Assembly (NCBI RefSeq): GCF_016925535.1
Contig: NZ_CP070496.1
Span: 3,286,001 to 3,350,000 of the forward strand
DNA from: Natronoglycomyces albus
GTDB lineage: Bacteria; Actinomycetota; Actinomycetes; Mycobacteriales; Micromonosporaceae
Direction: 5' to 3'
DNA length: 64,000 nucleotides
Shown: one piece after another, positions 1 through 64,000 of the stretch
Layout of the letters: the number at the start of each line of letters is the position of its first letter
How positions within the stretch are numbered: position 1 is the first letter of the stretch
Position numbers and translations under genes: made by a program
The notes under the pieces: generated by a model
Database searches by the model: none
Seen by the model: only the letters and a program-made list of their open reading frames with translations
What the model was told of the DNA's origin: nothing

Positions 1-881
1 TTGCGTTCGTCCCAGAAGCGGTTGTAGTCGTGTGTGGCGTCGTCGGCGTCGGCGACCATTTGGTTCCACACGTCCTGGCACAGACTGCGGGCTCGTGGGT
101 TGGCGACGAAGTCGGCCAAATAGCGTACGTATGCCCGGTCCCAGCCACGTAGACCGACGCCTTCGGCGCGGGTGTAGTCGTACCAGCTGGAGATGGCGAC
201 GACCGGGACGATCGCTTTGACTTCTTCGATGCCGGTGGCGGCCACGGCGTTGGGCAGCGTGCCGTTATAGGAGCCGCCGATCATGCCCACGGCTGGCTCG
301 GCCCAGTCGGCGACGGCTTCGGTGCCGTCGGCGTAGGTGGCGGTGGTGCGCCCGGCTAGCCAGTCGACCACGGCGGTGACGCTTTGGGTGTCCTCGACTC
401 CACCGGTGGTGGGGCAGCCTTCGGAGCTGGCCGTACCTTGCATTTCTGGTTCGATGTAGGCGTATCCGCGTGGTACGAAGTAGTTTCCGTACCAGCTGGA
501 GAAGTGCCGAGGCTCGAATCCGTCGGCTAGGGGTATGTGGAAGTCGCTCTGTGCGCTCATGGAGCTGGAGCTGAGGTTGTAGTAAGGGCTGGGTTGGGCG
601 ATGACGGGAACTTTCGCGCCGTGGTCAGTTTCGGCCGGGCGCATGATGGCCACACCGATGCGGTCGGGTCGCCCGTCGCCATCGGAGTCCATGTCGGATT
701 GGACGTATACGAATTCGGTGATGGCGTTGTCGATGTCGTAGGTCGGCTCGATGTCTGCGACATCATCGAAGGGGGTTGGTTCTGGAGTGGTTTCGGCGTT
801 GGCGGCCACTGCGGAAGAGGCGATGATGATCGGGCCCGCCAGCGCGGCGGCTAGGAGGCGTTTGAGATTCCGGGGTTTCAT
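1..881 (-). CDS. Secreted X-Pro dipeptidyl-peptidase (family S15, CocE/NonD), C-terminal part outside window
   Basis: The minus-strand frame runs off the left edge, leaving about 293 N-terminal residues. The start ATG is preceded by a good GGAGG site 6 bases upstream. The first ~28 residues form a signal peptide (MKPRNLKR, a hydrophobic stretch, then AVAANA|ET). The motif GGSYNGTLPN, around residue 230, is the GxSYxG nucleophile elbow of the S15/CocE alpha/beta hydrolases. The text before it (calcium-site-like DMDSDGDGRPDR, then RGYAYIEPEMQGTASSEG) is typical of Xaa-Pro dipeptidyl-peptidases. Expected role: an exported enzyme releasing X-Pro dipeptides from the N-termini of peptides. The catalytic Asp and His and the C-terminal jelly-roll lie outside the window, so completeness cannot be judged. 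Confidence 0.85.
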   Translation of the reverse strand, partial: MKPRNLKRLLAAALAGPIIIASSAVAANAETTPEPTPFDDVADIEPTYDIDNAITEFVYVQSDMDSDGDGRPDRIGVAIMRPAETDHGAKVPVIAQPSPYYNLSSSSMSAQSDFHIPLADGFEPRHFSSWYGNYFVPRGYAYIEPEMQGTASSEGCPTTGGVEDTQSVTAVVDWLAGRTTATYADGTEAVADWAEPAVGMIGGSYNGTLPNAVAATGIEEVKAIVPVVAISSWYDYTRAEGVGLRGWDRAYVRYLADFVANPRARSLCQDVWNQMVADADDATHDYNRFWDER

Positions 882-1110
882 GTGTTCCTCCATGTGGGTC
901 GGGGTATCCCACGGGATTCTTATCGAAGAATCGACATGCGTCGTTCCTTGAGAAACACGATACCGAGGTTGGTAAGCGCCATACCAGCGTTGATGCGGGG
1001 GCACAATTCACTGAATACCGCCTGGGTGCTCGGTTGACTACTGTGTGCCAACAATGGGGAATCAGTTATCACTGTGGACACTTCCGTCGCGTTGTGGAGC
1101 ACGCCGCGTA

Positions 1111-1156
1111 ATAGGTGAGCGGCCGCCCCTTTAGAGGACGACCGCTTCTCACCTAT
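1111..1156. terminator. Inverted repeat, possible terminator or operator
   Basis: ATAGGTGAGCGG (1111-1122) is mirrored by CCGCTTCTCACCTAT (1142-1156). Nine outer base pairs are perfect, with a small bulge further in. No T-run follows. It lies downstream of the acyl-CoA dehydrogenase gene, so a terminator for that gene is the simplest reading. Confidence 0.4.
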
Positions 1157-1206
1157 GGAAACCGGCGGCTCTTTGACAACCCAGCGAACCGCGCGGCAAG
1201 GTCTAA

Positions 1207-1299
1207 GGCTTCCGCAAACAACGCCTTCGGCGTTGGGTTTAGCTCATTTTCCAATATGGGTCTCGCCTCGTACGGCTTTGAAAAAGCGCTCTTGCGTCA
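1207..1299 (+). repeat. Diverged copy 3 of the ~100-bp dispersed repeat
   Basis: It aligns without gaps to the reverse complement of the copy at 13709-13808 over ~90 bases, with roughly 60 percent identity by eye. Shared blocks include GGCTT..GCAAA, TTCGG.GTT, AGCTC, TCGCCTC and GGC.TTGAA. Many differences fall three bases apart, so a translated reading (AFGV..SS...LAS.G.E.ALL) is better conserved than the DNA. The ends are no longer good inverted repeats. Confidence 0.5.
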
Positions 1300-1323
1300 T
1301 TCGCGCCGTAGAGCCAACCGTCG

Positions 1324-2505
1324 TTAGACGAAGACCTCCCCGATAGCTCCCAGTAGCTGGCGGGCGATGACGATGCGCTGCACCTCGTTGGTGCCCTCGT
1401 AGATCTGGGTGATCTTGGCATCACGCATCATGCGCTCAACCGGGTAGTCACGGGTGTAACCGTATCCGCCGAGGATCTGCACGGCCTCCACGGTGACTTG
1501 CATAGCCGTGTCGGAGGCAAAGCACTTGGCAGTCGCGCCGAAGTATGTCACGTCGTCGTCCCCACGTTCCGACTTGGCGGCCGCGGCATAGGTCAGTTGA
1601 CGGGCGGCGGTGATGTTCATGGCCGCGTCGGCCATCTTGAACTGCAGCCCTTGGAACGAGGAGATTGGCTTGCCGAACTGCTGCCGCTCGGTGGAGTAGC
1701 CAGCCGCGTAGTCGAGCGCGCCCTGTGCGATGCCCAGCGCCTGTGCCGCGATCGTGACCCGCGTGTGGTCGAGCGTGCGCATGGCTAGCTTGAATCCCTC
1801 ACCCTCGGCCCCGATCAGTCGATCGGCGGGGATGCGCACCTGGTCGAAGTACACCTCGCGGGTGGGGGACGCTTTAATGCCCAATTTGTGTTCGGGAGCC
1901 CCAAAGCTGACGCCTTGGTCGTTTTTTTCGACCACGAAGGCGCTAATTCCCTTACTGCCCTTGCCGGGATCGGTTACGGCAAAGACCGTGTAGTAGTCGG
2001 AGGTTCCAGCGTTGGTGATCCAGCGCTTGACCCCGTTGAGGACCCACTCCTCACCGTCACGCACGGCTTTGGTCGTCATGGATCCCGCGTCGGAACCAGC
2101 CTCGGGCTCAGACAGACAGTAGGAGAACATCGCCTCGCCAGCGGCGACTTTTGGCAGGTACTTCTGCTTAAGCTCTTCGCTTCCGCCCAGCATGATCGGC
2201 ATGGTGCCGAGCTTGTTGACCGCTGGAATAAGGGAAGAGGAGGCGCAGGCACGGGCTATTTCCTCGATCACGATAGCCGTGCCCAAGGCGTCGAGCCCCG
2301 CACCGCCATATTGCTCGGGGATGTGGGGGGCATGTAGATCGGCCGCGCGCAAGGCTTCATAGGATTTTTGCGGGAACTGCGCCGACTCGTCAGCTTCCGT
2401 TGCCCGTGGAGCCACCTCGGCATCGCATACTTCCCGAGTTGCCTGCCGAATGACCGTATAGTCCTCCGGCAGTTGATAGAGGTCAAAGTCCTTGTTCGCG
2501 GTCAT
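1324..2505 (-). CDS. Acyl-CoA dehydrogenase
   Basis: A 393-residue flavoenzyme of fatty-acid or branched-chain acyl-CoA oxidation. It introduces the alpha,beta double bond and passes electrons to ETF. FAD- and substrate-binding motifs are intact: [15 protein letters not shown] in the middle domain and [16 protein letters not shown] after it. The catalytic base is the Glu of [10 protein letters not shown] near residue 370, the MCAD/SCAD position. The start chosen ([16 protein letters not shown]) has GGGAG 5-9 bases upstream; a start 15 codons earlier (2550) is open but lacks family similarity. Length is normal for the family (380-400). It stands alone on its strand, so the chain-length preference cannot be inferred. 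Confidence 0.93.
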
Positions 2506-3055
2506 GGTGCTCCCATACTTATCCTGATTCCACTTGCGCACGACGCTCAAGGCGGCGGGCGCGTCCAGGCAACGTAGTTGGTGTCTGCTCGATCGCTACC
2601 GATCCTACCAACCGGTAACATAGGGCGGACGTTAGCTAGAACACATTCTCCATCACAGATGGCGTCCGCGCAGGCATCGACCGGTTGCGTGAGTCGCTGT
2701 TGCAACCGCTCCCACCACGTGGGCGTGTAAGGGGTGAGATAATGGAACGAAGACTCCCACCAGAACCGGGCACAGCACAAGGCACGCAGTCAGGAGCTTT
2801 ACCCAGGTGAATCGCCTTTGCGAACCCGCAGGCAGCCACCTAGTCAAGCTTGAAACCTGCCGCAGGAGTCTCATGGAAGCCTCTCGCATCCATCCTGACC
2901 TCAGCCCGCCTATATCGGTCGAAACCCGCCGCACACCTTGAGGCTGACTCAGGTTGGCTGCCGAAACGCTCCTGCCGGGCCGTCCACCAACGTAGACTTC
3001 CCGAACCGGAGTTTGAGCCGACCCGACAACCTCCTTGTAATGAAAGGGACACGTC
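2506..3055. other. Intergenic region between divergent genes
   Basis: 550 bases separate the divergent acyl-CoA dehydrogenase and UDP-glucose dehydrogenase genes. Open frames here have no recognisable protein character and no good ribosome sites. Promoters for both neighbours should be here, but none matches consensus well enough to place. Confidence 0.6.
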
Positions 3056-4465
3056 TTGACGACCTCGACAGACTCCCACTTGACGTCCACCCCCCGCCCC
3101 CGCCTGTCCTTCATAGGCTGCGGCTACCTCGGCGCCACCTACGCCATCTGTTTCGCCGAGCTCGGTTACGAGGTCATCGGCTTCGATATCGACAAGAACA
3201 AAATCGAAGACTTCTCATCGGGAACCGTGCCCTTCCACGAACCCGGCCTGCCTGACCTGCTTAAGAAGAACCTCGACTCGGGCCGTCTGCGCTTCACCAC
3301 CGACAGCGGCGAAATCGCCGACTTCGCCGACGTGCACTTCATCTGCGTCGGCACTCCCCAGCGCCCCGGAGAAGCCGGAGCCGACCTCTCCTACATCGAG
3401 TCCTCCGTCTCCGACCTGGCCCGCAAGCTCACCCGTAAATGCCTCATCGTCGGCAAGTCGACCGTCCCGGTCGGCACCGCCACATGGGTGCAGGAAATCG
3501 TCGACGCCAACGCCCCCGCTGGGCTCGACGTCGAGGTCGGCTGGTCTCCTGAGTTCCTGCAAGAGTCCAACGCCATGCACGACGTGCTGCGACCCAACCG
3601 CATCGTCGCCGCCACGCAAAGCGAATGGGCCCGCAACCTGCTGCGCGCCGCGCACAAAGGCGTCATGGACCTAGCCGCGCTCGAAGATCGCGAAGTGCCC
3701 GTGGTCGAAACCGACCTGGCCACCGCCGAACTGGTCAAGGTCGCCGCCAACGCGTTCCTCTCCACCAAAATCTCCTTCATCAACTCGATGTCCGACCTAT
3801 GCGAGACCACCGGCGGCAACATCACCGACCTGGCTCGCGCGATCGGCTATGACGCGCGTATTGGCAATAAGTTCCTCCGCGCCGGTATCGGCTTCGGCGG
3901 AGGCTGCCTACCCAAGGACCTGCGAGCACTGGCCGCGCGCGCCGAAGAGCTGGGAGCGGGCGACTCCTTCCGCTTCCTGCACGAAGTCGACCTCATCAAC
4001 ACACGCCGTCGGATTCGCGCCGTGCGCTCTATCGCGGAGCTGGTGGACCGGCCCGCCGGACCCGCTGGCCCCAACCTCGAAGGCATCAAGATCACCTGCC
4101 TGGGGGCGACGTTCAAAGCCGACACCGACGACATTCGCGACTCGCCCGCGCTGGACATCGCCCGCAAACTACACGCCGCGCGTGCCGACGTCACCGTCTA
4201 TGACCCAAAGGGCCTAGACAACGCTGAAAAGGCGGCCCCGGAGCTCAACTACGTCAAGAGCCTGGCCGACGCGCTCAAAGACGCTGACGCGGTGTGCATC
4301 TTGACTCCGTGGGAGGAGTTCCGCAACCTCAACCCGGAGGCAGTCGCCTCCGAGGTATCGAAGCAGCGAGTCTTCGACGGGATGAACATCCTCGACGGGG
4401 CCACCTGGGTGGCCTATGGCTGGACCTATCGCGGAGTCGGGCACGACCTTTCGGTCACCGAATAA
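3056..4465 (+). CDS. ugd: UDP-glucose 6-dehydrogenase
   Basis: It oxidises UDP-glucose to UDP-glucuronate with 2 NAD+, supplying uronic acid for envelope polysaccharides. The 469-residue protein has the N-terminal Rossmann motif GCGYLGATYA with the acidic strand end VIGFDID, the central helical domain, and the catalytic Cys in GFGGGCLPKDLRAL (about residue 283). The C-terminal UDP-binding domain begins near GIKITCLGATFKADTDDIRDS. The start is TTG, chosen because AAAGGG lies 7 bases upstream and no ATG fits before the Rossmann fold. A strong hairpin follows the stop, so it is probably a single-gene unit. GDP-mannose dehydrogenases share the fold, but the motif set favours UDP-glucose. Confidence 0.93.
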   Translation: MTTSTDSHLTSTPRPRLSFIGCGYLGATYAICFAELGYEVIGFDIDKNKIEDFSSGTVPFHEPGLPDLLKKNLDSGRLRFTTDSGEIADFADVHFICVGTPQRPGEAGADLSYIESSVSDLARKLTRKCLIVGKSTVPVGTATWVQEIVDANAPAGLDVEVGWSPEFLQESNAMHDVLRPNRIVAATQSEWARNLLRAAHKGVMDLAALEDREVPVVETDLATAELVKVAANAFLSTKISFINSMSDLCETTGGNITDLARAIGYDARIGNKFLRAGIGFGGGCLPKDLRALAARAEELGAGDSFRFLHEVDLINTRRRIRAVRSIAELVDRPAGPAGPNLEGIKITCLGATFKADTDDIRDSPALDIARKLHAARADVTVYDPKGLDNAEKAAPELNYVKSLADALKDADAVCILTPWEEFRNLNPEAVASEVSKQRVFDGMNILDGATWVAYGWTYRGVGHDLSVTE

Positions 4466-4471
4466 CCTCAT

Positions 4472-4516
4472 CGCCGATGGTGGGGCCGACGCTTCGCGTC
4501 GGCCCCACCATCGGCG
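4472..4516 (+). terminator. Terminator of ugd
   Basis: A perfect 21-bp inverted repeat (arms 4472-4492 and 4496-4516) with the 3-base loop TTC starts 6 bases after the ugd stop. It is very G/C-rich and has no T-run, as is common for actinobacterial terminators. Confidence 0.85.
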
Positions 4517-4838
4517 TATCCCTATCATCGCGAACAGGCACCTTTCAGCCCACGCTCATCAGTAATCACTGACATAACACAGAATTACTCTCATCCCTTT
4601 CGACTCAGCTGGCCTGGCCGCGCAGAGCTGAACGAACGATTAAGTGAATTCAGAGTCACGAAATATCAGCAACTCGCTACTTAAGCTATTTCAACAGGGA
4701 AATTGTTCGCGCTAGGTGTACATAGGTTGGTATGTGCGCCCTTGTGAAACAACTCAATAGGCAAGCTCACAACAATTAATTGCCCAGGTGGTCCCGTCAT
4801 GGGTGTTCAATTCCCGCCCGAGCTTCTACGCTTCATCT
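4517..4838. other. Intergenic region before the deacetylase
   Basis: About 320 bases that are clearly more A/T-rich than the neighbouring genes. No gene or repeat recognised. It presumably carries the promoter of the deacetylase gene. Confidence 0.5.
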
Positions 4839-5672
4839 ATGAACCGACGCCTCCTGATCCTCGGGGGCGCGACGGTCCTCCTCCTGGGTCTCGTGTTCAA
4901 CCTCCCATTGACGAGCTCCCCCAGCGACGGCACAGGCTCCGACCACCCCGAGGTTGCCGCTACCCATAGGCCGGCCGAACCAACTCCGAGCGACGAAGAC
5001 GACCAGCCAGATCACGAGCCTGAGGATGACTTCGACCAGGTTGAACCGCCCCGCCCCGATCTCAACGAGGTATACGGCGGAATATTCAACACCCGCAAGC
5101 TCACCGGGAGCGACAGCGTCGCCTTGACCTTCGACGACGGCCCACACCCAGAGTGGACGCCGCAAGTTCTCGCACAGCTGCGCCAACATGACATCAAGGC
5201 CACCTTTTGCCTCATTGGCAAATACGCCGAGAACCACCCAGACCTGGTCGCACAAATTCATGCCGACGGGCACACCCTGTGCAACCACAGTTGGTTGCAC
5301 GAAATGGATCTTGGCGAGCAATCTCCCAACGTCATCCGCGAGAACCTGGAACGAACCAACGACGCCATTCGCGCGGCCGTCCCCGATGCCGAAATCCCCT
5401 ACTTCCGGCACGCGGGCGGCAACTGGACCCTGCGGGTCGTACACATTTCCGAGCAGATGGGTATGGAGTCGATCCACTGGGACGTCGACCCACGAGACTG
5501 GGACGTCGAACACGAACGTGACGACATTTATGACGATCTGGTCGCGGCCACGGAGCCGGGCTCGATCGTGCTTCTCCACGACGGAGCCAGTAACCAAGAG
5601 GAGATGTACGAGGCCCTTCGCAAGGTCCTGCCGTATTGGATCTCCCACGGTCTTGACTTCACCGAACTGTGA
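4839..5672 (+). CDS. Membrane-anchored polysaccharide deacetylase (NodB domain)
   Basis: A 277-residue extracytoplasmic protein with an N-terminal signal anchor (MNRRLLILGG, then ~15 hydrophobic residues), an acidic Pro/Asp/Glu-rich linker (~25-70) and a NodB deacetylase domain to the end. The motifs are in order: TFDDGPHPEWT (catalytic Asp and metal Asp), NHSWLH (metal His pair), FRHAGGNW (motif 3, with Ala in place of the usual Pro), HWDVDPRDW, and IVLLHDG (catalytic His). The likely substrate is N-acetylated cell-wall glycan or chitin-like oligosaccharide. The start was placed at the anchor; an upstream GTG (4788) is open, but neither has a strong ribosome site, so the start is uncertain. 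Confidence 0.85.
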   Translation: MNRRLLILGGATVLLLGLVFNLPLTSSPSDGTGSDHPEVAATHRPAEPTPSDEDDQPDHEPEDDFDQVEPPRPDLNEVYGGIFNTRKLTGSDSVALTFDDGPHPEWTPQVLAQLRQHDIKATFCLIGKYAENHPDLVAQIHADGHTLCNHSWLHEMDLGEQSPNVIRENLERTNDAIRAAVPDAEIPYFRHAGGNWTLRVVHISEQMGMESIHWDVDPRDWDVEHERDDIYDDLVAATEPGSIVLLHDGASNQEEMYEALRKVLPYWISHGLDFTEL

Positions 5673-5783
5673 GCGAGCGTGCGGTGTGCTGGCGACGTAC
5701 GTTGTGAGAGAACATGTCTAACCCGAACATGCCTCGACAATGACAGCTTCGCCACCACCTGAACACCCAGGAGAGACCCCACC

Positions 5784-6551
5784 ATGCTCCCCCACTACGC
5801 CGTCGACGAATCACAACGTGGATCCGACGCTGACACGATCGTGCTGGGAAACCCGTTGGGATGCACACTCGACATTTGGGATCAGCACATCGGCGACCTC
5901 ACCGAAAAATTTCGGGTCGTCCGCTTCGATCTGCGTGGACACGGAGGATCAATCCAGAAAACTGGCAACTGGACGATTGCCGACCTCGCCTCTGATGTCC
6001 TAGCCGTCCTCGATGAGCTAGGAATCGACAGCGCCCATTACGCCGGAATGTCGCTGGGCGGAGCGCTGGGCATGCACGTGGCGATTCACCAACCGCACCG
6101 CATCAAGAAACTCGCCCTCATCTGCACCGCTGCCCAGATCGCCACACCTGAGTACTGGTATGCGCAAGCCCAAACCGTCCGCAACCATGGCCTAGCCGAG
6201 ACCGCGGAGCGTTCCATGAAGTACTGGTTCTCGGAAAGCTTCATGCTCACTCACGCCACCCGTGTGGCTCAGGCGCAAAACATGCTGGCCAACATCGACC
6301 CGCCCGGCTACGCGGCTTGCTGCGAGGCCATCGCCCAACTGGACCTACGGCCCGATCTGCCCCGCATCGACGCCCCTACCCTCGTCGCAATAGCCAGCGC
6401 CGACCGGGTCACGACACTTAGCGATGCCGAGACACTGCTAGCGCGGATCGGGAACTCGGAGATGGAGGTTATCTCCGGGGCCGCTCACTTGGCCAACGTG
6501 GAACGCCCGGAGGCGGTCACGGACCTCTTGCTGTATCACTTCCTGTCCTGA
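5784..6551 (+). CDS. Alpha/beta hydrolase, 3-oxoadipate enol-lactonase-like
   Basis: A 255-residue cytoplasmic alpha/beta hydrolase. It has the nucleophile elbow GMSLGG (Ser near residue 90), an oxyanion/N-terminal NPLGCTLDIWD loop, a catalytic Asp expected in IASADRVT and the His in SGAAHLANVERPE near the C-terminus. This arrangement matches the PcaD family. No other beta-ketoadipate pathway genes lie nearby, so the substrate is not settled. AGGAGA lies 10 bases before the ATG. Confidence 0.8.
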   Translation: MLPHYAVDESQRGSDADTIVLGNPLGCTLDIWDQHIGDLTEKFRVVRFDLRGHGGSIQKTGNWTIADLASDVLAVLDELGIDSAHYAGMSLGGALGMHVAIHQPHRIKKLALICTAAQIATPEYWYAQAQTVRNHGLAETAERSMKYWFSESFMLTHATRVAQAQNMLANIDPPGYAACCEAIAQLDLRPDLPRIDAPTLVAIASADRVTTLSDAETLLARIGNSEMEVISGAAHLANVERPEAVTDLLLYHFLS

Positions 6552-6610
6552 GCCTCAGGCTGCGCTGCTGAACAAGCGGCGGTGGCAAATATGGAGGTTA
6601 GGGTGGAGAG

Positions 6611-8410
6611 ATGAACCGACTCGCCGAGGCCATGTCTCCTTACTTGCAACAGCACGCCAACAACCCCGTCCATTGGTGGCCGTGGTCGGCCGAGGCTCTA
6701 GCACAGGCACAGACGCGCGACCTGCCGTTGCTGATCTCAGTCGGATACTCCACCTGTCACTGGTGCCATGTGATGGCGCGGGAGTCATTCGCAGACGCCG
6801 AGGTCGCCGCCATCATCAACGAGAACACGGTACCGATCAAGGTTGACCGGGAGGAACGTCCCGATGTCGATGCGATCTACATGCAGGCCACCATCGCGCT
6901 CACCGGTCAAGGCGGCTGGCCAATGACTGTGTTCGCTCTGCCAGACGGGACACCGTTTTTCGCGGGCACGTACTTCCCAAAGCCACAATTCATGCGCCTG
7001 CTGGGCGGCGTGAAGGAAGCGTGGGCGACGAAGCGTTCCGAGCTTACCCAGCAAGGCAACATCATTGTCGAGGCCTGTTCCTCGGCGGGACCCGATTTCG
7101 CGGACGTGACGGTTGCCTGCCCGCTGGAGGGACCGTGCCCTCCAGCTCCACCGATCGATGAACAGCTGCTGGACTCGGCCGCAGCGGAGCTAGTGGCCGC
7201 GGCGGACTGGGAACACGGCGGGTTCGGACACGCCCCGAAGTTCCCGACCACCCCAGCCTTGAACTTCCTGCTGGACCATTACCAGCGCACAGGGTCGAGG
7301 GATTCGGCTTCGGTGGTCGAACTGTCGTTGCACGGTATGGCACGCGGCGGTATCTACGATCAGCTCGCCGGCGGCTTCGCACGCTATAGCGTCGACGAGG
7401 CTTGGGTGGTGCCACACTTCGAAAAAATGCTGTATGACAACGCGGAGCTGTTGGCCCTGTGCGTGCGGATGGGGTCCGACCCCATCGCGCGCCGGGTCGC
7501 CGGGGAAACCGCCCGGTTCTTGGCCAGCGCGTTCGCCACCGATGAGGGCGGGTTCGCGGCGGCCTTCGACGCTGACACCGATGGCGAAGAAGGACTGACC
7601 TACGTGTGGACGCGCCGCCAGCTCATCGAGGTACTGGGCGAGGAGGACGGCACGTGGGCGGCGGATCTGTTCGCCGTCAACGACCACGTTCCCTCGTTCG
7701 AACATGGCACTTCGGTACTGCGACGGCTCACCGAACCCGATGACCCCGCCCGGTTCGAGACGGTGCGACAGCGGTTGCTGGAGGTACGCGACGGGCGACC
7801 ACAGCCGCACCGTGACGACAAGGTGGTGGCGGCGTGGAATGCGCTGGCCATTACCGCCTTGACCGACTACGCGATCGACCAAGACGACTTGGAAGCGGCG
7901 GCGTTCGCCGACGAGGCGGCCCAGACGGCCGCGCAGTTGCTGGCGCAACGTCATATGAGCGAGGATGGGCGGCTGCTGCGGGTGTCGCGCGCAGGCGCGG
8001 TTTCCGACGCGGCTGGTGTGTTGGAGGACTACGGGGCGGTGGCGCTGGCGTTTTTGGCGCGATACCGGTCGGGCGCGGACGAGGTGTGGTTGCATCGGGC
8101 CTCGCGGCTGATCGCGTCGGCTCGGCAGTACTTTAGCGACGGCGAAGGCGGATTCTTCGACACTGCCTCAGATGCGGAGCAGCTGGTCAATCGTCCGGCG
8201 GACCCCCATGATGGTCCGACACCTTCGGGCTGGGCGTTGATGGCAAAGGCTCTGTTGGCCATGTATGAGGCTAGCCAGGATGAGAGTTATAAAGACGACG
8301 CGTGGAGGGCTGTGAAACGAGTCGAGCCGTTGATCGCGGCGAATCCACGCTTCACGGGGGGATTGGCTTCGGCGGCGGAGACGCTGCTGCGTTTGCAAAC
8401 CTCCTCGTAG
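6611..8410 (+). CDS. DUF255 thioredoxin-fold protein (YyaL/SPATA20 family)
   Basis: 599 residues, slightly shorter than the usual ~650-700. The N-terminal DUF255 domain begins [11 protein letters not shown] and holds a thioredoxin-like site STCHWCHVM (CxxC near residues 57-60), followed by [17 protein letters not shown] and GGWPMTVF, which are family signatures. The rest is an (alpha/alpha)6-barrel of the glycosidase/epimerase type ([28 protein letters not shown]). The biochemical role of the family is not established. The start has GGTGGAGAG just upstream. The gene ends in a hairpin shared with the convergent exporter gene. Confidence 0.88.
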
Positions 8411-8422
8411 TCGTGGCACGGA

Positions 8423-8466
8423 AAACCGCGAGCCCCACACTGAAGCTAGTGCGGGGCTCGCGGTTT
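8423..8466. terminator. Bidirectional terminator between convergent genes
   Basis: 19-bp arms (8423-8441 and 8448-8466) with one A-C mismatch and a 6-base loop. The outer AAACC/GGTTT pairs give an A-run on one side and a T-run on the other, so it can serve both the DUF255 gene and the MFS gene on the opposite strand. Confidence 0.85.
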
Positions 8467-8475
8467 ATGCAGGGG

Positions 8476-9768
8476 TTAGGCGCTTTGCGCTTCTCTTTGT
8501 CGGAACTGTTCTGGGGTTGGCCAGATGAGCACCAGCGCACCCATGACGCAGACGCCGACGATGCCCCACAAGCCCACAGCGGTCGGTACCGAGATTCCCG
8601 CTGAGACGACTAGGCCCACGCCGACCACCGACAGACCTTGGATGAGCGACATTCCGCCCATCATGATCGTGTTCGTGCGTCCTCGATATCCGTCCGGGAC
8701 GGCTCGGTTGAACGTGGCGTTGAGTGAGGCCAGTACCCCGATCATGAGGTTGCACACGATCGCGATGCAGATGACGACAGCCGCTGGCGGGTCCAGCAGT
8801 GCGGGCACGAGCGACAAGGGGGCGATGAAGAGCATCGGCTTCATCATCTTTCGCCGGGTCGCTGGCTTGATGAACCGTGTGAACACCACCGCTGAGATGA
8901 TCGCCGCTAGTGGAGAACCCGCCATGATGGAGCCTTGGAGGATCGCGCCACCGTCGAGGTGATCGGCCCACAGTACCGCCGCGCCTTCGGGCACGATGGT
9001 GAATGCCACGAGGAAGAACACCGCTAGCGCGATGGCGCATAGCATTTTGTCCGTGAAGACGAGTTTGAATCCGTCGACGGTTTCTATCAGGAGGTTCTTG
9101 CGTTCTTTCGGGATCGTGGCCGGTCGGTGGTCAACCAGCAATAGTACGACTATCGCCGCGACGGCGAACGCTGCGGCGTTGATGCCGAGGGCGATGTGTG
9201 GGTTCAGGGCGGCCAGCACTCCGCCCAGGAAGTATCCGGTCAGCTGGGAAGCTTGGCTGACACTCATGTTGAGGGCGATTGCGGTGGAGAGCTTTTCGCC
9301 TTTGAGGATTTGCGGCAGCATCGCGGTACGTGCCGCGTGGTAGGCGGGCAGCAGCATCGACGACAGGAAGACGATGATTATCAGCAGCGGGATCGGGATA
9401 CCGGGGATGGCGGCGAAGCCAATGAGGATCGCCCGCACCACGTCCGCGGTGATCATGACCCTCTTATACGGGAAGCGGTCGGTGAACGCCCCGAGGACCT
9501 GCGCGAAACCCAGATATGGGGCGTAGGTGATACCGAAGGCGAGGGTGGCCAGAATGGCCGAGTCGGTGGCATTGAAGACGAGAAACGTCAATGCCACTCG
9601 CATCAGCATGGAGCCAGCGGTGGAAAGGCTGAAGGCCGCAAGCAAACCGGCGGCTTCTCGGTTGCCGAGGACTTCAGAGAACTTCGCGGCCTCTTCTTCA
9701 TCGCTACCGGGGCTCTTGCCGACATCGCCGCTTTCAGCTCCGCCGTTCTTAGCGTGGGTGTCCGACAC
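8476..9768 (-). CDS. MFS transporter
   Basis: 430 residues with an acidic, polar N-terminus (~45 residues) and about 12 hydrophobic segments. The loop between helices 2 and 3 reads GAFTDRFPYKRVM, a variant of the MFS motif A, and DGYRGRTNTIMMGG lies in the equivalent loop of the second half. It resembles MFS exporters of the macrolide-efflux/enterobactin-exporter kind (12 TM, 400-430 residues). The substrate is unknown. GTG at 9768 was chosen because AAAGGA precedes it; a TTG at 9855 is open but has no ribosome site. Confidence 0.82.
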   Translation of the reverse strand: MSDTHAKNGGAESGDVGKSPGSDEEEAAKFSEVLGNREAAGLLAAFSLSTAGSMLMRVALTFLVFNATDSAILATLAFGITYAPYLGFAQVLGAFTDRFPYKRVMITADVVRAILIGFAAIPGIPIPLLIIIVFLSSMLLPAYHAARTAMLPQILKGEKLSTAIALNMSVSQASQLTGYFLGGVLAALNPHIALGINAAAFAVAAIVVLLLVDHRPATIPKERKNLLIETVDGFKLVFTDKMLCAIALAVFFLVAFTIVPEGAAVLWADHLDGGAILQGSIMAGSPLAAIISAVVFTRFIKPATRRKMMKPMLFIAPLSLVPALLDPPAAVVICIAIVCNLMIGVLASLNATFNRAVPDGYRGRTNTIMMGGMSLIQGLSVVGVGLVVSAGISVPTAVGLWGIVGVCVMGALVLIWPTPEQFRQREAQSA

Positions 9769-10330
9769 GAGGAGTGTGTCCTTTCTAGGGCGTGACACGG
9801 AGTCGGTCACGCCTGAGACTATCCGGAATGGGGTGTTTTGGGAAGGGAACCACAAGAGGGATATCGGGAACTCTTACCGCAAAGTGCCATCCGGTTTTGT
9901 TCGGGCCTGGTCGCTGCCAGGCAGTGGTTCGTTACCTCTTGTGTGTCTCTTCTCGACTATCGCGTGGCTCGTAGCGAGATCGGGTCCTCAAGTTCGTTTC
10001 AGGTTCTCGTTTCTGCCGCGGAGGCGACATGTCGCGCCTGGGCGACCTGGGTGGCTCGCCCACGCCCGTTGAGCGTGAGCTAGCGCCGCCGCCTGGCCAG
10101 GCACTGGCATCCCACCGTCCTCGTTGCGGGCCAAACCTGAACCGGGCTTTTGAGAGACGTTCAATCTCCTGATTAGAGACAAATCTATCGTCTTACTGTA
10201 GTGATCTAACGCGCTGATGTCATCTTTTCAGATGCCACCGCGCCGACTCTCGACGATACCCCCTCCCCCCATTGGCATCCCCCGGTGCGTCATCCCGCAC
10301 ATGGGGCGCTCGCGCCGTTACCGTATTGAA
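9769..10330. other. Intergenic region between divergent exporter and lipoprotein genes
   Basis: About 560 bases with no gene I can support. It contains short G/C-rich palindromes (for example GCCTGGCCAGGC near 10092) but no recognisable promoter pair or repeat family. Confidence 0.5.
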
Positions 10331-11011
10331 ATGGCGACAGCAAGGACAGTGAGAACCATTCTGGCCCTGGGTTGCGTGGCGGCGCTTGGCGCTGGATGCG
10401 CTAGTGAGACCTCAACGTGGGAGCGCGCTCAGGCCGAGGAACACGGCGGCCAAGAACTCGACCGGCTTTACTACCTACAAGCGGGTGAGGACCTGTTCGA
10501 GCCGTGGAAGGTGCCTGAGGGGACCGAAGTCGCCTGGGTTGACGCCCATAACGACTTCTCCGAAGCCGTCGGGATCGTCACCGGCGACGCCTACGGTGTA
10601 CTCCGCGACATGTGGGTGCAGTTGCTTGACTACGGTTATGGCCCGGCCGTAGCCGAAGCCCAAGAACACGTATGCCTGGTTGAGGCCGATGCGCTTGACT
10701 GCACCATCATGGGCGTCAACGAGTTCGACAACATGACCGTGTCATTTCGGCTCCGGGTCCAAGAAGTCGCCGAGCCTGGAGAGCCCGCCGCGCTCATGTC
10801 CCTGTACTCACTACCGAGCGAGCACGCCTCGCCGCTGAGGCCAATCGAGGGAATCACCCTCAACGCCGAGCTGCAAGACATGCTCGACGCCTATGAGGCC
10901 GCTGGAGTCACGGTCCCCGGCCCCGAAGAGTCCGCCCCGGTGAACACTCCGATGATAGAGACTGGGTTGCTCGATCCGCCCAGTCTCCCCCACGACCTCA
11001 TCACTCGATAG
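10331..11011 (+). CDS. Predicted lipoprotein of unknown function
   Basis: 226 residues. The N-terminus MATARTVRTIL..., a hydrophobic run and the lipobox LGAGC (Cys near residue 21) indicate a lipid-anchored exported protein. The mature part is acidic, has no family motif I recognise, and ends in a Pro-rich stretch. Two Cys in HVCLVEADALDCTI could form a disulfide. The start is placed at the ATG beginning the signal peptide; an upstream in-frame start at 10217 would put 38 Pro/Arg-rich residues before it and spoil export. No ribosome site is obvious. Confidence 0.65.
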   Translation: MATARTVRTILALGCVAALGAGCASETSTWERAQAEEHGGQELDRLYYLQAGEDLFEPWKVPEGTEVAWVDAHNDFSEAVGIVTGDAYGVLRDMWVQLLDYGYGPAVAEAQEHVCLVEADALDCTIMGVNEFDNMTVSFRLRVQEVAEPGEPAALMSLYSLPSEHASPLRPIEGITLNAELQDMLDAYEAAGVTVPGPEESAPVNTPMIETGLLDPPSLPHDLITR

Positions 11012-11395
11012 GGGCCGCGTGGCGACGAATGCCTGGGCATAACGCGCCCGGACATCGGCTCCTTCACCAGCATCACCGTTCCGCATCACGGGATAAAAGG
11101 GGCGGTGCGCGGTGACGGAAGCTCTGAAAAGGGATTTTGCCGCACGCACGTGACCTCCACTCCCGCCAAGAGGCGAGACTCCCTGTCCCCACCTGCGATT
11201 TTGCCAACAGCCTGCCGTCTAGGATGTGGCAGGAGATCCACAACGCTGCCACAATGGTTACCATCCGTGGTCGCCCGTGTGGGCGGTTCAACGCCGTTGA
11301 GGATCAAAGCCACCACATACTGACGTTCGCCGCCACATCCACGCCCTTTGAGGAACTGCCCCGAGACACCCTCGCCCAGAGATGAGAGAAACCCA
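11012..11395. other. Intergenic region before the rhodanese gene
   Basis: About 380 bases. Nothing recognised in either strand apart from weak open frames without ribosome sites. Confidence 0.5.
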
Positions 11396-11959
11396 ATGAC
11401 TGCCACAGTCGACACGGCCACCGCTGAAGAACTGATCGAAAACCGCGCCCGCATCATCGATGTGCGTTCGCCCGGCGAGTTCACCGCCAAGCGCATCCCC
11501 GGCTCGCATAACGTCCCGCTCGATCTTTTGCAAAGGGAAAAGGCCAACCTGGCCGCTTCCCATGACGACACCGTAGTCCTGACGTGCGCCGCTGGGCCCC
11601 GCTCTCACCAGGCTCGCGAGATCCTGGTGGCACATGGCTGGCGCAATGTCGTGGTCCTCGATGGTGGCCTCCACGCCTGGGCTTCGGCCGGGAATCCAGT
11701 CGAAGAGTCGAAGGGTGGCACCTGGGACCTCGAACGCCAAGTCCGATTCACCGCTGGCCTTATCGTCTTGCTCTTCGTGTTGGGAAGCCTGGCGTTCGAA
11801 CCGTTGAAGTGGGGCGCTGCCTTTATCGGGGCGGGCCTGGTCTTTGCGGCCATCAGCAACTTCTGCGGTATGGGCATCCTGCTGTCTAAAGCTCCCTGGA
11901 ATCGACCGCGAGCCAACGCGGAGGCTCCGTCTTTGGAACCACTGACCAAAAGCGCCTAG
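11396..11959 (+). CDS. Rhodanese with membrane tail (YgaP-like)
   Basis: 187 residues. The N-terminal rhodanese domain (~1-105) has IIDVRSPGEFTAKRIPGSHN and the active-site loop LTCAAGPRS with the persulfide Cys near residue 63. The C-terminal part has two hydrophobic hairpin segments (GLIVLLFVLGSLAF and AAFIGAGLVFAAISNFCGMG) of DUF2892 type, ending in FCGMGILLSKAPWN. This domain pair is that of E. coli YgaP, an inner-membrane sulfurtransferase. The start ATG follows a weak GAGAGAA site. Confidence 0.9.
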   Translation: MTATVDTATAEELIENRARIIDVRSPGEFTAKRIPGSHNVPLDLLQREKANLAASHDDTVVLTCAAGPRSHQAREILVAHGWRNVVVLDGGLHAWASAGNPVEESKGGTWDLERQVRFTAGLIVLLFVLGSLAFEPLKWGAAFIGAGLVFAAISNFCGMGILLSKAPWNRPRANAEAPSLEPLTKSA

Positions 11960-11983
11960 CCACTCATCCCTCCTGTCGTAGCA

Positions 11984-12088
11984 GTAAGAGGCGGTCCCCA
12001 CTCATCTGAACTGGTCCCCAGAAGTCGGAACTCATTTCTCAGTCCAACTTCCGGGGACCAGTTCACATCGTGGAGGACCGCCTCTTAC
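11984..12088 (+). terminator. Rhodanese-gene terminator split by a miniature insertion
   Basis: GTAAGAGGCGGTCC (11984-11997) pairs perfectly with GGACCGCCTCTTAC (12075-12088). If the insertion at 12007-12065 and one copy of CATC are removed, the two arms become continuous, gain a further CCAC/GTGG and leave a short loop: an ordinary terminator 25 bases after the stop codon. Confidence 0.75.
12007..12065. mobile_element. 59-bp miniature insertion with IS3-type ends and CATC target duplication
   Basis: TGAACTGGTCCCC (12007-12019) and GGGGACCAGTTCA (12053-12065) are perfect 13-bp terminal inverted repeats starting TG and ending CA, as in IS3-family elements. The similarity continues imperfectly inward for about 26 bases from each end, so the element is almost only two ends joined. 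CATC occurs directly on both sides (12003-12006 and 12066-12069), a 4-bp target duplication in the size range of IS3 elements. No coding capacity. Confidence 0.7.
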
Positions 12089-12156
12089 CACTTGGCCTAC
12101 ATATGCGCAGTTTAGGGCGCCTGGGACTCGGGGCCTCTGGGAGCGACGATCGCGAA

Positions 12157-12351
12157 CTACTCGCCCCCTCCACCTCCACCGTCGCCCGAACCGCTGTCGG
12201 AACTTCCATGGTCATGGGACTTCTCACGCTGCCCGCTCATTCCGGCCGCCGCACCATCGCCGCCCGAACCACGTTGCGGCCTTTGGTAGAACAGGTAGAA
12301 AACGATGCCCAGGACCGCCAGAATAAACAAAAGGGGCGCATACTCGTTCAT
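12157..12351 (-). CDS. Small single-pass membrane protein
   Basis: 64 residues: MNEYAPLLFILAVLGIVFYL forms one membrane span, followed by a basic stretch and a Ser/Gly/Asp-rich tail ending in six Gly. AGGAG lies 7 bases before the ATG, which supports translation. No family recognised. The low-complexity tail resembles other actinobacterial small membrane proteins. Confidence 0.6.
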   Translation of the reverse strand: MNEYAPLLFILAVLGIVFYLFYQRPQRGSGGDGAAAGMSGQREKSHDHGSSDSGSGDGGGGGGE

Positions 12352-12760
12352 ACAAAACTCCTGCCAGGAACAGGGATTATAGGGATACCTGCAGCGTATC
12401 TGAGAAAAACTCTGAGGGCGATAGTCACATCACCCTCAGTTATCAAGAAAGCGATATCAGGTCCCTCCGCGAAGCTGTGCGCTGGGACGATCACTTAGAA
12501 AAATCTCAGTCCCGCCGAACCATTTCGGCTGAGGGCAAGATTCACCTAAGGCTCACAACATGTACGCCTCCGGCGGCGAGGCCTAGCGGACCCACTGTTG
12601 GACCGGCTCAACCACAGATGCGCAAGATCCTGCGACGTCCTCGACCCGTTATCGAGCGCCCTGAAGCCTCACAACCAGGTATGAAAGTCGTCTCTATAGG
12701 GTTCAAGAGGAACCCGGCCCTCGCCTGGCATCGGTCTCAACTGGCCGCCAACGACAATCG
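12352..12760. other. Intergenic region
   Basis: About 410 bases between two minus-strand genes. A weak inverted repeat (GAGGGCGATAGTCACATCACCCTC near 12414) is the only structure seen. Confidence 0.45.
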
Positions 12761-13630
12761 CTAAACCCACGTACCAAACGCGCCCCTGATATTGCTATCC
12801 AGCTGCTCACACCAGGCAGCCAGGCCAATGTCTAGCTGCTCGGCCAAGAACATGGCCGTATATGCGACCAACTGCGGCGTATTACTGACCCCACGCACCG
12901 GCACCGGGGCCATAAACGGCGCATCAGTCTCCACCAGGATCAATTCACGCGGCGCGGCAGCGACAGCCTGACGCAGCATCGCCGCGTTCTTGAACGTCAC
13001 ATTCCCCGCGAACGACATGTAAAAACCACGCCGACCACATTCGCGCGCGAAATCCGCATCGCCCGAAAAGCAGTGCATGACGACCCGCTCCGGAGCCCCC
13101 ATCTCATCGAGTACCCGCAAAACATCCTCGTGCGCGTCACGATCGTGAATCACCAAGGTCTTGTCGCGACTCTTCGCGATCTCAATATGGGCGCGGAACG
13201 ACTCCTCTTGTTGGGCCCGGCCCTGCGGCTCAGTGCGATAGAAGTCCATACCGGTCTCCCCGATGGCAACCACCCGAGAAAGCGAGGCGAGCTTATCGAT
13301 CGCCGCCAAGTCTGAGGCAAGGTCCGAACTCAAGGGAGCCTCATTGGGGTGCAACGCGGCCGCCGCGACCACCCGCGAATCGAGCTCGGCCAGTTCAGCA
13401 GCCCACTGGGAGGAAGCAACCCCCGTACCCACCTGCACGGCCCCCTTCACACCCACCGACTCAGCGGCGTCGAGGAAACCCGTGATAGCCGGATTATTCG
13501 GCGCCGGAATGTCCTCGTGGCGCGGCGGCCACCCGGGCACCACCAGGTCGAGGTGAGTATGGCTGTCGACAATCGGCGCCGGTAGAGGCGGAGGTGGAGT
13601 AATCGTGCGCGGCTTCTTGGCTTTGGACAT
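12761..13630 (-). CDS. tatD: TatD-family metal-dependent hydrolase
   Basis: 289 residues of the amidohydrolase-fold TatD family (3'-5' DNase or RNA/DNA quality control in characterised members). The metal ligands are visible in order: DSHTHLD (HxH), GETGMDFY (Glu), VIHDRDAHED (His), VMHCFSGD (His) and LVETDAPF (Asp). A Pro-rich N-terminal extension of ~18 residues precedes the barrel. It sits next to metG on the same strand; metG-tatD adjacency is a conserved actinobacterial arrangement. The gap of ~320 bases to metG contains a metG terminator and a mobile repeat, so the two are probably not co-transcribed here. Confidence 0.92.
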   Translation of the reverse strand: MSKAKKPRTITPPPPLPAPIVDSHTHLDLVVPGWPPRHEDIPAPNNPAITGFLDAAESVGVKGAVQVGTGVASSQWAAELAELDSRVVAAAALHPNEAPLSSDLASDLAAIDKLASLSRVVAIGETGMDFYRTEPQGRAQQEESFRAHIEIAKSRDKTLVIHDRDAHEDVLRVLDEMGAPERVVMHCFSGDADFARECGRRGFYMSFAGNVTFKNAAMLRQAVAAAPRELILVETDAPFMAPVPVRGVSNTPQLVAYTAMFLAEQLDIGLAAWCEQLDSNIRGAFGTWV

Positions 13631-13708
13631 GACTCAACTGTGCCATGTGCGCCCCAGCCGGTCGAACGAATACTGGCCGCATGAGACCGGCAGCCAGGAA
13701 ACAACGAA

Positions 13709-13808
13709 GAGGCTGGTGCAAAAGTGCGTATTCAAGGCCACAGGAGGCGAAGTTTGCGTTCCTAAGCGAGCTGGCGAGAACACCGAAAGCGGCTTTTGCA
13801 TAAGCCTC
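13709..13808 (-). mobile_element. 100-bp MITE-like repeat, copy 1, with IS5-type ends
   Basis: Terminal inverted repeats GAGGCTGGTGCAAAAG (13709-13724) and CTTTTGCATAAGCCTC (13793-13808) match at 14 of 16 positions. The right end, read inward, is GAGGCTTATGCAAAA, identical over 15 bases to the left end of the IS5-type element at 28269. The interior is about 85 percent identical to the copy at 58912-59010. No clear target duplication. Confidence 0.7.
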
Positions 13809-13891
13809 TATGGTCCAGTGTCTCTCGAGGCAACGTTGTTCCTACGGTGTGGCATCCAGCCCCAGACACAACGTCGACATCTACTCAGATT

Positions 13892-13938
13892 GCGAGGCCG
13901 GACGCCAGCCGCATAGTTTGGCTGGCGTCCGGCCTCGC
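13892..13938 (-). terminator. metG terminator
   Basis: A perfect 19-bp inverted repeat (13892-13910 and 13920-13938) with a 9-base loop lies 16 bases beyond the metG stop codon. Confidence 0.85.
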
Positions 13939-13953
13939 ACAGGCTTAGAGCTC

Positions 13954-15750
13954 TTAGGCCAGACGCTCCAGCTCTTCGTCCACGATCGACGGGTCGAGTT
14001 TCGTGAACAGAGGCGTCGGTTTGCGCAATGGCGTGCCAACCGTGATAGGTACTGACTCCCACGCGGGGACATCAGAGTAGTCGCCGGTCAGGATCGAATA
14101 CCGGCCGTCGTTGCCGACCGCACCGCCCTCATCCAAGTCCGTGACCTCCTCGATGCGCGGCATCGGGGCAAAAGTGCCCTCACCACCGAGCATTTCGTAC
14201 ACAACCTGCGACGAATGCGGCAAGAACGGGCTAAGGAGCGTCTTCAGATCCGAAACCGCCTGCAAGACGGTGTGCAAAACGGTACCCATCCGCTCTTTGT
14301 CATCCTTGAGCTTCCACGGAGTCGTGTCAGCCAGATACTTATTCGCCGTCGCGACTGTGCGCATGGCCTCACCGATCGCCGCCTTAATGCGATTGGACGC
14401 GATCAGGTCGCCGATGCGCTCAAAAGCCGCAGCAGTCGTGTCCAACAGCTCCCGGTCGATTTGCTCAAGCTCGCCAGGTTGCGGTATCTCACCGAAGTTC
14501 TTCGCAGCCATAGCCACCGAACGGTTAACCAGGTTGCCCCAGCTGGCGACCAACTCGTCATTATTACGCCGCAAGAATTCCGTCCACGTGAAGTCGGTGT
14601 CCTGATTTTCAGGGCCCGCCACGCAAATGAAGTAACGCAACGCGTCAGCTGAATAGCGCTCCAGGAAATCCCGAACGTAGATGACGATGCTGCGCGAAGA
14701 GGAGAACTTCTTGCCCTCCATGGTCAAGAACTCCGAAGAGACGACCTCAGTGGGCAACTCCAGTTCGCCGAGTTCTTCGGAAGCGGTGCCGCCATGCGCG
14801 CCCTTGCCGTTAGCGCCCAGCAGCATCGCCGGCCAGATCTCCGAGTGAAAGACGATATTGTCCTTACCCATGAAGTAATAGGCCAGCGACTCAGGGTTGT
14901 TCCACCATTTGCGCCACGCATCGGGGTCTCCCGAACGGCGCGCCCACTCGATGGAAGCGCTCAAGTAGCCGATGACAGCGTCGAACCACACATACAGTCG
15001 CTTATCGCTGCGGTCGGCCCACTCAGGCAACGGCACCGGCACACCCCAGTCCAGATCGCGCGAAATCGCGCGCGGCTGAAGGTCCTCCAGCAGATTCTTC
15101 GTAAACCGCACCACGTTGGGCCGCCAACCATCCCGCGTGTCAAGCCAGGAGTTCAGCACATCGGCGAACGCGCTCAAGTCGAGGAACAGATGTTCGGTCT
15201 CGATGAACTTCGGCGTCTCCCCGTTGATCTTGGATCGCGGGTCGATCAGATCAGTCGGGTCAAGCTGACGTCCGCAGTTGTCGCACTGGTCACCGCGGGC
15301 AGAATCGTACTCACAGTGCGGGCACGTGCCCTCGATATACCGGTCAGGCAGCGTACGACCCGTGGACGGGGAAATCGCTCCCTCGGTCACCTTCTGGGTG
15401 ATGTAGCCGTTGTCCCACAACGCACCGAATAGCTTCTGCACGACCGCGTAATGGTTGCCAGTGGTCGTGCGGGTGAACAAGTCATAGGAGAGACCCAAAG
15501 CGTGCAGGTCCTCCACGATCACCCGGTTGTACTTGCTGGCCGCCTCTTGCGCGGAAATGCCCTCCGCGTCGGCCTGCACCAGGATCGGCGTCCCGTGCTC
15601 GTCGGTTCCCGACACCATGAGCACATCATGACCGCGCATTCGCATGTAGCGGGAAAAGACGTCGGCGGGAACTCCGAATCCGGCTACATGTCCGATGTGG
15701 CGCGGGCCATTCGCATAGGGCCACGCCAGCGCAGTCAATACATTGGTCAT
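13954..15750 (-). CDS. metG: Methionyl-tRNA synthetase
   Basis: 598 residues. It charges tRNA-Met. The class I HIGH motif occurs as RHIGH (about residue 17), a four-Cys zinc knuckle as [17 protein letters not shown], and the KMSKS loop as KKFSSSR. The C-terminal anticodon-binding helical domain is present; the optional tRNA-binding (Arc1p/EMAP) extension is absent. The start [15 protein letters not shown] has AGGAT 8 bases upstream; a more distal start at 15789 would add 13 non-conserved residues. A ~245-base leader with a hairpin lies upstream, but I see no T-box. Confidence 0.96.
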
Positions 15751-15995
15751 GGGATTAATCCTATAGGTAGGGACCTGATCTAATTTCAAGGCCGCAGCTT
15801 AGACCACATGCATGCCATCATGTGAGAAGGTCGCGCCCGTGGATACCCACGGTAGCCACGGGCGACGCTGCGTAGCGAAAAACACCGCGGATTCTATCGG
15901 CGACGATCGAGGGCGGGCCCGAGAAATATCCGCTATTTGAGGCATAGCCGGGCGATTTCCCTCCAAACAGGCATAGACAATGGTGCAATACCTAT

Positions 15996-16655
15996 ATGTC
16001 TGAAACCCGCCACACTCCCCCAGTCGAGGTCGCCGCACAACGACGGATCGGCGATCAGACCGACAGTCTGGACGCCATCCGGTCGGTGTGGGAGCGGGCG
16101 GGAGACAAAAACACTTTCAAACCGCCAAAGACCCCCAAGCCCACCGAACAGCGCATGCGCCGACCCCTTCTGGCCCTGCCGGGGCTGATCGTGATCGGGT
16201 GCCTCATGGTGTTCTTCGCCGTGGTCTCGGCCGAACCATTCTGGCTGGGCGTGGGCAAGTCTGAGTCCGGCACCGTCACGGTGGACAGGTGCGAAGGAGG
16301 CGACTTCGCCCCCCGCTGTATCGGCACATTCGACTCCGCCGAATCCGACCTGGCACTCGAACGAGTGAGGTTGACGGGAAACCCGACGTTGCCGGACGGT
16401 TCCGCCCTGGATGCCGGGGATGAGATCCAGGCAGTCGTGACGGGCTCCTCGGCCACCACCGCGTACAACGGCGACACCCTGGGTCTGCACTTGCGGTGGA
16501 TTCCCGGGTTCACGCTGGTGTTGTTGGGGGGCTTGCTACTGGTGCCGATGATGGGGGCGTGGCGGCTGGACAAGCCCCGGCGCGCGCTAGCGGTGTTGTC
16601 GTGTTTTGCGGCCCCGGTCGTCCTCCTACTGGCAACGCTCGCCGTGACGTGGTGA
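15996..16655 (+). CDS. Membrane protein of unknown function
   Basis: 219 residues: a polar N-terminus (~55 residues), a first span (LLALPGLIVIGCLMVFFAVV), an extracytoplasmic loop of ~85 residues with two Cys (VDRCEGGDFAPRCIG), and two spans near the C-terminus. No family recognised. It starts at an ATG without a clear ribosome site; ATACCTATATG suggests a possible leaderless transcript. Confidence 0.65.
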   Translation: MSETRHTPPVEVAAQRRIGDQTDSLDAIRSVWERAGDKNTFKPPKTPKPTEQRMRRPLLALPGLIVIGCLMVFFAVVSAEPFWLGVGKSESGTVTVDRCEGGDFAPRCIGTFDSAESDLALERVRLTGNPTLPDGSALDAGDEIQAVVTGSSATTAYNGDTLGLHLRWIPGFTLVLLGGLLLVPMMGAWRLDKPRRALAVLSCFAAPVVLLLATLAVTW

Positions 16656-17066
16656 CCTCACCCACCTGCTCGGGCGCAATCGCGCGTGGCACGGCCCGCT
16701 AGCGTAAAGTTAGACCAGCTTCTCGTTGAGTCATGCGGAACTCGACAATCAATTCTTGGCGCCGTTGCCAGTAGCTTTGCCGAAGTGAGGATAACTCCAT
16801 ATCCCTGGGCAAAATACGAGGCTTTTCAAGTGAGCTCCTGTCGGCGGACTTCGGCAGAGCAAACGAGCTGATGGGAACGTCGCAAGTTTCCTCATGGAGC
16901 AGCCTCAAGTACTGCGACGTGCGGACAAGGCCGACGCGAACGCCGGTGTTGTTCACCGGCAAGCATGCACACCCACCGGCATGCGCCTCGACGAGGCCAC
17001 ACCACTCCTTGACATCACCTGTGAGCGACAGACTTGTGGGATCGAATTAAACCATTGGGGGCAGCA
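16656..17066. other. Intergenic region before the penicillin-binding protein gene
   Basis: About 410 bases with no supported gene. One short palindrome (CCGGTGTTGTTCACCGG near 16942) is visible; its role is unknown. Confidence 0.5.
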
Positions 17067-19208
17067 ATGGGGGCAGCACGCACGACCACCTACACGACCG
17101 GACGTTGGCCCGGTCCTTCCACTCCTGCGCAGCGCCGAGCCCTGATGAAATTGGTTCCGTTGTCGATCACCTTCGGTCTAATCGCCGCCCTGGGCATCAT
17201 GCCGGTCATCGTCACCGTCGGGTTCTTGGGCAAGGCCAGTGCTGAGGAGGTGCTGGAGCTGCCCGAGGACATGGTTTTGCCACCAGCGCCTAAGTCCTCG
17301 ACTCTGTATGCCTCCGACGGGGTCACGGAGTTGGCCACATTTGGCGACCAATACCGCGTCGAGCTGGAGTATGAGGATCTGCCGGATGTGTTCGTGGAGG
17401 CGCTACTGGCCACGGAGGACGCGCGGTTTTGGGAGCATAACGGGATCGACGCGACCGGTGTTTTGCGCGCTGCGGTGTCAAACTATTCGGCCGGAGGTGT
17501 CTCACAGGGCGCTTCGACTATCACCATGCAGTATGTGCGACAGGTGTTGGCCTACAACGCCTTGACTCCCGAGGAGCTGGACCAGGCCACGGAGGACACT
17601 CCGGCGCGCAAGATTCGCGAAATGGCGTATGCGATGGCCGTGGAGGATGCGATGGAGAAGGAGGAGATCCTTCTCAACTACGTCAACACGGTGTACTTCG
17701 GCAATGGCGCCTACGGTTTGGGAGCCGCGGCTCAGCTCTATATCGGCAAAGACCCGCAAGAGTTGGATTTGAACGAGGCGGCTCTGCTGGCGGGACTGGT
17801 GCAGTCGCCCAGTGAGTACGACCCGATCAATGGGTCCTCGGAGGCGGCGAAAAACCGTCGCGACCATGTCGTGAATCGGATGGTCTCGGCTGGGGTGATC
17901 ACTAGGGCGCAGGCCCAACAGGTCATTGATGAGGACCTGTCGTTGAATCCTCAACCGCGCCCGGCTGTCGGCGGCGGGGCTGCCGACTCCTCCAATTGGG
18001 GTTTCTTCACCGATTACTTCGAGAAATGGTGGTCCCAGCAGGAAGCCTTCGGTGCTTCTCCGGAGGAGCGTTTGGCTCGTCTGAACCGGGGCGGCTACGA
18101 GATCGTCTCCACGCTGGATGCGGATTTGCAGGCACGGGCGCAAACGGCGATTGAGGACCAGTTGGCGGTGGATTCGCCCTATGCGCTGGGTTCGGTGGTC
18201 GTGGAGCCGGGAACGGGCCGTATCGAGGTGATGGCGGTCAACCGGGTGTATTCGACGAACACGACGAACAACGGGCCGAACACGTCGGTGGACGGCGAGC
18301 TGGGCTCCTACCCCAATACGACGAATCCACTGCTGACCAGCGGGCCGGGTCTGCCCGGTTATCAGGCGGGGTCGACTTTCAAGCTGTACACGATGATCGC
18401 GGCCCTGGAGCGGGACATGCCGCTGTCGACTAACTACAACTCCCCCAATCAGTATCGGTCGCAGTACCCCATCAGCGGGGACCCCAATTGTGGAGGCATG
18501 TGGTGCCCGAGCAACGCCAATGAGTCGATGGCGGGCAACCACGATATGCGTTCGGGTTTCGGCGGCTCGGTGAATACGTACTTCGTGCAGCTAGTGGAGG
18601 CTGTGGGGGCGGATCGCGCCGTTGAGGTGGCCGAGCGGATGGGAATTTCGTGGCGGACGGCCGAGGACTTGGGCCATGCGGCGAACGCCCAGGGTTGGGG
18701 AACGTTCACCTTGGGCGTGACCAGTAACCACCCGTTGGAGGTGGCGAACAGCTATTCGGTGCTGCCAGCTGACGGCGTTTTGTGTGATCCTTTGCCGGTG
18801 GACGTGGTGAAGACAAATGATCGCGACATCGAGTTTGAGTCTGACTGCGAGCAGGTGATCGACGCTGAGGTGGCGCGCGCGGCGACCGATGCTTCTCGCT
18901 GCACAACCGGCTATGGGGCCGATTCGGGTGACTGTGGTTCGGCCACCGCTTCGTATATCGCGCCGATGGTGGGCGGCCCAGTGGCGGGCAAGACCGGTAC
19001 GTCGGACAACTTCTCGACTGGCTGGTTCGCGGGCTTCACTCCCAATCACGCGATCGCGACGTTTATCGCCGACCCGGATTCTCCGCAGAACAACGTGGGG
19101 TCCTCGCGGACGCCGCTACCTGCGCAGGCTTCGGCGGAGATCTTGAAAGCGGCGTGGGAGTCGAATCCGACCGGTTCGTTCGCTCCGCCGCCGGCGGCGC
19201 TTCGCTAG
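17067..19208 (+). CDS. Class A penicillin-binding protein (GT51 glycosyltransferase plus transpeptidase)
   Basis: 713 residues. A bifunctional peptidoglycan synthase that polymerises lipid II and cross-links stem peptides outside the membrane. A cytoplasmic tail (~35) and one membrane span are followed by the GT51 domain, with EDARFWEHNGID (catalytic Glu ~117), GASTITMQYVR, RKIREMAYA and NTVYFGNGAYGLG. The transpeptidase domain has the SxxK box AGSTFK (Ser ~435), SVN in GFGGSVNTYF and the KTGTS box near 641. No PASTA repeats; the C-terminus ends in a short Pro/Ala tail. The ATG after GGGGG was chosen over a TTG 11 codons upstream. Confidence 0.94.
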   Translation: MGAARTTTYTTGRWPGPSTPAQRRALMKLVPLSITFGLIAALGIMPVIVTVGFLGKASAEEVLELPEDMVLPPAPKSSTLYASDGVTELATFGDQYRVELEYEDLPDVFVEALLATEDARFWEHNGIDATGVLRAAVSNYSAGGVSQGASTITMQYVRQVLAYNALTPEELDQATEDTPARKIREMAYAMAVEDAMEKEEILLNYVNTVYFGNGAYGLGAAAQLYIGKDPQELDLNEAALLAGLVQSPSEYDPINGSSEAAKNRRDHVVNRMVSAGVITRAQAQQVIDEDLSLNPQPRPAVGGGAADSSNWGFFTDYFEKWWSQQEAFGASPEERLARLNRGGYEIVSTLDADLQARAQTAIEDQLAVDSPYALGSVVVEPGTGRIEVMAVNRVYSTNTTNNGPNTSVDGELGSYPNTTNPLLTSGPGLPGYQAGSTFKLYTMIAALERDMPLSTNYNSPNQYRSQYPISGDPNCGGMWCPSNANESMAGNHDMRSGFGGSVNTYFVQLVEAVGADRAVEVAERMGISWRTAEDLGHAANAQGWGTFTLGVTSNHPLEVANSYSVLPADGVLCDPLPVDVVKTNDRDIEFESDCEQVIDAEVARAATDASRCTTGYGADSGDCGSATASYIAPMVGGPVAGKTGTSDNFSTGWFAGFTPNHAIATFIADPDSPQNNVGSSRTPLPAQASAEILKAAWESNPTGSFAPPPAALR

Positions 19209-19432
19209 TGGATCGAGAACGGCGGCGGGTTTTCGGGGAAGTTGACCATCAGACATGGGAATACTTCGATGTGGGGACCCCCGCTTTAATCCTCCCAAGT
19301 TGCCATAAACTACGCAAGCTACTCGTTGTGGCCTGTGGATAACTCTGTGGAAAACCGGCGGCCGCCCTCTGGTTCGGTCGTGACGCGCCGCTGCGGCACG
19401 TGGGAATCACGCCTTCGCGCCCAGCCGATAGC

Positions 19433-20992
19433 ATGTGCGCAGTGAACACAGCCCACCGAAGCCACCTCAGCGACGCGCCGGTTCGTGCCCTCATCCCGCC
19501 GCGCGACTGGGAACCCATGCGCCCAGCTGGGCCCTCGACGCTCTTGCGGCGCAAACTCCAACCGTCTATCCCGCGCGGAGGATGGCTACTCACAGGGCTG
19601 ATCACCGGCGTCGCCTTCCTGCTGCGACGTATCGGCATCTCCCACCCTCCCGGCCTCATGTTCGATGAGGTCTATTACGCCCAAAACGCCCATGAAATGT
19701 TGCAACATGGAGTTGAGTGGAACGCGCCCGAAGGCATGTCCGCCTATGTGGCACATCCTCCGCTGGGCAAATGGTTCATTGCCCTTGGCGAGGCGGTCTT
19801 TGGCTACAACGAACTGGGGTGGCGCATCAGCGCCGCCGTCGCGGGAACCCTCATGGTTCTCGTCCTCATCCGCCTGGCCTACCGCCTGACCGGTTCGCTC
19901 CTGCTTGGACTCACCGCCGGGCTGCTGCTCGCTGTCGAAGGCAGCCACCTGGTGCTGTCACGGGCGGCCCTGCTCGACATCTTTCTGGCGCTATTGATCC
20001 TACTGGCGTTCTACTGCCTGGTCCGGGACCGCGAATGGCAGCGGCAACGCTGGCTACGAGCGCTCGACAGCGGGCTCAACCCGTTGCGCAGACGCCCGGC
20101 CTTCGCCTGGCCATACTGGCGCATCCTCACCGCCGTCTGCCTGGGCGCGGCGCTGAGCGTCAAATGGTCTGCCGTGTGGTTCCTCCTCATCTTCGCCGCG
20201 CTCCTATGCTTGTGGGAATGGCGGCTGCGTGTGCACGTCGGTACCCGCAAGCCAATACGTGACACCCTCATCAACACCTATGGGCACCTCGTTTCGTTTT
20301 TCACCCTCGCCGGATTGACCTACCTGGCCACCTGGGCCGGTTGGTTCGCCAATTCGCAGGGCGCGTTCCGCCACTGGCTGGCCGATAACGGGCACAGTGA
20401 ACCGCCGGTGATCGGCGCACTGATCAACTGGTTCCAGTACCACCTGGACATCCTGCGGTTCCACTCGAACCTGTCCACCGAGCACAGCTACCAGTCGACG
20501 GTCACCGAGTGGCTGTTCAATCTGCGGCCCGTGGTCTTCTACTGGTCATCGGATGTCGAATGCGAGGCCGAAAACTGCGCCGCCGAAGTTCTGCTGCTGG
20601 GTACGCCAGTCCTGTGGTGGTCGTTCGTCCCCGCCATGATCACGCTCGCCCTGTGGGGGCTGGCCAAGCGGGATTGGCGCGCCGGAGCGATCCTCGCCTC
20701 CGCTGCCGCCGGCATCGCTCCGTGGCTGTTGTATCCCGAACGCACGATGTTCTTCTTCTACACAGCCCCGGCTGTACCGTTCATGATTCTCGCGGTCGTC
20801 GTCTGCCTAGGGCTGATACTGGGTTCACCGACCGCTTCGATGGAACGCCGCCTCACCGGCGCGCTCACAGTGGGAGCTTACGTGGCCATCGTCGTTTTGT
20901 GCTTCACGTACTTCTGGCCCATCTACACCGGGACCCCGCTGCCATATGAGGACTGGCAAGCCAGAATGTGGCTGGGCTCCCGCTGGATCTGA
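19433..20992 (+). CDS. pmt: Protein O-mannosyltransferase (PMT, GT39)
   Basis: 519 residues, about ten membrane spans. It transfers mannose from polyprenyl-phosphate-mannose to secreted proteins during Sec export. The first extracytoplasmic loop has FDEVYYAQNAHEML with the conserved Asp-Glu pair, and AYVAHPPLGKWFI follows, as in the mycobacterial enzyme. The C-terminal PMT_4TMC region has YPERTMFFFYTAPAVPF. In mycobacteria this gene lies beside rsmI and near metG and tatD; here metG and tatD are within 4 kb but no rsmI is present. The start is uncertain: ATG at 19433 is used, GTG at 19400 or 19442 is possible. Confidence 0.9.
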   Translation: MCAVNTAHRSHLSDAPVRALIPPRDWEPMRPAGPSTLLRRKLQPSIPRGGWLLTGLITGVAFLLRRIGISHPPGLMFDEVYYAQNAHEMLQHGVEWNAPEGMSAYVAHPPLGKWFIALGEAVFGYNELGWRISAAVAGTLMVLVLIRLAYRLTGSLLLGLTAGLLLAVEGSHLVLSRAALLDIFLALLILLAFYCLVRDREWQRQRWLRALDSGLNPLRRRPAFAWPYWRILTAVCLGAALSVKWSAVWFLLIFAALLCLWEWRLRVHVGTRKPIRDTLINTYGHLVSFFTLAGLTYLATWAGWFANSQGAFRHWLADNGHSEPPVIGALINWFQYHLDILRFHSNLSTEHSYQSTVTEWLFNLRPVVFYWSSDVECEAENCAAEVLLLGTPVLWWSFVPAMITLALWGLAKRDWRAGAILASAAAGIAPWLLYPERTMFFFYTAPAVPFMILAVVVCLGLILGSPTASMERRLTGALTVGAYVAIVVLCFTYFWPIYTGTPLPYEDWQARMWLGSRWI

Positions 20993-21104
20993 CCTTTGAT
21001 CGACGAACTGGTCATCTCGACCACATTAGGGCCTGGCCGCGCCCTGGCAGGGCCGCCCGGTGTGTTAAAGTTGGCGCCGTTGCGTTGCTCGCAACCACAA
21101 TCTA

Positions 21105-21180
21105 GGGGCTATGGCGCAGTTGGTAGCGCGTCTCGTTCGCAATGAGAAGGTCAGGAGTTCGAATCTCCTTAGCTCCACCA
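21105..21180 (+). tRNA. tRNA-Ala (anticodon CGC)
   Basis: 76 bases with encoded CCA. The acceptor stem GGGGCTA/TAGCTCC contains G3-U70, the alanine identity pair. The anticodon arm TCTCG-TTCGCAA-TGAGA gives anticodon CGC, and the T-arm carries GTTCGAATC. Its last 12 bases plus two following bases are repeated at 29763, marking it as an integration site. Confidence 0.96.
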
Positions 21181-21182
21181 AA
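21169..21182 (+). other. Attachment-site repeat (left), tRNA-Ala 3' end
   Basis: TTAGCTCCACCAAA, covering the end of the tRNA gene. Identical to 29763-29776. Confidence 0.7.
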
Positions 21183-21259
21183 AAGTTCTTATCCGAACTT
21201 CGACCTTGATAGAGAACTTCCAGGGTTTACGCTTTGCTGGGCCGTCCATCGTGGCGGCC

Positions 21260-21331
21260 CTGATGTGTGTCCGCTCCTTGTCTCCTGCGGTCAACAACCT
21301 CGTCTTGATCCTGGCGAATTTGGTGTTGTTA
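21260..21331 (+). pseudogene. Fragment of a murJ-like gene
   Basis: In one plus-strand frame this reads SLSPAVNNLVLILANLVLL, closely matching SPAVNNVVLIVAALVLL of the intact MurJ-like protein in the same island, with DNA similarity over about 50 bases. No start or ribosome site, and a stop follows soon (TAG near 21380). It looks like debris of a second copy of the module's flippase gene, directly beside the tRNA. Confidence 0.5.
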
Positions 21332-21367
21332 GAACCAAACATCGCGGTCGGGGTAACGACATCGTCC

Positions 21368-21850
21368 TCAGCGATGTGCTAGGCGTTGCGATGCTCGGAT
21401 GAGTTTCAGGGGAACAATGAGTTCGCTCTCGATGCGCCGGGCCGCCCCCTGACTGCCTGATTTGTCGAGTTCGGTGATGGCTGCCGCCACCAGTCCCGAA
21501 AGGCGGGCTACTTCGCCTCGAAGCTCAGCCAGTTCATCGTGTCGTGCTTGGGCCTCGGCACCACACCAACTTCGTAGCATCTCCCATTGGGGCGCGTACT
21601 TGCGACCTACCTCGATGCAGATTTCAGGCTCGAAGTGCTGGGTTCCTGAGCGTGAGGAGTAAAGCTGGCCGTAGAAACGAATGATGGCCGCGATGCTGTG
21701 TGCTCGGTTCCGAAACCGCGCTATCACGAGCGGAGATATGGGCTTGGCTTCCAACCACAGGCTCAAGCCGTGGATGTCGACATCAGTTCGGGCTCGGGAC
21801 TTCTCGCTAGGGCCAGTCAAGACTGAAAAGTGATAAATCGGGATCGACAT
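21368..21850 (-). CDS. Unknown protein, island gene
   Basis: 160 residues starting MSIPIYHF. The C-terminal third (ARHDELAELRGEVARLSGLV...) has heptad-like spacing suggesting a short coiled coil. No family recognised. The ATG overlaps the stop of the upstream 75-residue gene as TGATG, which implies translational coupling and supports the start, though there is no separate ribosome site. A longer reading from 22117 is open but would ignore that coupling. Transcribed divergently from the XRE regulator. Confidence 0.6.
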   Translation of the reverse strand: MSIPIYHFSVLTGPSEKSRARTDVDIHGLSLWLEAKPISPLVIARFRNRAHSIAAIIRFYGQLYSSRSGTQHFEPEICIEVGRKYAPQWEMLRSWCGAEAQARHDELAELRGEVARLSGLVAAAITELDKSGSQGAARRIESELIVPLKLIRASQRLAHR

Positions 21851-22077
21851 CAGCGTGCCGCTACATTGTGTGATGCGATGCGCCGCTTGGTGCGAATACA
21901 CGTCTTCACCGAATGCTTTAGTTGCTTGTTTAGCTGGCGGCCCCGTGCGCATCGCGTGAACGCTGCGCACAGCCGGTTGGTCATTGCGGCCCGGTTGCAA
22001 CGGCTGCAACGGTCCACATGCTTGGAGAAGGCGTGCCGTAGCCGGTCTGGCAAGAGTGCCGTCTCGGATTCGCTCAT
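21850..22077 (-). CDS. Small Cys-containing basic protein, island gene
   Basis: 75 residues, basic, with four Cys (HVDRCSRC, NRLC, FTRC) that could bind a metal. GGGGTGA lies just before the ATG. Such small proteins often sit next to XRE regulators on actinobacterial integrative elements, but I cannot name a family. The stop overlaps the next start. Confidence 0.6.
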   Translation of the reverse strand: MSESETALLPDRLRHAFSKHVDRCSRCNRAAMTNRLCAAFTRCARGRQLNKQLKHSVKTCIRTKRRIASHNVAAR

Positions 22078-22241
22078 CGTTCACCCCATTGGTCTGTCTC
22101 AGCGTTCCCGTTCCCATGCCTATGCATGAGTGCGATCCATGTCATACGATCTAGATTCCTAGCGAATGGGCTGGTTGTCACCGTTGCGTCGTTGCGGCAA
22201 CAAATTTCGGCAGGCAACCCCATGACAGTGAGGACCGGTTG

Positions 22242-23474
22242 ATGGACGATCGAGGTTCACGCTTGAGAGCTGCGCGGCGCGAAGCGGGGATCGGTCTTGA
22301 CACGATGGCGCGGCGGACGGGTCTGAGTAAGGGGCACTTGTCGCGGATCGAGACTGGGCAACGAGTGGCCACACCATCTGTTCTCTTGGCTTATCGTCAG
22401 GTCTGTCCAGACCTAGAGATCCCCACGAACTGGGACGACGTGAATCGACGGAAACTTGTCAGTAGCGGGCTCATCGCAATGGTGGGGGCGACGCTACCCA
22501 AGAGTGTGGACACCTCTGCGCTGGGCGAGGTCCCACGATCAGTTTCAGAAGCCGATATTCGCGATCTTGAAATCGCGATCTCGTCGTGGACAAACCAGGA
22601 ACTCAGCGGCGGAGGTCGAACTGTATTGGCAGCCGGGACGGCTCTGTTGAACTGGGCTACCTCGTTGGTTCAAACCACCCGTACCGAGGCGGCTCGCACG
22701 CAGCTTCTCAGCCTCGCGGCGTACATGGCGGACCGCTGTGGCTGGGCAACGTTCAATGTGGGCCTTCACGACCACGCCACGGCGTTCTTCCAACAGGGAC
22801 TTTCGCTGGCAACGGAAGCCGGGGACCCACACGTAACCGCTCAACTGCTCTCCGACATGGCCGGACACGCCGTTTACCGCCGGAGGCCCGCCGAAGCACT
22901 GGCTTGCGTAGAGGCAGCCCGTGATCTTGAGGTTGTTCCTACCCTCCGCGCGGCGCTCTACGCGGTTCGTGCCGAGGCATACGGAGTTCTCGGAGAACAG
23001 TCCCTAGTTGAACGCTGGACAGAACGAGCCGTCGCCGAAGCCACCGAGTCGCGGCCAGACCTTCCGCACCCGACCTGGCTACCGTCTTTCCGTGGGCCGG
23101 AAAGCCTCGATGCCTCGATTGGATTCGCCCACTACCTCACGTACCTCCGTAGCGGCGGAACTGACGCAGCAAACAACGCCCTCGAACACATGACCCGCGC
23201 CGCGCACGCGGGTGCCCCTTACCGCAGCCGCTCGACCGCGCTGTCAGCGCTGCGGGCCGCCGTCATCCAAATGAGCTTGGATAACGCGGACCTGGAGGCC
23301 GGTTTCGACTTGGCCTGGTCGACCTGCAACGAACTACCCGACGCCCGTTCGGTTCGCATCGGCAGGGAGCTAAAGTCCCTCGATGAGGCATCTTCGCAAG
23401 CTGGGCACCACGACGGTGTCCACGAGCTGCGGTCGACCATTGCCACACTTCGAGGCGGACCTGAGCCAGTCTGA
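22242..23474 (+). CDS. XRE-family regulator with TPR-like C-terminal domain
   Basis: 410 residues. The N-terminal helix-turn-helix (~5-60) reads LRAARREAGIGLDTMARRTG, LSKGHLSRIETGQRV. The rest is Ala-rich helical, with repeat-like segments (AAYMADRCGWATFNVG, HDHATAFFQQGLSLA, ALACVEAARDLE) resembling TPR repeats of signal-peptide-sensing regulators. GAGGA lies 7 bases before the ATG. It leads the five-gene module, 35 bases before the flippase gene, and is divergent from the small-gene pair, so it probably controls both. Confidence 0.82.
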   Translation: MDDRGSRLRAARREAGIGLDTMARRTGLSKGHLSRIETGQRVATPSVLLAYRQVCPDLEIPTNWDDVNRRKLVSSGLIAMVGATLPKSVDTSALGEVPRSVSEADIRDLEIAISSWTNQELSGGGRTVLAAGTALLNWATSLVQTTRTEAARTQLLSLAAYMADRCGWATFNVGLHDHATAFFQQGLSLATEAGDPHVTAQLLSDMAGHAVYRRRPAEALACVEAARDLEVVPTLRAALYAVRAEAYGVLGEQSLVERWTERAVAEATESRPDLPHPTWLPSFRGPESLDASIGFAHYLTYLRSGGTDAANNALEHMTRAAHAGAPYRSRSTALSALRAAVIQMSLDNADLEAGFDLAWSTCNELPDARSVRIGRELKSLDEASSQAGHHDGVHELRSTIATLRGGPEPV

Positions 23475-23509
23475 CCCGCCTTACGTTCCTCTATCGCTTA
23501 GGCAGGTTG

Positions 23510-25120
23510 ATGAGACTTCACAGTGAAGGCTCGGCGGGCTCGGACGGCATCTTGTCGCGCTCAGCGTTCATCGCAGTTGGGGCGCTGTCCAGTCGCGTCA
23601 CCGGATTCGTTCGCACGGCCGCCATCGGGGCGGCGCTGGGAGCGGGCATTGCCGGTGACGCCTACGCCACGGCAACAATGCTGCCAACGGTCGTCTACGA
23701 GATCGTCCTAGGCGGAATCGGTACGGCGATTCTCGTGCCATACCTCATGAAGGCGTTTGCGTCGGGCCAAACGAACGGCGCTCGGTTTGCCCAACGCCTT
23801 TTGACAACGACGGCGGCAGGCTTCGTCATTCTCGCCGCAGTAGCAACATTGACCGTCCCGTTCATCGTGCCGCTGTTGGGGGGCTCGGCGACCGAAGGCC
23901 GCAGCGCAGACCTGACGGTTGCTTTGGCGCTGTTCACCGTGCCCGCAATGGCTGCCTATGGCATCGGTGCGGTCGCCACTGCCATCTTGAACAGCCGGGG
24001 CTCGTTCGCACTCCCCGCATGGTCTCCTGCCGTCAACAACGTTGTGCTCATCGTGGCCGCTCTGGTCCTGCTGGCCACGGGTGTTTCTGACAACGACTCC
24101 GTCCTCATTGCGGTGCTCGGCAGTGCCCTCCTACTGGGAGCTATTGGGCAGTGTGGCCTGCTCATCGCGGCACTTCGACGGGTCGGTGTGCCGTGGCGCT
24201 GGCAGATCCAGCTGCGAGGCTTGGGACTGCGTCCCCTGGCAGGAACGATCGGGTGGATGGTCGTATACGTCACGGTTGGCCAGGCCGCGACCATTGCTGT
24301 CATCGCGATTACACGCGCCAACGCTGCCGCTGGCGGCCCGGGAACGTTGATTTACCACAACGCCTGGCTGTTGCTGATGATGGCGTTCGGAGTGGTCGCG
24401 CTCCCCGTGATCACCGCGCTCACCCCCGCAATGTCGAACAACGCCAACAACAACCCGCACGGAACGCTCGGGGCCTATAGTCGCGCGCTGAGATACATCA
24501 CGGTCGCGGGCTTGCCGGTGACCGCAGGGATGCTGGTTCTCGGCATTCCCGGGGCCGTGACCTTGTTCGGCTGGGGAAACTACAGCCTCGAAGCCGCTGC
24601 CGACACCGGACTCGTGGTGGCTGTGGCCGCTTTGGCATTGATCCCATACGCCTTTAGCCACCTCCAACTCTTCGCCTGGCTGGCCCTCGGCGACCCGAAA
24701 ACGCCAACCGTTGTTGTTTCTGTCTCTTCGGCGGTCAGACTTGCCGGTTGTGGACTCGTGTTCTGGCTAGCGCCTCTTGCATGGGTGCCAGCCGGACTGA
24801 TGGCCGTCAACGCCGCAGGCTTCGTGCTCTCGGCGATCGTTGGCCACCTCATCCTGCGCCAACGCCTCGAGACTAGGCCCGTGTGGAAACCTGCCGTCAT
24901 CGTCAAACTCCTCGGAGCCACTGTCCTCGCAGCGTTGGCCGCAGCCGTCGCCTCAACCGCATGCCAGCACCTTCTCGGCACCGGAAAGGCCGGAATGGCC
25001 GCCGCACTCATAGCTGGCGGAATAGTTCTCCTGGCCGTCTACGGCCTAGCAGTCTCCCGCATTCGACCCGATGTCTCCGACCACCACACCCAGCAAACCA
25101 GCCAAAGCCGGAACACCTAA
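23510..25120 (+). CDS. MurJ-like lipid flippase (MOP superfamily)
   Basis: 536 residues, about 14 membrane spans. N-terminal LSSRVTGFVRTAAIGAALG followed by GDAYATATMLPTVVYEIVLG is the MurJ/MviN signature; charged residues in the central cavity region (Arg in SRVTGFVR) are kept. Housekeeping MurJ flips lipid II, but in actinobacteria that gene normally lies near the replication origin and often carries a pseudokinase extension. This shorter island copy next to a radical SAM gene is more likely dedicated to a module-specific lipid-linked or amphipathic product. It begins 35 bases after the regulator gene. Confidence 0.85.
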   Translation: MRLHSEGSAGSDGILSRSAFIAVGALSSRVTGFVRTAAIGAALGAGIAGDAYATATMLPTVVYEIVLGGIGTAILVPYLMKAFASGQTNGARFAQRLLTTTAAGFVILAAVATLTVPFIVPLLGGSATEGRSADLTVALALFTVPAMAAYGIGAVATAILNSRGSFALPAWSPAVNNVVLIVAALVLLATGVSDNDSVLIAVLGSALLLGAIGQCGLLIAALRRVGVPWRWQIQLRGLGLRPLAGTIGWMVVYVTVGQAATIAVIAITRANAAAGGPGTLIYHNAWLLLMMAFGVVALPVITALTPAMSNNANNNPHGTLGAYSRALRYITVAGLPVTAGMLVLGIPGAVTLFGWGNYSLEAAADTGLVVAVAALALIPYAFSHLQLFAWLALGDPKTPTVVVSVSSAVRLAGCGLVFWLAPLAWVPAGLMAVNAAGFVLSAIVGHLILRQRLETRPVWKPAVIVKLLGATVLAALAAAVASTACQHLLGTGKAGMAAALIAGGIVLLAVYGLAVSRIRPDVSDHHTQQTSQSRNT

Positions 25121-25291
25121 CTAGACCCGGTTTACCGACATTGGCAACAAGCAGCGCTTCAAAACAACGCAACGACGCAACGGTGACACGGGGCCAACTT
25201 CCCAGGAACCTAAACGGTGTTAGGCACGCGGCACTCATATCGAAAGTGCCTCGTGAGAGACCGCTACGGCACCAATCTGGAGGTCGTCATC

Positions 25292-26218
25292 ATGCACCCC
25301 AACACCGTCGATTCCATCACGCCGTCCACCCGTCATGATCTAGCATTCGTGTGGTTGGAGATCACTGGCAAGTGCCAGTTGGCCTGCACACATTGCTATG
25401 CCGACTCCGGCCCCGACGGCACTCACGGTCCGATGAGGCGTGACGACTGGCTTGGCGTCATCGACCAAGTCGCCGATCTGGGAGCGGGAATGGTGCAGTT
25501 CATCGGAGGCGAGCCCACGCTTAACCCCGATCTGCCTGCTCTCATCGAACACGCCACGGCGCGGGGCTTGGAGGTAGAGGTCTTCTCTAACCTGGTCCAC
25601 GTCAGTGACCAGTTGTGGTCCTCGTTCGGCCGTGAGGGTGTGCGCCTGGCCTGCTCCTACTACTCCGACAGGTCCAGCCAGCATGCCAGGGTCACTGGAC
25701 GCAATACTCACGCCCGTACCAAGAACAATATCGCCGAAGCGTTGCGTCGTGAGATTCCGCTGCGCGTGGGTATCGTCAACCTCACCGACGATCAACGCAC
25801 CAACCAGGCACACGAAGAACTAGCAGCGCTGGGAGTGACCGACATTGGTCACGACCACCTACGCGGAGTCGGACGCGGCGTATCGAACGGGAAGGCGGGC
25901 ATTGACCAGTTGTGCGGTAACTGCACCAACGACGTCCTCGCCATCAGCGCCACCGGGGAGATGTGGCCGTGCGTTTTCTCCCGCTGGCTTGCCGTAGGAA
26001 ACGTCCTGGAAGCTCCGTTGGGCGATATCCTCACCGGTAGGGATTACGCCCGGGTCCGCAACGAACTCGATGCCCACTTTGAGGCCAGGGGATCGCATCA
26101 GGCTCCGTGTGTACCCAACATGTGCAACCCGCAGTGCGGACCCAGCTGTTCACCGGCATGTCGGCCCACGGCGAACTGCCGCCCGGTGGGCACCTGTGCT
26201 CCCTCGTACCGACCCTGA
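25292..26218 (+). CDS. Radical SAM protein with SPASM/twitch-like region and Cys/Pro-rich tail
   Basis: 308 residues. The radical SAM cluster motif is CQLACTHC (Cys 28, 32, 35), preceded by the WLEITGKC strand, with the SAM-binding GGEPTLNPD ~35 residues on. After the core, CGNCTNDVLAISATGEMWPC with the later VGNV resembles the auxiliary-cluster (SPASM/twitch) part of peptide-modifying enzymes. The last 36 residues contain seven Cys at near-regular spacing (273, 278, 282, 286, 290, 296, 302) with Pro and Ser between them, far more than cluster binding needs. GGAGG lies 8 bases before the ATG. No obvious precursor-peptide gene stands beside it. Substrate unknown. Confidence 0.88.
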   Translation: MHPNTVDSITPSTRHDLAFVWLEITGKCQLACTHCYADSGPDGTHGPMRRDDWLGVIDQVADLGAGMVQFIGGEPTLNPDLPALIEHATARGLEVEVFSNLVHVSDQLWSSFGREGVRLACSYYSDRSSQHARVTGRNTHARTKNNIAEALRREIPLRVGIVNLTDDQRTNQAHEELAALGVTDIGHDHLRGVGRGVSNGKAGIDQLCGNCTNDVLAISATGEMWPCVFSRWLAVGNVLEAPLGDILTGRDYARVRNELDAHFEARGSHQAPCVPNMCNPQCGPSCSPACRPTANCRPVGTCAPSYRP

Positions 26219-26234
26219 TCAAGAGAGGTCATCT

Positions 26235-26987
26235 GTGCTGGTAGAACGCGCATTCGTATCCGAAGCGCTCCTAGAGGGCCAGGACGTCGACGCCTGGCCC
26301 TTCACCGTGCCGTGCGTATCGCAACTCGTATCCGAGGGCATGGCGTTCTCTGCCCCGGTGACGTTCCTGGTCGGAGAGAACGGCTCGGGCAAGTCCACCC
26401 TGGTCGAGGCCATCGCCGAAGCCTTCGGACTCGACGCCTACGGCGGGCGAGCAGGCCGCAAGTACGGCAACGACCGGCCAAAGACGGCCCTGGGTGAGGT
26501 CATGAAACTCGACTACACCTCAGCCGGTTCCCGAATGCAACGCGGGCCCCGCAACAAGAAGAAGGGATTCTTCTTGCGCGCCGAAACTGCCTTCGGACTC
26601 CTCGCCACCGTCTCGGGGATGCCCGGCTACTGGGAAGAAGACGTCACAGCGCAAAGCCACGGAGAGGGTTTCTTGACCGTCTTCGCCGCACAATTTGGCG
26701 AACCGGGGCTGTTTGTGCTGGACGAGCCAGAAGGCGCACTGTCCTTTACTTCATGCCTCCAGCTAGTGGCGCTCATGCACGACTTGGCTAAAACCGGGGC
26801 GCAGGTGATCTGCTCGACCCACTCACCCATCCTGGCCGCTACCCCGGGGGCCGACATCATCGAAATCGGCGAGCACGGCTTCCACACCACCACCTGGGAA
26901 GAACTAGAACTGGTCGACCACTGGCGCAGATACCTCAACAACCCCAACGCCTACCTGCGCCACCTCACCACCGACGAGGAGGAGTAA
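26235..26987 (+). CDS. Predicted ATPase (COG3910-like, ABC-type nucleotide-binding fold)
   Basis: 250 residues. Walker A GENGSGKST (47-55), an ABC-signature-like QSHGEGF, Walker B GLFVLDEPEGALS and the switch ICSTHSPILAATPG. No membrane domain, so this is a soluble ABC-fold ATPase. GTG start with AGAGAGG just upstream, 16 bases after the radical SAM gene, implying co-transcription. In this family the role is unknown; the conserved position in the module suggests it powers or gates a step of product maturation or export. Confidence 0.85.
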   Translation: MLVERAFVSEALLEGQDVDAWPFTVPCVSQLVSEGMAFSAPVTFLVGENGSGKSTLVEAIAEAFGLDAYGGRAGRKYGNDRPKTALGEVMKLDYTSAGSRMQRGPRNKKKGFFLRAETAFGLLATVSGMPGYWEEDVTAQSHGEGFLTVFAAQFGEPGLFVLDEPEGALSFTSCLQLVALMHDLAKTGAQVICSTHSPILAATPGADIIEIGEHGFHTTTWEELELVDHWRRYLNNPNAYLRHLTTDEEE

Positions 26988-26992
26988 TCGGC

Positions 26993-27892
26993 ATGAATTC
27001 CCAACTCGACACTGATGCGGCCGATGAGAACCACCAGGCTCTCATGCGATCAAGCCTCAACCACGCCGCCGAACACTTCGGACTCAACCTCAGCGGCGAA
27101 CCGGTCTACGGTTGGCGGCTACGCACCATCGGAGCCGCCGCAACCGGTCCCCGACACGGAACATGCTGGCTACGTGTCGTCTCTGAATTCCCACAGTGGG
27201 CACACGGAGACACCTGGACGGGCAATAGCGACGCCAACACCCTCACCAACATCAGCAAGCCCCGCGTCCTGGACACGCACACATGGAACGAACATTGGAA
27301 AGTCATGCGAGCCGAGGTAATGACGTTGGTCAAGGATGCACCGTGCTCGCAAACTGAAGAACCACCAGCGGAACTCAACCTACCTAGCAAATGGTGGGAA
27401 ACGCTGAGACGCAACCTTGACAGCCTCGCCAGCCAACCAACCCCCCGCAGCAGAGTCACCCAAGAAGAAGCGACCCGACGACTACAAGTGTTCTTCGGCG
27501 ATCGCATCGACCCCACCATCACCCACTGGACTACCGCCCACGGTGACCTTCACTGGGCCAACCTCACCGCACCCGACCTGGCCATCATGGACTGGGAACA
27601 CTGGGGAACCGCCCCCGCAGGATACGACGCGGCCACCCTGCTGTGCTACAGCCTCACCAACCCCGACCTAATCGCACAGATACGCCGACACTTCGCACAC
27701 ATCCTCGACACACCCACAGGCCACCTCGCACAACTACTAGTGATAACCCGCCTGCTACTCCGCATCGAAACAGGCGACCACCCCCACCTAGCGATCCCCC
27801 TCCACCACCACGCCAAAGACCTACTAGCTCGAGAAGCCCACTTAGTGATCCAAGCGCTCTACCGGTGCGTTTTAGGGCCTCCAGACGGATAG
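26993..27892 (+). CDS. APH-fold small-molecule kinase
   Basis: 299 residues of the aminoglycoside phosphotransferase/choline kinase superfamily. The catalytic loop is TAHGDLHWANLT (Asp near 185) and the metal-binding DFD-equivalent is IMDWEHWG. The N-lobe is divergent: no clear nucleotide-binding Gly loop is visible. GGAGGAG inside the end of the ATPase gene serves as ribosome site, with 5 bases between the genes. Whether it phosphorylates an antibiotic, a lipid head group or the module's product cannot be told. Confidence 0.78.
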   Translation: MNSQLDTDAADENHQALMRSSLNHAAEHFGLNLSGEPVYGWRLRTIGAAATGPRHGTCWLRVVSEFPQWAHGDTWTGNSDANTLTNISKPRVLDTHTWNEHWKVMRAEVMTLVKDAPCSQTEEPPAELNLPSKWWETLRRNLDSLASQPTPRSRVTQEEATRRLQVFFGDRIDPTITHWTTAHGDLHWANLTAPDLAIMDWEHWGTAPAGYDAATLLCYSLTNPDLIAQIRRHFAHILDTPTGHLAQLLVITRLLLRIETGDHPHLAIPLHHHAKDLLAREAHLVIQALYRCVLGPPDG

Positions 27893-28268
27893 GTTTAAGA
27901 GTTCGTCCGAATCGAGTGAGTAAGCGGGATTTGAAGGGTTTACAGCAGATCAAGTCTCGACGCTGTGCCTCCCTGGAGTCGGGACGTGCCGATGAGAAAT
28001 TTTGCCACATTGCCAACAGTGTAGATCGGGATACACAACCATGTTTCTCTGCTTGTATTCAGAGTTCTATGGTGACATCAATTGCTTTCCGACCCGATAG
28101 TCTCAACGTCGCCACCCGGATGCGGAACGTCTCGAAGCAATGGCCGTTCGTAGGAAAGACGAATCAGGTTGAAGGTTTGAGTAACTTCTCGATCGAGATT
28201 TGGAATACCGTTGTCTGCCACGAGGATTTGCATAGCGGGTGAGATTCCAGCAAGAGTATACAACCTCT
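27893..28268. other. Spacer left of the IS element
   Basis: Lower G/C than the genes. The plus strand holds nothing convincing; the minus strand holds a gene remnant (28078-28268). Confidence 0.5.
28078..28268 (-). pseudogene. 3' remnant of an unknown gene cut by the IS element
   Basis: The minus-strand frame from the IS left end reads protein-like (AMQILVADNGIPNLD, then FNLIRLSYERPLL and VPHPGGD) and ends in a normal stop. It has no start of its own; the 5' part is missing and is not found on the other side of the IS. From memory, the ending resembles the C-termini of large SMC/Rad50-like ATPases, but this is unverified. Confidence 0.4.
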
Positions 28269-29164
28269 GAGGCTTATGCAAAACGGTTTGTTGTTTGTTT
28301 AAGGAAGTGGGGTGTTTTGGTGGCTTGGAGTGTGTGGTTCCAGGTGTGGGGTGGGCGGCGGTAGTTGGTGTGGAGGATGCGTCAGTTTTTTGGTTGGGCG
28401 ATGGCACGTTCAACGGGGGCGCGGAGTTTATTGATCTGGGAGTTCACCTGTTGTTGTGCGGTGGTGAGTGGCTGGTTTCGATAGTTCTTGTACGGGGTTA
28501 GGCATGGTGTTGCTTGGTAGCCTTTGTCTCCGATGGCAGTGTGCACTTTCCAGAATTGAGGCGACGTCGGGCCTGGTCGAGGCGGTTTTGTCGTGGGTGG
28601 CTCCGGGTTAGGAGTCGCAGATATACACTGTTTGGCCTTCGAGTGTGGAGATGACAGTCAGGGTGTGACCGGTGCGGTGGTGTTTGCCGTTGTACTTTTC
28701 TTTCTTTCCGCGCTATGACCGGGTCGGACACAGGGTTCCGTTGATGAGAACGACGGTGCCGTGTGCGGTTGATCGGGCTTCTTCCTTGGTGGGGATCATG
28801 GGGGTGAGTGCCTCGGCGATGGGGGGTGTGAGTGTGGTGATGGTGCCAAAGATGGTGGCTTGATGAACGTTGAACGTGGAGGCTAGAAAGCGTTGGGTGA
28901 GGTTATGGCGAAGGTAGGCGAGCGTGATCGCTACTGCTGCTGGTAGGTCTAGGGACCTCTGTCGTCCTGATGTCGCCTCCCACTGATGTTCCAGATGAAT
29001 CGCCACTTCTTCCACCACCAGGTAAAACACTGATTCTTCAAGGCCCGTGATACCGTGAACCTGCAACGGTTTGCTTCTTGTTTTTTGCTTCACACTTAAA
29101 ACAACGAACCGTTGCTTTTTTATGCTCGACCAGTCACCCGATCAGGGGCTTATGCATAAGCCTC
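28269..29164 (-). mobile_element. Decayed IS5-type insertion sequence
   Basis: About 896 bp bounded by GAGGCTTATGCA (28269-28280) and TGCATAAGCCTC (29153-29164), perfect 12-bp inverted repeats. It encloses a single DDE transposase gene, now broken. The right end has an extra local palindrome (GGGGCTTATGCATAAGCC). No clear target duplication flanks it. Confidence 0.78.
28274..29093 (-). pseudogene. IS5-type (DDE_Tnp_4) transposase, broken
   Basis: The N-terminal 126 residues are open (AVAITLAYLRHNLTQRFLA, FNVHQATIF: helix-turn-helix of the DDE endonuclease group), then TAG at 28713-28715, TAA at 28608-28610, a frameshift between about 28600 and 28555, and TGA at 28382-28384 where a Trp is expected (VERAIAQPKN*RILHTNYRRP). 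Homologous text resumes after each break (RGKKEKYNGKHHRTGHT; IGDKGYQATPCLTPYKNYR). The first catalytic Asp is replaced: INGTLCP instead of the usual DGT. Dead beyond doubt. Confidence 0.85.
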
Positions 29165-29484
29165 TATATTAGAAAGCGTCCCTGTTCCATGCCTATAGAT
29201 CCGCAGCTGACCGGATCATCGGGGAATAGCCTAAAACCTAGTTTGCATCAGCGCAGGGGCTTCGGCGAGGGTATCGCTGATGCAGTAGTAGCATCTTGAT
29301 TCCGATTTTTGATCGGGGAATCGTCACTCTAAGTTTGAACTACGAATGCTCGACTAGCCATGCGGTCCTTATTGACTCTGGCGGTCTACTGGCCGTGTCC
29401 GCTGACGCACCAATGGCTGGCAACCGGAACGGCCGCAAGCGTCGAACGACTCTGGCACAGTGCATACTTGCCGGAGAGTTGATC
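29165..29484. other. Spacer right of the IS element
   Basis: About 320 bases. A plus-strand frame near 29296-29529 reads AVLIDSGGLLAVSADAP, which faintly recalls the start of a PIN-type toxin, but it has no ribosome site and no further support. Otherwise nothing recognised. Confidence 0.4.
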
Positions 29485-29775
29485 TCATCGGCCGCCGTGC
29501 ACCCTGAGTATTGGTTTCACGCCGCTTAGGCTGATCACGAACTGGTGTGCCAGGGCCGTCTGCGTTGTTCCTCGGGTGAATCGTTCGGCCAAGCTCTCTA
29601 GCTGTTCAGCGCTCAGCCGCCTCTTGATGGCATGTGGTGTGGTGGGATGCATGTGGGATTCGGGCGGCAAGGGGTCAGGTTTCTTCCTGGTCCGAAATTG
29701 GAGGTAATTGAGCTGACCGAGCAACGTCACTAGCTGCGGTTTTACGTTCGGAGAAGCTCTCTTTAGCTCCACCAA
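29485..29775 (-). pseudogene. Helix-turn-helix fragment ending at the right attachment repeat
   Basis: The last ~45 codons read KRRLSAEQLESLAERF, TRGTTQTALAHQF, SGVKPILRVHG, a helix-turn-helix like those at the end of serine recombinases or resolvases. The frame runs into the 14-bp attachment repeat, whose reverse complement supplies its first codons. No ribosome site. Probably the leftover of the island's recombination gene or of an earlier element. Confidence 0.45.
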
Positions 29776-29776
29776 A
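29763..29776 (+). other. Attachment-site repeat (right)
   Basis: TTAGCTCCACCAAA, an exact copy of the tRNA-Ala 3' end. The bases to its left also resemble the tRNA T-arm loosely (GTTCGGAG...CTCT). Confidence 0.7.
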
Positions 29777-30131
29777 CCAGGGTGTTACCGCAGTTCAGGC
29801 GGTAGCGCCTTTCTTTTTGTCCGCAATTGGGCTGCTTCGAGTACGGATCTTGTACACATGGGATTCGCCTCCAGCCGCCAACTTCCAGTCACGCTTGCCT
29901 GCGGCTTCATCAAACCCCGGCGGGCATTGGCCCGCATACACCGAAGATGACCGACGCCGTCGATCGATATTGCCACCAACGGCCGCCAGAAACATTGGCA
30001 CATCCTGTATCCAGCGCACACGCTGTGTGCGACTTCGCCCGATGTCGCACGCCTTTGCGTACGCCCCTCTCATGAGGTAGACCTAGGAACGAGCAACGTT
30101 TCTGTGTCTCGACAATTTATGTGGTGAATTA
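29777..30131. other. Intergenic region right of the island
   Basis: Besides the terminator, no gene is supported; several overlapping open frames on both strands have no ribosome site or protein-like character. Confidence 0.5.
29797..29817 (+). terminator. Displaced tRNA-Ala terminator
   Basis: AGGCG-GTAG-CGCCT followed by TTCTTTTT, one of the few T-tailed hairpins in the window. It stands 21 bases after the right attachment repeat, where the tRNA terminator would have been before insertion. Confidence 0.65.
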
Positions 30132-30398
30132 GTGAATACCCGCAGTAGGGAAAATACCCGGCAAGAAATCGCGAATGACGGCAAGTGGTCGACCCTTGCA
30201 TTCGGCATCGTGGCCGTCGTCGGAATTGGGTTTATTGCCCCGTTTATCGGAATAGTCCTGACCATATTCCTAGTACTGCACATGTTCAACAAGACCCACA
30301 AAACAAAGTGGGTGTTCTTGACCAGCGCACTGGTCTTTAATCTGACCTTGCTTATAGCCAGGTATGTGACTGAAGAATGGATCCTCTGGTTCCGTTGA
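30132..30398 (+). CDS. Small two-span membrane protein
   Basis: 88 residues with a polar N-terminus (~20) and two or three hydrophobic segments (LAFGIVAVVGIGFIAPFIGI; WVFLTSALVFNLTLLIARYV). GTG start, weak GTGG upstream. No family recognised. Confidence 0.55.
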   Translation: MNTRSRENTRQEIANDGKWSTLAFGIVAVVGIGFIAPFIGIVLTIFLVLHMFNKTHKTKWVFLTSALVFNLTLLIARYVTEEWILWFR

Positions 30399-30595
30399 CA
30401 TTAAGTGGCCGCGTTGTGCGACGTTCTCCCCCAGCTCCTGGCCTTGCCCTTTGCCCGGTTAGACGTCCGCCGCTGCCTATCCGCTCAAGAAGGGTTTCGC
30501 CGCTGTGGAGCCAATCGGCTAGGTTCAAACGAAAGCAGTGCGCCCGCATCCAGCGGCATCCATGGTGAACGCATACGAGCGAGGAGGGCCCAGTT

Positions 30596-31750
30596 ATGAC
30601 CACTGCCGATGAAATGGCCACCTTGAGGAGACGAACCAGCGAAAAGTGGGCTGCCTACCCGGACGACGTTCTGCCCATGTTCGTGGCCGAAATGGACTTC
30701 CCCCTCGCCCCCGCCATCAAAACCACCCTGCAAGCGGCACTCGAGCGAGGCGACACCGGATATGTCAACGCGCGTGACGCTAGCGCCGCCGAAGCCTTCG
30801 CGCGCTTCGCCGCCGATACTTGGGGATGGTCCCCCTCCCCACAGCGCATGGGCTACACGACCGATGTCAGCGTCGTCATCGTCGAAGCCCTGCGCCGACT
30901 GATAGGCCCCGGCGACGGCGTCATCATCAACCCGCCGACGTACCCACCATTCTTCGACCTGGTGCCCGAAGCTGGCGGCACCGTGGTCGAGGTTCCGCTT
31001 CGCGACGACGAGCAAACCTACAGTTTGGACCTAGAGGGAATCGACCAGGCATTGGCCGCCGGTGCCCGCGCGGTGCTGCTGTGCAGCCCTCACAACCCGG
31101 TCGGCCTCGTCCACTCACGCCAGAGGCTTCTCGAGCTCTCCCGCATCGTCGCCCGGCATGATGCTGTCGTGGTCAGCGACGAGATTCATGCTCCCCTGAC
31201 CCATCACGGCGTCACGTTCACCCCATACCTGACCGTGTCTGACGAAGCACGTGCGCACGGCATCGCGGCTGAGTCTGGAAGTAAGGCCTTCAACCTAGCC
31301 GGACTCAAAGGCGCGCTGTTCGTCGCCGAGTCGGACCGCATGACCCAGCTGATCCGTTCCCTGCCTGAAGAAGTCACCGCCCGGGCGGGCCTTTTCGGTC
31401 TCATGGCCACACGTGAAGGTTTCGACCACGGGCGCGAATGGCTCGCTGCCACGCTCGCGACCATCGAGAACAACTTTGCCCTTCTACAAAAGGAACTAGC
31501 GACCAAGCTGCCCCAGGCGCGGCTTCGTTCCGCTTCGGCCACCTACTTGGCTTGGCTCGACCTGCGTGGGGTCGGTTGGGGTGAGGACCCGGCCGCCTTC
31601 GCACTCGAACACGCCAAGGTCGCCCTATTGCCCGGGCATGCCTTCGGAGCCGAAGGCGCCGGGTATGCCCGCATGAATCTGGCCTGCGCGCCTGAGACGA
31701 TCACCGAGGCGATCGATCGAATGGCGCGGGCTCACAACAGCCAAGGCTGA
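30596..31750 (+). CDS. PatB/MalY-type PLP-dependent C-S lyase
   Basis: 384 residues, fold type I aminotransferase. The PLP Lys lies in SGSKAFNLAGLKGA (about 230), with SPHNPVG and VVSDEIHAPLTHHG upstream and YARMNLAC near the end. MalY/PatB enzymes split cystathionine or related thioethers to thiols, pyruvate and ammonia. The N-terminal KWAAYPDDVLPMFVAEMDF is a family hallmark. GAGGAGG precedes the ATG. Class II aminotransferase function cannot be excluded. Confidence 0.88.
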   Translation: MTTADEMATLRRRTSEKWAAYPDDVLPMFVAEMDFPLAPAIKTTLQAALERGDTGYVNARDASAAEAFARFAADTWGWSPSPQRMGYTTDVSVVIVEALRRLIGPGDGVIINPPTYPPFFDLVPEAGGTVVEVPLRDDEQTYSLDLEGIDQALAAGARAVLLCSPHNPVGLVHSRQRLLELSRIVARHDAVVVSDEIHAPLTHHGVTFTPYLTVSDEARAHGIAAESGSKAFNLAGLKGALFVAESDRMTQLIRSLPEEVTARAGLFGLMATREGFDHGREWLAATLATIENNFALLQKELATKLPQARLRSASATYLAWLDLRGVGWGEDPAAFALEHAKVALLPGHAFGAEGAGYARMNLACAPETITEAIDRMARAHNSQG

Positions 31751-31778
31751 TCGACTTATCCCTTACCGGGGACCGAGG

Positions 31779-32363
31779 CTATCGACGTACCGGATACCGA
31801 AGGTGAAGGGCCCGCTTTCCTTGAACGACAATCGGATCTTCAAGCAGTAGGTGGCCATCGTCAAGGCGGGAAAAATAGGGGATGCCCTCGCCAAAGAGCA
31901 CCGGCACTAGACTGACGCAAACCTCGTCCACCGCCCCGAGCGCGAGTGCCTGCTGCGCCACGTTGGCACTGGCGATGACAACGTCTTTGCCACCAGCGAG
32001 CTCCTTCGCCTGCGCAATCGCTGGCGCGATGCCATCCACGAAGGTGGTGTTCGGCCATTTTTCGGCCTCGTCATCAGGCCGATGCGTGACCACGATAACG
32101 GGGGCCCCAACTGGATGCTGATCGTTCCATCCCTGGGCAATATCGAACAGTCGCCGGCCGGTGATGAGCGCCCCGGTGTTGCCGATCAGGTCGCTCAATA
32201 CCTCCGCCCCTGCCGCATCGACGCGGAAGGAGTTGGCTTCGTCGCCCCCCGGCACGACCACCTCTCCGGCCTCATACCATTCGAAGAGCTCACCCACCTG
32301 GTCGTCTGGCTGCGCGATGTAGCCATCGAGAGACATCGTCATGTGAGTAAAGACTTTGGGCAT
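31779..32363 (-). CDS. Dihydrofolate reductase-fold protein (RibD C-terminal domain family)
   Basis: 194 residues with the N-terminal MTMSLDGYIAQPDD and the NADPH-site region DVVIASANVAQQAL, where canonical members have a Gly-rich GG/GS pair. Members of this family are stand-alone reductase-like proteins, mostly without known substrate. GGAGGG lies before the ATG. Convergent with the C-S lyase gene. Confidence 0.8.
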   Translation of the reverse strand: MPKVFTHMTMSLDGYIAQPDDQVGELFEWYEAGEVVVPGGDEANSFRVDAAGAEVLSDLIGNTGALITGRRLFDIAQGWNDQHPVGAPVIVVTHRPDDEAEKWPNTTFVDGIAPAIAQAKELAGGKDVVIASANVAQQALALGAVDEVCVSLVPVLFGEGIPYFSRLDDGHLLLEDPIVVQGKRALHLRYPVRR

Positions 32364-32626
32364 CGTGCTTCCCTCCTAGGCAGTGCGCCAAATGACGTTG
32401 ACGTTCGGAAGTATGACGAGCTGACAGCACGAAACTCATCGCCCCACTCCGGTGGCGATCGCCACCGAACCCACAGAGAGCGCGATATAAAGGGGCACAT
32501 CGAGCCCCGCGACGCCAAAGGGCCCGATGCCGGAGGCCCCAGGGCCAGTTCGCGCTGGTAAACGAACAAAAAAGCAGCTTATGGGTGGCTTACGAGAGGG
32601 CCTTTTCGATCAGGAAGACTGAGGCC

Positions 32627-33400
32627 ATGTTCTACTTCGACCGCCTCGACGCGCACACCCTTCGACCCACCGAGCATGTCAGCGGGGCATGGGCGGTCAA
32701 GGACCAACACATCGCGCCAGCTTTGGGCCTGATGGCCCACGAGGTGGAAACCGACCGCGACCGACGCCGCGACGACGGGCTTCGCCTCTCCAGGTTGTCC
32801 TACGACATCCTCGGCCCCCTGCCCATGGAGCAGTTCACCATTGACACGAAAGTGCTTCGGCCCGGGCGCACCATCGAACTTGTCGAATGCACCATCACGC
32901 ACGCGGGCCGCCCGACAGTCGTATTGCGGGCGTGGCTCATGTCGACCAGCGACACTTCCATACTGGAGGGCACTGCGTACCCGCGTCTGCGCGCTCCCCT
33001 CGAAATGCCCACCTGGGACCCGGCCTCGATCTGGCAGGGTGGCTTTATCGCCTCAGCCCAGGTGCGCCGCGAACAGATCGAACCGGGTCGGGCCCAGTTC
33101 TGGGTCAACACCGACGTGCCCTTGCTCGCCGAACCCGTTAGCCCGCTGGCACGCGCCGCAGGCATGTTCGACGTCGCCAATGGTTTGACGGTGCGTGTCT
33201 CTCCCGAAGAGGTCGCCTTTCCCAATGTCGACCTGACCGCGCACCTGTTCCGTAGCCCCATGGATGGGTGGATCGGTTACGACACCACCGTGTCATTCGG
33301 GCCACAGGGTCACGGCCTAACCCACAGCACGATGCACGACGAGGCGGGGCCGTTCGGGGTCGTCTCGCAAAGCCTGACGGTACGGCCCCTTAACCCCTAG
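32627..33400 (+). CDS. Acyl-CoA thioesterase-like double hotdog protein
   Basis: 257 residues. FDRLDAHTLRPTEHVSGAW begins the first hotdog and IWQGGFIASAQV leads into the second; SPMDGWIGYDTTVSFGPQG is the TesB-type signature near the C-terminus, followed by GLTHSTMHDEAGPFGVVSQS. A likely cytoplasmic thioesterase of the DUF-type TesB relatives. The ATG at the conserved N-terminus follows GAGG; a start 14 codons earlier is open but lacks similarity. The 263-base spacer upstream shows nothing notable. Confidence 0.8.
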   Translation: MFYFDRLDAHTLRPTEHVSGAWAVKDQHIAPALGLMAHEVETDRDRRRDDGLRLSRLSYDILGPLPMEQFTIDTKVLRPGRTIELVECTITHAGRPTVVLRAWLMSTSDTSILEGTAYPRLRAPLEMPTWDPASIWQGGFIASAQVRREQIEPGRAQFWVNTDVPLLAEPVSPLARAAGMFDVANGLTVRVSPEEVAFPNVDLTAHLFRSPMDGWIGYDTTVSFGPQGHGLTHSTMHDEAGPFGVVSQSLTVRPLNP

Positions 33401-33420
33401 GGTGGGCGAGTCACGGTATT

Positions 33421-34134
33421 TCAGCGCGGCGGAGCATACTCCCCGTTTAGCCCCTCCACAATCTCGCGCAATGTCTGTTCGAAGACCGGTTCGACGTCAG
33501 TGAAGGCGAAGTCGAGCTGGCCCAGGGCCTCCATGCACAGCAGCCCGTATAGACGGGTCCAGCAGGTGAGGAACACGTGCGCCGCTGCTACGGGCAGGCA
33601 ATCTCCGCGCTCGGCGACATAGACGGCCAGCTGTTCTCGCACCGACGCGTCCAAGCCCTCTAGTTCAGGCACGGGAAAGGGCGCCTCGCGCCATATCTGC
33701 ACGAACAGGTCCAGGAATACGCCTTCGAATCGCGCCCCGGCCCGTTCGCGCTCGGAATCGTCCAGGGTACTGGGCACTGGCTTGGTAAAGATCCAGTTGA
33801 ACTCGGCGGGATGCGCCACCACCCAGGTCCGCATGGCCCGGCAGACTTCCAGCAGCCTGGCGACTGGCGTCTCGGACGCCCTCTGGTCGCGCGCCTGGAT
33901 CAAAGCACTGGTCAGTTCGCCATAGAACTGGGCCACCAGCGCTTCAACTAGCTCCTCATGCCCCGCGTAGTAGTGATATAGCGCTGGTCCGCTCAGGCCC
34001 ATGTCCCGGGCGACGGCGTTGATGGTGACGGCGTTTGCGCCGCGTTCGACCAGCAATCGCCGCGCGGTGGTGCGTATTTCGTCCATCGTGGCTTGCCGCA
34101 GGCGCTGCTTGCGTTGGTCTGATCGCGTTGCCAT
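33421..34134 (-). CDS. TetR-family regulator (WHG-type C-terminal domain)
   Basis: 237 residues. The N-terminal helix-turn-helix is TINAVARDMGLSGPALYHYYAGHEEL. The C-terminal region with HPAEFNWIFTKPVP and the acidic helices fits the WHG subgroup. GAGGAG lies ~9 bases before the ATG. It is divergent from a siderophore-interacting protein gene across a spacer with an inverted repeat, its probable operator. Confidence 0.88.
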   Translation of the reverse strand: MATRSDQRKQRLRQATMDEIRTTARRLLVERGANAVTINAVARDMGLSGPALYHYYAGHEELVEALVAQFYGELTSALIQARDQRASETPVARLLEVCRAMRTWVVAHPAEFNWIFTKPVPSTLDDSERERAGARFEGVFLDLFVQIWREAPFPVPELEGLDASVREQLAVYVAERGDCLPVAAAHVFLTCWTRLYGLLCMEALGQLDFAFTDVEPVFEQTLREIVEGLNGEYAPPR

Positions 34135-34185
34135 TGAGTTGGGCTCCTCACCACTTCGTTTCCGGACGTCCGATTGATTGTATAG

Positions 34186-34199
34186 TGGTTCTCGAACCA
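34186..34199. promoter_or_regulatory. Probable TetR operator
   Basis: TGGTTC-TC-GAACCA, within a longer AT-rich symmetric context (TATAGTGG...CCATTTATA), lies between the divergent TetR and flavoprotein genes. Confidence 0.6.
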
Positions 34200-34267
34200 T
34201 TTATAGGATATAAATAAATTAAGTACCTATTGAACCTTAGTTCGACGCCACGATCCAGGAGGCAACC

Positions 34268-35044
34268 GTGAATAGCCGACCATCCACCCGCACCGCAACC
34301 CGCCGCAACCCGCTGGCGCGGCTGCTGTCCGACCACTACGCTCAGGGAACCGTCACCGAGGTCGACATGGTGACCGCGACCATGGTGCGGGTCCGCATTC
34401 ATTCTGAGGAGGTGCCCAACTGGGATTACACCCCTGGCCAACATGTGCGGGTGCAGATCAACGACCCGCTGTCGCTCTACGGGATCTTTCGCCCCGGCGA
34501 GACGCTACGCACCTACACGATCTGGGACCGGTCGGTAGAAAAGTGCGAGTTCGAGCTACGCGCGCACCTGTACGGTGGCGACGGAATCGGCCTATCGTGG
34601 CTGCGCAATGTCGCTGTGGGCGATGAACTCACCTACTGGGGGCCGCAGGGAGACTTTGCGGTCAAGAACGCGCAGTTCCACCTCTTCGCGGTCGAGGAAA
34701 CCGGCGCCTGCGGAATCGCTCCGCTGTTGCGCGAACTACCCGCCCAGGCACAGGTGTACGGCGTCATCGAAAGTGCTTCCCCAGACGATGAGCCTCCGGT
34801 TCCAGGGCCGCACCGCCTAGGCCGTGCTTACCGAGGAACGGCGTCGGCCGCCTCCTCAGAAGTGCTGCTAGCGGCGGTGAAGCAACTTGACCTCCCCACC
34901 GATGGAGGGGCCGCCTACCTGGTGGGAGAGGCACGAACCTGTCAGGCCATCCGCTCCCACTTGCTCAATGACCGCGGCTGGGACCGCAAAGCCATCATTG
35001 TCAAACCATTCTGGACCCCAGGCAAACGCGGCTTGCACCATTGA
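34268..35044 (+). CDS. Siderophore-interacting FAD-binding reductase (SIP/ViuB family)
   Basis: 258 residues. The FAD-binding beta-barrel carries YTPGQHVRVQI and the signature RTYTIWD; the NAD(P)-binding half has AVEETGACGIAPLLREL and the closing KPFWTPGKRG motif. Family members reduce ferric siderophores in the cytoplasm to release iron. No siderophore synthesis genes are near. GGAGG precedes the GTG start. Probably repressed by the adjacent TetR protein rather than by an obvious iron box, which I do not see. Confidence 0.9.
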   Translation: MNSRPSTRTATRRNPLARLLSDHYAQGTVTEVDMVTATMVRVRIHSEEVPNWDYTPGQHVRVQINDPLSLYGIFRPGETLRTYTIWDRSVEKCEFELRAHLYGGDGIGLSWLRNVAVGDELTYWGPQGDFAVKNAQFHLFAVEETGACGIAPLLRELPAQAQVYGVIESASPDDEPPVPGPHRLGRAYRGTASAASSEVLLAAVKQLDLPTDGGAAYLVGEARTCQAIRSHLLNDRGWDRKAIIVKPFWTPGKRGLHH

Positions 35045-35080
35045 GGGAAGGCCAACGGTGCCCCCAGCCGGTGTGAACGG

Positions 35081-35986
35081 TCAGTCCGCGAGTCCAGCGC
35101 GGGCGAAGGCCAGTAGGTCTTCAGTCCGGCGGCTAGGGGCACGCCAGGTCAGGCTCGATATTGCTGTCACGACGGCATTGACGTGGCTCCAGCGCAGCAA
35201 CCGGGCCGGGTCGATCTCCGTCAGCTGGGCTAGGCGGTGCGCGCGGGCTGTCATTTCGGTGGGGCCGCCTTCGGCGGCCACGAAATCGACCATGTCGAAG
35301 CATCGGTCACCGACGCACATTTTCGGGTCGATCGCGACCAGTCCTCGCTTCCCACCATGCAGAACGTTACCCAGATGTAGATCTCCGTGGATCACGACCT
35401 TTTCGCGGTCGGTTCGCAGCAATTCCCGACATGCCTCGACAATGCGGTTCCAAAGCTTGTCGGGCACGTGGTCGCGCACCGATGGCTTGCGCTGTCGGTC
35501 TGAGATGCGTTCGATCATGTCTTCGCAGCGGGCCCGAAGGGTGTCGGTGACCCCGGCCGTGGGCGCGCCGTGTAGGTCGCGCAGCAGGCTCGCCCAGTCC
35601 TCCAAAGTGGGGCGGGGTTGAGTCGAGCCGACTTCGTCCCCCGGGATGATGCGCTCCATCAGCACCCCACCGGCGCTCGGGTCGTGGGCAAAGATCTGTG
35701 GAACTCGCCCAGTGTCAGCGAGGTGGCGCAGCATAGTGACCTGTCGCGCCAGGAATTCCGTGTCCGGGCTGAGTTTGAGGACGGCGAGGCCGTGCTCCTG
35801 CGAGCTGACCGCTAGTGCGATCGAGGTCGCGCCAGAGGAATACAACGACTCGATTTGAACTCTCCAGCCTCTGGTGAGGTCGTCCACCAGGGCTGGGAGC
35901 GCCTGGCCGAAGGCATCGGCGCGTTCGGTTCCGAATCGGTCGTGCAGGGCGCTTCCCTGTTTCACAAGTTCTTCAGCGGTTATCAC
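35081..35986 (-). CDS. APH(6)/hydroxyurea kinase-like phosphotransferase
   Basis: 301 residues. VVIHGDLHLGNVLHG (catalytic Asp ~205) and AIDPKMCVGD (metal-binding Asp) are the signatures of the streptomycin 6-kinase/hydroxyurea phosphotransferase group; the N-lobe has AVLKLSPDTEF, containing the nucleotide-contacting Lys, and GVLMERIIPGD at the hinge. It may phosphorylate and inactivate an aminoglycoside-like compound, but the natural substrate is unknown. Convergent with the flavoprotein gene. Confidence 0.85.
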   Translation of the reverse strand: MITAEELVKQGSALHDRFGTERADAFGQALPALVDDLTRGWRVQIESLYSSGATSIALAVSSQEHGLAVLKLSPDTEFLARQVTMLRHLADTGRVPQIFAHDPSAGGVLMERIIPGDEVGSTQPRPTLEDWASLLRDLHGAPTAGVTDTLRARCEDMIERISDRQRKPSVRDHVPDKLWNRIVEACRELLRTDREKVVIHGDLHLGNVLHGGKRGLVAIDPKMCVGDRCFDMVDFVAAEGGPTEMTARAHRLAQLTEIDPARLLRWSHVNAVVTAISSLTWRAPSRRTEDLLAFARAGLAD

Positions 35987-36122
35987 CGCTGAAAGTTAGC
36001 AGTTTCCGATCTGGATTGAACAGCTATTTTCGTTGATGACCGGGCCGAGTAGGCATTGTCGCCGTGATGCGCTGTTCCTCCGAGTTGGGAAAGATGTCGC
36101 CCGCTCGTGGGACCATGTCGCC

Positions 36123-36509
36123 ATGAAGATCAATCACCAAGTTGTGGTATTCGACGCTGCTAATCTCGCCGAGGAGAGTGCGTTTTGGGCTGGCGTGCTG
36201 GGCGGCACTGTCGATGCCGAGGATGACTGGCATATGGTGCTCGTCGAGGGCAAGGCGCGCGTGGGCGTGCAGTTGGCGAGGGATCACTTGCCTCCCCAGT
36301 GGCCCGATGGGGAACGCAAACAGCAAGTGCATCTGGATTTGTGGGTGGAGGATTTTGAGGCCGCGCACGCGCAGGTGATGTCGTTGGGTGCGACGTTGTT
36401 GCAGGAGGCCGCCGATAGCCCCGAGCCCGACAGGTTTCAGGTGTATGCCGATCCAGCCGGGCACCCGTTTTGTCTGTGTTGGATCGCGCGGTCTCCGCTG
36501 GGGAGCTAG
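36123..36509 (+). CDS. VOC-superfamily (glyoxalase-like) protein
   Basis: 128 residues with two beta-alpha-beta-beta-beta units: INHQVVVFDAANLAEESAFW, then QVHLDLWVEDFEAA and the ending VYADPAGHPFCLCW, which is typical of small actinobacterial glyoxalase/bleomycin-resistance-like proteins. Start at ATG without a ribosome site, possibly leaderless. Confidence 0.85.
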   Translation: MKINHQVVVFDAANLAEESAFWAGVLGGTVDAEDDWHMVLVEGKARVGVQLARDHLPPQWPDGERKQQVHLDLWVEDFEAAHAQVMSLGATLLQEAADSPEPDRFQVYADPAGHPFCLCWIARSPLGS

Positions 36510-36569
36510 GCGCAAAGACGGCGAGTAAAAGCGCTGGAAGATGCGCTTTGGCGGCCGTAGGCTCTGGTC

Positions 36570-37109
36570 ATGAGCACTATCGATGAACAAGGTCGGCCTG
36601 AGCCGCCTCCGAATGCTGATGAGCGGGCCACTTTGCTCGGTTTCCTCGACTTCCAGCGCGCCACTTTCGCCTGGAAGACTCAGGGGCTGGACTCATCTGG
36701 CTTGAGTGTCTCGGTCGGGGATTCGTCCATGACCCTTGGGGGAATGCTGAAGTACCTGGCCTGGGTGGAGCAGTATTGGTTTGCGTACTTTCTCCACGAC
36801 CGTACCCCAGAAGCTCCTTGGAAAGATGTGGATTGGGAGGCCGATCGCGACTGGGATTGGAATTCCGCGGCTGAGGACTCGCCCGATCAGCTGTATGCGC
36901 TGTGGAATGAGGCGGTCGCACGCTCGGGCCAACTGGTGGATGAGGCCCTTGCCGATGGCGGGGTGTCAACCATGTCCGCCAAGGCGTGGCCGGATGGGAC
37001 CCAGATTAGCTTGCGCTGGATGTTGTGCCACATGATCGAGGAAGACGCGCGGCATAACGGCCATGCTGATCTCATCCGCGAGACCATCGATGGGTTGACC
37101 GGGGAGTAG
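36570..37109 (+). CDS. DinB-family protein (DUF664)
   Basis: 179 residues. LLGFLDFQRATFAWKTQGL and LRWMLCHMIEEDARHNGHAD are the DUF664 signatures; the His residues of the last motif and the earlier ...MLKYLAWVEQYW form the metal site of the DinB four-helix bundle. Members of the superfamily are thiol-dependent transferases; the substrate is unknown here. Confidence 0.85.
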   Translation: MSTIDEQGRPEPPPNADERATLLGFLDFQRATFAWKTQGLDSSGLSVSVGDSSMTLGGMLKYLAWVEQYWFAYFLHDRTPEAPWKDVDWEADRDWDWNSAAEDSPDQLYALWNEAVARSGQLVDEALADGGVSTMSAKAWPDGTQISLRWMLCHMIEEDARHNGHADLIRETIDGLTGE

Positions 37110-37255
37110 ACGCGGTGGGGCCTCTTGTTGGGTCCCACTTCCCCTGGGCGAGTTCGCCGGGCTTTGGCCTGGTTCATCTGCGGCTAGCTTCTCTTGCGGG
37201 GTGGGCCAGAGACAGTCTTTGCTGAAAAATGTTCGAGTGGGATCAACCTATGCTA

Positions 37256-37279
37256 ATCTACAACCAAATGGTTGTAGAT
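37256..37279. promoter_or_regulatory. Probable ArsR autoregulatory operator overlapping the start codon
   Basis: Perfect 11-bp arms ATCTACAACCA and TGGTTGTAGAT with two bases between. It covers the ATG of the ArsR gene and lies just after TATGCTAAT, a likely -10, so bound repressor would block its own initiation. Confidence 0.7.
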
Positions 37280-37633
37280 GAATTGACCGACGAGGTCGTT
37301 GACGAGCTTTTCCACGCGCTAGCCGATGCCACCCGGCGTGACATCCTGCGCCGCTGCCTCGCCGGAGAGATGTCGGTGTCAGGACTGGCCGCGCAATATC
37401 CGATGAGTTTCGCCGCCGTACAAAAACACGTGGTCGTGCTCGAACGCGCCGGCCTGGTCACCAAGGAACGACATGGACGGGAGCAACGGGTGCGCACCGA
37501 CCCCGAGGCCCTGCGCAAAGCCAAACTGGCCCTCGATCAGCTGGAGGCGACATGGCGCGGTCGCATCGACCGCATGTCGGCCCTCCTGGCTGAGGACTCA
37601 GGCCACAATCCACCGAAAGGGACGAAATCATGA
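37268..37633 (+). CDS. ArsR-family regulator
   Basis: 121 residues, winged helix: LFHALADATRRDILRRCLAG, SVSGLAAQYPMSFAAVQKHV as recognition region, LERAGLVTKERHGREQRV as wing. No Cys metal site, so it belongs to the non-metal group that is usually paired with an AHSA1 gene. The start MVVDELTD lies inside its own palindromic operator. The stop overlaps the next ATG by four bases. Confidence 0.9.
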   Translation: MVVDELTDEVVDELFHALADATRRDILRRCLAGEMSVSGLAAQYPMSFAAVQKHVVVLERAGLVTKERHGREQRVRTDPEALRKAKLALDQLEATWRGRIDRMSALLAEDSGHNPPKGTKS

Positions 37634-38115
37634 CTGTGACCAGTGTCGAGAAAGATCTCGACTCCTGCACGTTGACGGTGACCGCCGAGTTCACCGCTCC
37701 GATTGAAAAAGTCTGGGAGCTGTGGGCCAACCCGCGCAAACTGGAGAAATGGTGGGGACCGCCGACCTATCCGGCGACGGTCACCGAGCACGATTTCTCC
37801 CCTGGCGGCGATGTCGCCTACCATATGACCGGCCCCGAGGGAGATAAAATCCCTGGCCGTTGGCGCATCACCGAGGTTGACCGGCCGACCTCGCTGGAGT
37901 TCGTCGACAGCTTCGCGGACCAAGAAGGCCAGGAGGTCGAATCCCTTCCCCAATCAGCGACCCGGGTGAACTTCGAAGAACACAACGGCGTCACGTACAT
38001 GCAGATGGTCTCCTCGTACGACACCCGCGAGCAGCTGGAGCAAATCGTCGCCATGGGGGCGATGGAGGGCATTAAACAAGCGATGGGCCAAATGGACGCC
38101 CTCTTGGACGAATAG
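37630..38115 (+). CDS. AHSA1/SRPBCC-domain protein
   Basis: 161 residues. FTAPIEKVWELWANPRKLEKWWGP and the C-terminal GMEG-like AMEGIKQAMGQMDALL are typical of the START-like AHSA1 proteins with a hydrophobic ligand cavity. Translationally coupled to the ArsR gene; AAAGGGA lies upstream of the ATG. Confidence 0.9.
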   Translation: MTVTSVEKDLDSCTLTVTAEFTAPIEKVWELWANPRKLEKWWGPPTYPATVTEHDFSPGGDVAYHMTGPEGDKIPGRWRITEVDRPTSLEFVDSFADQEGQEVESLPQSATRVNFEEHNGVTYMQMVSSYDTREQLEQIVAMGAMEGIKQAMGQMDALLDE

Positions 38116-38128
38116 AGGGAGACCGAAC

Positions 38129-38686
38129 ATGCGCACTTTCAAACTGCAAACCCAGGTCAGCGCCGACGGATACATGGCCGGTCCCAACGGCGAAATGGAC
38201 TGGGTCTCGCACCCGTGGTCAAGCGACCTTAGTTCCTATGTCGACGCTTTGACCAAGCCCGTCGATTGCATTGTCTTGGGCCGTAAGCTCGCCGAGGGGT
38301 TCATTCCCCATTGGGCTTCGCAGCCGGAAGGCGAGCAACAGTCCACTATCGACAAATTCAATACGACGCCCAAGGTTGTCATTTCCGATAGCTTGACCGA
38401 ATCGCCCTGGGAAAACGCCACGGTCAAGGGCGGGGACCTGGTGGAGACGATCAATCAGCTCAAGGACCAGCCCGGAGGCGACATCATCGCCTATGGAGGG
38501 GGAACGCTCGTCTCGGCGCTGCTGGCGGCGAACCTGGTTGACGACATTCACCTCTTCGTCAACCCGACGGCCATCGGCAAAGGCATGCCCGTGTTCACAC
38601 CGCAGGGATATCAGCAGCTCGAACTGGTTACCGCCACCTCATTTGCCTGCGGTATGGCGGTGGTGAACTATCGTCCGCGACCGTGA
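38129..38686 (+). CDS. Dihydrofolate reductase-fold protein, third gene of the ArsR operon
   Basis: 185 residues: TQVSADGYMAGPNGEMDWV, CIVLGRKLAEGFIPHW, and the NADPH-site text IIAYGGGTLVSALLAANLVDD with an intact triple Gly. Starts 13 bases after the AHSA1 gene with AGGGAGA, so it is part of the same transcript. ArsR-AHSA1-DHFR sets recur in actinobacteria; function unassigned. Confidence 0.88.
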   Translation: MRTFKLQTQVSADGYMAGPNGEMDWVSHPWSSDLSSYVDALTKPVDCIVLGRKLAEGFIPHWASQPEGEQQSTIDKFNTTPKVVISDSLTESPWENATVKGGDLVETINQLKDQPGGDIIAYGGGTLVSALLAANLVDDIHLFVNPTAIGKGMPVFTPQGYQQLELVTATSFACGMAVVNYRPRP

Positions 38687-38845
38687 TCCACAGATTCCCT
38701 CGATGCCTTTAGCAACCGCTGGCGGCCTCATATCCACGCTTCGACACTGGGGCGCCTCGGCGGCATTCCTCATATTTGGGACGCCGCCGAGGGCTCGGGT
38801 TAATCAACTTGTGCCCCTAGCGGTCGCCGCCCTAGGCTGAACCGC

Positions 38846-39220
38846 ATGTCTGTCATTGAAATCCACGGGTTCACCGTGGAGTATCTCGAGCCCACCGGGG
38901 AGCCGATCACAGCTGGAGGAGCCATCATCGACCTGATCGGCAATGCCTCGTTCAGTGGGGTGGACGTGATCGCGATACCTGTTTCCCGCCTCCACCAGGA
39001 TTTTTTCGACCTCTCGACACGGACGGCCGGTGAGATCATGCTCAAGGGGGCCAATTACGGCGTAGCCCTGGCCGTGCTGGGCGATATCGAACCATGGCGA
39101 CACGGCAGCGCGGCCTTCGACGACTTCGTACGCGAATCCAATCGCGGCACCAACATGTGGTTCCAGACCAACCGGGAAGAATTCGAAGCGCGCCTGGCCA
39201 CCCGCCCAGCGCGACGCTAA
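38846..39220 (+). CDS. DUF4180-family protein
   Basis: 124 residues. VIAIPVSRLHQDFFDLSTRTAGEI and VRESNRGTNMWFQTNREEFEARL are the family signatures. No enzymatic residues known. Start without a strong ribosome site. Confidence 0.85.
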   Translation: MSVIEIHGFTVEYLEPTGEPITAGGAIIDLIGNASFSGVDVIAIPVSRLHQDFFDLSTRTAGEIMLKGANYGVALAVLGDIEPWRHGSAAFDDFVRESNRGTNMWFQTNREEFEARLATRPARR

Positions 39221-39241
39221 GTCGCGGGCGGCCTCAAAGAA

Positions 39242-39814
39242 TCAGGGCATCTGCTCTGGATGTGATACCTCGCCTCGCCGCAGCTGAGCGACAATGTCTC
39301 GCAACCGAACGCCGAGAACGACGCTCAGCACTCCCCATGCCACCGCGAAGACACCGAAGGTCGTCGCCACCGTCGCGAATGGAGCATCGGGGCGTACGGC
39401 CAACAACAACGCCAAGACCACTGTGATGAGACCGATCGCGCCGAACAAACTCATTGAGGCGCCCTCGCCCTTAGATCGATAGGCCAGCACCATGTATCCG
39501 ATACCGGAGGTGAGGGCCCACGCCGCAGCCGTCCACAACAGTAGTGCAGTCGTTTTGTCCGGCCACGCGAGGATGAAGACCGCGATCAGGATTCCAACCC
39601 AACCTAGGACCAGCGGAATCCAACGATCCTCGCTGCGGCGCGTAAAACTGATGAAGATGGTGATGAGCCCATCGGCCAGCGCATAGCTCCCGAACAGGAC
39701 GATCGCGGTGACGAGTGAGAGGTCGGGCCATGCGATCAGAAGCAAACCAATGACTACTGCCAGCAGGCCCCGGGCGACGATGAGTCGCCATTTGACGGTC
39801 AGTACGGTGTCCAT
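39242..39814 (-). CDS. HdeD-family membrane protein (DUF308)
   Basis: 190 residues with six membrane spans in two-helix repeats (GLLAVVIGLLLIAWPDLSL; LGWVGILIAVFILAWPDKT), as in the acid-resistance protein HdeD. Ends in a basic/acidic tail. Start at ATG before TVLTVKWRL; the longer reading adds 16 residues with no similarity. Confidence 0.85.
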   Translation of the reverse strand: MDTVLTVKWRLIVARGLLAVVIGLLLIAWPDLSLVTAIVLFGSYALADGLITIFISFTRRSEDRWIPLVLGWVGILIAVFILAWPDKTTALLLWTAAAWALTSGIGYMVLAYRSKGEGASMSLFGAIGLITVVLALLLAVRPDAPFATVATTFGVFAVAWGVLSVVLGVRLRDIVAQLRRGEVSHPEQMP

Positions 39815-39851
39815 TTCTCGAACGTAACCCGAGTGCGCCTGGCGCGGAGCC

Positions 39852-39894
39852 GAATCGCCCACATCGCGAGCGTTTGTCGCGATGTGGGCGATTC
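39852..39894 (-). terminator. Terminator downstream of the peptidase cluster
   Basis: A perfect 18-bp inverted repeat (39852-39869 and 39877-39894) with a 7-base loop, 40 bases beyond the S66 gene. It closes the long minus-strand cluster. Confidence 0.8.
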
Positions 39895-39933
39895 TCGGGT
39901 GTGCCAGGTTCCGCGCTGGTGTCAGGTGTTCGG

Positions 39934-40863
39934 TCAGGTCAGGGCTGGAACGTCCAAGACGAGGGTTCCCGCGTCGGCGTCGAGGGTGGCGGAAACGCCT
40001 AGGGGGATGGTCCAGGAGGGGCGGCAGTGCCCAAAGCGAAATTCCTCCACTATGGGCACGTTGTAGTCACCGAGGCGGTCGATCAGGACCGCGCGGATCT
40101 GCTCGTAAGAGGGACGACAGTCCGTCCACGAACCCGCGACGACGCCCGCGAGGTTGTCAAGCCAGCCAGTGCGCCGCAATTGGGTGAGGATGCGGTCGAG
40201 CCGATAGTCTTCCTCTTCCAGGTCTTCGATGATGAGGATGCCGCCCTCGGCGCGAGCGCGGGTTTCGGGCGTTCCGATGCCGGAGGACAACAGGCTGACG
40301 CAGCCACCGAAAGTTACGCCTGTGGCCCGTCCCGGCACCAAGGTGCGGGCGGTGGTTGGGGCGATTTTCTGGACGCTTTCGGGTTCGAACAAGGTCTGGC
40401 GTAGGTGTTCTTGGGTTTCGCCGTCTTCGATAAACACTGTCCAGGCGGGCATGGGGCCGTGAATCGTGGCGACTCCTAGCCGTACGTTGATCGCCTCGTG
40501 CAATGGGGTGGCGTCGCTGAACCCCACATATGCCTTCGGCTCGAGCTGTCGCAACGCCTGCCAGTCAACGTGTTCGAGCATCCGTTGAGTGCCATAGCCT
40601 CCGCGGGCGGAAATGACCGCCGCGAAGGTGGGGTCGCTCCAGGCGGCTTGAAAGTCTCGGCCTCGGTCGGCGTCGGTCCCGGCCAGATAGGAGAACTGAG
40701 GGTGAGTGTCGAGTGTGTGGTCCAACAGGACTGGCTCAAGTCCCCAGGAGCGCATGACGTCCAGACCCGCCTGGAGTTTGTCGGGCGGGAACGGGCCGCT
40801 GGGGCTGATGATCGCCACCCGGTCGCCGGCTACGAGGCGGCGCGGTCGTCTCAAGGAAGTCAT
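39934..40863 (-). CDS. LD-carboxypeptidase (family S66)
   Basis: 309 residues. Ser of VGFSDATPLH (~117) is the nucleophile; Glu in IIEDLEEEDYR and His in FRFGHCRPSWTIPLG complete the S66 Ser-Glu-His triad. Family members cut L,D bonds in murein tetrapeptides (LdcA) or amide bonds in microcin C (MccF). The start overlaps the stop of the S9 gene by four bases. Last gene of the peptide uptake/degradation cluster, which favours a murein-peptide role. Confidence 0.92.
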   Translation of the reverse strand: MTSLRRPRRLVAGDRVAIISPSGPFPPDKLQAGLDVMRSWGLEPVLLDHTLDTHPQFSYLAGTDADRGRDFQAAWSDPTFAAVISARGGYGTQRMLEHVDWQALRQLEPKAYVGFSDATPLHEAINVRLGVATIHGPMPAWTVFIEDGETQEHLRQTLFEPESVQKIAPTTARTLVPGRATGVTFGGCVSLLSSGIGTPETRARAEGGILIIEDLEEEDYRLDRILTQLRRTGWLDNLAGVVAGSWTDCRPSYEQIRAVLIDRLGDYNVPIVEEFRFGHCRPSWTIPLGVSATLDADAGTLVLDVPALT

Positions 40864-42851
40864 GGTTGTAGTTTCACCTCGGTTCCGGTGGGGCCGTCGA
40901 AGCCGAATGTCTGGGCGTACAGCGAGTGTTCGGTCTCGATGGCGCTCTTGATGGTGGAGGCTCGCCGGAAGCCATGCTGTTCGCCCTCATAGGTGAGGTA
41001 GGCATGGGGTATGCCTTTACCCGCGATGCTTTCGAGGAGCTTTTCGCTTTGGATTGGTGGACAGATCGCGTCTTCGAGCCCTTGCAGGAGAACGAATGGT
41101 GCTGTGATTCGCTCGGCGTGGTTGACCGGGGAGCGGTCCCGGTAGCGGTCGGGCACCTCCGAGTAGGGCCCAATCAGGGTGTGCAGGTATTGGGACTCGA
41201 AGTCGTGGGTCTCATCGCCCATCCAGCCCGAGAGGTCGAGGATGGGGTATTGAATGGTCGCGCAGGCGTATAGCCCTGCGGCCGCTGGCGATGCCAATGA
41301 CGCCGCCGATGTCCAGCCGCCGGCGCTGCCGCCGCGAATGGCGAGGCGATCGGGGTCGGCCTCTCCTTCTTGGGCCAGTTGTCGGGCCACTGACGCGCAG
41401 TCTTCGACATCGACGATGCCCCATTGGTGACGCAGCCGGTTGCGGTATTCGCGTCCGTAGCTGGTGGAGCCTCCGTAGTTGACGTTGACCACGCCAATGC
41501 CTCGGGAGGTGAAGTAGGCCAATTCTAGGTCGAGTGTGGCCCGCACGTTGCTTGTTGGTCCACCATGGACCCACACTACGTATGGGGGAAGCTCACCTTC
41601 TCGAGCGGTACAGCGCGGGTTGCGGGGTGGATAGACGTGGGCGTGGACTTCGCGCCCGTCGACCCCGGCGAAGGTGCGTGACTGTGGCTGCGGATAGTAC
41701 GCCGGGTCGACCTGATCAGCGTGATGGTTGCCGATGACCTGCGCGGCTGTGGTTGTGGCGTCGACGGAGACGATCTCATAGCTAGTGGCCGGGCTGGCGG
41801 CGAGGCCGATGATGTCGTTTCTGTGCGCGGCGAGGGTGGGTGCCCACTCGGTCCAGGGGCCCTCGATGTTCTCGATCGTGCCCGTGGCGGGGTCCAAGAT
41901 ACCGAGTTTGCCTTCGCCTTTTCCGTGAATGGTGGCGATGCGCCCATCCTGGAGAATCTCGAACCAGCGCATACCAATGCTCCATAGTGGCCCGGCGTAT
42001 TCTCGCTCGTCTTCGTAGAGGTTGACCGCCTTTCCTGTGTCCTCATCGAGGCGGTACAGGTTCCACCAACCGGTGCGGTCGCTCGCGTAGACGAGCGTGC
42101 CGTCGGGGGCCCACTGGGCTTGGGAAATGGATTCGTCCCCGCCTCCTGCCACCGTGCGGATATTGGCGAAGACGCCCTTATCTGACACTTCTGCCACCTT
42201 CAACTCGGTGGCGTCCCAAGGCATGTCGGGGTGATTCCAGGAGATCCACGCGGCGCGGCTGCTGTCGTGATTAAGGCGCGGTCCCGTGGTGAAGCGGTCC
42301 GTATCGTCGGTCAGTTCCCGAATCGCCGAGCGATCGGCGGCGGCCGAACCGTCCAAGGGAATGGCGACGATGAGGCGCCGCAAGTCGGTGGGTTTGGGGC
42401 TGGTGAACTCTTCGAGAACGGCCCACACTTCACCCAGTTCGGGCCGAATGACCATGTCGCACCAGCGCAGGCCCGCCGCAATGGCCGGATCTGGCGTCAG
42501 CGGACGCGGTTGCCCTCCCAGATCAGGTTCGAACACGTAGAGGCGCTGGTCGTCATAGTGGGTGAAGACCAGCAGGGGGCCGCCAGTGGGACGGGCGTGT
42601 CCCGCCCAAGGCTGGCCGCCGTATTCGTGGACCCGGTTGCGTACGTTCCACGGCGCGGGCACGACCGTCTTAGTGTCTCCCGTCGCGTCACGCCGCACCA
42701 GAGCGCGGCGTCCGCCTTCGCTGGGGCGCGGGACGGTCCACCAGACCTCGGAGCCCACCATGCCGAGGAAACCGGGGCGTCCGTCGCCCTCGGCGACCAT
42801 GTCTACGGTGATCGGGGATGGCCAGGAACCGTATGGAAGCTCGGTGGTCAT
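40860..42851 (-). CDS. Prolyl oligopeptidase-family peptidase (S9)
   Basis: 663 residues: N-terminal seven-bladed propeller (~1-390) and a C-terminal alpha/beta hydrolase. Ser in RGGSAGGWT (~508), Asp in GLEDAICPP and His in GEQHGFR form the triad; WVHGGPTSNV is the oxyanion loop. Cytoplasmic (no signal peptide), so it would act on imported oligopeptides. The 91-base gap to the M20 gene is short enough for one transcript. Confidence 0.92.
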   Translation of the reverse strand: MTTELPYGSWPSPITVDMVAEGDGRPGFLGMVGSEVWWTVPRPSEGGRRALVRRDATGDTKTVVPAPWNVRNRVHEYGGQPWAGHARPTGGPLLVFTHYDDQRLYVFEPDLGGQPRPLTPDPAIAAGLRWCDMVIRPELGEVWAVLEEFTSPKPTDLRRLIVAIPLDGSAAADRSAIRELTDDTDRFTTGPRLNHDSSRAAWISWNHPDMPWDATELKVAEVSDKGVFANIRTVAGGGDESISQAQWAPDGTLVYASDRTGWWNLYRLDEDTGKAVNLYEDEREYAGPLWSIGMRWFEILQDGRIATIHGKGEGKLGILDPATGTIENIEGPWTEWAPTLAAHRNDIIGLAASPATSYEIVSVDATTTAAQVIGNHHADQVDPAYYPQPQSRTFAGVDGREVHAHVYPPRNPRCTAREGELPPYVVWVHGGPTSNVRATLDLELAYFTSRGIGVVNVNYGGSTSYGREYRNRLRHQWGIVDVEDCASVARQLAQEGEADPDRLAIRGGSAGGWTSAASLASPAAAGLYACATIQYPILDLSGWMGDETHDFESQYLHTLIGPYSEVPDRYRDRSPVNHAERITAPFVLLQGLEDAICPPIQSEKLLESIAGKGIPHAYLTYEGEQHGFRRASTIKSAIETEHSLYAQTFGFDGPTGTEVKLQP

Positions 42852-42942
42852 TGGTTTCGCCTCTCCTTAGCCGTGTATTGGCGTCGTCGCCGGGCGCGAC
42901 GTCGCGCCGCAGCGTGGGCCTGGTGGCCCCATTGGCTGGGCG

Positions 42943-44286
42943 TTAGGCGCCTCGCAGCACATCTTCGAGCACCCGCACCCCAAAGTGCAAGCCCTCAACT
43001 GGCACTCGCTCGTCTACTCCGTGGAACATCGCCCCATAGTCGTAGCCGGGAGGTAGCAGCAACGGCGAAAAGCCATAGCCGATGATGCCCAGGCGGGAAA
43101 ACTGCTTGGCGTCGGTTCCACCGGACATGCAGACCGGCACCGGGTGAGCCTCAGGGTCGAACGCTTTCAGCGAAGCACGCATCCGGTCGAATAGTGGCGC
43201 GTCCACTGGCGCGGACAAAGGCACCTCCCGATGGTGGAAGTCCCATGAGACAAGGTCCCCCGTCAGCGCGTTCATCGTTTCGATGAACTCCTCTTCGGTC
43301 CCGGGCAGCATCCGGCCGTCTACCTGAGCCGTGGCGAGTTCGGGAATCACATTGACCTTGTATCCGGCGTGGAACACGGTGGGATTGGAGCTATTGCGCA
43401 CTGTGGATTCGACTAGTTGCGCCGCCGAGCCCAACTGGGCCAGCAGCGCGTCGATGTCGAAATCGGGTTCATCGAAGTTGGCCTCCACGCCATAGAGGGA
43501 GGCGATCTCGGTCAACGCCGCCCGCACGGTCGGAACCAGCCGCACCGGCCAGCGATACTCGCCAATGCGGGTGATGGCTGCGGCAAGGTGGGACACGGCG
43601 TTGTCCGCGTTGACTTTCGAGCCATGCCCGGCCCTGCCACGGGCCGACAGGTCAAGCCAAGCTGTGCCCCGCTCGCCAGCGCCGATGGGGTAGATACGCA
43701 GCCCCTCCTCGGCGTGGAAGGTATAGGCCCCAGATTCGCTGATGCCCTCGGTACAGCCCTCGAAGAGGTCGCGGTGTTGATCGGCCAGGAAACCGGCGCC
43801 GTATTCGGCCGAGGCTTCCTCATCGGCGGTGAAGGCCAGCACGATGTCTCGGCGGGGGCGTTGGCCGCTGCGCTGCCAATACCGGGCCACCGCCAGAATC
43901 ATCGAGTCCATGTTTTTCATGTCGATCGCTCCGCGGCCCCACACGACGTCGTCGCGGATCTCCCCACAGAAGGGGTGGACCGACCAGTCGGCGGCCTCGG
44001 CCGGCACTACGTCGAGATGTCCATGGACCAGCAGGGCCTCGGCGCTGGGGTCGGAGCCGGCGATACGGGCCACGACATTGGAGCGGTTGGGGGCCATTTC
44101 GAGGATGGTCGCCTCGATTCCGGCCTCGGCCAGTTGCTCGGCCACGTATTCGGCGGCGGGCCTTTCGTTGCCGTCGCCACCGCCGCGATTGGTTGTGTCG
44201 AAGCGGATCAAGTCGGAGGTGAATCGGACAACCTCGTCCAAGGCGCGCTGGTCGACATTGCCGGTAGCGGGTTCGAGGTCAGCCAT
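42943..44286 (-). CDS. M20-family metallopeptidase
   Basis: 447 residues. Two-zinc site: VHGHLDVVPA (His and following Asp), GRGAIDMKNMD (bridging Asp), TADEEASAEYG (catalytic Glu and ligand) and the C-terminal MFHGVDER (His). The dimerisation domain is inserted at ~200-320 (SARGRAGHGS). Acts on dipeptides or N-acyl amino acids; substrate undefined. The start overlaps the end of the M55 gene by eight bases. Confidence 0.92.
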   Translation of the reverse strand: MADLEPATGNVDQRALDEVVRFTSDLIRFDTTNRGGGDGNERPAAEYVAEQLAEAGIEATILEMAPNRSNVVARIAGSDPSAEALLVHGHLDVVPAEAADWSVHPFCGEIRDDVVWGRGAIDMKNMDSMILAVARYWQRSGQRPRRDIVLAFTADEEASAEYGAGFLADQHRDLFEGCTEGISESGAYTFHAEEGLRIYPIGAGERGTAWLDLSARGRAGHGSKVNADNAVSHLAAAITRIGEYRWPVRLVPTVRAALTEIASLYGVEANFDEPDFDIDALLAQLGSAAQLVESTVRNSSNPTVFHAGYKVNVIPELATAQVDGRMLPGTEEEFIETMNALTGDLVSWDFHHREVPLSAPVDAPLFDRMRASLKAFDPEAHPVPVCMSGGTDAKQFSRLGIIGYGFSPLLLPPGYDYGAMFHGVDERVPVEGLHFGVRVLEDVLRGA

Positions 44287-45112
44287 ATTCTTCCTCCATC
44301 GCTGCGGATACCACTGTGGTCACTGCTTTGAAGCTGCGGATTGTCTCGTACATGGTCGCTGCGGTGTAGCCGATGCGCCGCTCCTGAGTTTGTTCCACCC
44401 CGGGGATGACGGTGGCGGCCCCGACTAGGTGGCTGGCGTCGAATTCGACTTCCATGGTGAAGGGGCCGCCGTTGATCGGCTCGTGCCGTACGGCCAGTGC
44501 CGCCGAGAGGCGCGCGGCATCGCTGATGTCGGCCGCGGTGCGTTCGGGAGGTCGGCACAGGGCCGCGTAGCGGGACACACAGTCTTTGACGGCGACGCCT
44601 AGTGCCGAGGCCGCGTAGCCTTTGGCGTCGTGGAGTGTCCTGTCGTCGCCGGTGATCAGGATGACCGGCACGCCGTATTCGGCCGCGAGGTGGGCGTTGA
44701 GGTGCCCTTCGGAGGCTCGGACGCCATTGAGCCATACCCCGGTGATGGAGTTGGCCAGGTAGGTATGCGCGAGGACGCCTTCGGTCCCCGCGCCGGTGTG
44801 ATAGCCCAAGAAGACGACGCCGTCTATGTCCGGCCGCTGAATGCCCTCCATCATGGAGAGTTCCTTGTGGCGGCCGGTGATCATCTGCGCGCGCTCGTCT
44901 AGCTGTTCTAGCAGCAGGTTACGCATTGTCCAGTGGGCCTCATTGATAAGCACCTCGTCGGCTCCGCCGTCCATGAGGCCCCGAATGGCCGCGTTGACGT
45001 CGGAGGTGAACACCGGTCGCAGCCGCTCCCACTGTGGGCCGCCCGGCAGCACGTCGGCCGGGCACGTCACTCCGGTGGCGCCCTCCATGTCGGCGCTGAT
45101 TAGGACTTTCAC
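44279..45112 (-). CDS. dppA: M55 D-aminopeptidase (DppA-like)
   Basis: 277 residues. Zinc ligands as in Bacillus DppA: SADMEG (Asp and Glu near the N-terminus), NEAHW (His), LGYHTGAG (His) and ASEGHLNA (Glu). DppA hydrolyses D-Ala-D-Ala and other D-amino-acid peptides in the cytoplasm. GTG start overlapping the stop of the upstream ABC gene (GTGA), so translationally coupled to the transporter. This links the transporter to D-amino-acid-containing peptides. Confidence 0.92.
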   Translation of the reverse strand: MKVLISADMEGATGVTCPADVLPGGPQWERLRPVFTSDVNAAIRGLMDGGADEVLINEAHWTMRNLLLEQLDERAQMITGRHKELSMMEGIQRPDIDGVVFLGYHTGAGTEGVLAHTYLANSITGVWLNGVRASEGHLNAHLAAEYGVPVILITGDDRTLHDAKGYAASALGVAVKDCVSRYAALCRPPERTAADISDAARLSAALAVRHEPINGGPFTMEVEFDASHLVGAATVIPGVEQTQERRIGYTAATMYETIRSFKAVTTVVSAAMEEEYG

Positions 45113-46098
45113 GACCGCACCTGTTGTTGGCGCAGAGCGTGCAAGTGGCAAGCGACCGCGTGCTCGGTGGAATCTGGCGACAGAATCGGCAGGTCCCGGC
45201 CCCGGCAGGAATCGATCACCGGTTGGGCCCGGCCCGAGGCCACTTCTTGGCAGCGTGGGTTGTACCGGCAGCCACCCGGCACGCTCGTGGCGTCAGGTAG
45301 TTCCCCAGCCAGCACGATCGGTTCGGGCAGGGGCGACTCGGGCAACACCGAGACCAACGCTTGCGTGTAGGGATGTTGTGGGTCGGTGAGAACCTGCTCG
45401 ACCGGTCCTTGCTCCACAATGCGCCCCAAATACATGATGGCGATGCGGTCGGCGATGCTCCAAGCTAGCCCCAGGTCGTGCGTGATGACCAGAGCGCCAA
45501 GGTTCATCTCCTCCCGCAGCCGCAGCAGGAGGGCCAGGATCTCACCTCGCACCGAAGCGTCCAGTGAGGCGACGGGTTCATCGGCGATGATGATCTTCGG
45601 GTCCAGCACTAGCGCCCCGGCGATCACCGCGCGCTGCCGCTGCCCACCGGAGAGCTCGTGTGGGTATGACAAGAAGAAGTTTTCCGCCGGGCGTAGGCCA
45701 GCCCTCGCCAGCGCGTCGGCGACCCGTTCGGTCTCGTTGTCGGTGATGCCATGGATGCGCAGGCCCTCGGCCACCGCGTCATAGATGGTGTGGCGCGGGT
45801 TCAAGGCTCCGGAAGGGTCTTGCAAAATCAACTGCACCTTGCGCCGGTAGGCCTTCATGGCCCGCGTCGAGTGCCGCAACGGTATCTCTCCAAAGGAGAC
45901 AGTGCCGCCGGTGGCTTTCTCCAACCCCAACAAGGTGCGGGCCAAAGTCGTCTTACCGCAGCCGGACTCACCGGCCAAGGCGACGATCTCTCCCGGGGCG
46001 ACATCAAGGTTCACCCCGGCCACCGCCCGGGCCGTCCGGCCACCGGGAAGTCCGAACTCCACTCGAAGATCCCGGGCCGACAATAGCTCAGAGGTCAC
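45109..46098 (-). CDS. dppF: Oligopeptide/dipeptide ABC transporter ATPase, DppF type
   Basis: 329 residues. Walker A GESGCGKTT, signature LSGGQRQR, Walker B IIIADEPVASLDAS, switch His in VITHDLGLAWSIAD. The C-terminal oligopeptide-type tail has the Cys motif CRYNPRC...C. AAAGGAG precedes the GTG start, which overlaps the dppD stop (GTGA). Confidence 0.93.
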   Translation of the reverse strand: MTSELLSARDLRVEFGLPGGRTARAVAGVNLDVAPGEIVALAGESGCGKTTLARTLLGLEKATGGTVSFGEIPLRHSTRAMKAYRRKVQLILQDPSGALNPRHTIYDAVAEGLRIHGITDNETERVADALARAGLRPAENFFLSYPHELSGGQRQRAVIAGALVLDPKIIIADEPVASLDASVRGEILALLLRLREEMNLGALVITHDLGLAWSIADRIAIMYLGRIVEQGPVEQVLTDPQHPYTQALVSVLPESPLPEPIVLAGELPDATSVPGGCRYNPRCQEVASGRAQPVIDSCRGRDLPILSPDSTEHAVACHLHALRQQQVRS

Positions 46099-47111
46099 GA
46101 TGTCTCCTTTATCCGCGTCGGCACGATACTGTCTCCGGCCTGGGAGACAAAACAGGCACTGAGCCGCTGGGCAGTCGTATCGGACGACTGGGATACCGGC
46201 TCCAGAAGGGGCGACTCGGTGGCGCACTTGTCGATGGCCACCGGGCAACGCGGCTGGAACGAGCAGCCGGCGGGCAGGTTCGCCGGGTTGGGCGGATCGC
46301 CTGCCAAGCCACCGGGACGTTTACGAGCCGACAGATCCCCGATAATCGGGAAAGCCGACCCTAGCGCCGCCGAATAAGGATGGCGGGCACTGGTGAACAG
46401 GTCATGAGCGTCGCCTTGCTCGACCACGCGCCCGGCATACATGACCGCGACGCGATCACACGTTTGTGAAAGCACCGACAAGTCGTGACTGATCATGATC
46501 ATCCCAACATTGCGTTGCGCAATCAGCTGGGAGATCAATTGCAGCACCTGGGCTTGCACCATGACGTCCAAGGCCGTGGTCGCCTCGTCGGCGACAATCA
46601 AGTCTGGGTTACAGGCCAACGCCATCGCGATCATGACCCGCTGACGTTGTCCCCCCGATAGCTCATGGGGAAAGTTGCGGGCCCGCCACGCGGGCAGACC
46701 AACTTGTTCAAGCAGCTCTTGGGCTCGACGATGAGCCTCGGCGCGCGAGACGTCTTCATGCAACAAGATGGGTTCGGCCACTTGGCCGCCCACCCGCTGC
46801 ACCGCGTTGAGCGAGTGCATGGCGCCTTGGAAGACGATGGACGCGCCCACCCAACGCACCGCCCGCAGTCGACCCCAACCCATGGTGAGGATGTCTTCAC
46901 CATCGAGCAGAATCTCGCCGGTGATCTCGGTGCTCTTGGGCAGCAAACGCAACAGCGCCATTGCCATAGTGGACTTGCCACAGCCGGATTCGCCAGCGAC
47001 GCCCAGAGTCTGACCAGCCTCAAGAGTGATATCAACCCCGCGCACCGCCGGGACCGTGCCACGTGAGCTGCGATAGGTCACGTTGAGATCGCGAATTTCC
47101 AAGAGTGTCAT
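46095..47111 (-). CDS. dppD: Oligopeptide/dipeptide ABC transporter ATPase, DppD type
   Basis: 338 residues. Walker A GESGCGKST, Q-loop IVFQGAMHSLNAV (family hallmark), signature LSGGQRQR, Walker B LIVADEATTALDV, with Ala where nearly all relatives have Pro (DEPTTALD), switch MISHDLSVLS. C-terminal Cys tail CSFQPRCPVAIDKC. The ATG overlaps the permease stop. Confidence 0.93.
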   Translation of the reverse strand: MTLLEIRDLNVTYRSSRGTVPAVRGVDITLEAGQTLGVAGESGCGKSTMAMALLRLLPKSTEITGEILLDGEDILTMGWGRLRAVRWVGASIVFQGAMHSLNAVQRVGGQVAEPILLHEDVSRAEAHRRAQELLEQVGLPAWRARNFPHELSGGQRQRVMIAMALACNPDLIVADEATTALDVMVQAQVLQLISQLIAQRNVGMIMISHDLSVLSQTCDRVAVMYAGRVVEQGDAHDLFTSARHPYSAALGSAFPIIGDLSARKRPGGLAGDPPNPANLPAGCSFQPRCPVAIDKCATESPLLEPVSQSSDTTAQRLSACFVSQAGDSIVPTRIKETS

Positions 47112-48022
47112 CGGCCTTCACCTCGCAGTCGGGGGTTGAAGACGGCTTCCAGTGCCCGCCCACACATCATGAACGCCGAGACAACAATCAGGATCGCCAT
47201 CCCCGGAGGCAGCAAATACCACCACGCTTGGGCCGAGACGGCACCATTTCTCCAGGCGCGGTTGAGGATTGAGCCCCACGAGACAACATTGGGGTCACCC
47301 AAACCCAGCCACGCTAGCGACGACTCCAGCAGAATCGCCGAGGGCACCAGCAGGGTGGCGCTGGCCAGAACCAGCGGCATCACATTGGGAAGGATGTGCC
47401 GGGTCATCTGGTGCCAGTGTCCGCCGCCGAGCGCGCGAGCGCGCTCCAAATAGGGCCGGGCTTGCACCGACAGAGTTTGGGCGCGAATGAGTCGCGCGGT
47501 CCCCGCCCAGGAGACAATGGCGATGACGATGATGGTCGTCGTCGCGCTGCGCCCCAACACCGCCAGCAAAGCGATGGCCACCACCAGGCTAGGCAGAACC
47601 ATGAACCAGTCGGAGATACGCAGCGCGATCCAGCCATACCAGCCACCAATGTGGCCGCTGGTCACCCCGATGAGCGTGCCGATGAAAATCGCCGCGACAG
47701 TGGCGGTCAGACCGATCAGCAGCGACAAGCGCGTACCCCACAGCGTCAAGGCCAGAATGGAGCGACCCGTCTCATCGGTCCCCAACAGAAAGTCCGAGTT
47801 GGGCGGCTCCATCCTGCCACCCGTGGCTTGGGTGACGCTCAATTGTGAACTGTCGATAAACAACGGGACGGCCACCGCGACCAGAACGATAACGCCCAAC
47901 AGGATGAGGCCAACCATGCCTCCACGCTGCTGCCGGTAGCTGCGCCACGTGCGCTTCAGGGCCTCGCGGCGGCGCAGCCAAGTGACAGCGCGGCGCGAGG
48001 CGGGTTTCTCGAGTGCGCTCAT
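47108..48022 (-). CDS. dppC: Peptide ABC transporter permease, DppC type
   Basis: 304 residues, six spans, an N-terminal OppC domain (RRREALKRTWRSYRQQRGG) and an EAA-type loop ERARALGGGHWHQMTRHILPN contacting the ATPase. DFLLGTDETGRSIL is the family signature. The start ATG overlaps the dppB stop (ATGA); a start ten codons earlier is less likely. Confidence 0.93.
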   Translation of the reverse strand: MSALEKPASRRAVTWLRRREALKRTWRSYRQQRGGMVGLILLGVIVLVAVAVPLFIDSSQLSVTQATGGRMEPPNSDFLLGTDETGRSILALTLWGTRLSLLIGLTATVAAIFIGTLIGVTSGHIGGWYGWIALRISDWFMVLPSLVVAIALLAVLGRSATTTIIVIAIVSWAGTARLIRAQTLSVQARPYLERARALGGGHWHQMTRHILPNVMPLVLASATLLVPSAILLESSLAWLGLGDPNVVSWGSILNRAWRNGAVSAQAWWYLLPPGMAILIVVSAFMMCGRALEAVFNPRLRGEGR

Positions 48023-49134
48023 GACTTCCGGACTCTCGGATCGATGAACCAATACAGAATCTCCGCGAACAACACCGCGATAATCGTGGCGCTGGAGAAC
48101 AAGACGAACAGTGCCTGCAGCATCGGACGGTCAGGATAGAAGATCGACTGCACGAACAACCGCCCCAAACCTGGCCAGCTAAACACCGTCTCAGTGACGA
48201 TCGCGCCATTGACGATGTTGCCAATAGCCAAGAACACCAGGGTGATAGTCGGCAGCAAGGCGTTGGGGATGGCGTGTTTACGCCGCACCTTATCGTCGCG
48301 CAGCCCTTTGGCCCGCGCCGTAGTCAGGTAGTCGCTACCGACCTCATCAAGAATCGAGGAGCGCATCACCATCAGGTAACCGGCATAGACCACCGCCGTG
48401 TACGTCAACACCGGCAAGACCAAGTGGTGACCGATATCCAAAGCCTGGGAGAAGAAATCGTCCGGAGTGTTCGGCGATCTCATTCCGTTGACGGGGAACC
48501 AACCCAAGTAGCGGGCGAAGACCAAAATGGCGAGCATGCCCAGCCAGAACGTCGGAGCCGAGTACAGCAACAGCCCAGTCGTCACCTGAGTGCGATCAAA
48601 GCGGCTGCCTTGTCTCCATCCGGCCTTCGTGCCCACGAGGAACCCCAGCGCCACCGCCAAGACCAATCCGGTGCCCGACAACAACAAGGTCGCCGGAAGC
48701 CGCTCCAAAATGAGTTCCAAGATAGGGCGGCGAAATTGCAACGAAATGCCGAAATCCCCGGTCAGCATGCCCGTTATGTAGTCGATGAACTGCGTGAACA
48801 ACGGGTCGTTGAGACCCATTTCCTCGCGCATCGTCTCCCGTTGTTCGGGCGTGACGGGACGCTCCCGCGTCAATTGGTCGATCGGGTCCCCGGCGATGAG
48901 CCGGAAGATGAAGAACGACGAGAACAACACCAGCAGCAACGACACAATCGCGCCACTGACGTGCTTGAACAGATAACGGCCGAACCCGGTAGTCACCCGA
49001 CCGGATTGGTCGATGCTCGCTTCCCGGGGCTGGTCGTCACGTTCCTCGCCCTCAACTTCCAGCGGCGAGGGCGGGTGCTCCGCGGACAGGTCTCGGTCAG
49101 GATTCCCGTCCGCGGAGTTGGATCTATCCCTCAT
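48019..49134 (-). CDS. dppB: Peptide ABC transporter permease, DppB type
   Basis: 371 residues. After a long acidic N-terminal extension (~50 residues, unusual for the family), FKHVSGAIVSLLLVLFSSFF starts the first span. Signature EEMGLNDPLFTQFIDYITGM and EAA-type loop TTARAKGLRDDKVRRKHAIPN. Lies 9 bases after the binding-protein gene. Confidence 0.92.
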   Translation of the reverse strand: MRDRSNSADGNPDRDLSAEHPPSPLEVEGEERDDQPREASIDQSGRVTTGFGRYLFKHVSGAIVSLLLVLFSSFFIFRLIAGDPIDQLTRERPVTPEQRETMREEMGLNDPLFTQFIDYITGMLTGDFGISLQFRRPILELILERLPATLLLSGTGLVLAVALGFLVGTKAGWRQGSRFDRTQVTTGLLLYSAPTFWLGMLAILVFARYLGWFPVNGMRSPNTPDDFFSQALDIGHHLVLPVLTYTAVVYAGYLMVMRSSILDEVGSDYLTTARAKGLRDDKVRRKHAIPNALLPTITLVFLAIGNIVNGAIVTETVFSWPGLGRLFVQSIFYPDRPMLQALFVLFSSATIIAVLFAEILYWFIDPRVRKS

Positions 49135-49143
49135 GTGTGAGCG

Positions 49144-50955
49144 TCACTCCCGCTCATCGGCGGTGCTCCTGCGACGCAGGAGATAGAACGCTCCACCGGC
49201 GATCACAACGAGGATCGCGGCACCAATGGCGACCAGGACCCCAGTCGAGGTACCGTCGCCAGCCGTCTCACCGGTGGGAGTGGCCGAGTGATATGCCCAC
49301 AAGAACCCCTGCTGACCAGTGATCATGCCGTTTTCGGACGGTTGCAGCGTCATGCCACTGATCTTGTCGCTGTTGTAGGCCTCCACGACATTCTGGTAGT
49401 ACAACCAGATGACCGGGGCCTCCTCGTAGAGGATGCGCTGCTGCTGGTGGATCAGGTCGGCCCGGACATCCGGGTCAGACTCAACTTGCTGCGCACGGTG
49501 CAGCTGGTCGTAGTCCTCATTGCAAAAGAAGTTCTCGTGCGAACGCTCCGAACCGTCGGTGGTCTCCGGCAGCACGTCACAGGTGTGCTGGCCCAGAATG
49601 CTCGTCGGGTTCGGTCCCACACCCCAGCCGGAGAACGAAACATCGTACTCACCTAGGTAGACCAGGTCGTTGAGCGAACCTTGCTCAATCGGCTCAGGCA
49701 ACGCCTCGACTCCGATCTCAGCCCACCACTCGGTGACGAACTGGACCACAGTGGCGTAGTCGGTGCTGTCGGCGTGGTGGTAGAAGCGGAAGCTCAGCTC
49801 CTCATCGCCATCGGGCATCGTGCGGATACCGTCGTCGCCCAACTCGTAACCGGCCTCGTCCAGGATGCGGTTGGCCTCATCGAGGTCGAACTGAACCAGC
49901 TCGTCGCCACCGTCCCAGTGGAAGTTCTCAAAAATCCTCGGCACAATTCCCACACCGGGGTCACCGTTGCCATCGAGAACAGTCTCAACCAGAACCTCTT
50001 TGTCAATCGCATGGTGCAGGGCCTGTCGCACGGCCTGGTCTTGCAAGGCTGGGTGGCCGTCACCGTAGCTGTCGCCGTCGGCGGTCCGGGCCCCATGGTT
50101 GAGAACCAGGGAAACCCAACGCCGGTTCTGGGCATTGTTGACGGTGATCCCGTCTTGGCCTTCCAAGGCGGCCGCCTGCGCCGGGTTGAGGTTATTGACA
50201 ATGTCGACTTCGCCAGTCTCCAGCGCGGCCACGGCAGCGTCGGGCTCGTTGTAGTAGACGTAGACGACTTCGTCGAAGCCCGGAGCGCCATCCCAGTAAT
50301 TCTCATTGGCTTCCAGGCGAATGAACTCGTCGGTGCGGTATTCGCTCACCTGGAACGGACCGGAACCCACTAGCGGCAGCTCGTCGTTGATGTTGTCATC
50401 GGCCGGGTCATCGTAGTTCTCCCAGATGTGCTTGGGAACGATGTAGGTGCCGGAGTTAAGGACCTCAGCCGGGGCGGGCTGGTTGAGGGTGAGAACGAAG
50501 GTGGTGTCATCGGGAGCTTCGGCGCTGGCTAGATTGCCCGCGAAGTCGATGTTCCAGCTGCGAACTCCTTCGTCTTCGATCAGCAGCTGGTAAGTGTAGG
50601 CGACGTCGTGGGCGGTAAGCGGTTCGCCGTCGGACCATTCAACGCCTTCGCGGATGGAGAAAGTCCAGGTCAGTCCGTCGTCGGATTCATCCCAATCCGT
50701 GGCGAGACCGGGCTCTGGTTCGTAGTCGACGGCGCTGGCGCGCACCAGGGTGTCATACGTCATCAGGTTCGTGTTGTACGTGATGATGAAACGCGATTTG
50801 AATGGGTTGAACGTGTCGACTTCCTGACCGGCGGCCACCAGCAGGCTATTTTTATCGTCGTTGTCGGCTTCAGCTGCGGCCTGCGTGGCCGTTGTGGCGA
50901 GAATGCTGGCGGTCATGACAGCCGCCGCCCCCGCAGCAACTAGCCGCCGCTTCAT
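49144..50955 (-). CDS. Peptide ABC transporter substrate-binding protein with C-terminal membrane anchor
   Basis: 603 residues, SBP_bac_5 family. Signal peptide MKRRLVAAGAAAVMTASILA with ATQAAAEA cleavage region and no lipobox Cys. The binding domain has ETGEVDIVNNLNPAQ, VRQALHHAIDKEVLVETVL and DEANRILDEAGY. The C-terminus carries a membrane span (VLVAIGAAILVVIAGGAFYL) followed by RRR, so the protein is held by a tail anchor rather than by lipid. Start at ATG; a GTG five codons earlier with GAGGGA is an alternative. First gene of the cluster. Confidence 0.92.
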   Translation of the reverse strand: MKRRLVAAGAAAVMTASILATTATQAAAEADNDDKNSLLVAAGQEVDTFNPFKSRFIITYNTNLMTYDTLVRASAVDYEPEPGLATDWDESDDGLTWTFSIREGVEWSDGEPLTAHDVAYTYQLLIEDEGVRSWNIDFAGNLASAEAPDDTTFVLTLNQPAPAEVLNSGTYIVPKHIWENYDDPADDNINDELPLVGSGPFQVSEYRTDEFIRLEANENYWDGAPGFDEVVYVYYNEPDAAVAALETGEVDIVNNLNPAQAAALEGQDGITVNNAQNRRWVSLVLNHGARTADGDSYGDGHPALQDQAVRQALHHAIDKEVLVETVLDGNGDPGVGIVPRIFENFHWDGGDELVQFDLDEANRILDEAGYELGDDGIRTMPDGDEELSFRFYHHADSTDYATVVQFVTEWWAEIGVEALPEPIEQGSLNDLVYLGEYDVSFSGWGVGPNPTSILGQHTCDVLPETTDGSERSHENFFCNEDYDQLHRAQQVESDPDVRADLIHQQQRILYEEAPVIWLYYQNVVEAYNSDKISGMTLQPSENGMITGQQGFLWAYHSATPTGETAGDGTSTGVLVAIGAAILVVIAGGAFYLLRRRSTADERE

Positions 50956-51063
50956 AGATCTCGTTTTCACGGGGAGTCCGTCCCTCACAATTGATTCCAA
51001 ATTTCGCCGGGCCAGCGTCGGGAAGCCGCTTTCACGCAGCGCCGTGGGCCTGTTGTAAAGATC

Positions 51064-51093
51064 ACTATGGGGTAAACCTTCGTCAAATGTCAA
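51064..51093 (-). promoter_or_regulatory. Candidate promoter of the peptide transporter cluster
   Basis: On the minus strand TTGACA (51088-51093) and CATAGT (51064-51069) are separated by 18 bases, about 110 bases upstream of the binding-protein start. Good -35, moderate -10. Confidence 0.55.
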
Positions 51094-51325
51094 CCAAATG
51101 AAGAGAATTTTCACGGTCGACACACAAATGCAATCAAGCCTCATCACAGCTGCGACCTGACTACTCCCCTTGCAGGAATCATCGCAGGTAAAGCCTGCTA
51201 TTTGTCGTTGCGACGCGGATGGGGCGACCACAAAGCCAACGCGCGAGCGCCACCTGGCAGACCCCAGCGCACAAGTGAAATGGCAGCACATCGGGTGCTT
51301 CTGAGCCATTGTGGATGAAATAGGA

Positions 51326-51361
51326 GGAGGCAAGCCCCGGGAGGAGTTGGGGCTTGCCTCC
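51326..51361 (-). terminator. Terminator hairpin
   Basis: GGAGGCAAGCCCC (51326-51338) and GGGGCTTGCCTCC (51349-51361), perfect 13-bp arms with a 10-base loop, 65 bases beyond the amidase remnant. Confidence 0.75.
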
Positions 51362-51426
51362 GCTCTTAGCGGCGCCCTCTGCACTCCCCGTCAGGTCGCA
51401 ACGCGGGAGGGCCGCCGCCACGTTTA

Positions 51427-51860
51427 CTACAACTGTCCGGCTACGTCGGCGCGCATCGCCTCAAGGCTGATAGACGCCGGGTCGATCTTGCCGGTGGTGC
51501 TGGATTCGCGATGCCCGCGCGCATGTTCAGCATCGCGACCCAGCTGGCGCAGCACTGCGGCAGTGGCCCTCACCGATGCCAAGTACTGCGCGGCCGACAC
51601 CTCTGGGGATACACCGTTGTAGTCGATTTCCCACCCGACCAGCATCGTGTTGCCGTCCCCAGTGAAAATGGGGCCAATGCCGCCGCTAACCCCGGCGTGA
51701 TTGCACCGGCCTGCGGAGACGACGTGAAAGACGCCGTTGTAGTCGACCAGAGCGTGCGACAGCCGGCCCGGGAGCACTCACTTCAAAGACAAGGGCTTAC
51801 CACCGCGCCAAGGGATCAGACTCTTGAGGCGCGGGCCAATAGATGCCCCCAATCGGTAGC
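51427..51860 (-). pseudogene. Amidase_2 (N-acetylmuramoyl-L-alanine amidase) remnant
   Basis: The open part reads SHALVDYNGVFHVVSAGR, NTMLVGWEIDYNG, ARGHRESSTTGKIDPASIS, matching the middle and C-terminal motifs of Amidase_2 (including the final His and Lys-Ile-Asp-Pro). Upstream in the same frame the reading continues (IPWRGGKPLSLK) but is broken by TGA at about 51778-51780, and the N-terminal zinc-binding His motif is absent before the TetR gene. So it is truncated and stopped, unlikely to be active. Confidence 0.65.
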
Positions 51861-51899
51861 CGCCCTGCCGCTTTAAGCCTTTTGGCCGCTGTGCCCTCA

Positions 51900-52580
51900 T
51901 TAGTGGGTGCTGCTTCGCTCAAGCCCGTCGAGGATCAACTCAAGGCCGAACTCAAATTCCTGGCTGAAGTCATAGCCGGGCCGCAGCACGTGTTCGCGCG
52001 TGAGTTCGGCCAAATGCGGGTATTCGTCTTCGGGGAAACCGTCCATGATCCGCTCCGCAAAAGCGGCGGCCTCTTCGCCAGTCTCAAAGGGCAACGTCGC
52101 TTCTTGGATGGCGAAACCATAGATATAGCTGTCGATGAGGGCGAAGGCATGCGCGGCCATCGCGGGCGAGAAACCGCCTGCTCGCAAGCAACCAAGCACG
52201 GCGTCGTGATGACGCAGTGTTGCTGGCCCCGGTTCCTGGCGGTGATTCATCAGCGCCGCCGCCCACCGATGCCGGGCGAGTGCCAAACGGCAAGAGTGGG
52301 CTCGCCGGCGCATCGCCTCTGCCCAATCCTCACCGGTTGGCATATCTATTTCGCTGAAAACTAGGTCGACCATGCCATCGAACAAGTCGGTCTTGTTGGC
52401 CACATGGTTGTACAGCGACATGGCCTCAACCCCTAGAGCTTCGCCGACTTTGCGCATCGTGACCGCAGCGATGCCCTCACGGTCGGCGAGGGCTACGGCG
52501 GCGTGGAGGACACGGTCGCGGTTGAGCGGCTCGCGGGGTATGTCGTCGGAATCGTTGGCAGTTCCATTTGCCGAGGGCAT
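51900..52580 (-). CDS. TetR-family regulator (TetR_C class 1)
   Basis: 226 residues. Helix-turn-helix AVTMRKVGEALGVEAMSLYNHVANK, C-terminal domain with SPAMAAHAFALIDSYIYGFA as in TetR_C_1 proteins. Divergent from a zinc-free alcohol/quinone oxidoreductase gene across a spacer with two identical-type operators. Confidence 0.9.
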   Translation of the reverse strand: MPSANGTANDSDDIPREPLNRDRVLHAAVALADREGIAAVTMRKVGEALGVEAMSLYNHVANKTDLFDGMVDLVFSEIDMPTGEDWAEAMRRRAHSCRLALARHRWAAALMNHRQEPGPATLRHHDAVLGCLRAGGFSPAMAAHAFALIDSYIYGFAIQEATLPFETGEEAAAFAERIMDGFPEDEYPHLAELTREHVLRPGYDFSQEFEFGLELILDGLERSSTH

Positions 52581-52634
52581 ATGGCTCCATTCGCAGATTG
52601 GCGGACCTGGAGGCGTCCGCTTGATCTTGACGTA

Positions 52635-52669
52635 CTTACAACGTAAGCGTAATCTACTTACATCGTAAG
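52635..52669. promoter_or_regulatory. Tandem TetR operators
   Basis: CTTAC-AAC-GTAAG (52635-52647) and CTTAC-ATC-GTAAG (52657-52669), 22 bases apart centre to centre, i.e. two helical turns, allowing two repressor dimers on one face. They lie between the divergent TetR and oxidoreductase genes. Confidence 0.8.
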
Positions 52670-52731
52670 TACTAAGTGACCGATCAAGGCAGCTTCACTC
52701 GCCGCGCACGGCCACGGGAAGCAGGACGACC

Positions 52732-53724
52732 ATGACCGACCACACCATGCGCGCGATTGTGCAAGACCGCTACGGCACCTCAGCTAAGGAACTTCTTCGC
52801 CTCGCTCATATTGAGCGTCCCCAGCCCGAAGAAGATCAGGTCCTCGTCCGCGTTCACGCCGCCGGAGTCAGCCGCGCCACGTGGCACCTCATGACCGGAC
52901 GGCCCTACCTGGTGCGCGCGGTCGGTTTCGGTCTGCGCGGCCCCAAACGAAGCACCCCAGGCGGCGATCTGTCCGGAGTGGTCACAGCAGTCGGCTCGCA
53001 GGTAACCGAGTTCTCCCCCGGCGACGAGGTATTCGGCTCGGCCGTCGGTGCCTTCGCCGAGTACGCCGTGGCTCGGACGCGCCACTTGGCGCTCAAGCCC
53101 GACAGCCTGAACTTCGTCGAATCCTCGGTCGTACCAGACTCAGCGTTGACGGCCCTGCAAGCCGTACGCGATCACGCCCGCATTCGCTCCGGCGAGAAAC
53201 TACTAGTCATAGGGGCCTCGGGAGGAGTGGGTACCTACGCGGTGCAAATCGCGAACCATCTGGGAGCCGAGGTCACCGGAATGTGTAGTGGGCCCAAGGC
53301 TGACCTCGTGCGGTCACTGGGAGCCAGCGAAGTCATCGACTACGCCGATGAGTCTCCCCTGCCCTCAGCGGCATTTGACGCAATCATCGACATGGGAGGG
53401 AACCGACACCTCAGGGTGCTGAGACGGGCCCTGAAGCCCCAGGGGCGTCTCGTTTTGGTGGGCGGAGAGGAAAGCGGGCCGTGGTTGGGCGGAATCCAAC
53501 GCAACGTGTGGGCCGCGCTGTGGAGCCCATTCATCGGCCAGCAGCTGACGGCGTTTATTGCCTCGGTGAACGCCAAGGACCTGCGCGAACTGCGAGAACT
53601 GATCGACTCCGGGGCGGTAAAACCGGCCCTGGAACGTACCTTCGAGCTGGAAGAGGCGGCCGAGGCACTCGATTATCTGGCCGCTGGACGAGTCCGAGGC
53701 AAGGTCAGCCTCACCGTGACCTAG
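52732..53724 (+). CDS. Zinc-free medium-chain dehydrogenase (quinone oxidoreductase type)
   Basis: 330 residues. GroES-like N-terminal domain (DQVLVRVHAAGVSRATWHLM, GGDLSGVVTAVG) without the Cys/His zinc ligands, and a Rossmann domain with VIGASGGVGTYAVQIA. Reduces quinones or enones with NAD(P)H. The C-terminal YLAAGRVRGKVSLTV is typical. Presumably repressed by the adjacent TetR protein. Confidence 0.9.
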   Translation: MTDHTMRAIVQDRYGTSAKELLRLAHIERPQPEEDQVLVRVHAAGVSRATWHLMTGRPYLVRAVGFGLRGPKRSTPGGDLSGVVTAVGSQVTEFSPGDEVFGSAVGAFAEYAVARTRHLALKPDSLNFVESSVVPDSALTALQAVRDHARIRSGEKLLVIGASGGVGTYAVQIANHLGAEVTGMCSGPKADLVRSLGASEVIDYADESPLPSAAFDAIIDMGGNRHLRVLRRALKPQGRLVLVGGEESGPWLGGIQRNVWAALWSPFIGQQLTAFIASVNAKDLRELRELIDSGAVKPALERTFELEEAAEALDYLAAGRVRGKVSLTVT

Positions 53725-54326
53725 GCGTCGATTCTCAACGAGGACACTAGGTCACGGGCAAAGTCCTCCAGTGGCGGAAACTGTTCGGGTTCGTTCAGGA
53801 AAGCCTCGAAGAAGCCTCGCTGAAAACACGCCCCCAGCAAAAGGGCGGCCACCGCCTCGGCGTCGATCTGGCTGGGCAGTCGCCCGCGTTCTTGCTCTGC
53901 GGTCAGGTAGCTGGCCAAGAGCCGGTTGGCCGCCATCGGCCCGGCTTCCCGTTGCCGCAACCCATCCCGATGGCGCTGCAACATCACCGGCTCGCTGAAC
54001 AAGGACCCCAACATGGGCGAACCGTGGCGATAGAACGCGACCGCGTCGACGGACAAGGCCACCAAGTGATCATGAACGCTTCCTTGACCGACCTGATCTT
54101 GCATCGCGATCAACGAAGAGATGAACGGCGGGAAACGGTGCGCCAGCACAGCCAATAGCAACTCAGTCTTATCGGCAAAGTGCTTATAGAGCGTCGCCTC
54201 GGAATACCCCGCCACCCGGGCAATTTCCTTGGTCGTCGCGTGCGCCATGCCCTTGGCGTGCATGACTTCGGCGGCGGCATCGAGAATCGTGGCTCGGGTG
54301 CGCTCAGACCGGGTGGGTTCACTCAT
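53721..54326 (-). CDS. TetR-family regulator
   Basis: 201 residues. TRATILDAAAEVMHAKG and TTKEIARVAGYSEATLYKHF form the helix-turn-helix. Its ATG overlaps the stop of the upstream membrane-protein gene (ATGA). Convergent with the oxidoreductase gene, overlapping its stop by four bases. Confidence 0.9.
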   Translation of the reverse strand: MSEPTRSERTRATILDAAAEVMHAKGMAHATTKEIARVAGYSEATLYKHFADKTELLLAVLAHRFPPFISSLIAMQDQVGQGSVHDHLVALSVDAVAFYRHGSPMLGSLFSEPVMLQRHRDGLRQREAGPMAANRLLASYLTAEQERGRLPSQIDAEAVAALLLGACFQRGFFEAFLNEPEQFPPLEDFARDLVSSLRIDA

Positions 54327-54892
54327 GGATTCGTTCGACCTCTCCGGCGACGCAACATGCGGTGACTGCGCACGATATCGCCAATGGCGTAAGAACCAAC
54401 ATAGAAAATAGTGATGACGACTCCGAAGGATACCCACACCAGCGTCACGACCCCGTCCTCGGCAATACCTTCTGCCCGGGCCCGTATCCACAAGGCGGAA
54501 ACTGCGAGCCCAAACGCGGTGATGGCCAGTGTCCACAGCCTGGCTTGCCCCAAAGTGGCAACCGTATAGAGCGCCACCATCGGTGGAAGGAACATCCCCA
54601 ATTCGTAATCGCGCAGCATGAAAGCCCCGTACATGACCATCGTCACCACCATCACTGGCACTGGACGATCACGTCGCCACACCAACGCCAGGCATCCGAG
54701 TGTGACGATAGTGAAAGCAAGCCAGTCGGTTGATGTTGTCTGCCCCCATCCCGGTACCAGGTTCAGCGGTTCAGACATGGCGGTCGCGGCCAGCTCAACG
54801 ACCAATACCAATCCGGCTATCACCAGATCTGAGGCCCTGATGCCGGTGCGGCGCAGCATCGAGTGCGACTCGGTCGCGGTCAATGTGGACAT
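54323..54892 (-). CDS. Membrane protein resembling the sensor part of NarL-type histidine kinases
   Basis: 189 residues with four to five spans (ASDLVIAGLVLVVELAATAM; WLAFTIVTLGCLALVWRRDRPVPV; ...YVGSYAIGDIVRSHRMLRRRR). The RRDRPVPVMVV and YAIGDIVR motifs occur in the N-terminal membrane domain of actinobacterial histidine kinases, directly before the kinase domain. Here the protein stops there, so the kinase domain is missing. GGAGGAAG precedes the ATG. Co-transcribed with the TetR gene. Confidence 0.75.
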   Translation of the reverse strand: MSTLTATESHSMLRRTGIRASDLVIAGLVLVVELAATAMSEPLNLVPGWGQTTSTDWLAFTIVTLGCLALVWRRDRPVPVMVVTMVMYGAFMLRDYELGMFLPPMVALYTVATLGQARLWTLAITAFGLAVSALWIRARAEGIAEDGVVTLVWVSFGVVITIFYVGSYAIGDIVRSHRMLRRRRGRTNP

Positions 54893-54909
54893 ACGCTTCC
54901 TCCAATTCT

Positions 54910-54935
54910 ATGGTTAGTAAGTACTCACTAACCAT
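54910..54935. promoter_or_regulatory. Probable TetR operator
   Basis: A 26-bp palindrome with a single mismatched pair (arms ATGGTTAGT and ACTAACCAT, centre AGTACT), 18 bases before the membrane-protein start, at promoter position of the two-gene unit. Confidence 0.75.
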
Positions 54936-54958
54936 ATCATCGAGCCGAAACCCACCCT

Positions 54959-55855
54959 CTAGGTCGCCGCGACCGGAGCTCTCAGCCGCTTCGGCTCCCG
55001 TTGCCGCGCGGTACCCATCTGCGCCAAGACCGCCGCCGTGAGCACCACCGCTGCCCCCACCACCTGCCACAGCGTCAAGCTCTGCCCCAACACAACCCAC
55101 CCCAGGCCCGTAGCCACCAGTGGGCTAAGCAGGCCCAGAAAGCTGACGTTGGCGGGAGGCAACTGCCTGATTCCTTGAAACCACACCGCATATGCCACCG
55201 CGCCACCGATGATGGCCAGATAGGCGTATCCGGCCACGTGTGTCGTCGTCAATGTCGGCGGCATCCCCTCATAGGTCAACATCAACGGCAGCATCAACAG
55301 CCCGCCCGCCAACAGCTGCCACGCGGCCAACGCCACGGGCGGCACGTCGGCGGCCCAACGCTTGCTCAACACCACCCCGCAAGCCATGGAGACAGCGCTG
55401 GCAAAGGCCGCCCCCACGCCAATGGGGTCAATGGCAGCCTCCGCCCGCAGCACCAAGAGCGCGACGCCAGCCATTCCCGCCAGCCCGAGAAAAATCGTCC
55501 GCAGACGCAGACGCTGCGACAACAGGCCTACGGCCAGGCCTGCCACTAGGAGCGGCTGGACAGATGCCACGGTGGCGGCGACTCCGCCCGGTAGCCGATA
55601 CGCGGCGATGAACAACAACGTGAAGAACATGCCGATATTGAGGGCTCCGAGGACGGTCGCCTTGAACCACCACGAGCCCTGGGGCAGGCGACGCGCAATC
55701 ACTAGGAGCAACAGACCTGCCGGGAGGGCCCGCAATACCGCAGCCAGAAGGGGGCGATCGGGAGGCAGGTATTCGGTCGTGACGAGATAGGTGGACCCCC
55801 ACACGATCGGCGCGAAGGCCGTTGTGGCCACAATGTCCCAATTTTTACTTAGCAC
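54959..55855 (-). CDS. EamA-family (DMT) exporter
   Basis: 298 residues, ten spans in two EamA repeats (APIVWGSTYLVTTEYLP; LGALNIGMFFTLLFIAAYRLPGG; VLSKRWAADVP). Typical of RhaT/YdcZ-like small-metabolite exporters. The start is taken as GTG 55855, directly behind a TATATT -10, giving a leaderless transcript; a GTG at 55897 would place the operator inside the gene. Divergent from a MarR gene. Confidence 0.85.
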   Translation of the reverse strand: MLSKNWDIVATTAFAPIVWGSTYLVTTEYLPPDRPLLAAVLRALPAGLLLLVIARRLPQGSWWFKATVLGALNIGMFFTLLFIAAYRLPGGVAATVASVQPLLVAGLAVGLLSQRLRLRTIFLGLAGMAGVALLVLRAEAAIDPIGVGAAFASAVSMACGVVLSKRWAADVPPVALAAWQLLAGGLLMLPLMLTYEGMPPTLTTTHVAGYAYLAIIGGAVAYAVWFQGIRQLPPANVSFLGLLSPLVATGLGWVVLGQSLTLWQVVGAAVVLTAAVLAQMGTARQREPKRLRAPVAAT

Positions 55856-55879
55856 TAAGCTAATATATCTTAGTGCTAA
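55849..55879. promoter_or_regulatory. Probable MarR operator
   Basis: TTAGCACTAAG (55849-55859) and CTTAGTGCTAA (55869-55879), perfect 11-bp arms with 9 A/T bases between. A third, looser copy (GCTAAGATATAGTGC) lies over the MarR -10 region at about 55899-55913, so both divergent genes can be controlled. Confidence 0.8.
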
Positions 55880-55917
55880 ATTATTTACAAATCTCACCGC
55901 TAAGATATAGTGCGCAC

Positions 55918-56442
55918 ATGGCAGATCACGTAGACCGAGTACTGACCCAATGGGCGCAAGAACGGCCCGACCTAGACGTCTCCCCCATGGGCGTCATCGG
56001 GCGACTATCGCGACTGTCACTCATAGTCAACGCCGAGCTTCGACGCACCTTCGAGGACCACGGCCTCGACGCGGCCTCCTTCGACGTCTTGGCCACCCTG
56101 CGGCGCAACGGCCTTGACAAACCACTGACCCCGGCCGCCCTCATGCGCTCATCAATGGTCACCTCGGGAGCCATCACACAGCGGCTCGACAAGCTGGAGT
56201 CACGAGGCCTCATCACTCGCTCCCGCAACCAGATAGACGGACGCAGCCAACTCATCCGCCTGACCGAGGCTGGTAGCGCGCTCATCGACCGGGCCTTGCC
56301 CGACCACCTCAACACGGAGGATCAGCTGCTCATCGCCCTGGATGCCGAACAGCGCGAACAACTGGCCGACTTGCTACGCACCGTCTTGGAATCCCACGGC
56401 GACGCAGACCCGACCGTCCCAGCCCAGCCCACAGCGCGGTAA
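55918..56442 (+). CDS. MarR-family regulator
   Basis: 174 residues, winged helix: LTPAALMRSSMVTSGAITQRLDKLE as recognition region, SRNQIDGRSQLIRLTEAG as wing. ATG chosen; TATAGT lies 8 bases upstream, suggesting leaderless expression. Likely repressor of itself and of the divergent EamA exporter. Confidence 0.9.
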   Translation: MADHVDRVLTQWAQERPDLDVSPMGVIGRLSRLSLIVNAELRRTFEDHGLDAASFDVLATLRRNGLDKPLTPAALMRSSMVTSGAITQRLDKLESRGLITRSRNQIDGRSQLIRLTEAGSALIDRALPDHLNTEDQLLIALDAEQREQLADLLRTVLESHGDADPTVPAQPTAR

Positions 56443-56565
56443 GTCACCAACTGGCCACCACCAGCTACCCAAAGGACGCCCAGACCAACCCCTGAGGAGG
56501 AGCCGCGGCCAACCAACCCGCGATACGGTGTTTTTCCCCTTACGCGACTCATCGGGGTGGTTAAT

Positions 56566-57768
56566 ATGTTCGCGGTATTCGACCTGGAAACAACCGGTTT
56601 TTCCGCCCGAGACCGGGTCATCGAAATAGCAATAGCGCACCTAGACGCCGAGGGCAACCTCACCGATCAATGGGAGACGCTCCTCAACCCACGGCGCGAC
56701 CTGGGCTCACAAAGCATTCACGGTATCCGGGCCCGCGATGTCCGACACGCACCGACCTTCGCCCAAGTCGCTGGAGACGTAGCCGCCCAGTTGGCAGGGC
56801 GGATTCCCGTGGCACACAACGCGAACTTCGACCTTCGCATGCTCAACCAGGAATACGCTCGCCTCGGGGTGACTATCCCCCACCTGAACGAGTACGCGAT
56901 CTGCACGATGTTGTGGGCCACCCATTTTCTTCCCGGCGTCAAACGCAGCCTCACCGAATGCTGCAAAGCAGCCGGAATATCCAACGACCGCCCCCACGAG
57001 GCGATGTCAGATGTCATGGCCACAGCGCAACTGCTGAGCTTCTATCTGGACAACCTGCCCGCTGACTTTCCCTTGGAGCAACGGCACCACGAGGTCTCGC
57101 GATGGCCCTGGCCGACCTTCGCACCCAGTAACCGAACTCTGCGCCGTAGCGACGAATCCGAGCCTGGACAATTCCTCGACCGACTGGACCCACGCTCACC
57201 ACATGCCCCAGGCCCCGAACAAGCACAGACGTATCTATCTGCCCTAGGCCAAGCTCTTGTCGATCTGCACATCTCGGCCACCGAGGCAGACCAACTGGTC
57301 GCGCTGGCCCAACGCTTGCGCATCGGGCAAGCAGAGGCCGCCGATCTTCACCTCAGATATCTGCGAGCGCTCCAGGCCGCGGCAATGCGACCCGGACCCA
57401 TCAGCAAGACCCAGCGCGAAGAACTGAGACATGTGGCCGCGATGCTCGCGCTGCCACAGCAGGTTGTCGACGCGGAAATGGACTCAGTCGCGGAGGCCGA
57501 ACCTACCGAGCAGATAGTGCCCTACCGCCTACGCCGAGGGAATATCGTCGTCTTGACCGGCTCGTTCGCAGAAACCAAGGAACACTGGGCCCAACGCTGC
57601 CGCCAGGCCGGACTCGTCGTAGCCGGGAACGTCACCAAGAAAACCCGCCTCGTCGTCGCGGCCGACCCCGACACGCTCTCAGGCAAAGCCAGGACCGCGC
57701 GCGGCTACGGCATCCCCGTCATAAGTGCCCAGACCATCGACGTGGTTCTCAGCCGCATGGAGCCCTGA
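56566..57768 (+). CDS. DnaQ-like 3'-5' exonuclease with C-terminal BRCT domain
   Basis: 400 residues. DEDDh exonuclease: FDLETTG (Asp, Glu), AHNANFDLRML (Asp), RPHEAMSDVMAT (His, Asp). The middle third is helical and poorly conserved. The last ~85 residues (GNIVVLTGSF, AGLVVAGNVTKKTRLVVAAD, SGKARTARGYGIPVISAQ) are a BRCT domain as in DNA ligase. Such exonuclease-BRCT proteins occur in actinobacteria, probably in DNA repair. ATG preceded by GGGGTGG; a GTG three codons earlier is the alternative. Confidence 0.9.
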   Translation: MFAVFDLETTGFSARDRVIEIAIAHLDAEGNLTDQWETLLNPRRDLGSQSIHGIRARDVRHAPTFAQVAGDVAAQLAGRIPVAHNANFDLRMLNQEYARLGVTIPHLNEYAICTMLWATHFLPGVKRSLTECCKAAGISNDRPHEAMSDVMATAQLLSFYLDNLPADFPLEQRHHEVSRWPWPTFAPSNRTLRRSDESEPGQFLDRLDPRSPHAPGPEQAQTYLSALGQALVDLHISATEADQLVALAQRLRIGQAEAADLHLRYLRALQAAAMRPGPISKTQREELRHVAAMLALPQQVVDAEMDSVAEAEPTEQIVPYRLRRGNIVVLTGSFAETKEHWAQRCRQAGLVVAGNVTKKTRLVVAADPDTLSGKARTARGYGIPVISAQTIDVVLSRMEP

Positions 57769-57918
57769 GTGCCGATTCCAGCATGGTCGCCGCTGGCTCA
57801 AACACACGTGGAGCTGAACGGATGTCACTGCCAACGCAATGTCCCAGGCAGAGTCTAAAATCGCTGACCAAGCATCGCCAATTCGCTGGTCGCATAGCCC
57901 CGACCGGCCCAAGCCGCC

Positions 57919-58437
57919 ATGGACATTGACATGACTACTAAGGCCCACCTACGTAAGAGCGCACTTTCCAACCCTGAGGTTGTCGAAGGCTCCCACAACG
58001 GGACCCCGATCTTTACCATCGCAGGCACCGAGTTCGTCTCACTGGACTCGGATTCGTCCGTTCGGCTAAGTCTGAGGCGAGCCGAGGCCGAGGAGTTGAT
58101 CGCCCAGTTCCCGACCGCGCAATGGGACGGAAATGTGGCGCTGCTACCCATCGCTGACATCGACGGCCAAGCGCTCAACTACTGGATACGGCGCGCCTGG
58201 TTCACCTGTGCCCCAGATGAACTCGCGGCCCGAGCTTCCGCTGCCGATGAAGCCACACCAGGCACGGTCGGTGATTTGCCCAAGGCCATCGGGCGACCAG
58301 CCACTCAGGCACTAGCCAATGCGGGCATTACCACGCTCGAACAGGTAGCCCGCCTCACGGACGCGCAGCTAAAGGCCCTGCATGGGGTCGGACCAAAAGC
58401 AGTGAGAATCTTGCGAGAGAGCATCGACGGCCACTGA
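57919..58437 (+). CDS. MmcQ/YjbR-like protein fused to a helix-hairpin-helix domain
   Basis: 172 residues. N-terminal MmcQ/YjbR fold (LSNPEVVEGSHNGTPIFTIAG, VSLDSDSSVRLSLRR, NYWIRRAWFTCAPDELAA). The last ~55 residues, GDLPKAIGRPATQALANAGI, TTLEQVARLTDAQLKALHGV and GPKAVRILRES, form a helix-hairpin-helix DNA-binding unit. The start could be ATG 57919 or 57931. Its position downstream of the exonuclease would fit a DNA-related role. Confidence 0.75.
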   Translation: MDIDMTTKAHLRKSALSNPEVVEGSHNGTPIFTIAGTEFVSLDSDSSVRLSLRRAEAEELIAQFPTAQWDGNVALLPIADIDGQALNYWIRRAWFTCAPDELAARASAADEATPGTVGDLPKAIGRPATQALANAGITTLEQVARLTDAQLKALHGVGPKAVRILRESIDGH

Positions 58438-58599
58438 CAAGTGCCAAATGCGCACCCAAGCTGTCCGATGTCCCGGACCTCTGCGGGTCGGGTTGGCCGG
58501 TGGCCGATCCCGAAGCACTAGGAGGCGGTGCGCCGGGTCGGGTTGAAGGGGTCGGCCGTCCAGATAGCCCAGATGATCGACCCCCAGCCAAACCGCATG

Positions 58600-58740
58600 T
58601 CACAAGCAATTGGGCAATGCTTTGAATTCGTATCCTTGCTCGATCATGTGTGGCACCACGATACTGACCGCTTCGACCGTTTGCGGGCGATCGCCTCCCG
58701 CGTCATGTAGGAGGACGTTGACGATGTGGTCGGCTCCGGC
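58600..58740 (-). pseudogene. C-terminal fragment of a polysaccharide deacetylase
   Basis: The frame reads VNVLLHDAGGDRPQTVEAV and IEQGYEFKALPNCL, the final motif (LLHDAGGDR) and end of NodB-type deacetylases of the chitooligosaccharide type. Nothing upstream in any frame resembles the rest of the domain. Confidence 0.6.
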
Positions 58741-58911
58741 CACAAAGCCGAATGAACGCTTCTTCGGCGCGTGATTCTGTTGTGACACTATGGAAATAGT
58801 GAGCCTGGTCAGGTTTCGCACTGCGACTTTGGAGCACCAAAAATCCACTTTAGATACTGCATGCGGGTATCCGTTGGCCGCACTCGCCCCTTGATCTGGA
58901 ACCCCTGCGAC

Positions 58912-59010
58912 GAGGTTATGCACAAGTGCGAATTAAAGGCCGCAGGAGGCGAAGTTTGCGCTCCTCAACGAGCCGACGAGAACCCCGAAAGTGCCTTTTG
59001 CGCAATCCTC
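58912..59010 (-). mobile_element. 99-bp MITE-like repeat, copy 2
   Basis: Ends GAGGTTATGCACAAG (58912-58926) and CTTTTGCGCAATCCTC (58995-59010) are imperfect inverted repeats related to the IS5-type ends. The interior is about 85 percent identical to copy 1, including the 17-base block AGGAGGCGAAGTTTGCG. Confidence 0.7.
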
Positions 59011-59053
59011 AATCCACGGGCAATGTCGGGGTGCGCCACTAGGCTGCACGGTC

Positions 59054-59674
59054 ATGACACAACGACACCGGGTCATCGTGGAGGCCCATCTCATCTTGCG
59101 CCGGCGCAGCGCTGACGGAGTTGGCCGCGAGATCCTCTTTGGCCTCAGACACAACACCGGCTATGCCGACGGCCGCTTTCATTTGCCCTCTGGCCACCTT
59201 GAGGCCGGTGAGTCGATTGAGGAGGCTCTCATTCGCGAAGCGCGCGAAGAGGTGTGCCTCGACCTCACACCGCACGATGTGCGTTTCAGTCACGTGACTC
59301 ACCGTTCCTGCGAAGGCGGCCGCATCGGCTACTTCTTCACCGTCGACTCCTATCAGGGCAAGCCCACCAATGGCGAGCCCGACAAGTGTCGCGAACTGGC
59401 CTGGTTTCGCGAAGACGCGCTACCTGGGTCACTGCTGGACTACTGCCGCCAAGCCCTGGCGCACATTAGTGAGGACCGCCTCTTCTCAACCTTCACCTGT
59501 CATTGCTGTTTAGGAATATGGCGTCACCACCGCCTCGCCCTCGGCTTGCGCCCCATCAACGGTGGTGATATCGAAGGCGAAAGTCCACTCCCCCTCCTCG
59601 GGGAGGGTGATCTCTCCTCCGAGAATGCCTCCGCGCAACTCCACGAGACGAATCGTCCGCATTTGGTCGCCTGA
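59054..59674 (+). CDS. Nudix hydrolase with run-on C-terminus
   Basis: 206 residues. Nudix box GHLEAGESIEEALIREAREEVCL fits G-x5-E-x7-REA-x-EE, though Cys stands where Gly is usual near its end. After residue ~150 (ALAHISEDRLFS) family similarity stops; the frame runs another ~55 codons through the 3' end of the convergent copper gene, as if the original stop near 59490 had been lost. Start ATG without ribosome site; TAGGCT lies 8 bases upstream, so possibly leaderless. Confidence 0.8.
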   Translation: MTQRHRVIVEAHLILRRRSADGVGREILFGLRHNTGYADGRFHLPSGHLEAGESIEEALIREAREEVCLDLTPHDVRFSHVTHRSCEGGRIGYFFTVDSYQGKPTNGEPDKCRELAWFREDALPGSLLDYCRQALAHISEDRLFSTFTCHCCLGIWRHHRLALGLRPINGGDIEGESPLPLLGEGDLSSENASAQLHETNRPHLVA

Positions 59675-61171
59675 CTGGCCGAACGATGCTTCCCACTCCT
59701 CCAGCGGCATCAAGTCGCCAGAGTCGGCCTCGTTGATGAGAATGCGAATCGAATTATTGCCCACCCGTCCGGGGTCCAAGGTGATCGTCGCGGTGAACTC
59801 ATCGGTGTTGACGATCGTCGATAGTTCGGTCACCGCAGCCTGGTCGGCCTCATAGTTGGCCACTCGCGCGGGGACCGTCTGCACCAGCACCACCACGACC
59901 ATGAGCACAGCCAGCGCGAGTGCCACCTCGATGGCGATCAGTCGACGCAGGAGAGTGCGCGCCTGGCCGCTTTGTTTGCGTACCACTCGGCGGGAGAAGA
60001 AAGCGACGAAGACAATCAGGCTTAGGCCTGCCGCCTTGGCCAGGATCATCTGTCCATATGAGGTGTTGAAAAGCGAGGTGATGCTGTCGATCTCGACAAA
60101 CGAGTTTGCCACGCCGGCGGCGAACAGCGTGGCGATGAGGTATCCGGCCCAGGTGGACCAGGAGGTCACAACATTGTGGTCTCCTGGGCCGGCATATCGC
60201 AGCACGATCACCAGCAGCACGATGAGCCCGCCGAGCCACGCGGTCGCGGCTGCCAGGTGCAGGGTGTCGGCGCTAATGGCGGTGACGGGGTGGCCCGAAG
60301 CGATCGCGTGACCGGTCATGGGCCAGGTCGCGGACAGGGCTAGGGCAAAAGCGCCAAGTCCTAGTTTCATTGGCACAGGCTGGTCGGTCTCGGAGACGAT
60401 GAAGGTGCGCAGTAGTGGCAATGCCATGAGCACGACTAGTAGCCGCAGCATGTGCCCGACCCCGACCCAGGACAGGAGGAACGCCTCCAGTGCCTCCCCA
60501 GTAACCCCACCTAGTGAGACACCGTTGGTGTAGGCGGTTTGGAAATAGATCCCGGCCATGGCGGTGGCGGCGACGGCGGCTAGGCCGGTGGCGATGAGTT
60601 TTCCGGCCAGCGCGCGTTGGCGCAGGTTACAGCCGACTAGGAGCACTCCCGTACCGAGTGCCAGTGCTAGGCCCAGGTAGCCGATATAGCGGTTGAGGTA
60701 GACGAACGCTTGGGTTGTGGGGTCGCCGTCGAGGCTGAGGGCGTCGGAGTCGGGTATGTCGCTGGTGTCGTTGATGGAGAAGGTGAAGGTTCCAGCGATG
60801 GGGTGCCCGTCGTCGGAGACGACTCGGTAGGACACGAGGTAGGTGCCGTCGGGCAGGTCTTCGCGAAGGGCGATGGACAGGGCGGTTCCGTTGTCTGTCG
60901 ATAGGTCGCCATCGGCTAGGTCGGCCCGTTCTCCAGTGGGGGCAACGACGCCGGTCGCGGCGGCGATGGGGGTGACCTTCTCGTTGAATTGAATGTGGAC
61001 GGCTTCGGGGACGTCGGTGACGACTTCGCTGGCTGCGGGGGTGGTGGTGGTGACAACGGCGTGGGCGGAGGCGGGGCTGGCGGGGAGGAAGGAAAGTATT
61101 CCGGCAAGAATCAACGCGCCAAGCGCATACGCCGCGAGGGGGACGAAACGGTGTACTTGGGGAGATCTCAT
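59510..61171 (-). CDS. CopC-CopD fusion copper protein
   Basis: 553 residues. Signal peptide ending PASPASAHA; the mature N-terminal His and the later DGHPIAGTF are the CopC copper ligands region. CopD follows (~160-425) with eight spans (GYLGLALALGTGVLLVG; LHLAAATAWLGGLIVLLVIV). A further extracytoplasmic domain of ~120 residues closes the protein. Involved in copper handling across the membrane. It overlaps the Nudix gene tail to tail by 165 bases. Confidence 0.9.
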   Translation of the reverse strand: MRSPQVHRFVPLAAYALGALILAGILSFLPASPASAHAVVTTTTPAASEVVTDVPEAVHIQFNEKVTPIAAATGVVAPTGERADLADGDLSTDNGTALSIALREDLPDGTYLVSYRVVSDDGHPIAGTFTFSINDTSDIPDSDALSLDGDPTTQAFVYLNRYIGYLGLALALGTGVLLVGCNLRQRALAGKLIATGLAAVAATAMAGIYFQTAYTNGVSLGGVTGEALEAFLLSWVGVGHMLRLLVVLMALPLLRTFIVSETDQPVPMKLGLGAFALALSATWPMTGHAIASGHPVTAISADTLHLAAATAWLGGLIVLLVIVLRYAGPGDHNVVTSWSTWAGYLIATLFAAGVANSFVEIDSITSLFNTSYGQMILAKAAGLSLIVFVAFFSRRVVRKQSGQARTLLRRLIAIEVALALAVLMVVVVLVQTVPARVANYEADQAAVTELSTIVNTDEFTATITLDPGRVGNNSIRILINEADSGDLMPLEEWEASFGQSGDQMRTIRLVELRGGILGGEITLPEEGEWTFAFDITTVDGAQAEGEAVVTPYS

Positions 61172-61742
61172 ATTTACGAAACTAACCTAACTATTAGACG
61201 GATGTCTATACGTTGTCGGCGGCCAACCCCGCCTGACGGCGGATTCGTTCCCCGAATGTCTATGGCACGACGCGCGAGGGGGACCCCGGCGCATGGCTCA
61301 GGTTCGTCACCCATAATGACGGGTAGCTAACCTGAGGCGCAGACTGACCGCTCCGGCAGTGAACCAAGAAGTGACTGCCGCCGCCGTCACGAACAATGAG
61401 CGCTTTGAGCAGGGAAAAGAGGGGACCCTACTCAATTAGCTCTTCCCCGGCGACAAGCGAGGCATCGTCTCGAAAGGTATTCGACGCCGGGAAGCACCAG
61501 GATGGCAGCCGAGACCACACTTCTACTCGGACGGCCCTGCGCCACCTCCACAGTCGACGCGGGGCCACCGGCCGCTACCGGGCGACCGAGCAAGAGCTCG
61601 GGTAGCGTGGCGGGCGGGCCGAGGCCCGCTCCGCCGGGTACGTCCAGGCTCGCGGAAGCGTAGTTTCTGGATGACCCTCTCTGACCCGCACATACCGTCC
61701 GGGTCATCAACGTCGAGTCGATATCGAGGAGCGACGCACAGC
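61172..61742. other. Intergenic region between divergent copper and DsbA-like genes
   Basis: About 570 bases. TAGAC-GGAT-GTCTA (61195-61208) just upstream of the copper gene is a possible operator. Further right only G/C-rich imperfect hairpins are seen; no gene supported. Confidence 0.5.
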
Positions 61743-62492
61743 ATGGGGAAGAAATCGGAACGCCGTGAGGCCGCGATGGCGATGCGCAAGCACCAAGAGG
61801 CGGAAGCGCGTCGCAAGAAGATCCTGTTCGGTGGGGCGATTGGGGCAGCCGTGCTGCTGATCGGTGGCCTCATTGTGGCAGGCATCTGGATGAACACCGA
61901 GGATGAGCGCGACGTGGTACAACCGGCTGCCTCCCACAGCGATGATGGTGGTTTGGTCCTCGGAAACGGGGAGACTGAACTGACCGTCTACCTGGACTTC
62001 AGCTGCCCGGGTTGCCAGTACTTCGAACTCACTTATGGCGAACAGATCAAAGAGTGGGTGAACAACGACCAGATCACGTTGAACTACCACCCGGTCAACT
62101 TCCTCACTCGGGTCGGCGACCAGTTCTCGCTGCGAGCGGGAGCGGCCTCGGTATGCGCCGCCGATGAAGGCGAGCAAGAATACCTCGACTTCACTTTGGC
62201 AATGTTCCAAAACCAGCCGGAAAGCGCCTCACAGAACGTGACAGACTCTGAAATCATCACGATCGGCGAAGGCGTCGGCCTGGGCCAGAGCTTTGCCGAC
62301 TGTGTCAATGACGGTCGCTACCTGGGTTGGATTAGCGAAGGTTCGCAAGAGGCACGTGACGCGGGTATCGAGGGGACGCCGAGCGTCATCGTCAATGGCA
62401 ACACCATTGGCAACGATGACGTGGTCGCCGAAGTGGAAGCCGCGATCGCCGAGGCCGGTGGCGAAGAGCCCACCGATGGCGAGGACACCTAA
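61743..62492 (+). CDS. DsbA-like thiol-disulfide oxidoreductase, membrane-anchored
   Basis: 249 residues. A charged N-terminus (~33, Lys/Arg/Glu-rich), one span (ILFGGAIGAAVLLIGGLIVAG) and an extracytoplasmic DsbA/thioredoxin_4 domain with the active site DFSCPGCQYFE (CxxC) and cis-Pro loop EGTPSVIVNG. Two further Cys (VCAADEG, FADCVND) could be a second disulfide. Acidic C-terminus. ATG with GGAG ~10 bases upstream; an upstream GTG-type frame is open but not conserved. Confidence 0.88.
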   Translation: MGKKSERREAAMAMRKHQEAEARRKKILFGGAIGAAVLLIGGLIVAGIWMNTEDERDVVQPAASHSDDGGLVLGNGETELTVYLDFSCPGCQYFELTYGEQIKEWVNNDQITLNYHPVNFLTRVGDQFSLRAGAASVCAADEGEQEYLDFTLAMFQNQPESASQNVTDSEIITIGEGVGLGQSFADCVNDGRYLGWISEGSQEARDAGIEGTPSVIVNGNTIGNDDVVAEVEAAIAEAGGEEPTDGEDT

Positions 62493-63047
62493 TCACCGGC
62501 TGGGCACTCCTCAGAGTGACGCTTTAGTCCAGCTCCCAGTTTACGCCGTCACGAGGTCGTTGGGGCGGCAAAGGCTGGTAACACCAAGCGCGGGTTCATA
62601 CCTAGTGGGTATGAACCCGCGCTTGGTGCTTCGGGAGGAGCTGGGCGAACATTGACTAGATCGAGCCCACTGGAAGTGGCGTCTAAGCAGGTAGACCAAC
62701 CAGCTATAGCCTGGAACGTTTCGTATGCGCACGTTTCGATTTGCCACTCCTTTCGCAGGCCATCGGTAGGCGAAGCCATAGGCGTACAGCCGGGCTGAGG
62801 AATGCCTCGGACTCCACCATCCCCAATGGGCTTTTTAACCGAAGGCACTTCTGCCTTCCTCAATGGAGACAACAAGCCAATGTGGATTTTAGTAGTCGAG
62901 CACATCTCCACCCACATTGATAGCCAAGTGGCACAACGGATGGTAAAGAACTGTCCGTTCTCGCATAGGCGAGTATCCTGTTAGTAGGAATCCCCAACCC
63001 ACCCAGTTAGAGACCAACCCCAGACTTCCACGCAGCAAAGGGAAACC
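62493..63047. other. Intergenic region
   Basis: About 555 bases with the hairpin at 62582-62628 and otherwise nothing I can support; it becomes A/T-richer towards the next gene, where a promoter is expected (CTGTTAGTAGGAATC). Confidence 0.5.
62582..62628 (+). terminator. Terminator hairpin after the DsbA-like gene
   Basis: A perfect 21-bp inverted repeat (62582-62602 and 62608-62628) with a 5-base loop, no T-run. Confidence 0.75.
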
Positions 63048-63536
63048 ATGAGCACCCCAGATTCCCCTGCCCAATTTGTCCTAAACGCTGACGACCTTGC
63101 CGCCTCGGGTGTGGTCGTGGACCTAGCTGAGCTCGACCTTTTCAACCAAAAGATGGGTGAGCTGCTGTCAGTACTCAGACAGGTAGACCACGCGCTGGAG
63201 AAACGGGACCTCTCCGTGCTGCCCGGATTCGCCTCACGGGCGGTGAATGCCGACATGACATCGCTACCAATCGGCACCTTCGAGGACGCGGTGGAGGTCA
63301 ACCGCCGCTATCGCGAGTCCGTCTTCGCCCAGCGCAGAGACGAGATCGGCCGCATATTGTGGGGCACCGAGGTATGCGGGCATGTAGCCAAGAACTCCCG
63401 CGAACGCTATGCGGCTACCGAAGACCATTTGCGTGCCGAGCACCAAAACATCGAGCATGAGATCGACGCGATCAGGCGAGGAAAGAAACGCCAGATCACC
63501 TCGACGGCCCCCAGCGAAGTGGAGCCAACCCCGTGA
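63048..63536 (+). CDS. Unknown small helical protein coupled to a WXG-like gene
   Basis: 162 residues, mostly helical and charged (LDLFNQKMGELLSVLRQVDH; RAEHQNIEHEIDAIRRGKKR). No signal peptide. AAAGGGAAACC precedes the ATG. The stop overlaps the next GTG start (GTGA). Size, helix content and the neighbour fit the small partner proteins found beside type VII secretion substrates, but no motif proves it. Confidence 0.65.
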   Translation: MSTPDSPAQFVLNADDLAASGVVVDLAELDLFNQKMGELLSVLRQVDHALEKRDLSVLPGFASRAVNADMTSLPIGTFEDAVEVNRRYRESVFAQRRDEIGRILWGTEVCGHVAKNSRERYAATEDHLRAEHQNIEHEIDAIRRGKKRQITSTAPSEVEPTP

Positions 63537-64000
63537 GCAGTCCCCAGGGCAGCGGAAAAGGCTACGAGCACTACCGCAAGCTGCCGCACGAGAAGCTATT
63601 CGCGTCGATCATGTCCGCCGACCCAGACGCGGTGGAGACTATCGCCGATGGGTGGAAAGTGTCCGCAGAAGTCCTCGCGCAAGCGGAGTCCGATATGTCG
63701 ATGGCACTGGATCGACTGATGGGCCAATGGAAAGGCGCGGCGGCCTCGGAGTTTCAGCGCCGCGTCGGCCTGTTGCGCGAGTACATGGCCGCCACTCAAG
63801 CCGAAATGCGCCATACCGACGACACCCTTAAATACATCGCATCCACCGCCCGCTGGGCGAAAGAGGAAGCGGCGAACAAGGCCGACCCCAACGACAACCT
63901 CGACCCCTCCGAATATCTGCGCGAGTTTGGGAACGACCCATTCGGGACGGCCCGTGAATTGCTGGAATCACACAACAAGCCCCGACACGATCGGCTAGCT
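63533..64000 (+). CDS. WXG100-like protein, partial
   Basis: 156 residues to the window edge. Helical, with ADGWKVSAEVLAQAESDM, then GQWKGAAASEFQRRV, a WxG-type turn between two long helices as in ESX/WXG100 and PPE-like substrates of type VII secretion. GTG start overlapping the previous stop. The remainder lies outside the window; in related loci a long toxin or scaffold C-terminus can follow. Confidence 0.7.
   Translation, partial: MSSPQGSGKGYEHYRKLPHEKLFASIMSADPDAVETIADGWKVSAEVLAQAESDMSMALDRLMGQWKGAAASEFQRRVGLLREYMAATQAEMRHTDDTLKYIASTARWAKEEAANKADPNDNLDPSEYLREFGNDPFGTARELLESHNKPRHDRLA

Follow-up and report, generated by a model that had tools for sequence, protein, structure and literature searches.

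Several groups of peptide-modifying enzymes offer points of comparison for the locus described here. SkfB, SuiB, EpeE and StsB are SPASM/twitch peptide maturases, and the C-terminal cysteines of SPASM enzymes normally serve as ligands (PMC9012708). In the borosins (OphMA-type N-methyltransferases), enzyme and core peptide are fused, the substrate being a C-terminal extension of the modifying enzyme (PMC8429565). Phosphotransferases act on peptides in the lanthidin and kintamdin pathways (PMC9415263, PMC7794033). In open-access papers, we found nothing direct on the combination of radical SAM enzyme, ATPase and kinase considered below (the triad), on a fused radical SAM precursor, or on NsdA in such a setting.

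We analyzed a 64,000-nt stretch of Natronoglycomyces albus DNA (the window). A preliminary description had noted five genes on one strand, with gaps of 35, 171, 16 and 5 nt, and placed them on a tRNA-borne island; the gene coordinates bear out the layout. The features are as follows.

21105..21180, plus strand: tRNA-Ala (CGC); integration site of the island
21368..22077, minus strand: divergent ORF pair (75 aa and 160 aa, overlapping at TGATG), probably a gene remnant
22152..22196, minus strand: second copy of the promoter-like element, between the regulator and the divergent ORFs and facing the latter; GTGACA-N17-GAATCT
22242..23474, plus strand: XRE-TPR regulator of the NsdA family, 410 aa (NF053720, 149 bits, cut-off 75)
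23510..25120, plus strand: accessory MurJ-family flippase, 536 aa (Pfam MurJ, PF03023)
25168..25212, plus strand: promoter/operator-like element 5′ of the radical SAM gene, CGCAACGA CGCAAC; GTGACA-N17-GAACCT
25292..26218, plus strand: radical SAM enzyme, 308 aa, with CX3CX2C, a first SPASM half and a Cys-x-Pro tail
26093..26215, plus strand: C-terminal tail of the radical SAM enzyme (codons 268-308), SHQAPCVPNMCNPQCGPSCSPACRPTANCRPVGTCAPSYRP, predicted to be disordered; candidate built-in substrate
26235..26987, plus strand: ABC-type ATPase (AAA_21), 250 aa, GTG start
26993..27892, plus strand: APH-fold phosphotransferase (kinase), 299 aa, catalytic motifs HGDLHWANL and DWE conserved
29758..29776, plus strand: direct repeat of the tRNA 3′ end (18/19 nt), far boundary of the island

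The island is supported by the tRNA-Ala (CGC) gene and by a 19-nt direct repeat formed from the end of that gene (21164-21182 and 29758-29776); no integrase was recognised between the two repeat copies. The families named earlier also hold: HTH_31 and the NCBIfam NsdA family for the regulator, MurJ, Radical_SAM with a partial SPASM match, AAA_21, and APH by fold. We considered the divergent ORFs, taken as 21368-22117, as a possible precursor and rejected them; their relatives point to a longer gene of ∼290-307 aa, of which they are probably a remnant.

The five genes had been taken for one module. Comparison across actinobacteria indicates that the locus is two units, a regulator-MurJ pair and the triad. 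The complete triad was found at 41 further loci in actinobacteria, and 30 of these keep the fixed order radical SAM-ATPase-kinase, with gaps mostly of 7-26 nt and then -8 to +8 nt. MurJ is present in none of the 41, and in two related genomes, close relatives of the regulator are followed by MurJ but not accompanied by the triad. Thus, co-conservation in fixed order was seen for the last three genes and not for the first two, and under the refuting condition that the preliminary description had set, a conserved five-gene system falls. An XRE-type regulator lies no more than 3.5 kb from the triad in 30 of the 41 loci, and such regulators account for 17.7% of genes within 2 kb of it, compared to 2.7% at 6-10 kb. 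XRE-DUF5753/DUF397 and NsdA-type actinobacterial regulators are recurrent neighbours of the triad, and that of the window passes the NsdA cut-off, although the regulator type varies from locus to locus. What stands of the modification system originally envisaged is therefore a co-conserved radical SAM enzyme, ATPase and APH-fold kinase, usually near an XRE-type regulator; the flippase is not part of it.

The MurJ-like protein contains the PF03023 domain (6e-55) and scores below the TIGR01695 equivalog cut-off (173 versus 235.55 bits). Two further MurJ copies in the genome are more distant, 38% and 28% identical to this accessory one. The preliminary description proposed a lipid-linked or amphipathic signal or antibiotic that the radical SAM enzyme and kinase would make, MurJ would export and the TPR protein would sense; we also weighed a variant with MurJ as a spare resistant drug target. 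Physical clustering of the genes and a promoter-like motif common to the triad and the regulator region are in line with such a model. However, because none of the other triad loci has MurJ, and the regulator-MurJ pair also occurs where the triad is lacking, next to a nucleotide-sugar dehydratase-like gene, a lipid-linked product moved by the flippase finds no comparative support, and we regard this model as very improbable.

What joins the triad to the regulator-MurJ unit here is, judging from the DNA, a shared promoter-like element. It forms an inverted repeat of 45 nt, of which 21 nt make up a perfect core, with one arm lying 5′ of the radical SAM gene and the other 5′ of the regulator; the two copies show 78% identity over 45 nt, with 21 nt identical. 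In a motif search allowing up to two mismatches, the only exact 21-nt copy outside the locus was a single one preceding that regulator in a related genus (one sampled genome). These data support the idea that, through the motif, the triad and the regulator's own region would be controlled together. A genus-wide regulon was rejected, the other matches being two-mismatch background with unrelated neighbours. We also judged it less likely that the 45-nt repeat represents transposon ends around the regulator and MurJ, because its inner parts are conserved, a target duplication was not seen, and a single 21-nt copy precedes the regulator in the related genus. No precursor peptide was found in the 171-nt gap between the MurJ and radical SAM genes, which is taken up by the motif and the beginning of the radical SAM transcript.

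The radical SAM protein matches Pfam Radical_SAM (4e-14) and, in part, SPASM. The cysteines of its CX3CX2C motif (C28, C32 and C35) are invariant in 47 sequences. The first SPASM half, CX9-15GX4C, is present in 62 of 67 homologues and corresponds to C208, C211, G222 and C227 in the window enzyme. The second half, CX2CX5CX3C, is seen in none of the 67, and hence we do not file the protein as a full SPASM enzyme. The auxiliary-cluster region suggested earlier is thus borne out as to this first half, while the Cys-rich end proves to be a tail of Cys-x-Pro repeats, which does not match the remainder of the motif. In fold comparisons, the nearest structures are peptide maturases, with SkfB at the top (E 6.7e-14), compared to about 1e-8 for viperins. 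Membership of the prokaryotic viperin family is not indicated by sequence either (38 bits versus 180 for the NCBIfam model), and the best NCBIfam match is to StsB, in the domain only and far under its cut-off. The enzyme resembles SkfB, SuiB, EpeE and StsB in its CX3CX2C site, first SPASM half and overall fold, but differs in having the Cys-x-Pro tail instead of a second SPASM half and in having no recognised separate precursor gene.

The ATPase carries the Walker A (GENGSGKST), signature (SHGE), Walker B (DEPE) and H-loop (THSP) motifs of ABC-type ATPases, conserved in 32 sequences. The kinase matches APH at E 0.001, under the gathering score, and the assignment was confirmed by fold, with APH(3′)-IIb, APH(4)-Ia and also TvaE (8jsu) among the matches; no PDB match was obtained by profile. 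H183, D185 and N190 of the APH-like HxDxxxxN motif and the metal-binding D200 are conserved. The APH fold is shared with kinases of the lanthidin, kintamdin and thioamitide pathways (KinD, SprPT), whose RiPP context provides a precedent for a peptide kinase (PMC9415263, PMC7794033). Those systems differ in that their kinases are not close in sequence, and neither a HopA1-like lyase nor a flavoprotein was recognised in the triad cassette.

In the tail of the radical SAM family, 98% of cysteines are followed by x-Pro, compared to 4 of 441 in the core. Across the family, tails contain 2-13 cysteines, and the tail of one triad locus (L038) keeps one only (CVPTEY). AlphaFold pLDDT is <50 for the tail and ∼95 for the core, in a prediction from 44 sequences in which cluster ligand placement is unreliable. 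Purifying selection on tail and core is similar (pN/pS 0.17 and 0.19), and some tails contain tandem duplications. Exactly seven cysteines are found in 27 of 43 triad-type tails, as might be seen for metal ligands, and C278-C290 are near-invariant; we counted both observations against the tail being a fused substrate. Within 5 kb, no other Cys-x-Pro-rich ORF was found in 67 loci, bar one 4.5 kb from an Acidobacteria homologue, and clustering of triad neighbour genes revealed no shared small precursor gene besides DUF397. A separate precursor peptide gene of the RiPP kind is thus not in evidence; the disordered Cys-x-Pro tail has the form of a borosin-like fused precursor, a candidate core peptide appended to the enzyme.

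Some relatives of the radical SAM enzyme are paired with an aspartate-directed (isoaspartate-type) methyltransferase instead of the ATPase and kinase. This partner resembles TIGR04188 (1e-77), one of the ATP-grasp-associated and FxLD-system methyltransferases (TIGR04188, TIGR04364), but falls under the family cut-off (262 versus 380 bits) and pairs with a radical SAM enzyme, ATP-grasp being not seen here. Tails beside the methyltransferase contain 4.3 Asp versus 1.6 beside the ATPase and kinase (P = 4e-11), whereas core Asp content is equal (P = 0.34); as the partner changed only about three times on the tree, this correlation reflects few independent events. In one pair of genomes, core DNA is ∼60% identical, while the tail and methyltransferase are 84% identical, the change in identity falling 12 codons before the first tail Cys. 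Like tail types also occur on distant cores (tail 94%, core 55%). There is only one such chimeric pair, and linkage could carry a tail along with the partner gene that it adjoins; this too was counted against the fused-substrate reading.

Could the tail instead bind an auxiliary iron-sulfur cluster or other metal as an unusual ligand domain, with a separate peptide or small molecule from elsewhere as the substrate? The invariance or near-invariance of C278, C282, C286 and C290 in aligned homologues fits this explanation, as do the usual triad-group number of seven and the normal use of C-terminal cysteines as ligands in SPASM enzymes (PMC9012708). Nevertheless, members with 2-4 tail cysteines, or one in L038, the wide variation in Cys spacing, with CX2CX5CX3C in no tail, and the swapping of tails between cores along with the partner gene make it a rather doubtful account.

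The triad appears to have spread among actinobacteria partly by phages. In temperate actinophage contigs and in two Mycobacterium abscessus prophages, the radical SAM family is found in the cargo slot, with integrase on one side and lysis genes on the other. Such a location would suit prophage-encoded defence or superinfection exclusion, in which the ATPase would act as infection sensor and as switch for the kinase and/or a radical SAM effector. The ATPase resembles those of PARIS, Gabija, MADS and Septu, and the radical SAM protein weakly matches prokaryotic viperins (8.5e-14). However, these ATPase matches are expected of any AAA_21 protein, the radical SAM fold is closer to peptide maturases than to viperins, and the variable Cys-x-Pro tail and methyltransferase swap are left unexplained. 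We consider defence distinctly unlikely. A defence island was likewise rejected, the PADLOC matches of the ATPase being generic.

The sequences themselves show that the catalytic core is conserved, that it bears the tail, that triad order is fixed, that partners are swapped and that the family is located in phages. We lean slightly toward the view that the triad is a small, mobile, partly phage-borne RiPP-like cassette, in which a radical SAM maturase carries its own fused C-terminal Cys-x-Pro substrate. In favour of this view we count the composition, disorder and selection of the tail, the lack of a separate precursor near the loci covered, the Asp difference between partners, the chimeric pair, the peptide-maturase fold and the borosin and phosphotransferase precedents. 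Whether it belongs to a class of such partly phage-borne enzymes, with tail and tailoring partner exchanged as a unit between cores, we put at about an even chance. In this scheme, the radical SAM core would first modify a tail, either its own or one on a partner subunit, e.g. by Cys thioether links or another C-H modification. A second modification of that tail would fall to the partner enzyme, which is the APH-fold kinase together with the ABC-type ATPase at this locus and the isoaspartate-type methyltransferase in sister systems. Finally, a host protease may free the tail, or the tail may work while attached; the triad cassette contains no protease or exporter, a point against this reading. 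In N. albus, the cassette would have come to be driven by the promoter element that belongs to an NsdA-type regulator, itself otherwise paired with a MurJ flippase. The proposed architecture is that of the borosins, with the difference that the chemistry is N-methylation there and radical SAM-based here, and that self-modification is here a proposal.

The regulatory element poses the question of whether the NsdA-type regulator binds the 21-nt motif and switches the triad. Should the tail prove to be the substrate, RiPP genome mining that starts from precursor genes would overlook these enzymes, for want of a separate precursor gene, whereas looking for Cys-x-Pro repeats at the end of radical SAM genes would reveal them immediately. 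The question would also arise as to why temperate actinophages, including M. abscessus prophages, have an enzyme of peptide modification as cargo. The fusion of enzyme and core peptide seen in the borosins would then extend to radical SAM chemistry, and the family would provide a natural system for learning how one maturase tolerates many tails.

The preliminary description had placed five genes, separated by 35, 171, 16 and 5 nt, on a tRNA-borne island, and all five were found where it had put them. Their domains bear out the families (NsdA-family XRE-TPR regulator, MurJ-family protein, radical SAM enzyme, ABC-type ATPase and APH-like kinase), and tRNA-Ala(CGC) flanks the group on one side, with a 19-nt repeat of the tRNA 3' end lying 8.6 kb further downstream. 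No integrase was recognised within this 8.6-kb island; the host genome is 4.01 Mb.

Features around the five genes (window positions)
21164-21182 and 29758-29776: direct repeat of 19 nt at the island boundaries, tRNA-Ala 3' end
21368-22077, minus strand: divergent ORFs of 75 and 160 aa, facing away from the regulator
22152-22196 and 25168-25212: arms of a 45-nt inverted repeat, 78% identical, 21 nt perfect
28269-29164: degenerate insertion sequence with a broken DDE-type transposase ORF (HTH_Tnp_4), flanked by 15-nt terminal inverted repeats GAGGCTTATGC

Scanning the radical SAM protein against 84,980 genomes yielded 75 loci, 41 of which carry a complete triad of radical SAM, ATPase and kinase genes. 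In 30 of the 41, the three lie on one strand in that order, with gaps of mostly 7-26 nt and then -8 to +8 nt. Convergent arrangements account for another five, and the remainder are rearranged. MurJ is absent from all 41. Co-occurrence in fixed order, the suggested check on the whole module, is thus seen for the triad but not for all five genes, which are two units: the triad (25292-27892) and the regulator-MurJ pair. Two genomes from a different genus of the host's family carry the pair (43% and about 50% identical) unaccompanied by the triad; there it adjoins genes for a nucleotide-sugar dehydratase-like protein and for a NUDIX-domain protein. The radical SAM family is present in 33 of 395 genomes sampled from the class, and one genome of the host's family shares 93% identity with Actinocatenispora comari across the triad region, placing the host in Micromonosporaceae as GTDB defines it. 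On a Streptomyces cadmiisoli plasmid (L126:4808-9876), accessory MurJ, FemA/FemB-type transferase and two-component system genes are lined up. In one genome (L152:8764-11585), the triad is convergent to an FxLD-system methyltransferase (TIGR04364, 412 bits).

The kinase model (pLDDT 95) matched aminoglycoside phosphotransferases at ≤16% identity, and TvaE, of the thioviridamide type, was also among the fold matches. Its catalytic residues are conserved, and the ABC motifs of the ATPase are complete. Two related genomes have kinase homologues but no accompanying radical SAM gene; in one, the kinase homologue adjoins what read as lanthipeptide-type genes.

The radical SAM core (residues 19-267) is predicted at pLDDT about 95, and residues 269-308 at under 50. 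Family-wide, the protein ends in a Cys-x-Pro repeat: x-Pro follows 98% of tail Cys and 4 of 441 core Cys, and tails hold 2 to 13 Cys. Several contain tandem duplications (e.g. L199, 14/17 residues), and in Lentzea purifying selection on the tail resembles that on the core. No further Cys-x-Pro-rich ORF lies near the radical SAM genes, except one beside an Acidobacteria homologue. That homologue (L063:63) has a tail of tandem CGPERPAPP repeats; 4.5 kb upstream of it, HCPPDE repeats make up a second reading frame. Remnants of the radical SAM gene, reduced to the C-terminal half and tail, adjoin the kinase and ATPase at L052:18632-20749 and L153:4078-5845. The main rival to the tail as substrate is that it binds a cluster. 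The first half of the SPASM motif is present in 62 of 67 homologues and the second half in none of the 67.

Evidence bearing on the tail as substrate also comes from the partner genes. Radical SAM homologues neighbor either the ATPase/kinase or, alternatively, a methyltransferase resembling TIGR04188, a family of isoaspartate-type enzymes from peptide pathways. Tails average 4.3 Asp beside the methyltransferase versus 1.6 beside the ATPase/kinase (p 4e-11, which overstates independence, as the tree needs about three partner-label changes). Between these groups, tail length does not differ and the core Asp fraction is equal. The catalytic cores of loci L121 and L123 belong to different clades and share about 60% DNA identity, while identity is 84% over the stretch that starts 12 codons 5' of the first tail Cys and runs through the methyltransferase. 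As their sequences read, this is a recombinant pair, with different cores and a nearly identical tail and methyltransferase. Hitchhiking of the tail with the adjoining gene can account for this case alone. Tails of type CWPTGxGPC sit on cores of several well-supported clades (e.g. tails 94%, cores 55% identical), and these tails and the L121/L123 pair point the same way as the partner-linked Asp.

The family is also found on 15 viral contigs, two of which hold the full triad, and on Streptomyces and Amycolatopsis plasmids. At L197, the gene order is integrase, regulator, triad, endolysin, minor tail protein. A gene 55% identical, annotated oxidoreductase (L219:2071-2950; MW584157.1, also MW584209.1), lies between integrase and holin/lysin A in two Mycobacterium abscessus prophages; an in-frame TGA falls exactly at the core/tail junction, with the Cys-x-Pro tail otherwise intact.

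An XRE-type regulator lies near 30 of the 41 triads. Such regulators make up 17.7% of genes within 2 kb versus 2.7% at 6-10 kb, an enrichment that is only indicative because the regulator model was built on hits drawn from these very loci and Lentzea contributes disproportionately. The commonest Pfam domains among triad neighbors are HTH_31, DUF5753 and DUF397. In the window, a promoter-like element joins the two units. Each repeat arm, read toward the divergent ORFs or the radical SAM gene, has CGCAACGA CGCAAC immediately 5' of GTGACA, followed after 17 nt by a NANNCT hexamer; the regulator in a related genus is preceded by an element of identical geometry. The 14-nt core has only two perfect occurrences in 4.0 Mb. 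A search of 399 genomes from the order matched the 20-position motif exactly only at the window's pair and the related-genus regulator; 27 further genomes have matches, every one at two mismatches. Putative control of the triad by the NsdA-type regulator is the natural inference. The 160-aa divergent ORF resembles the C-terminal 100 residues (69-77%) of proteins of ~290-307 aa in three genomes of a related genus. The divergent ORFs are likely a gene remnant; despite this appearance, they sit 3' of the motif.

Novelty was gauged against Pfam, NCBIfam and open-access papers. On the most economical reading, the triad is a putative RiPP-like maturation cassette in which the precursor is fused to its radical SAM maturase. 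Such a cassette would serve as cargo of phages, plasmids and islands, and in this genome may have been brought under the promoter element belonging to an NsdA-type regulator.
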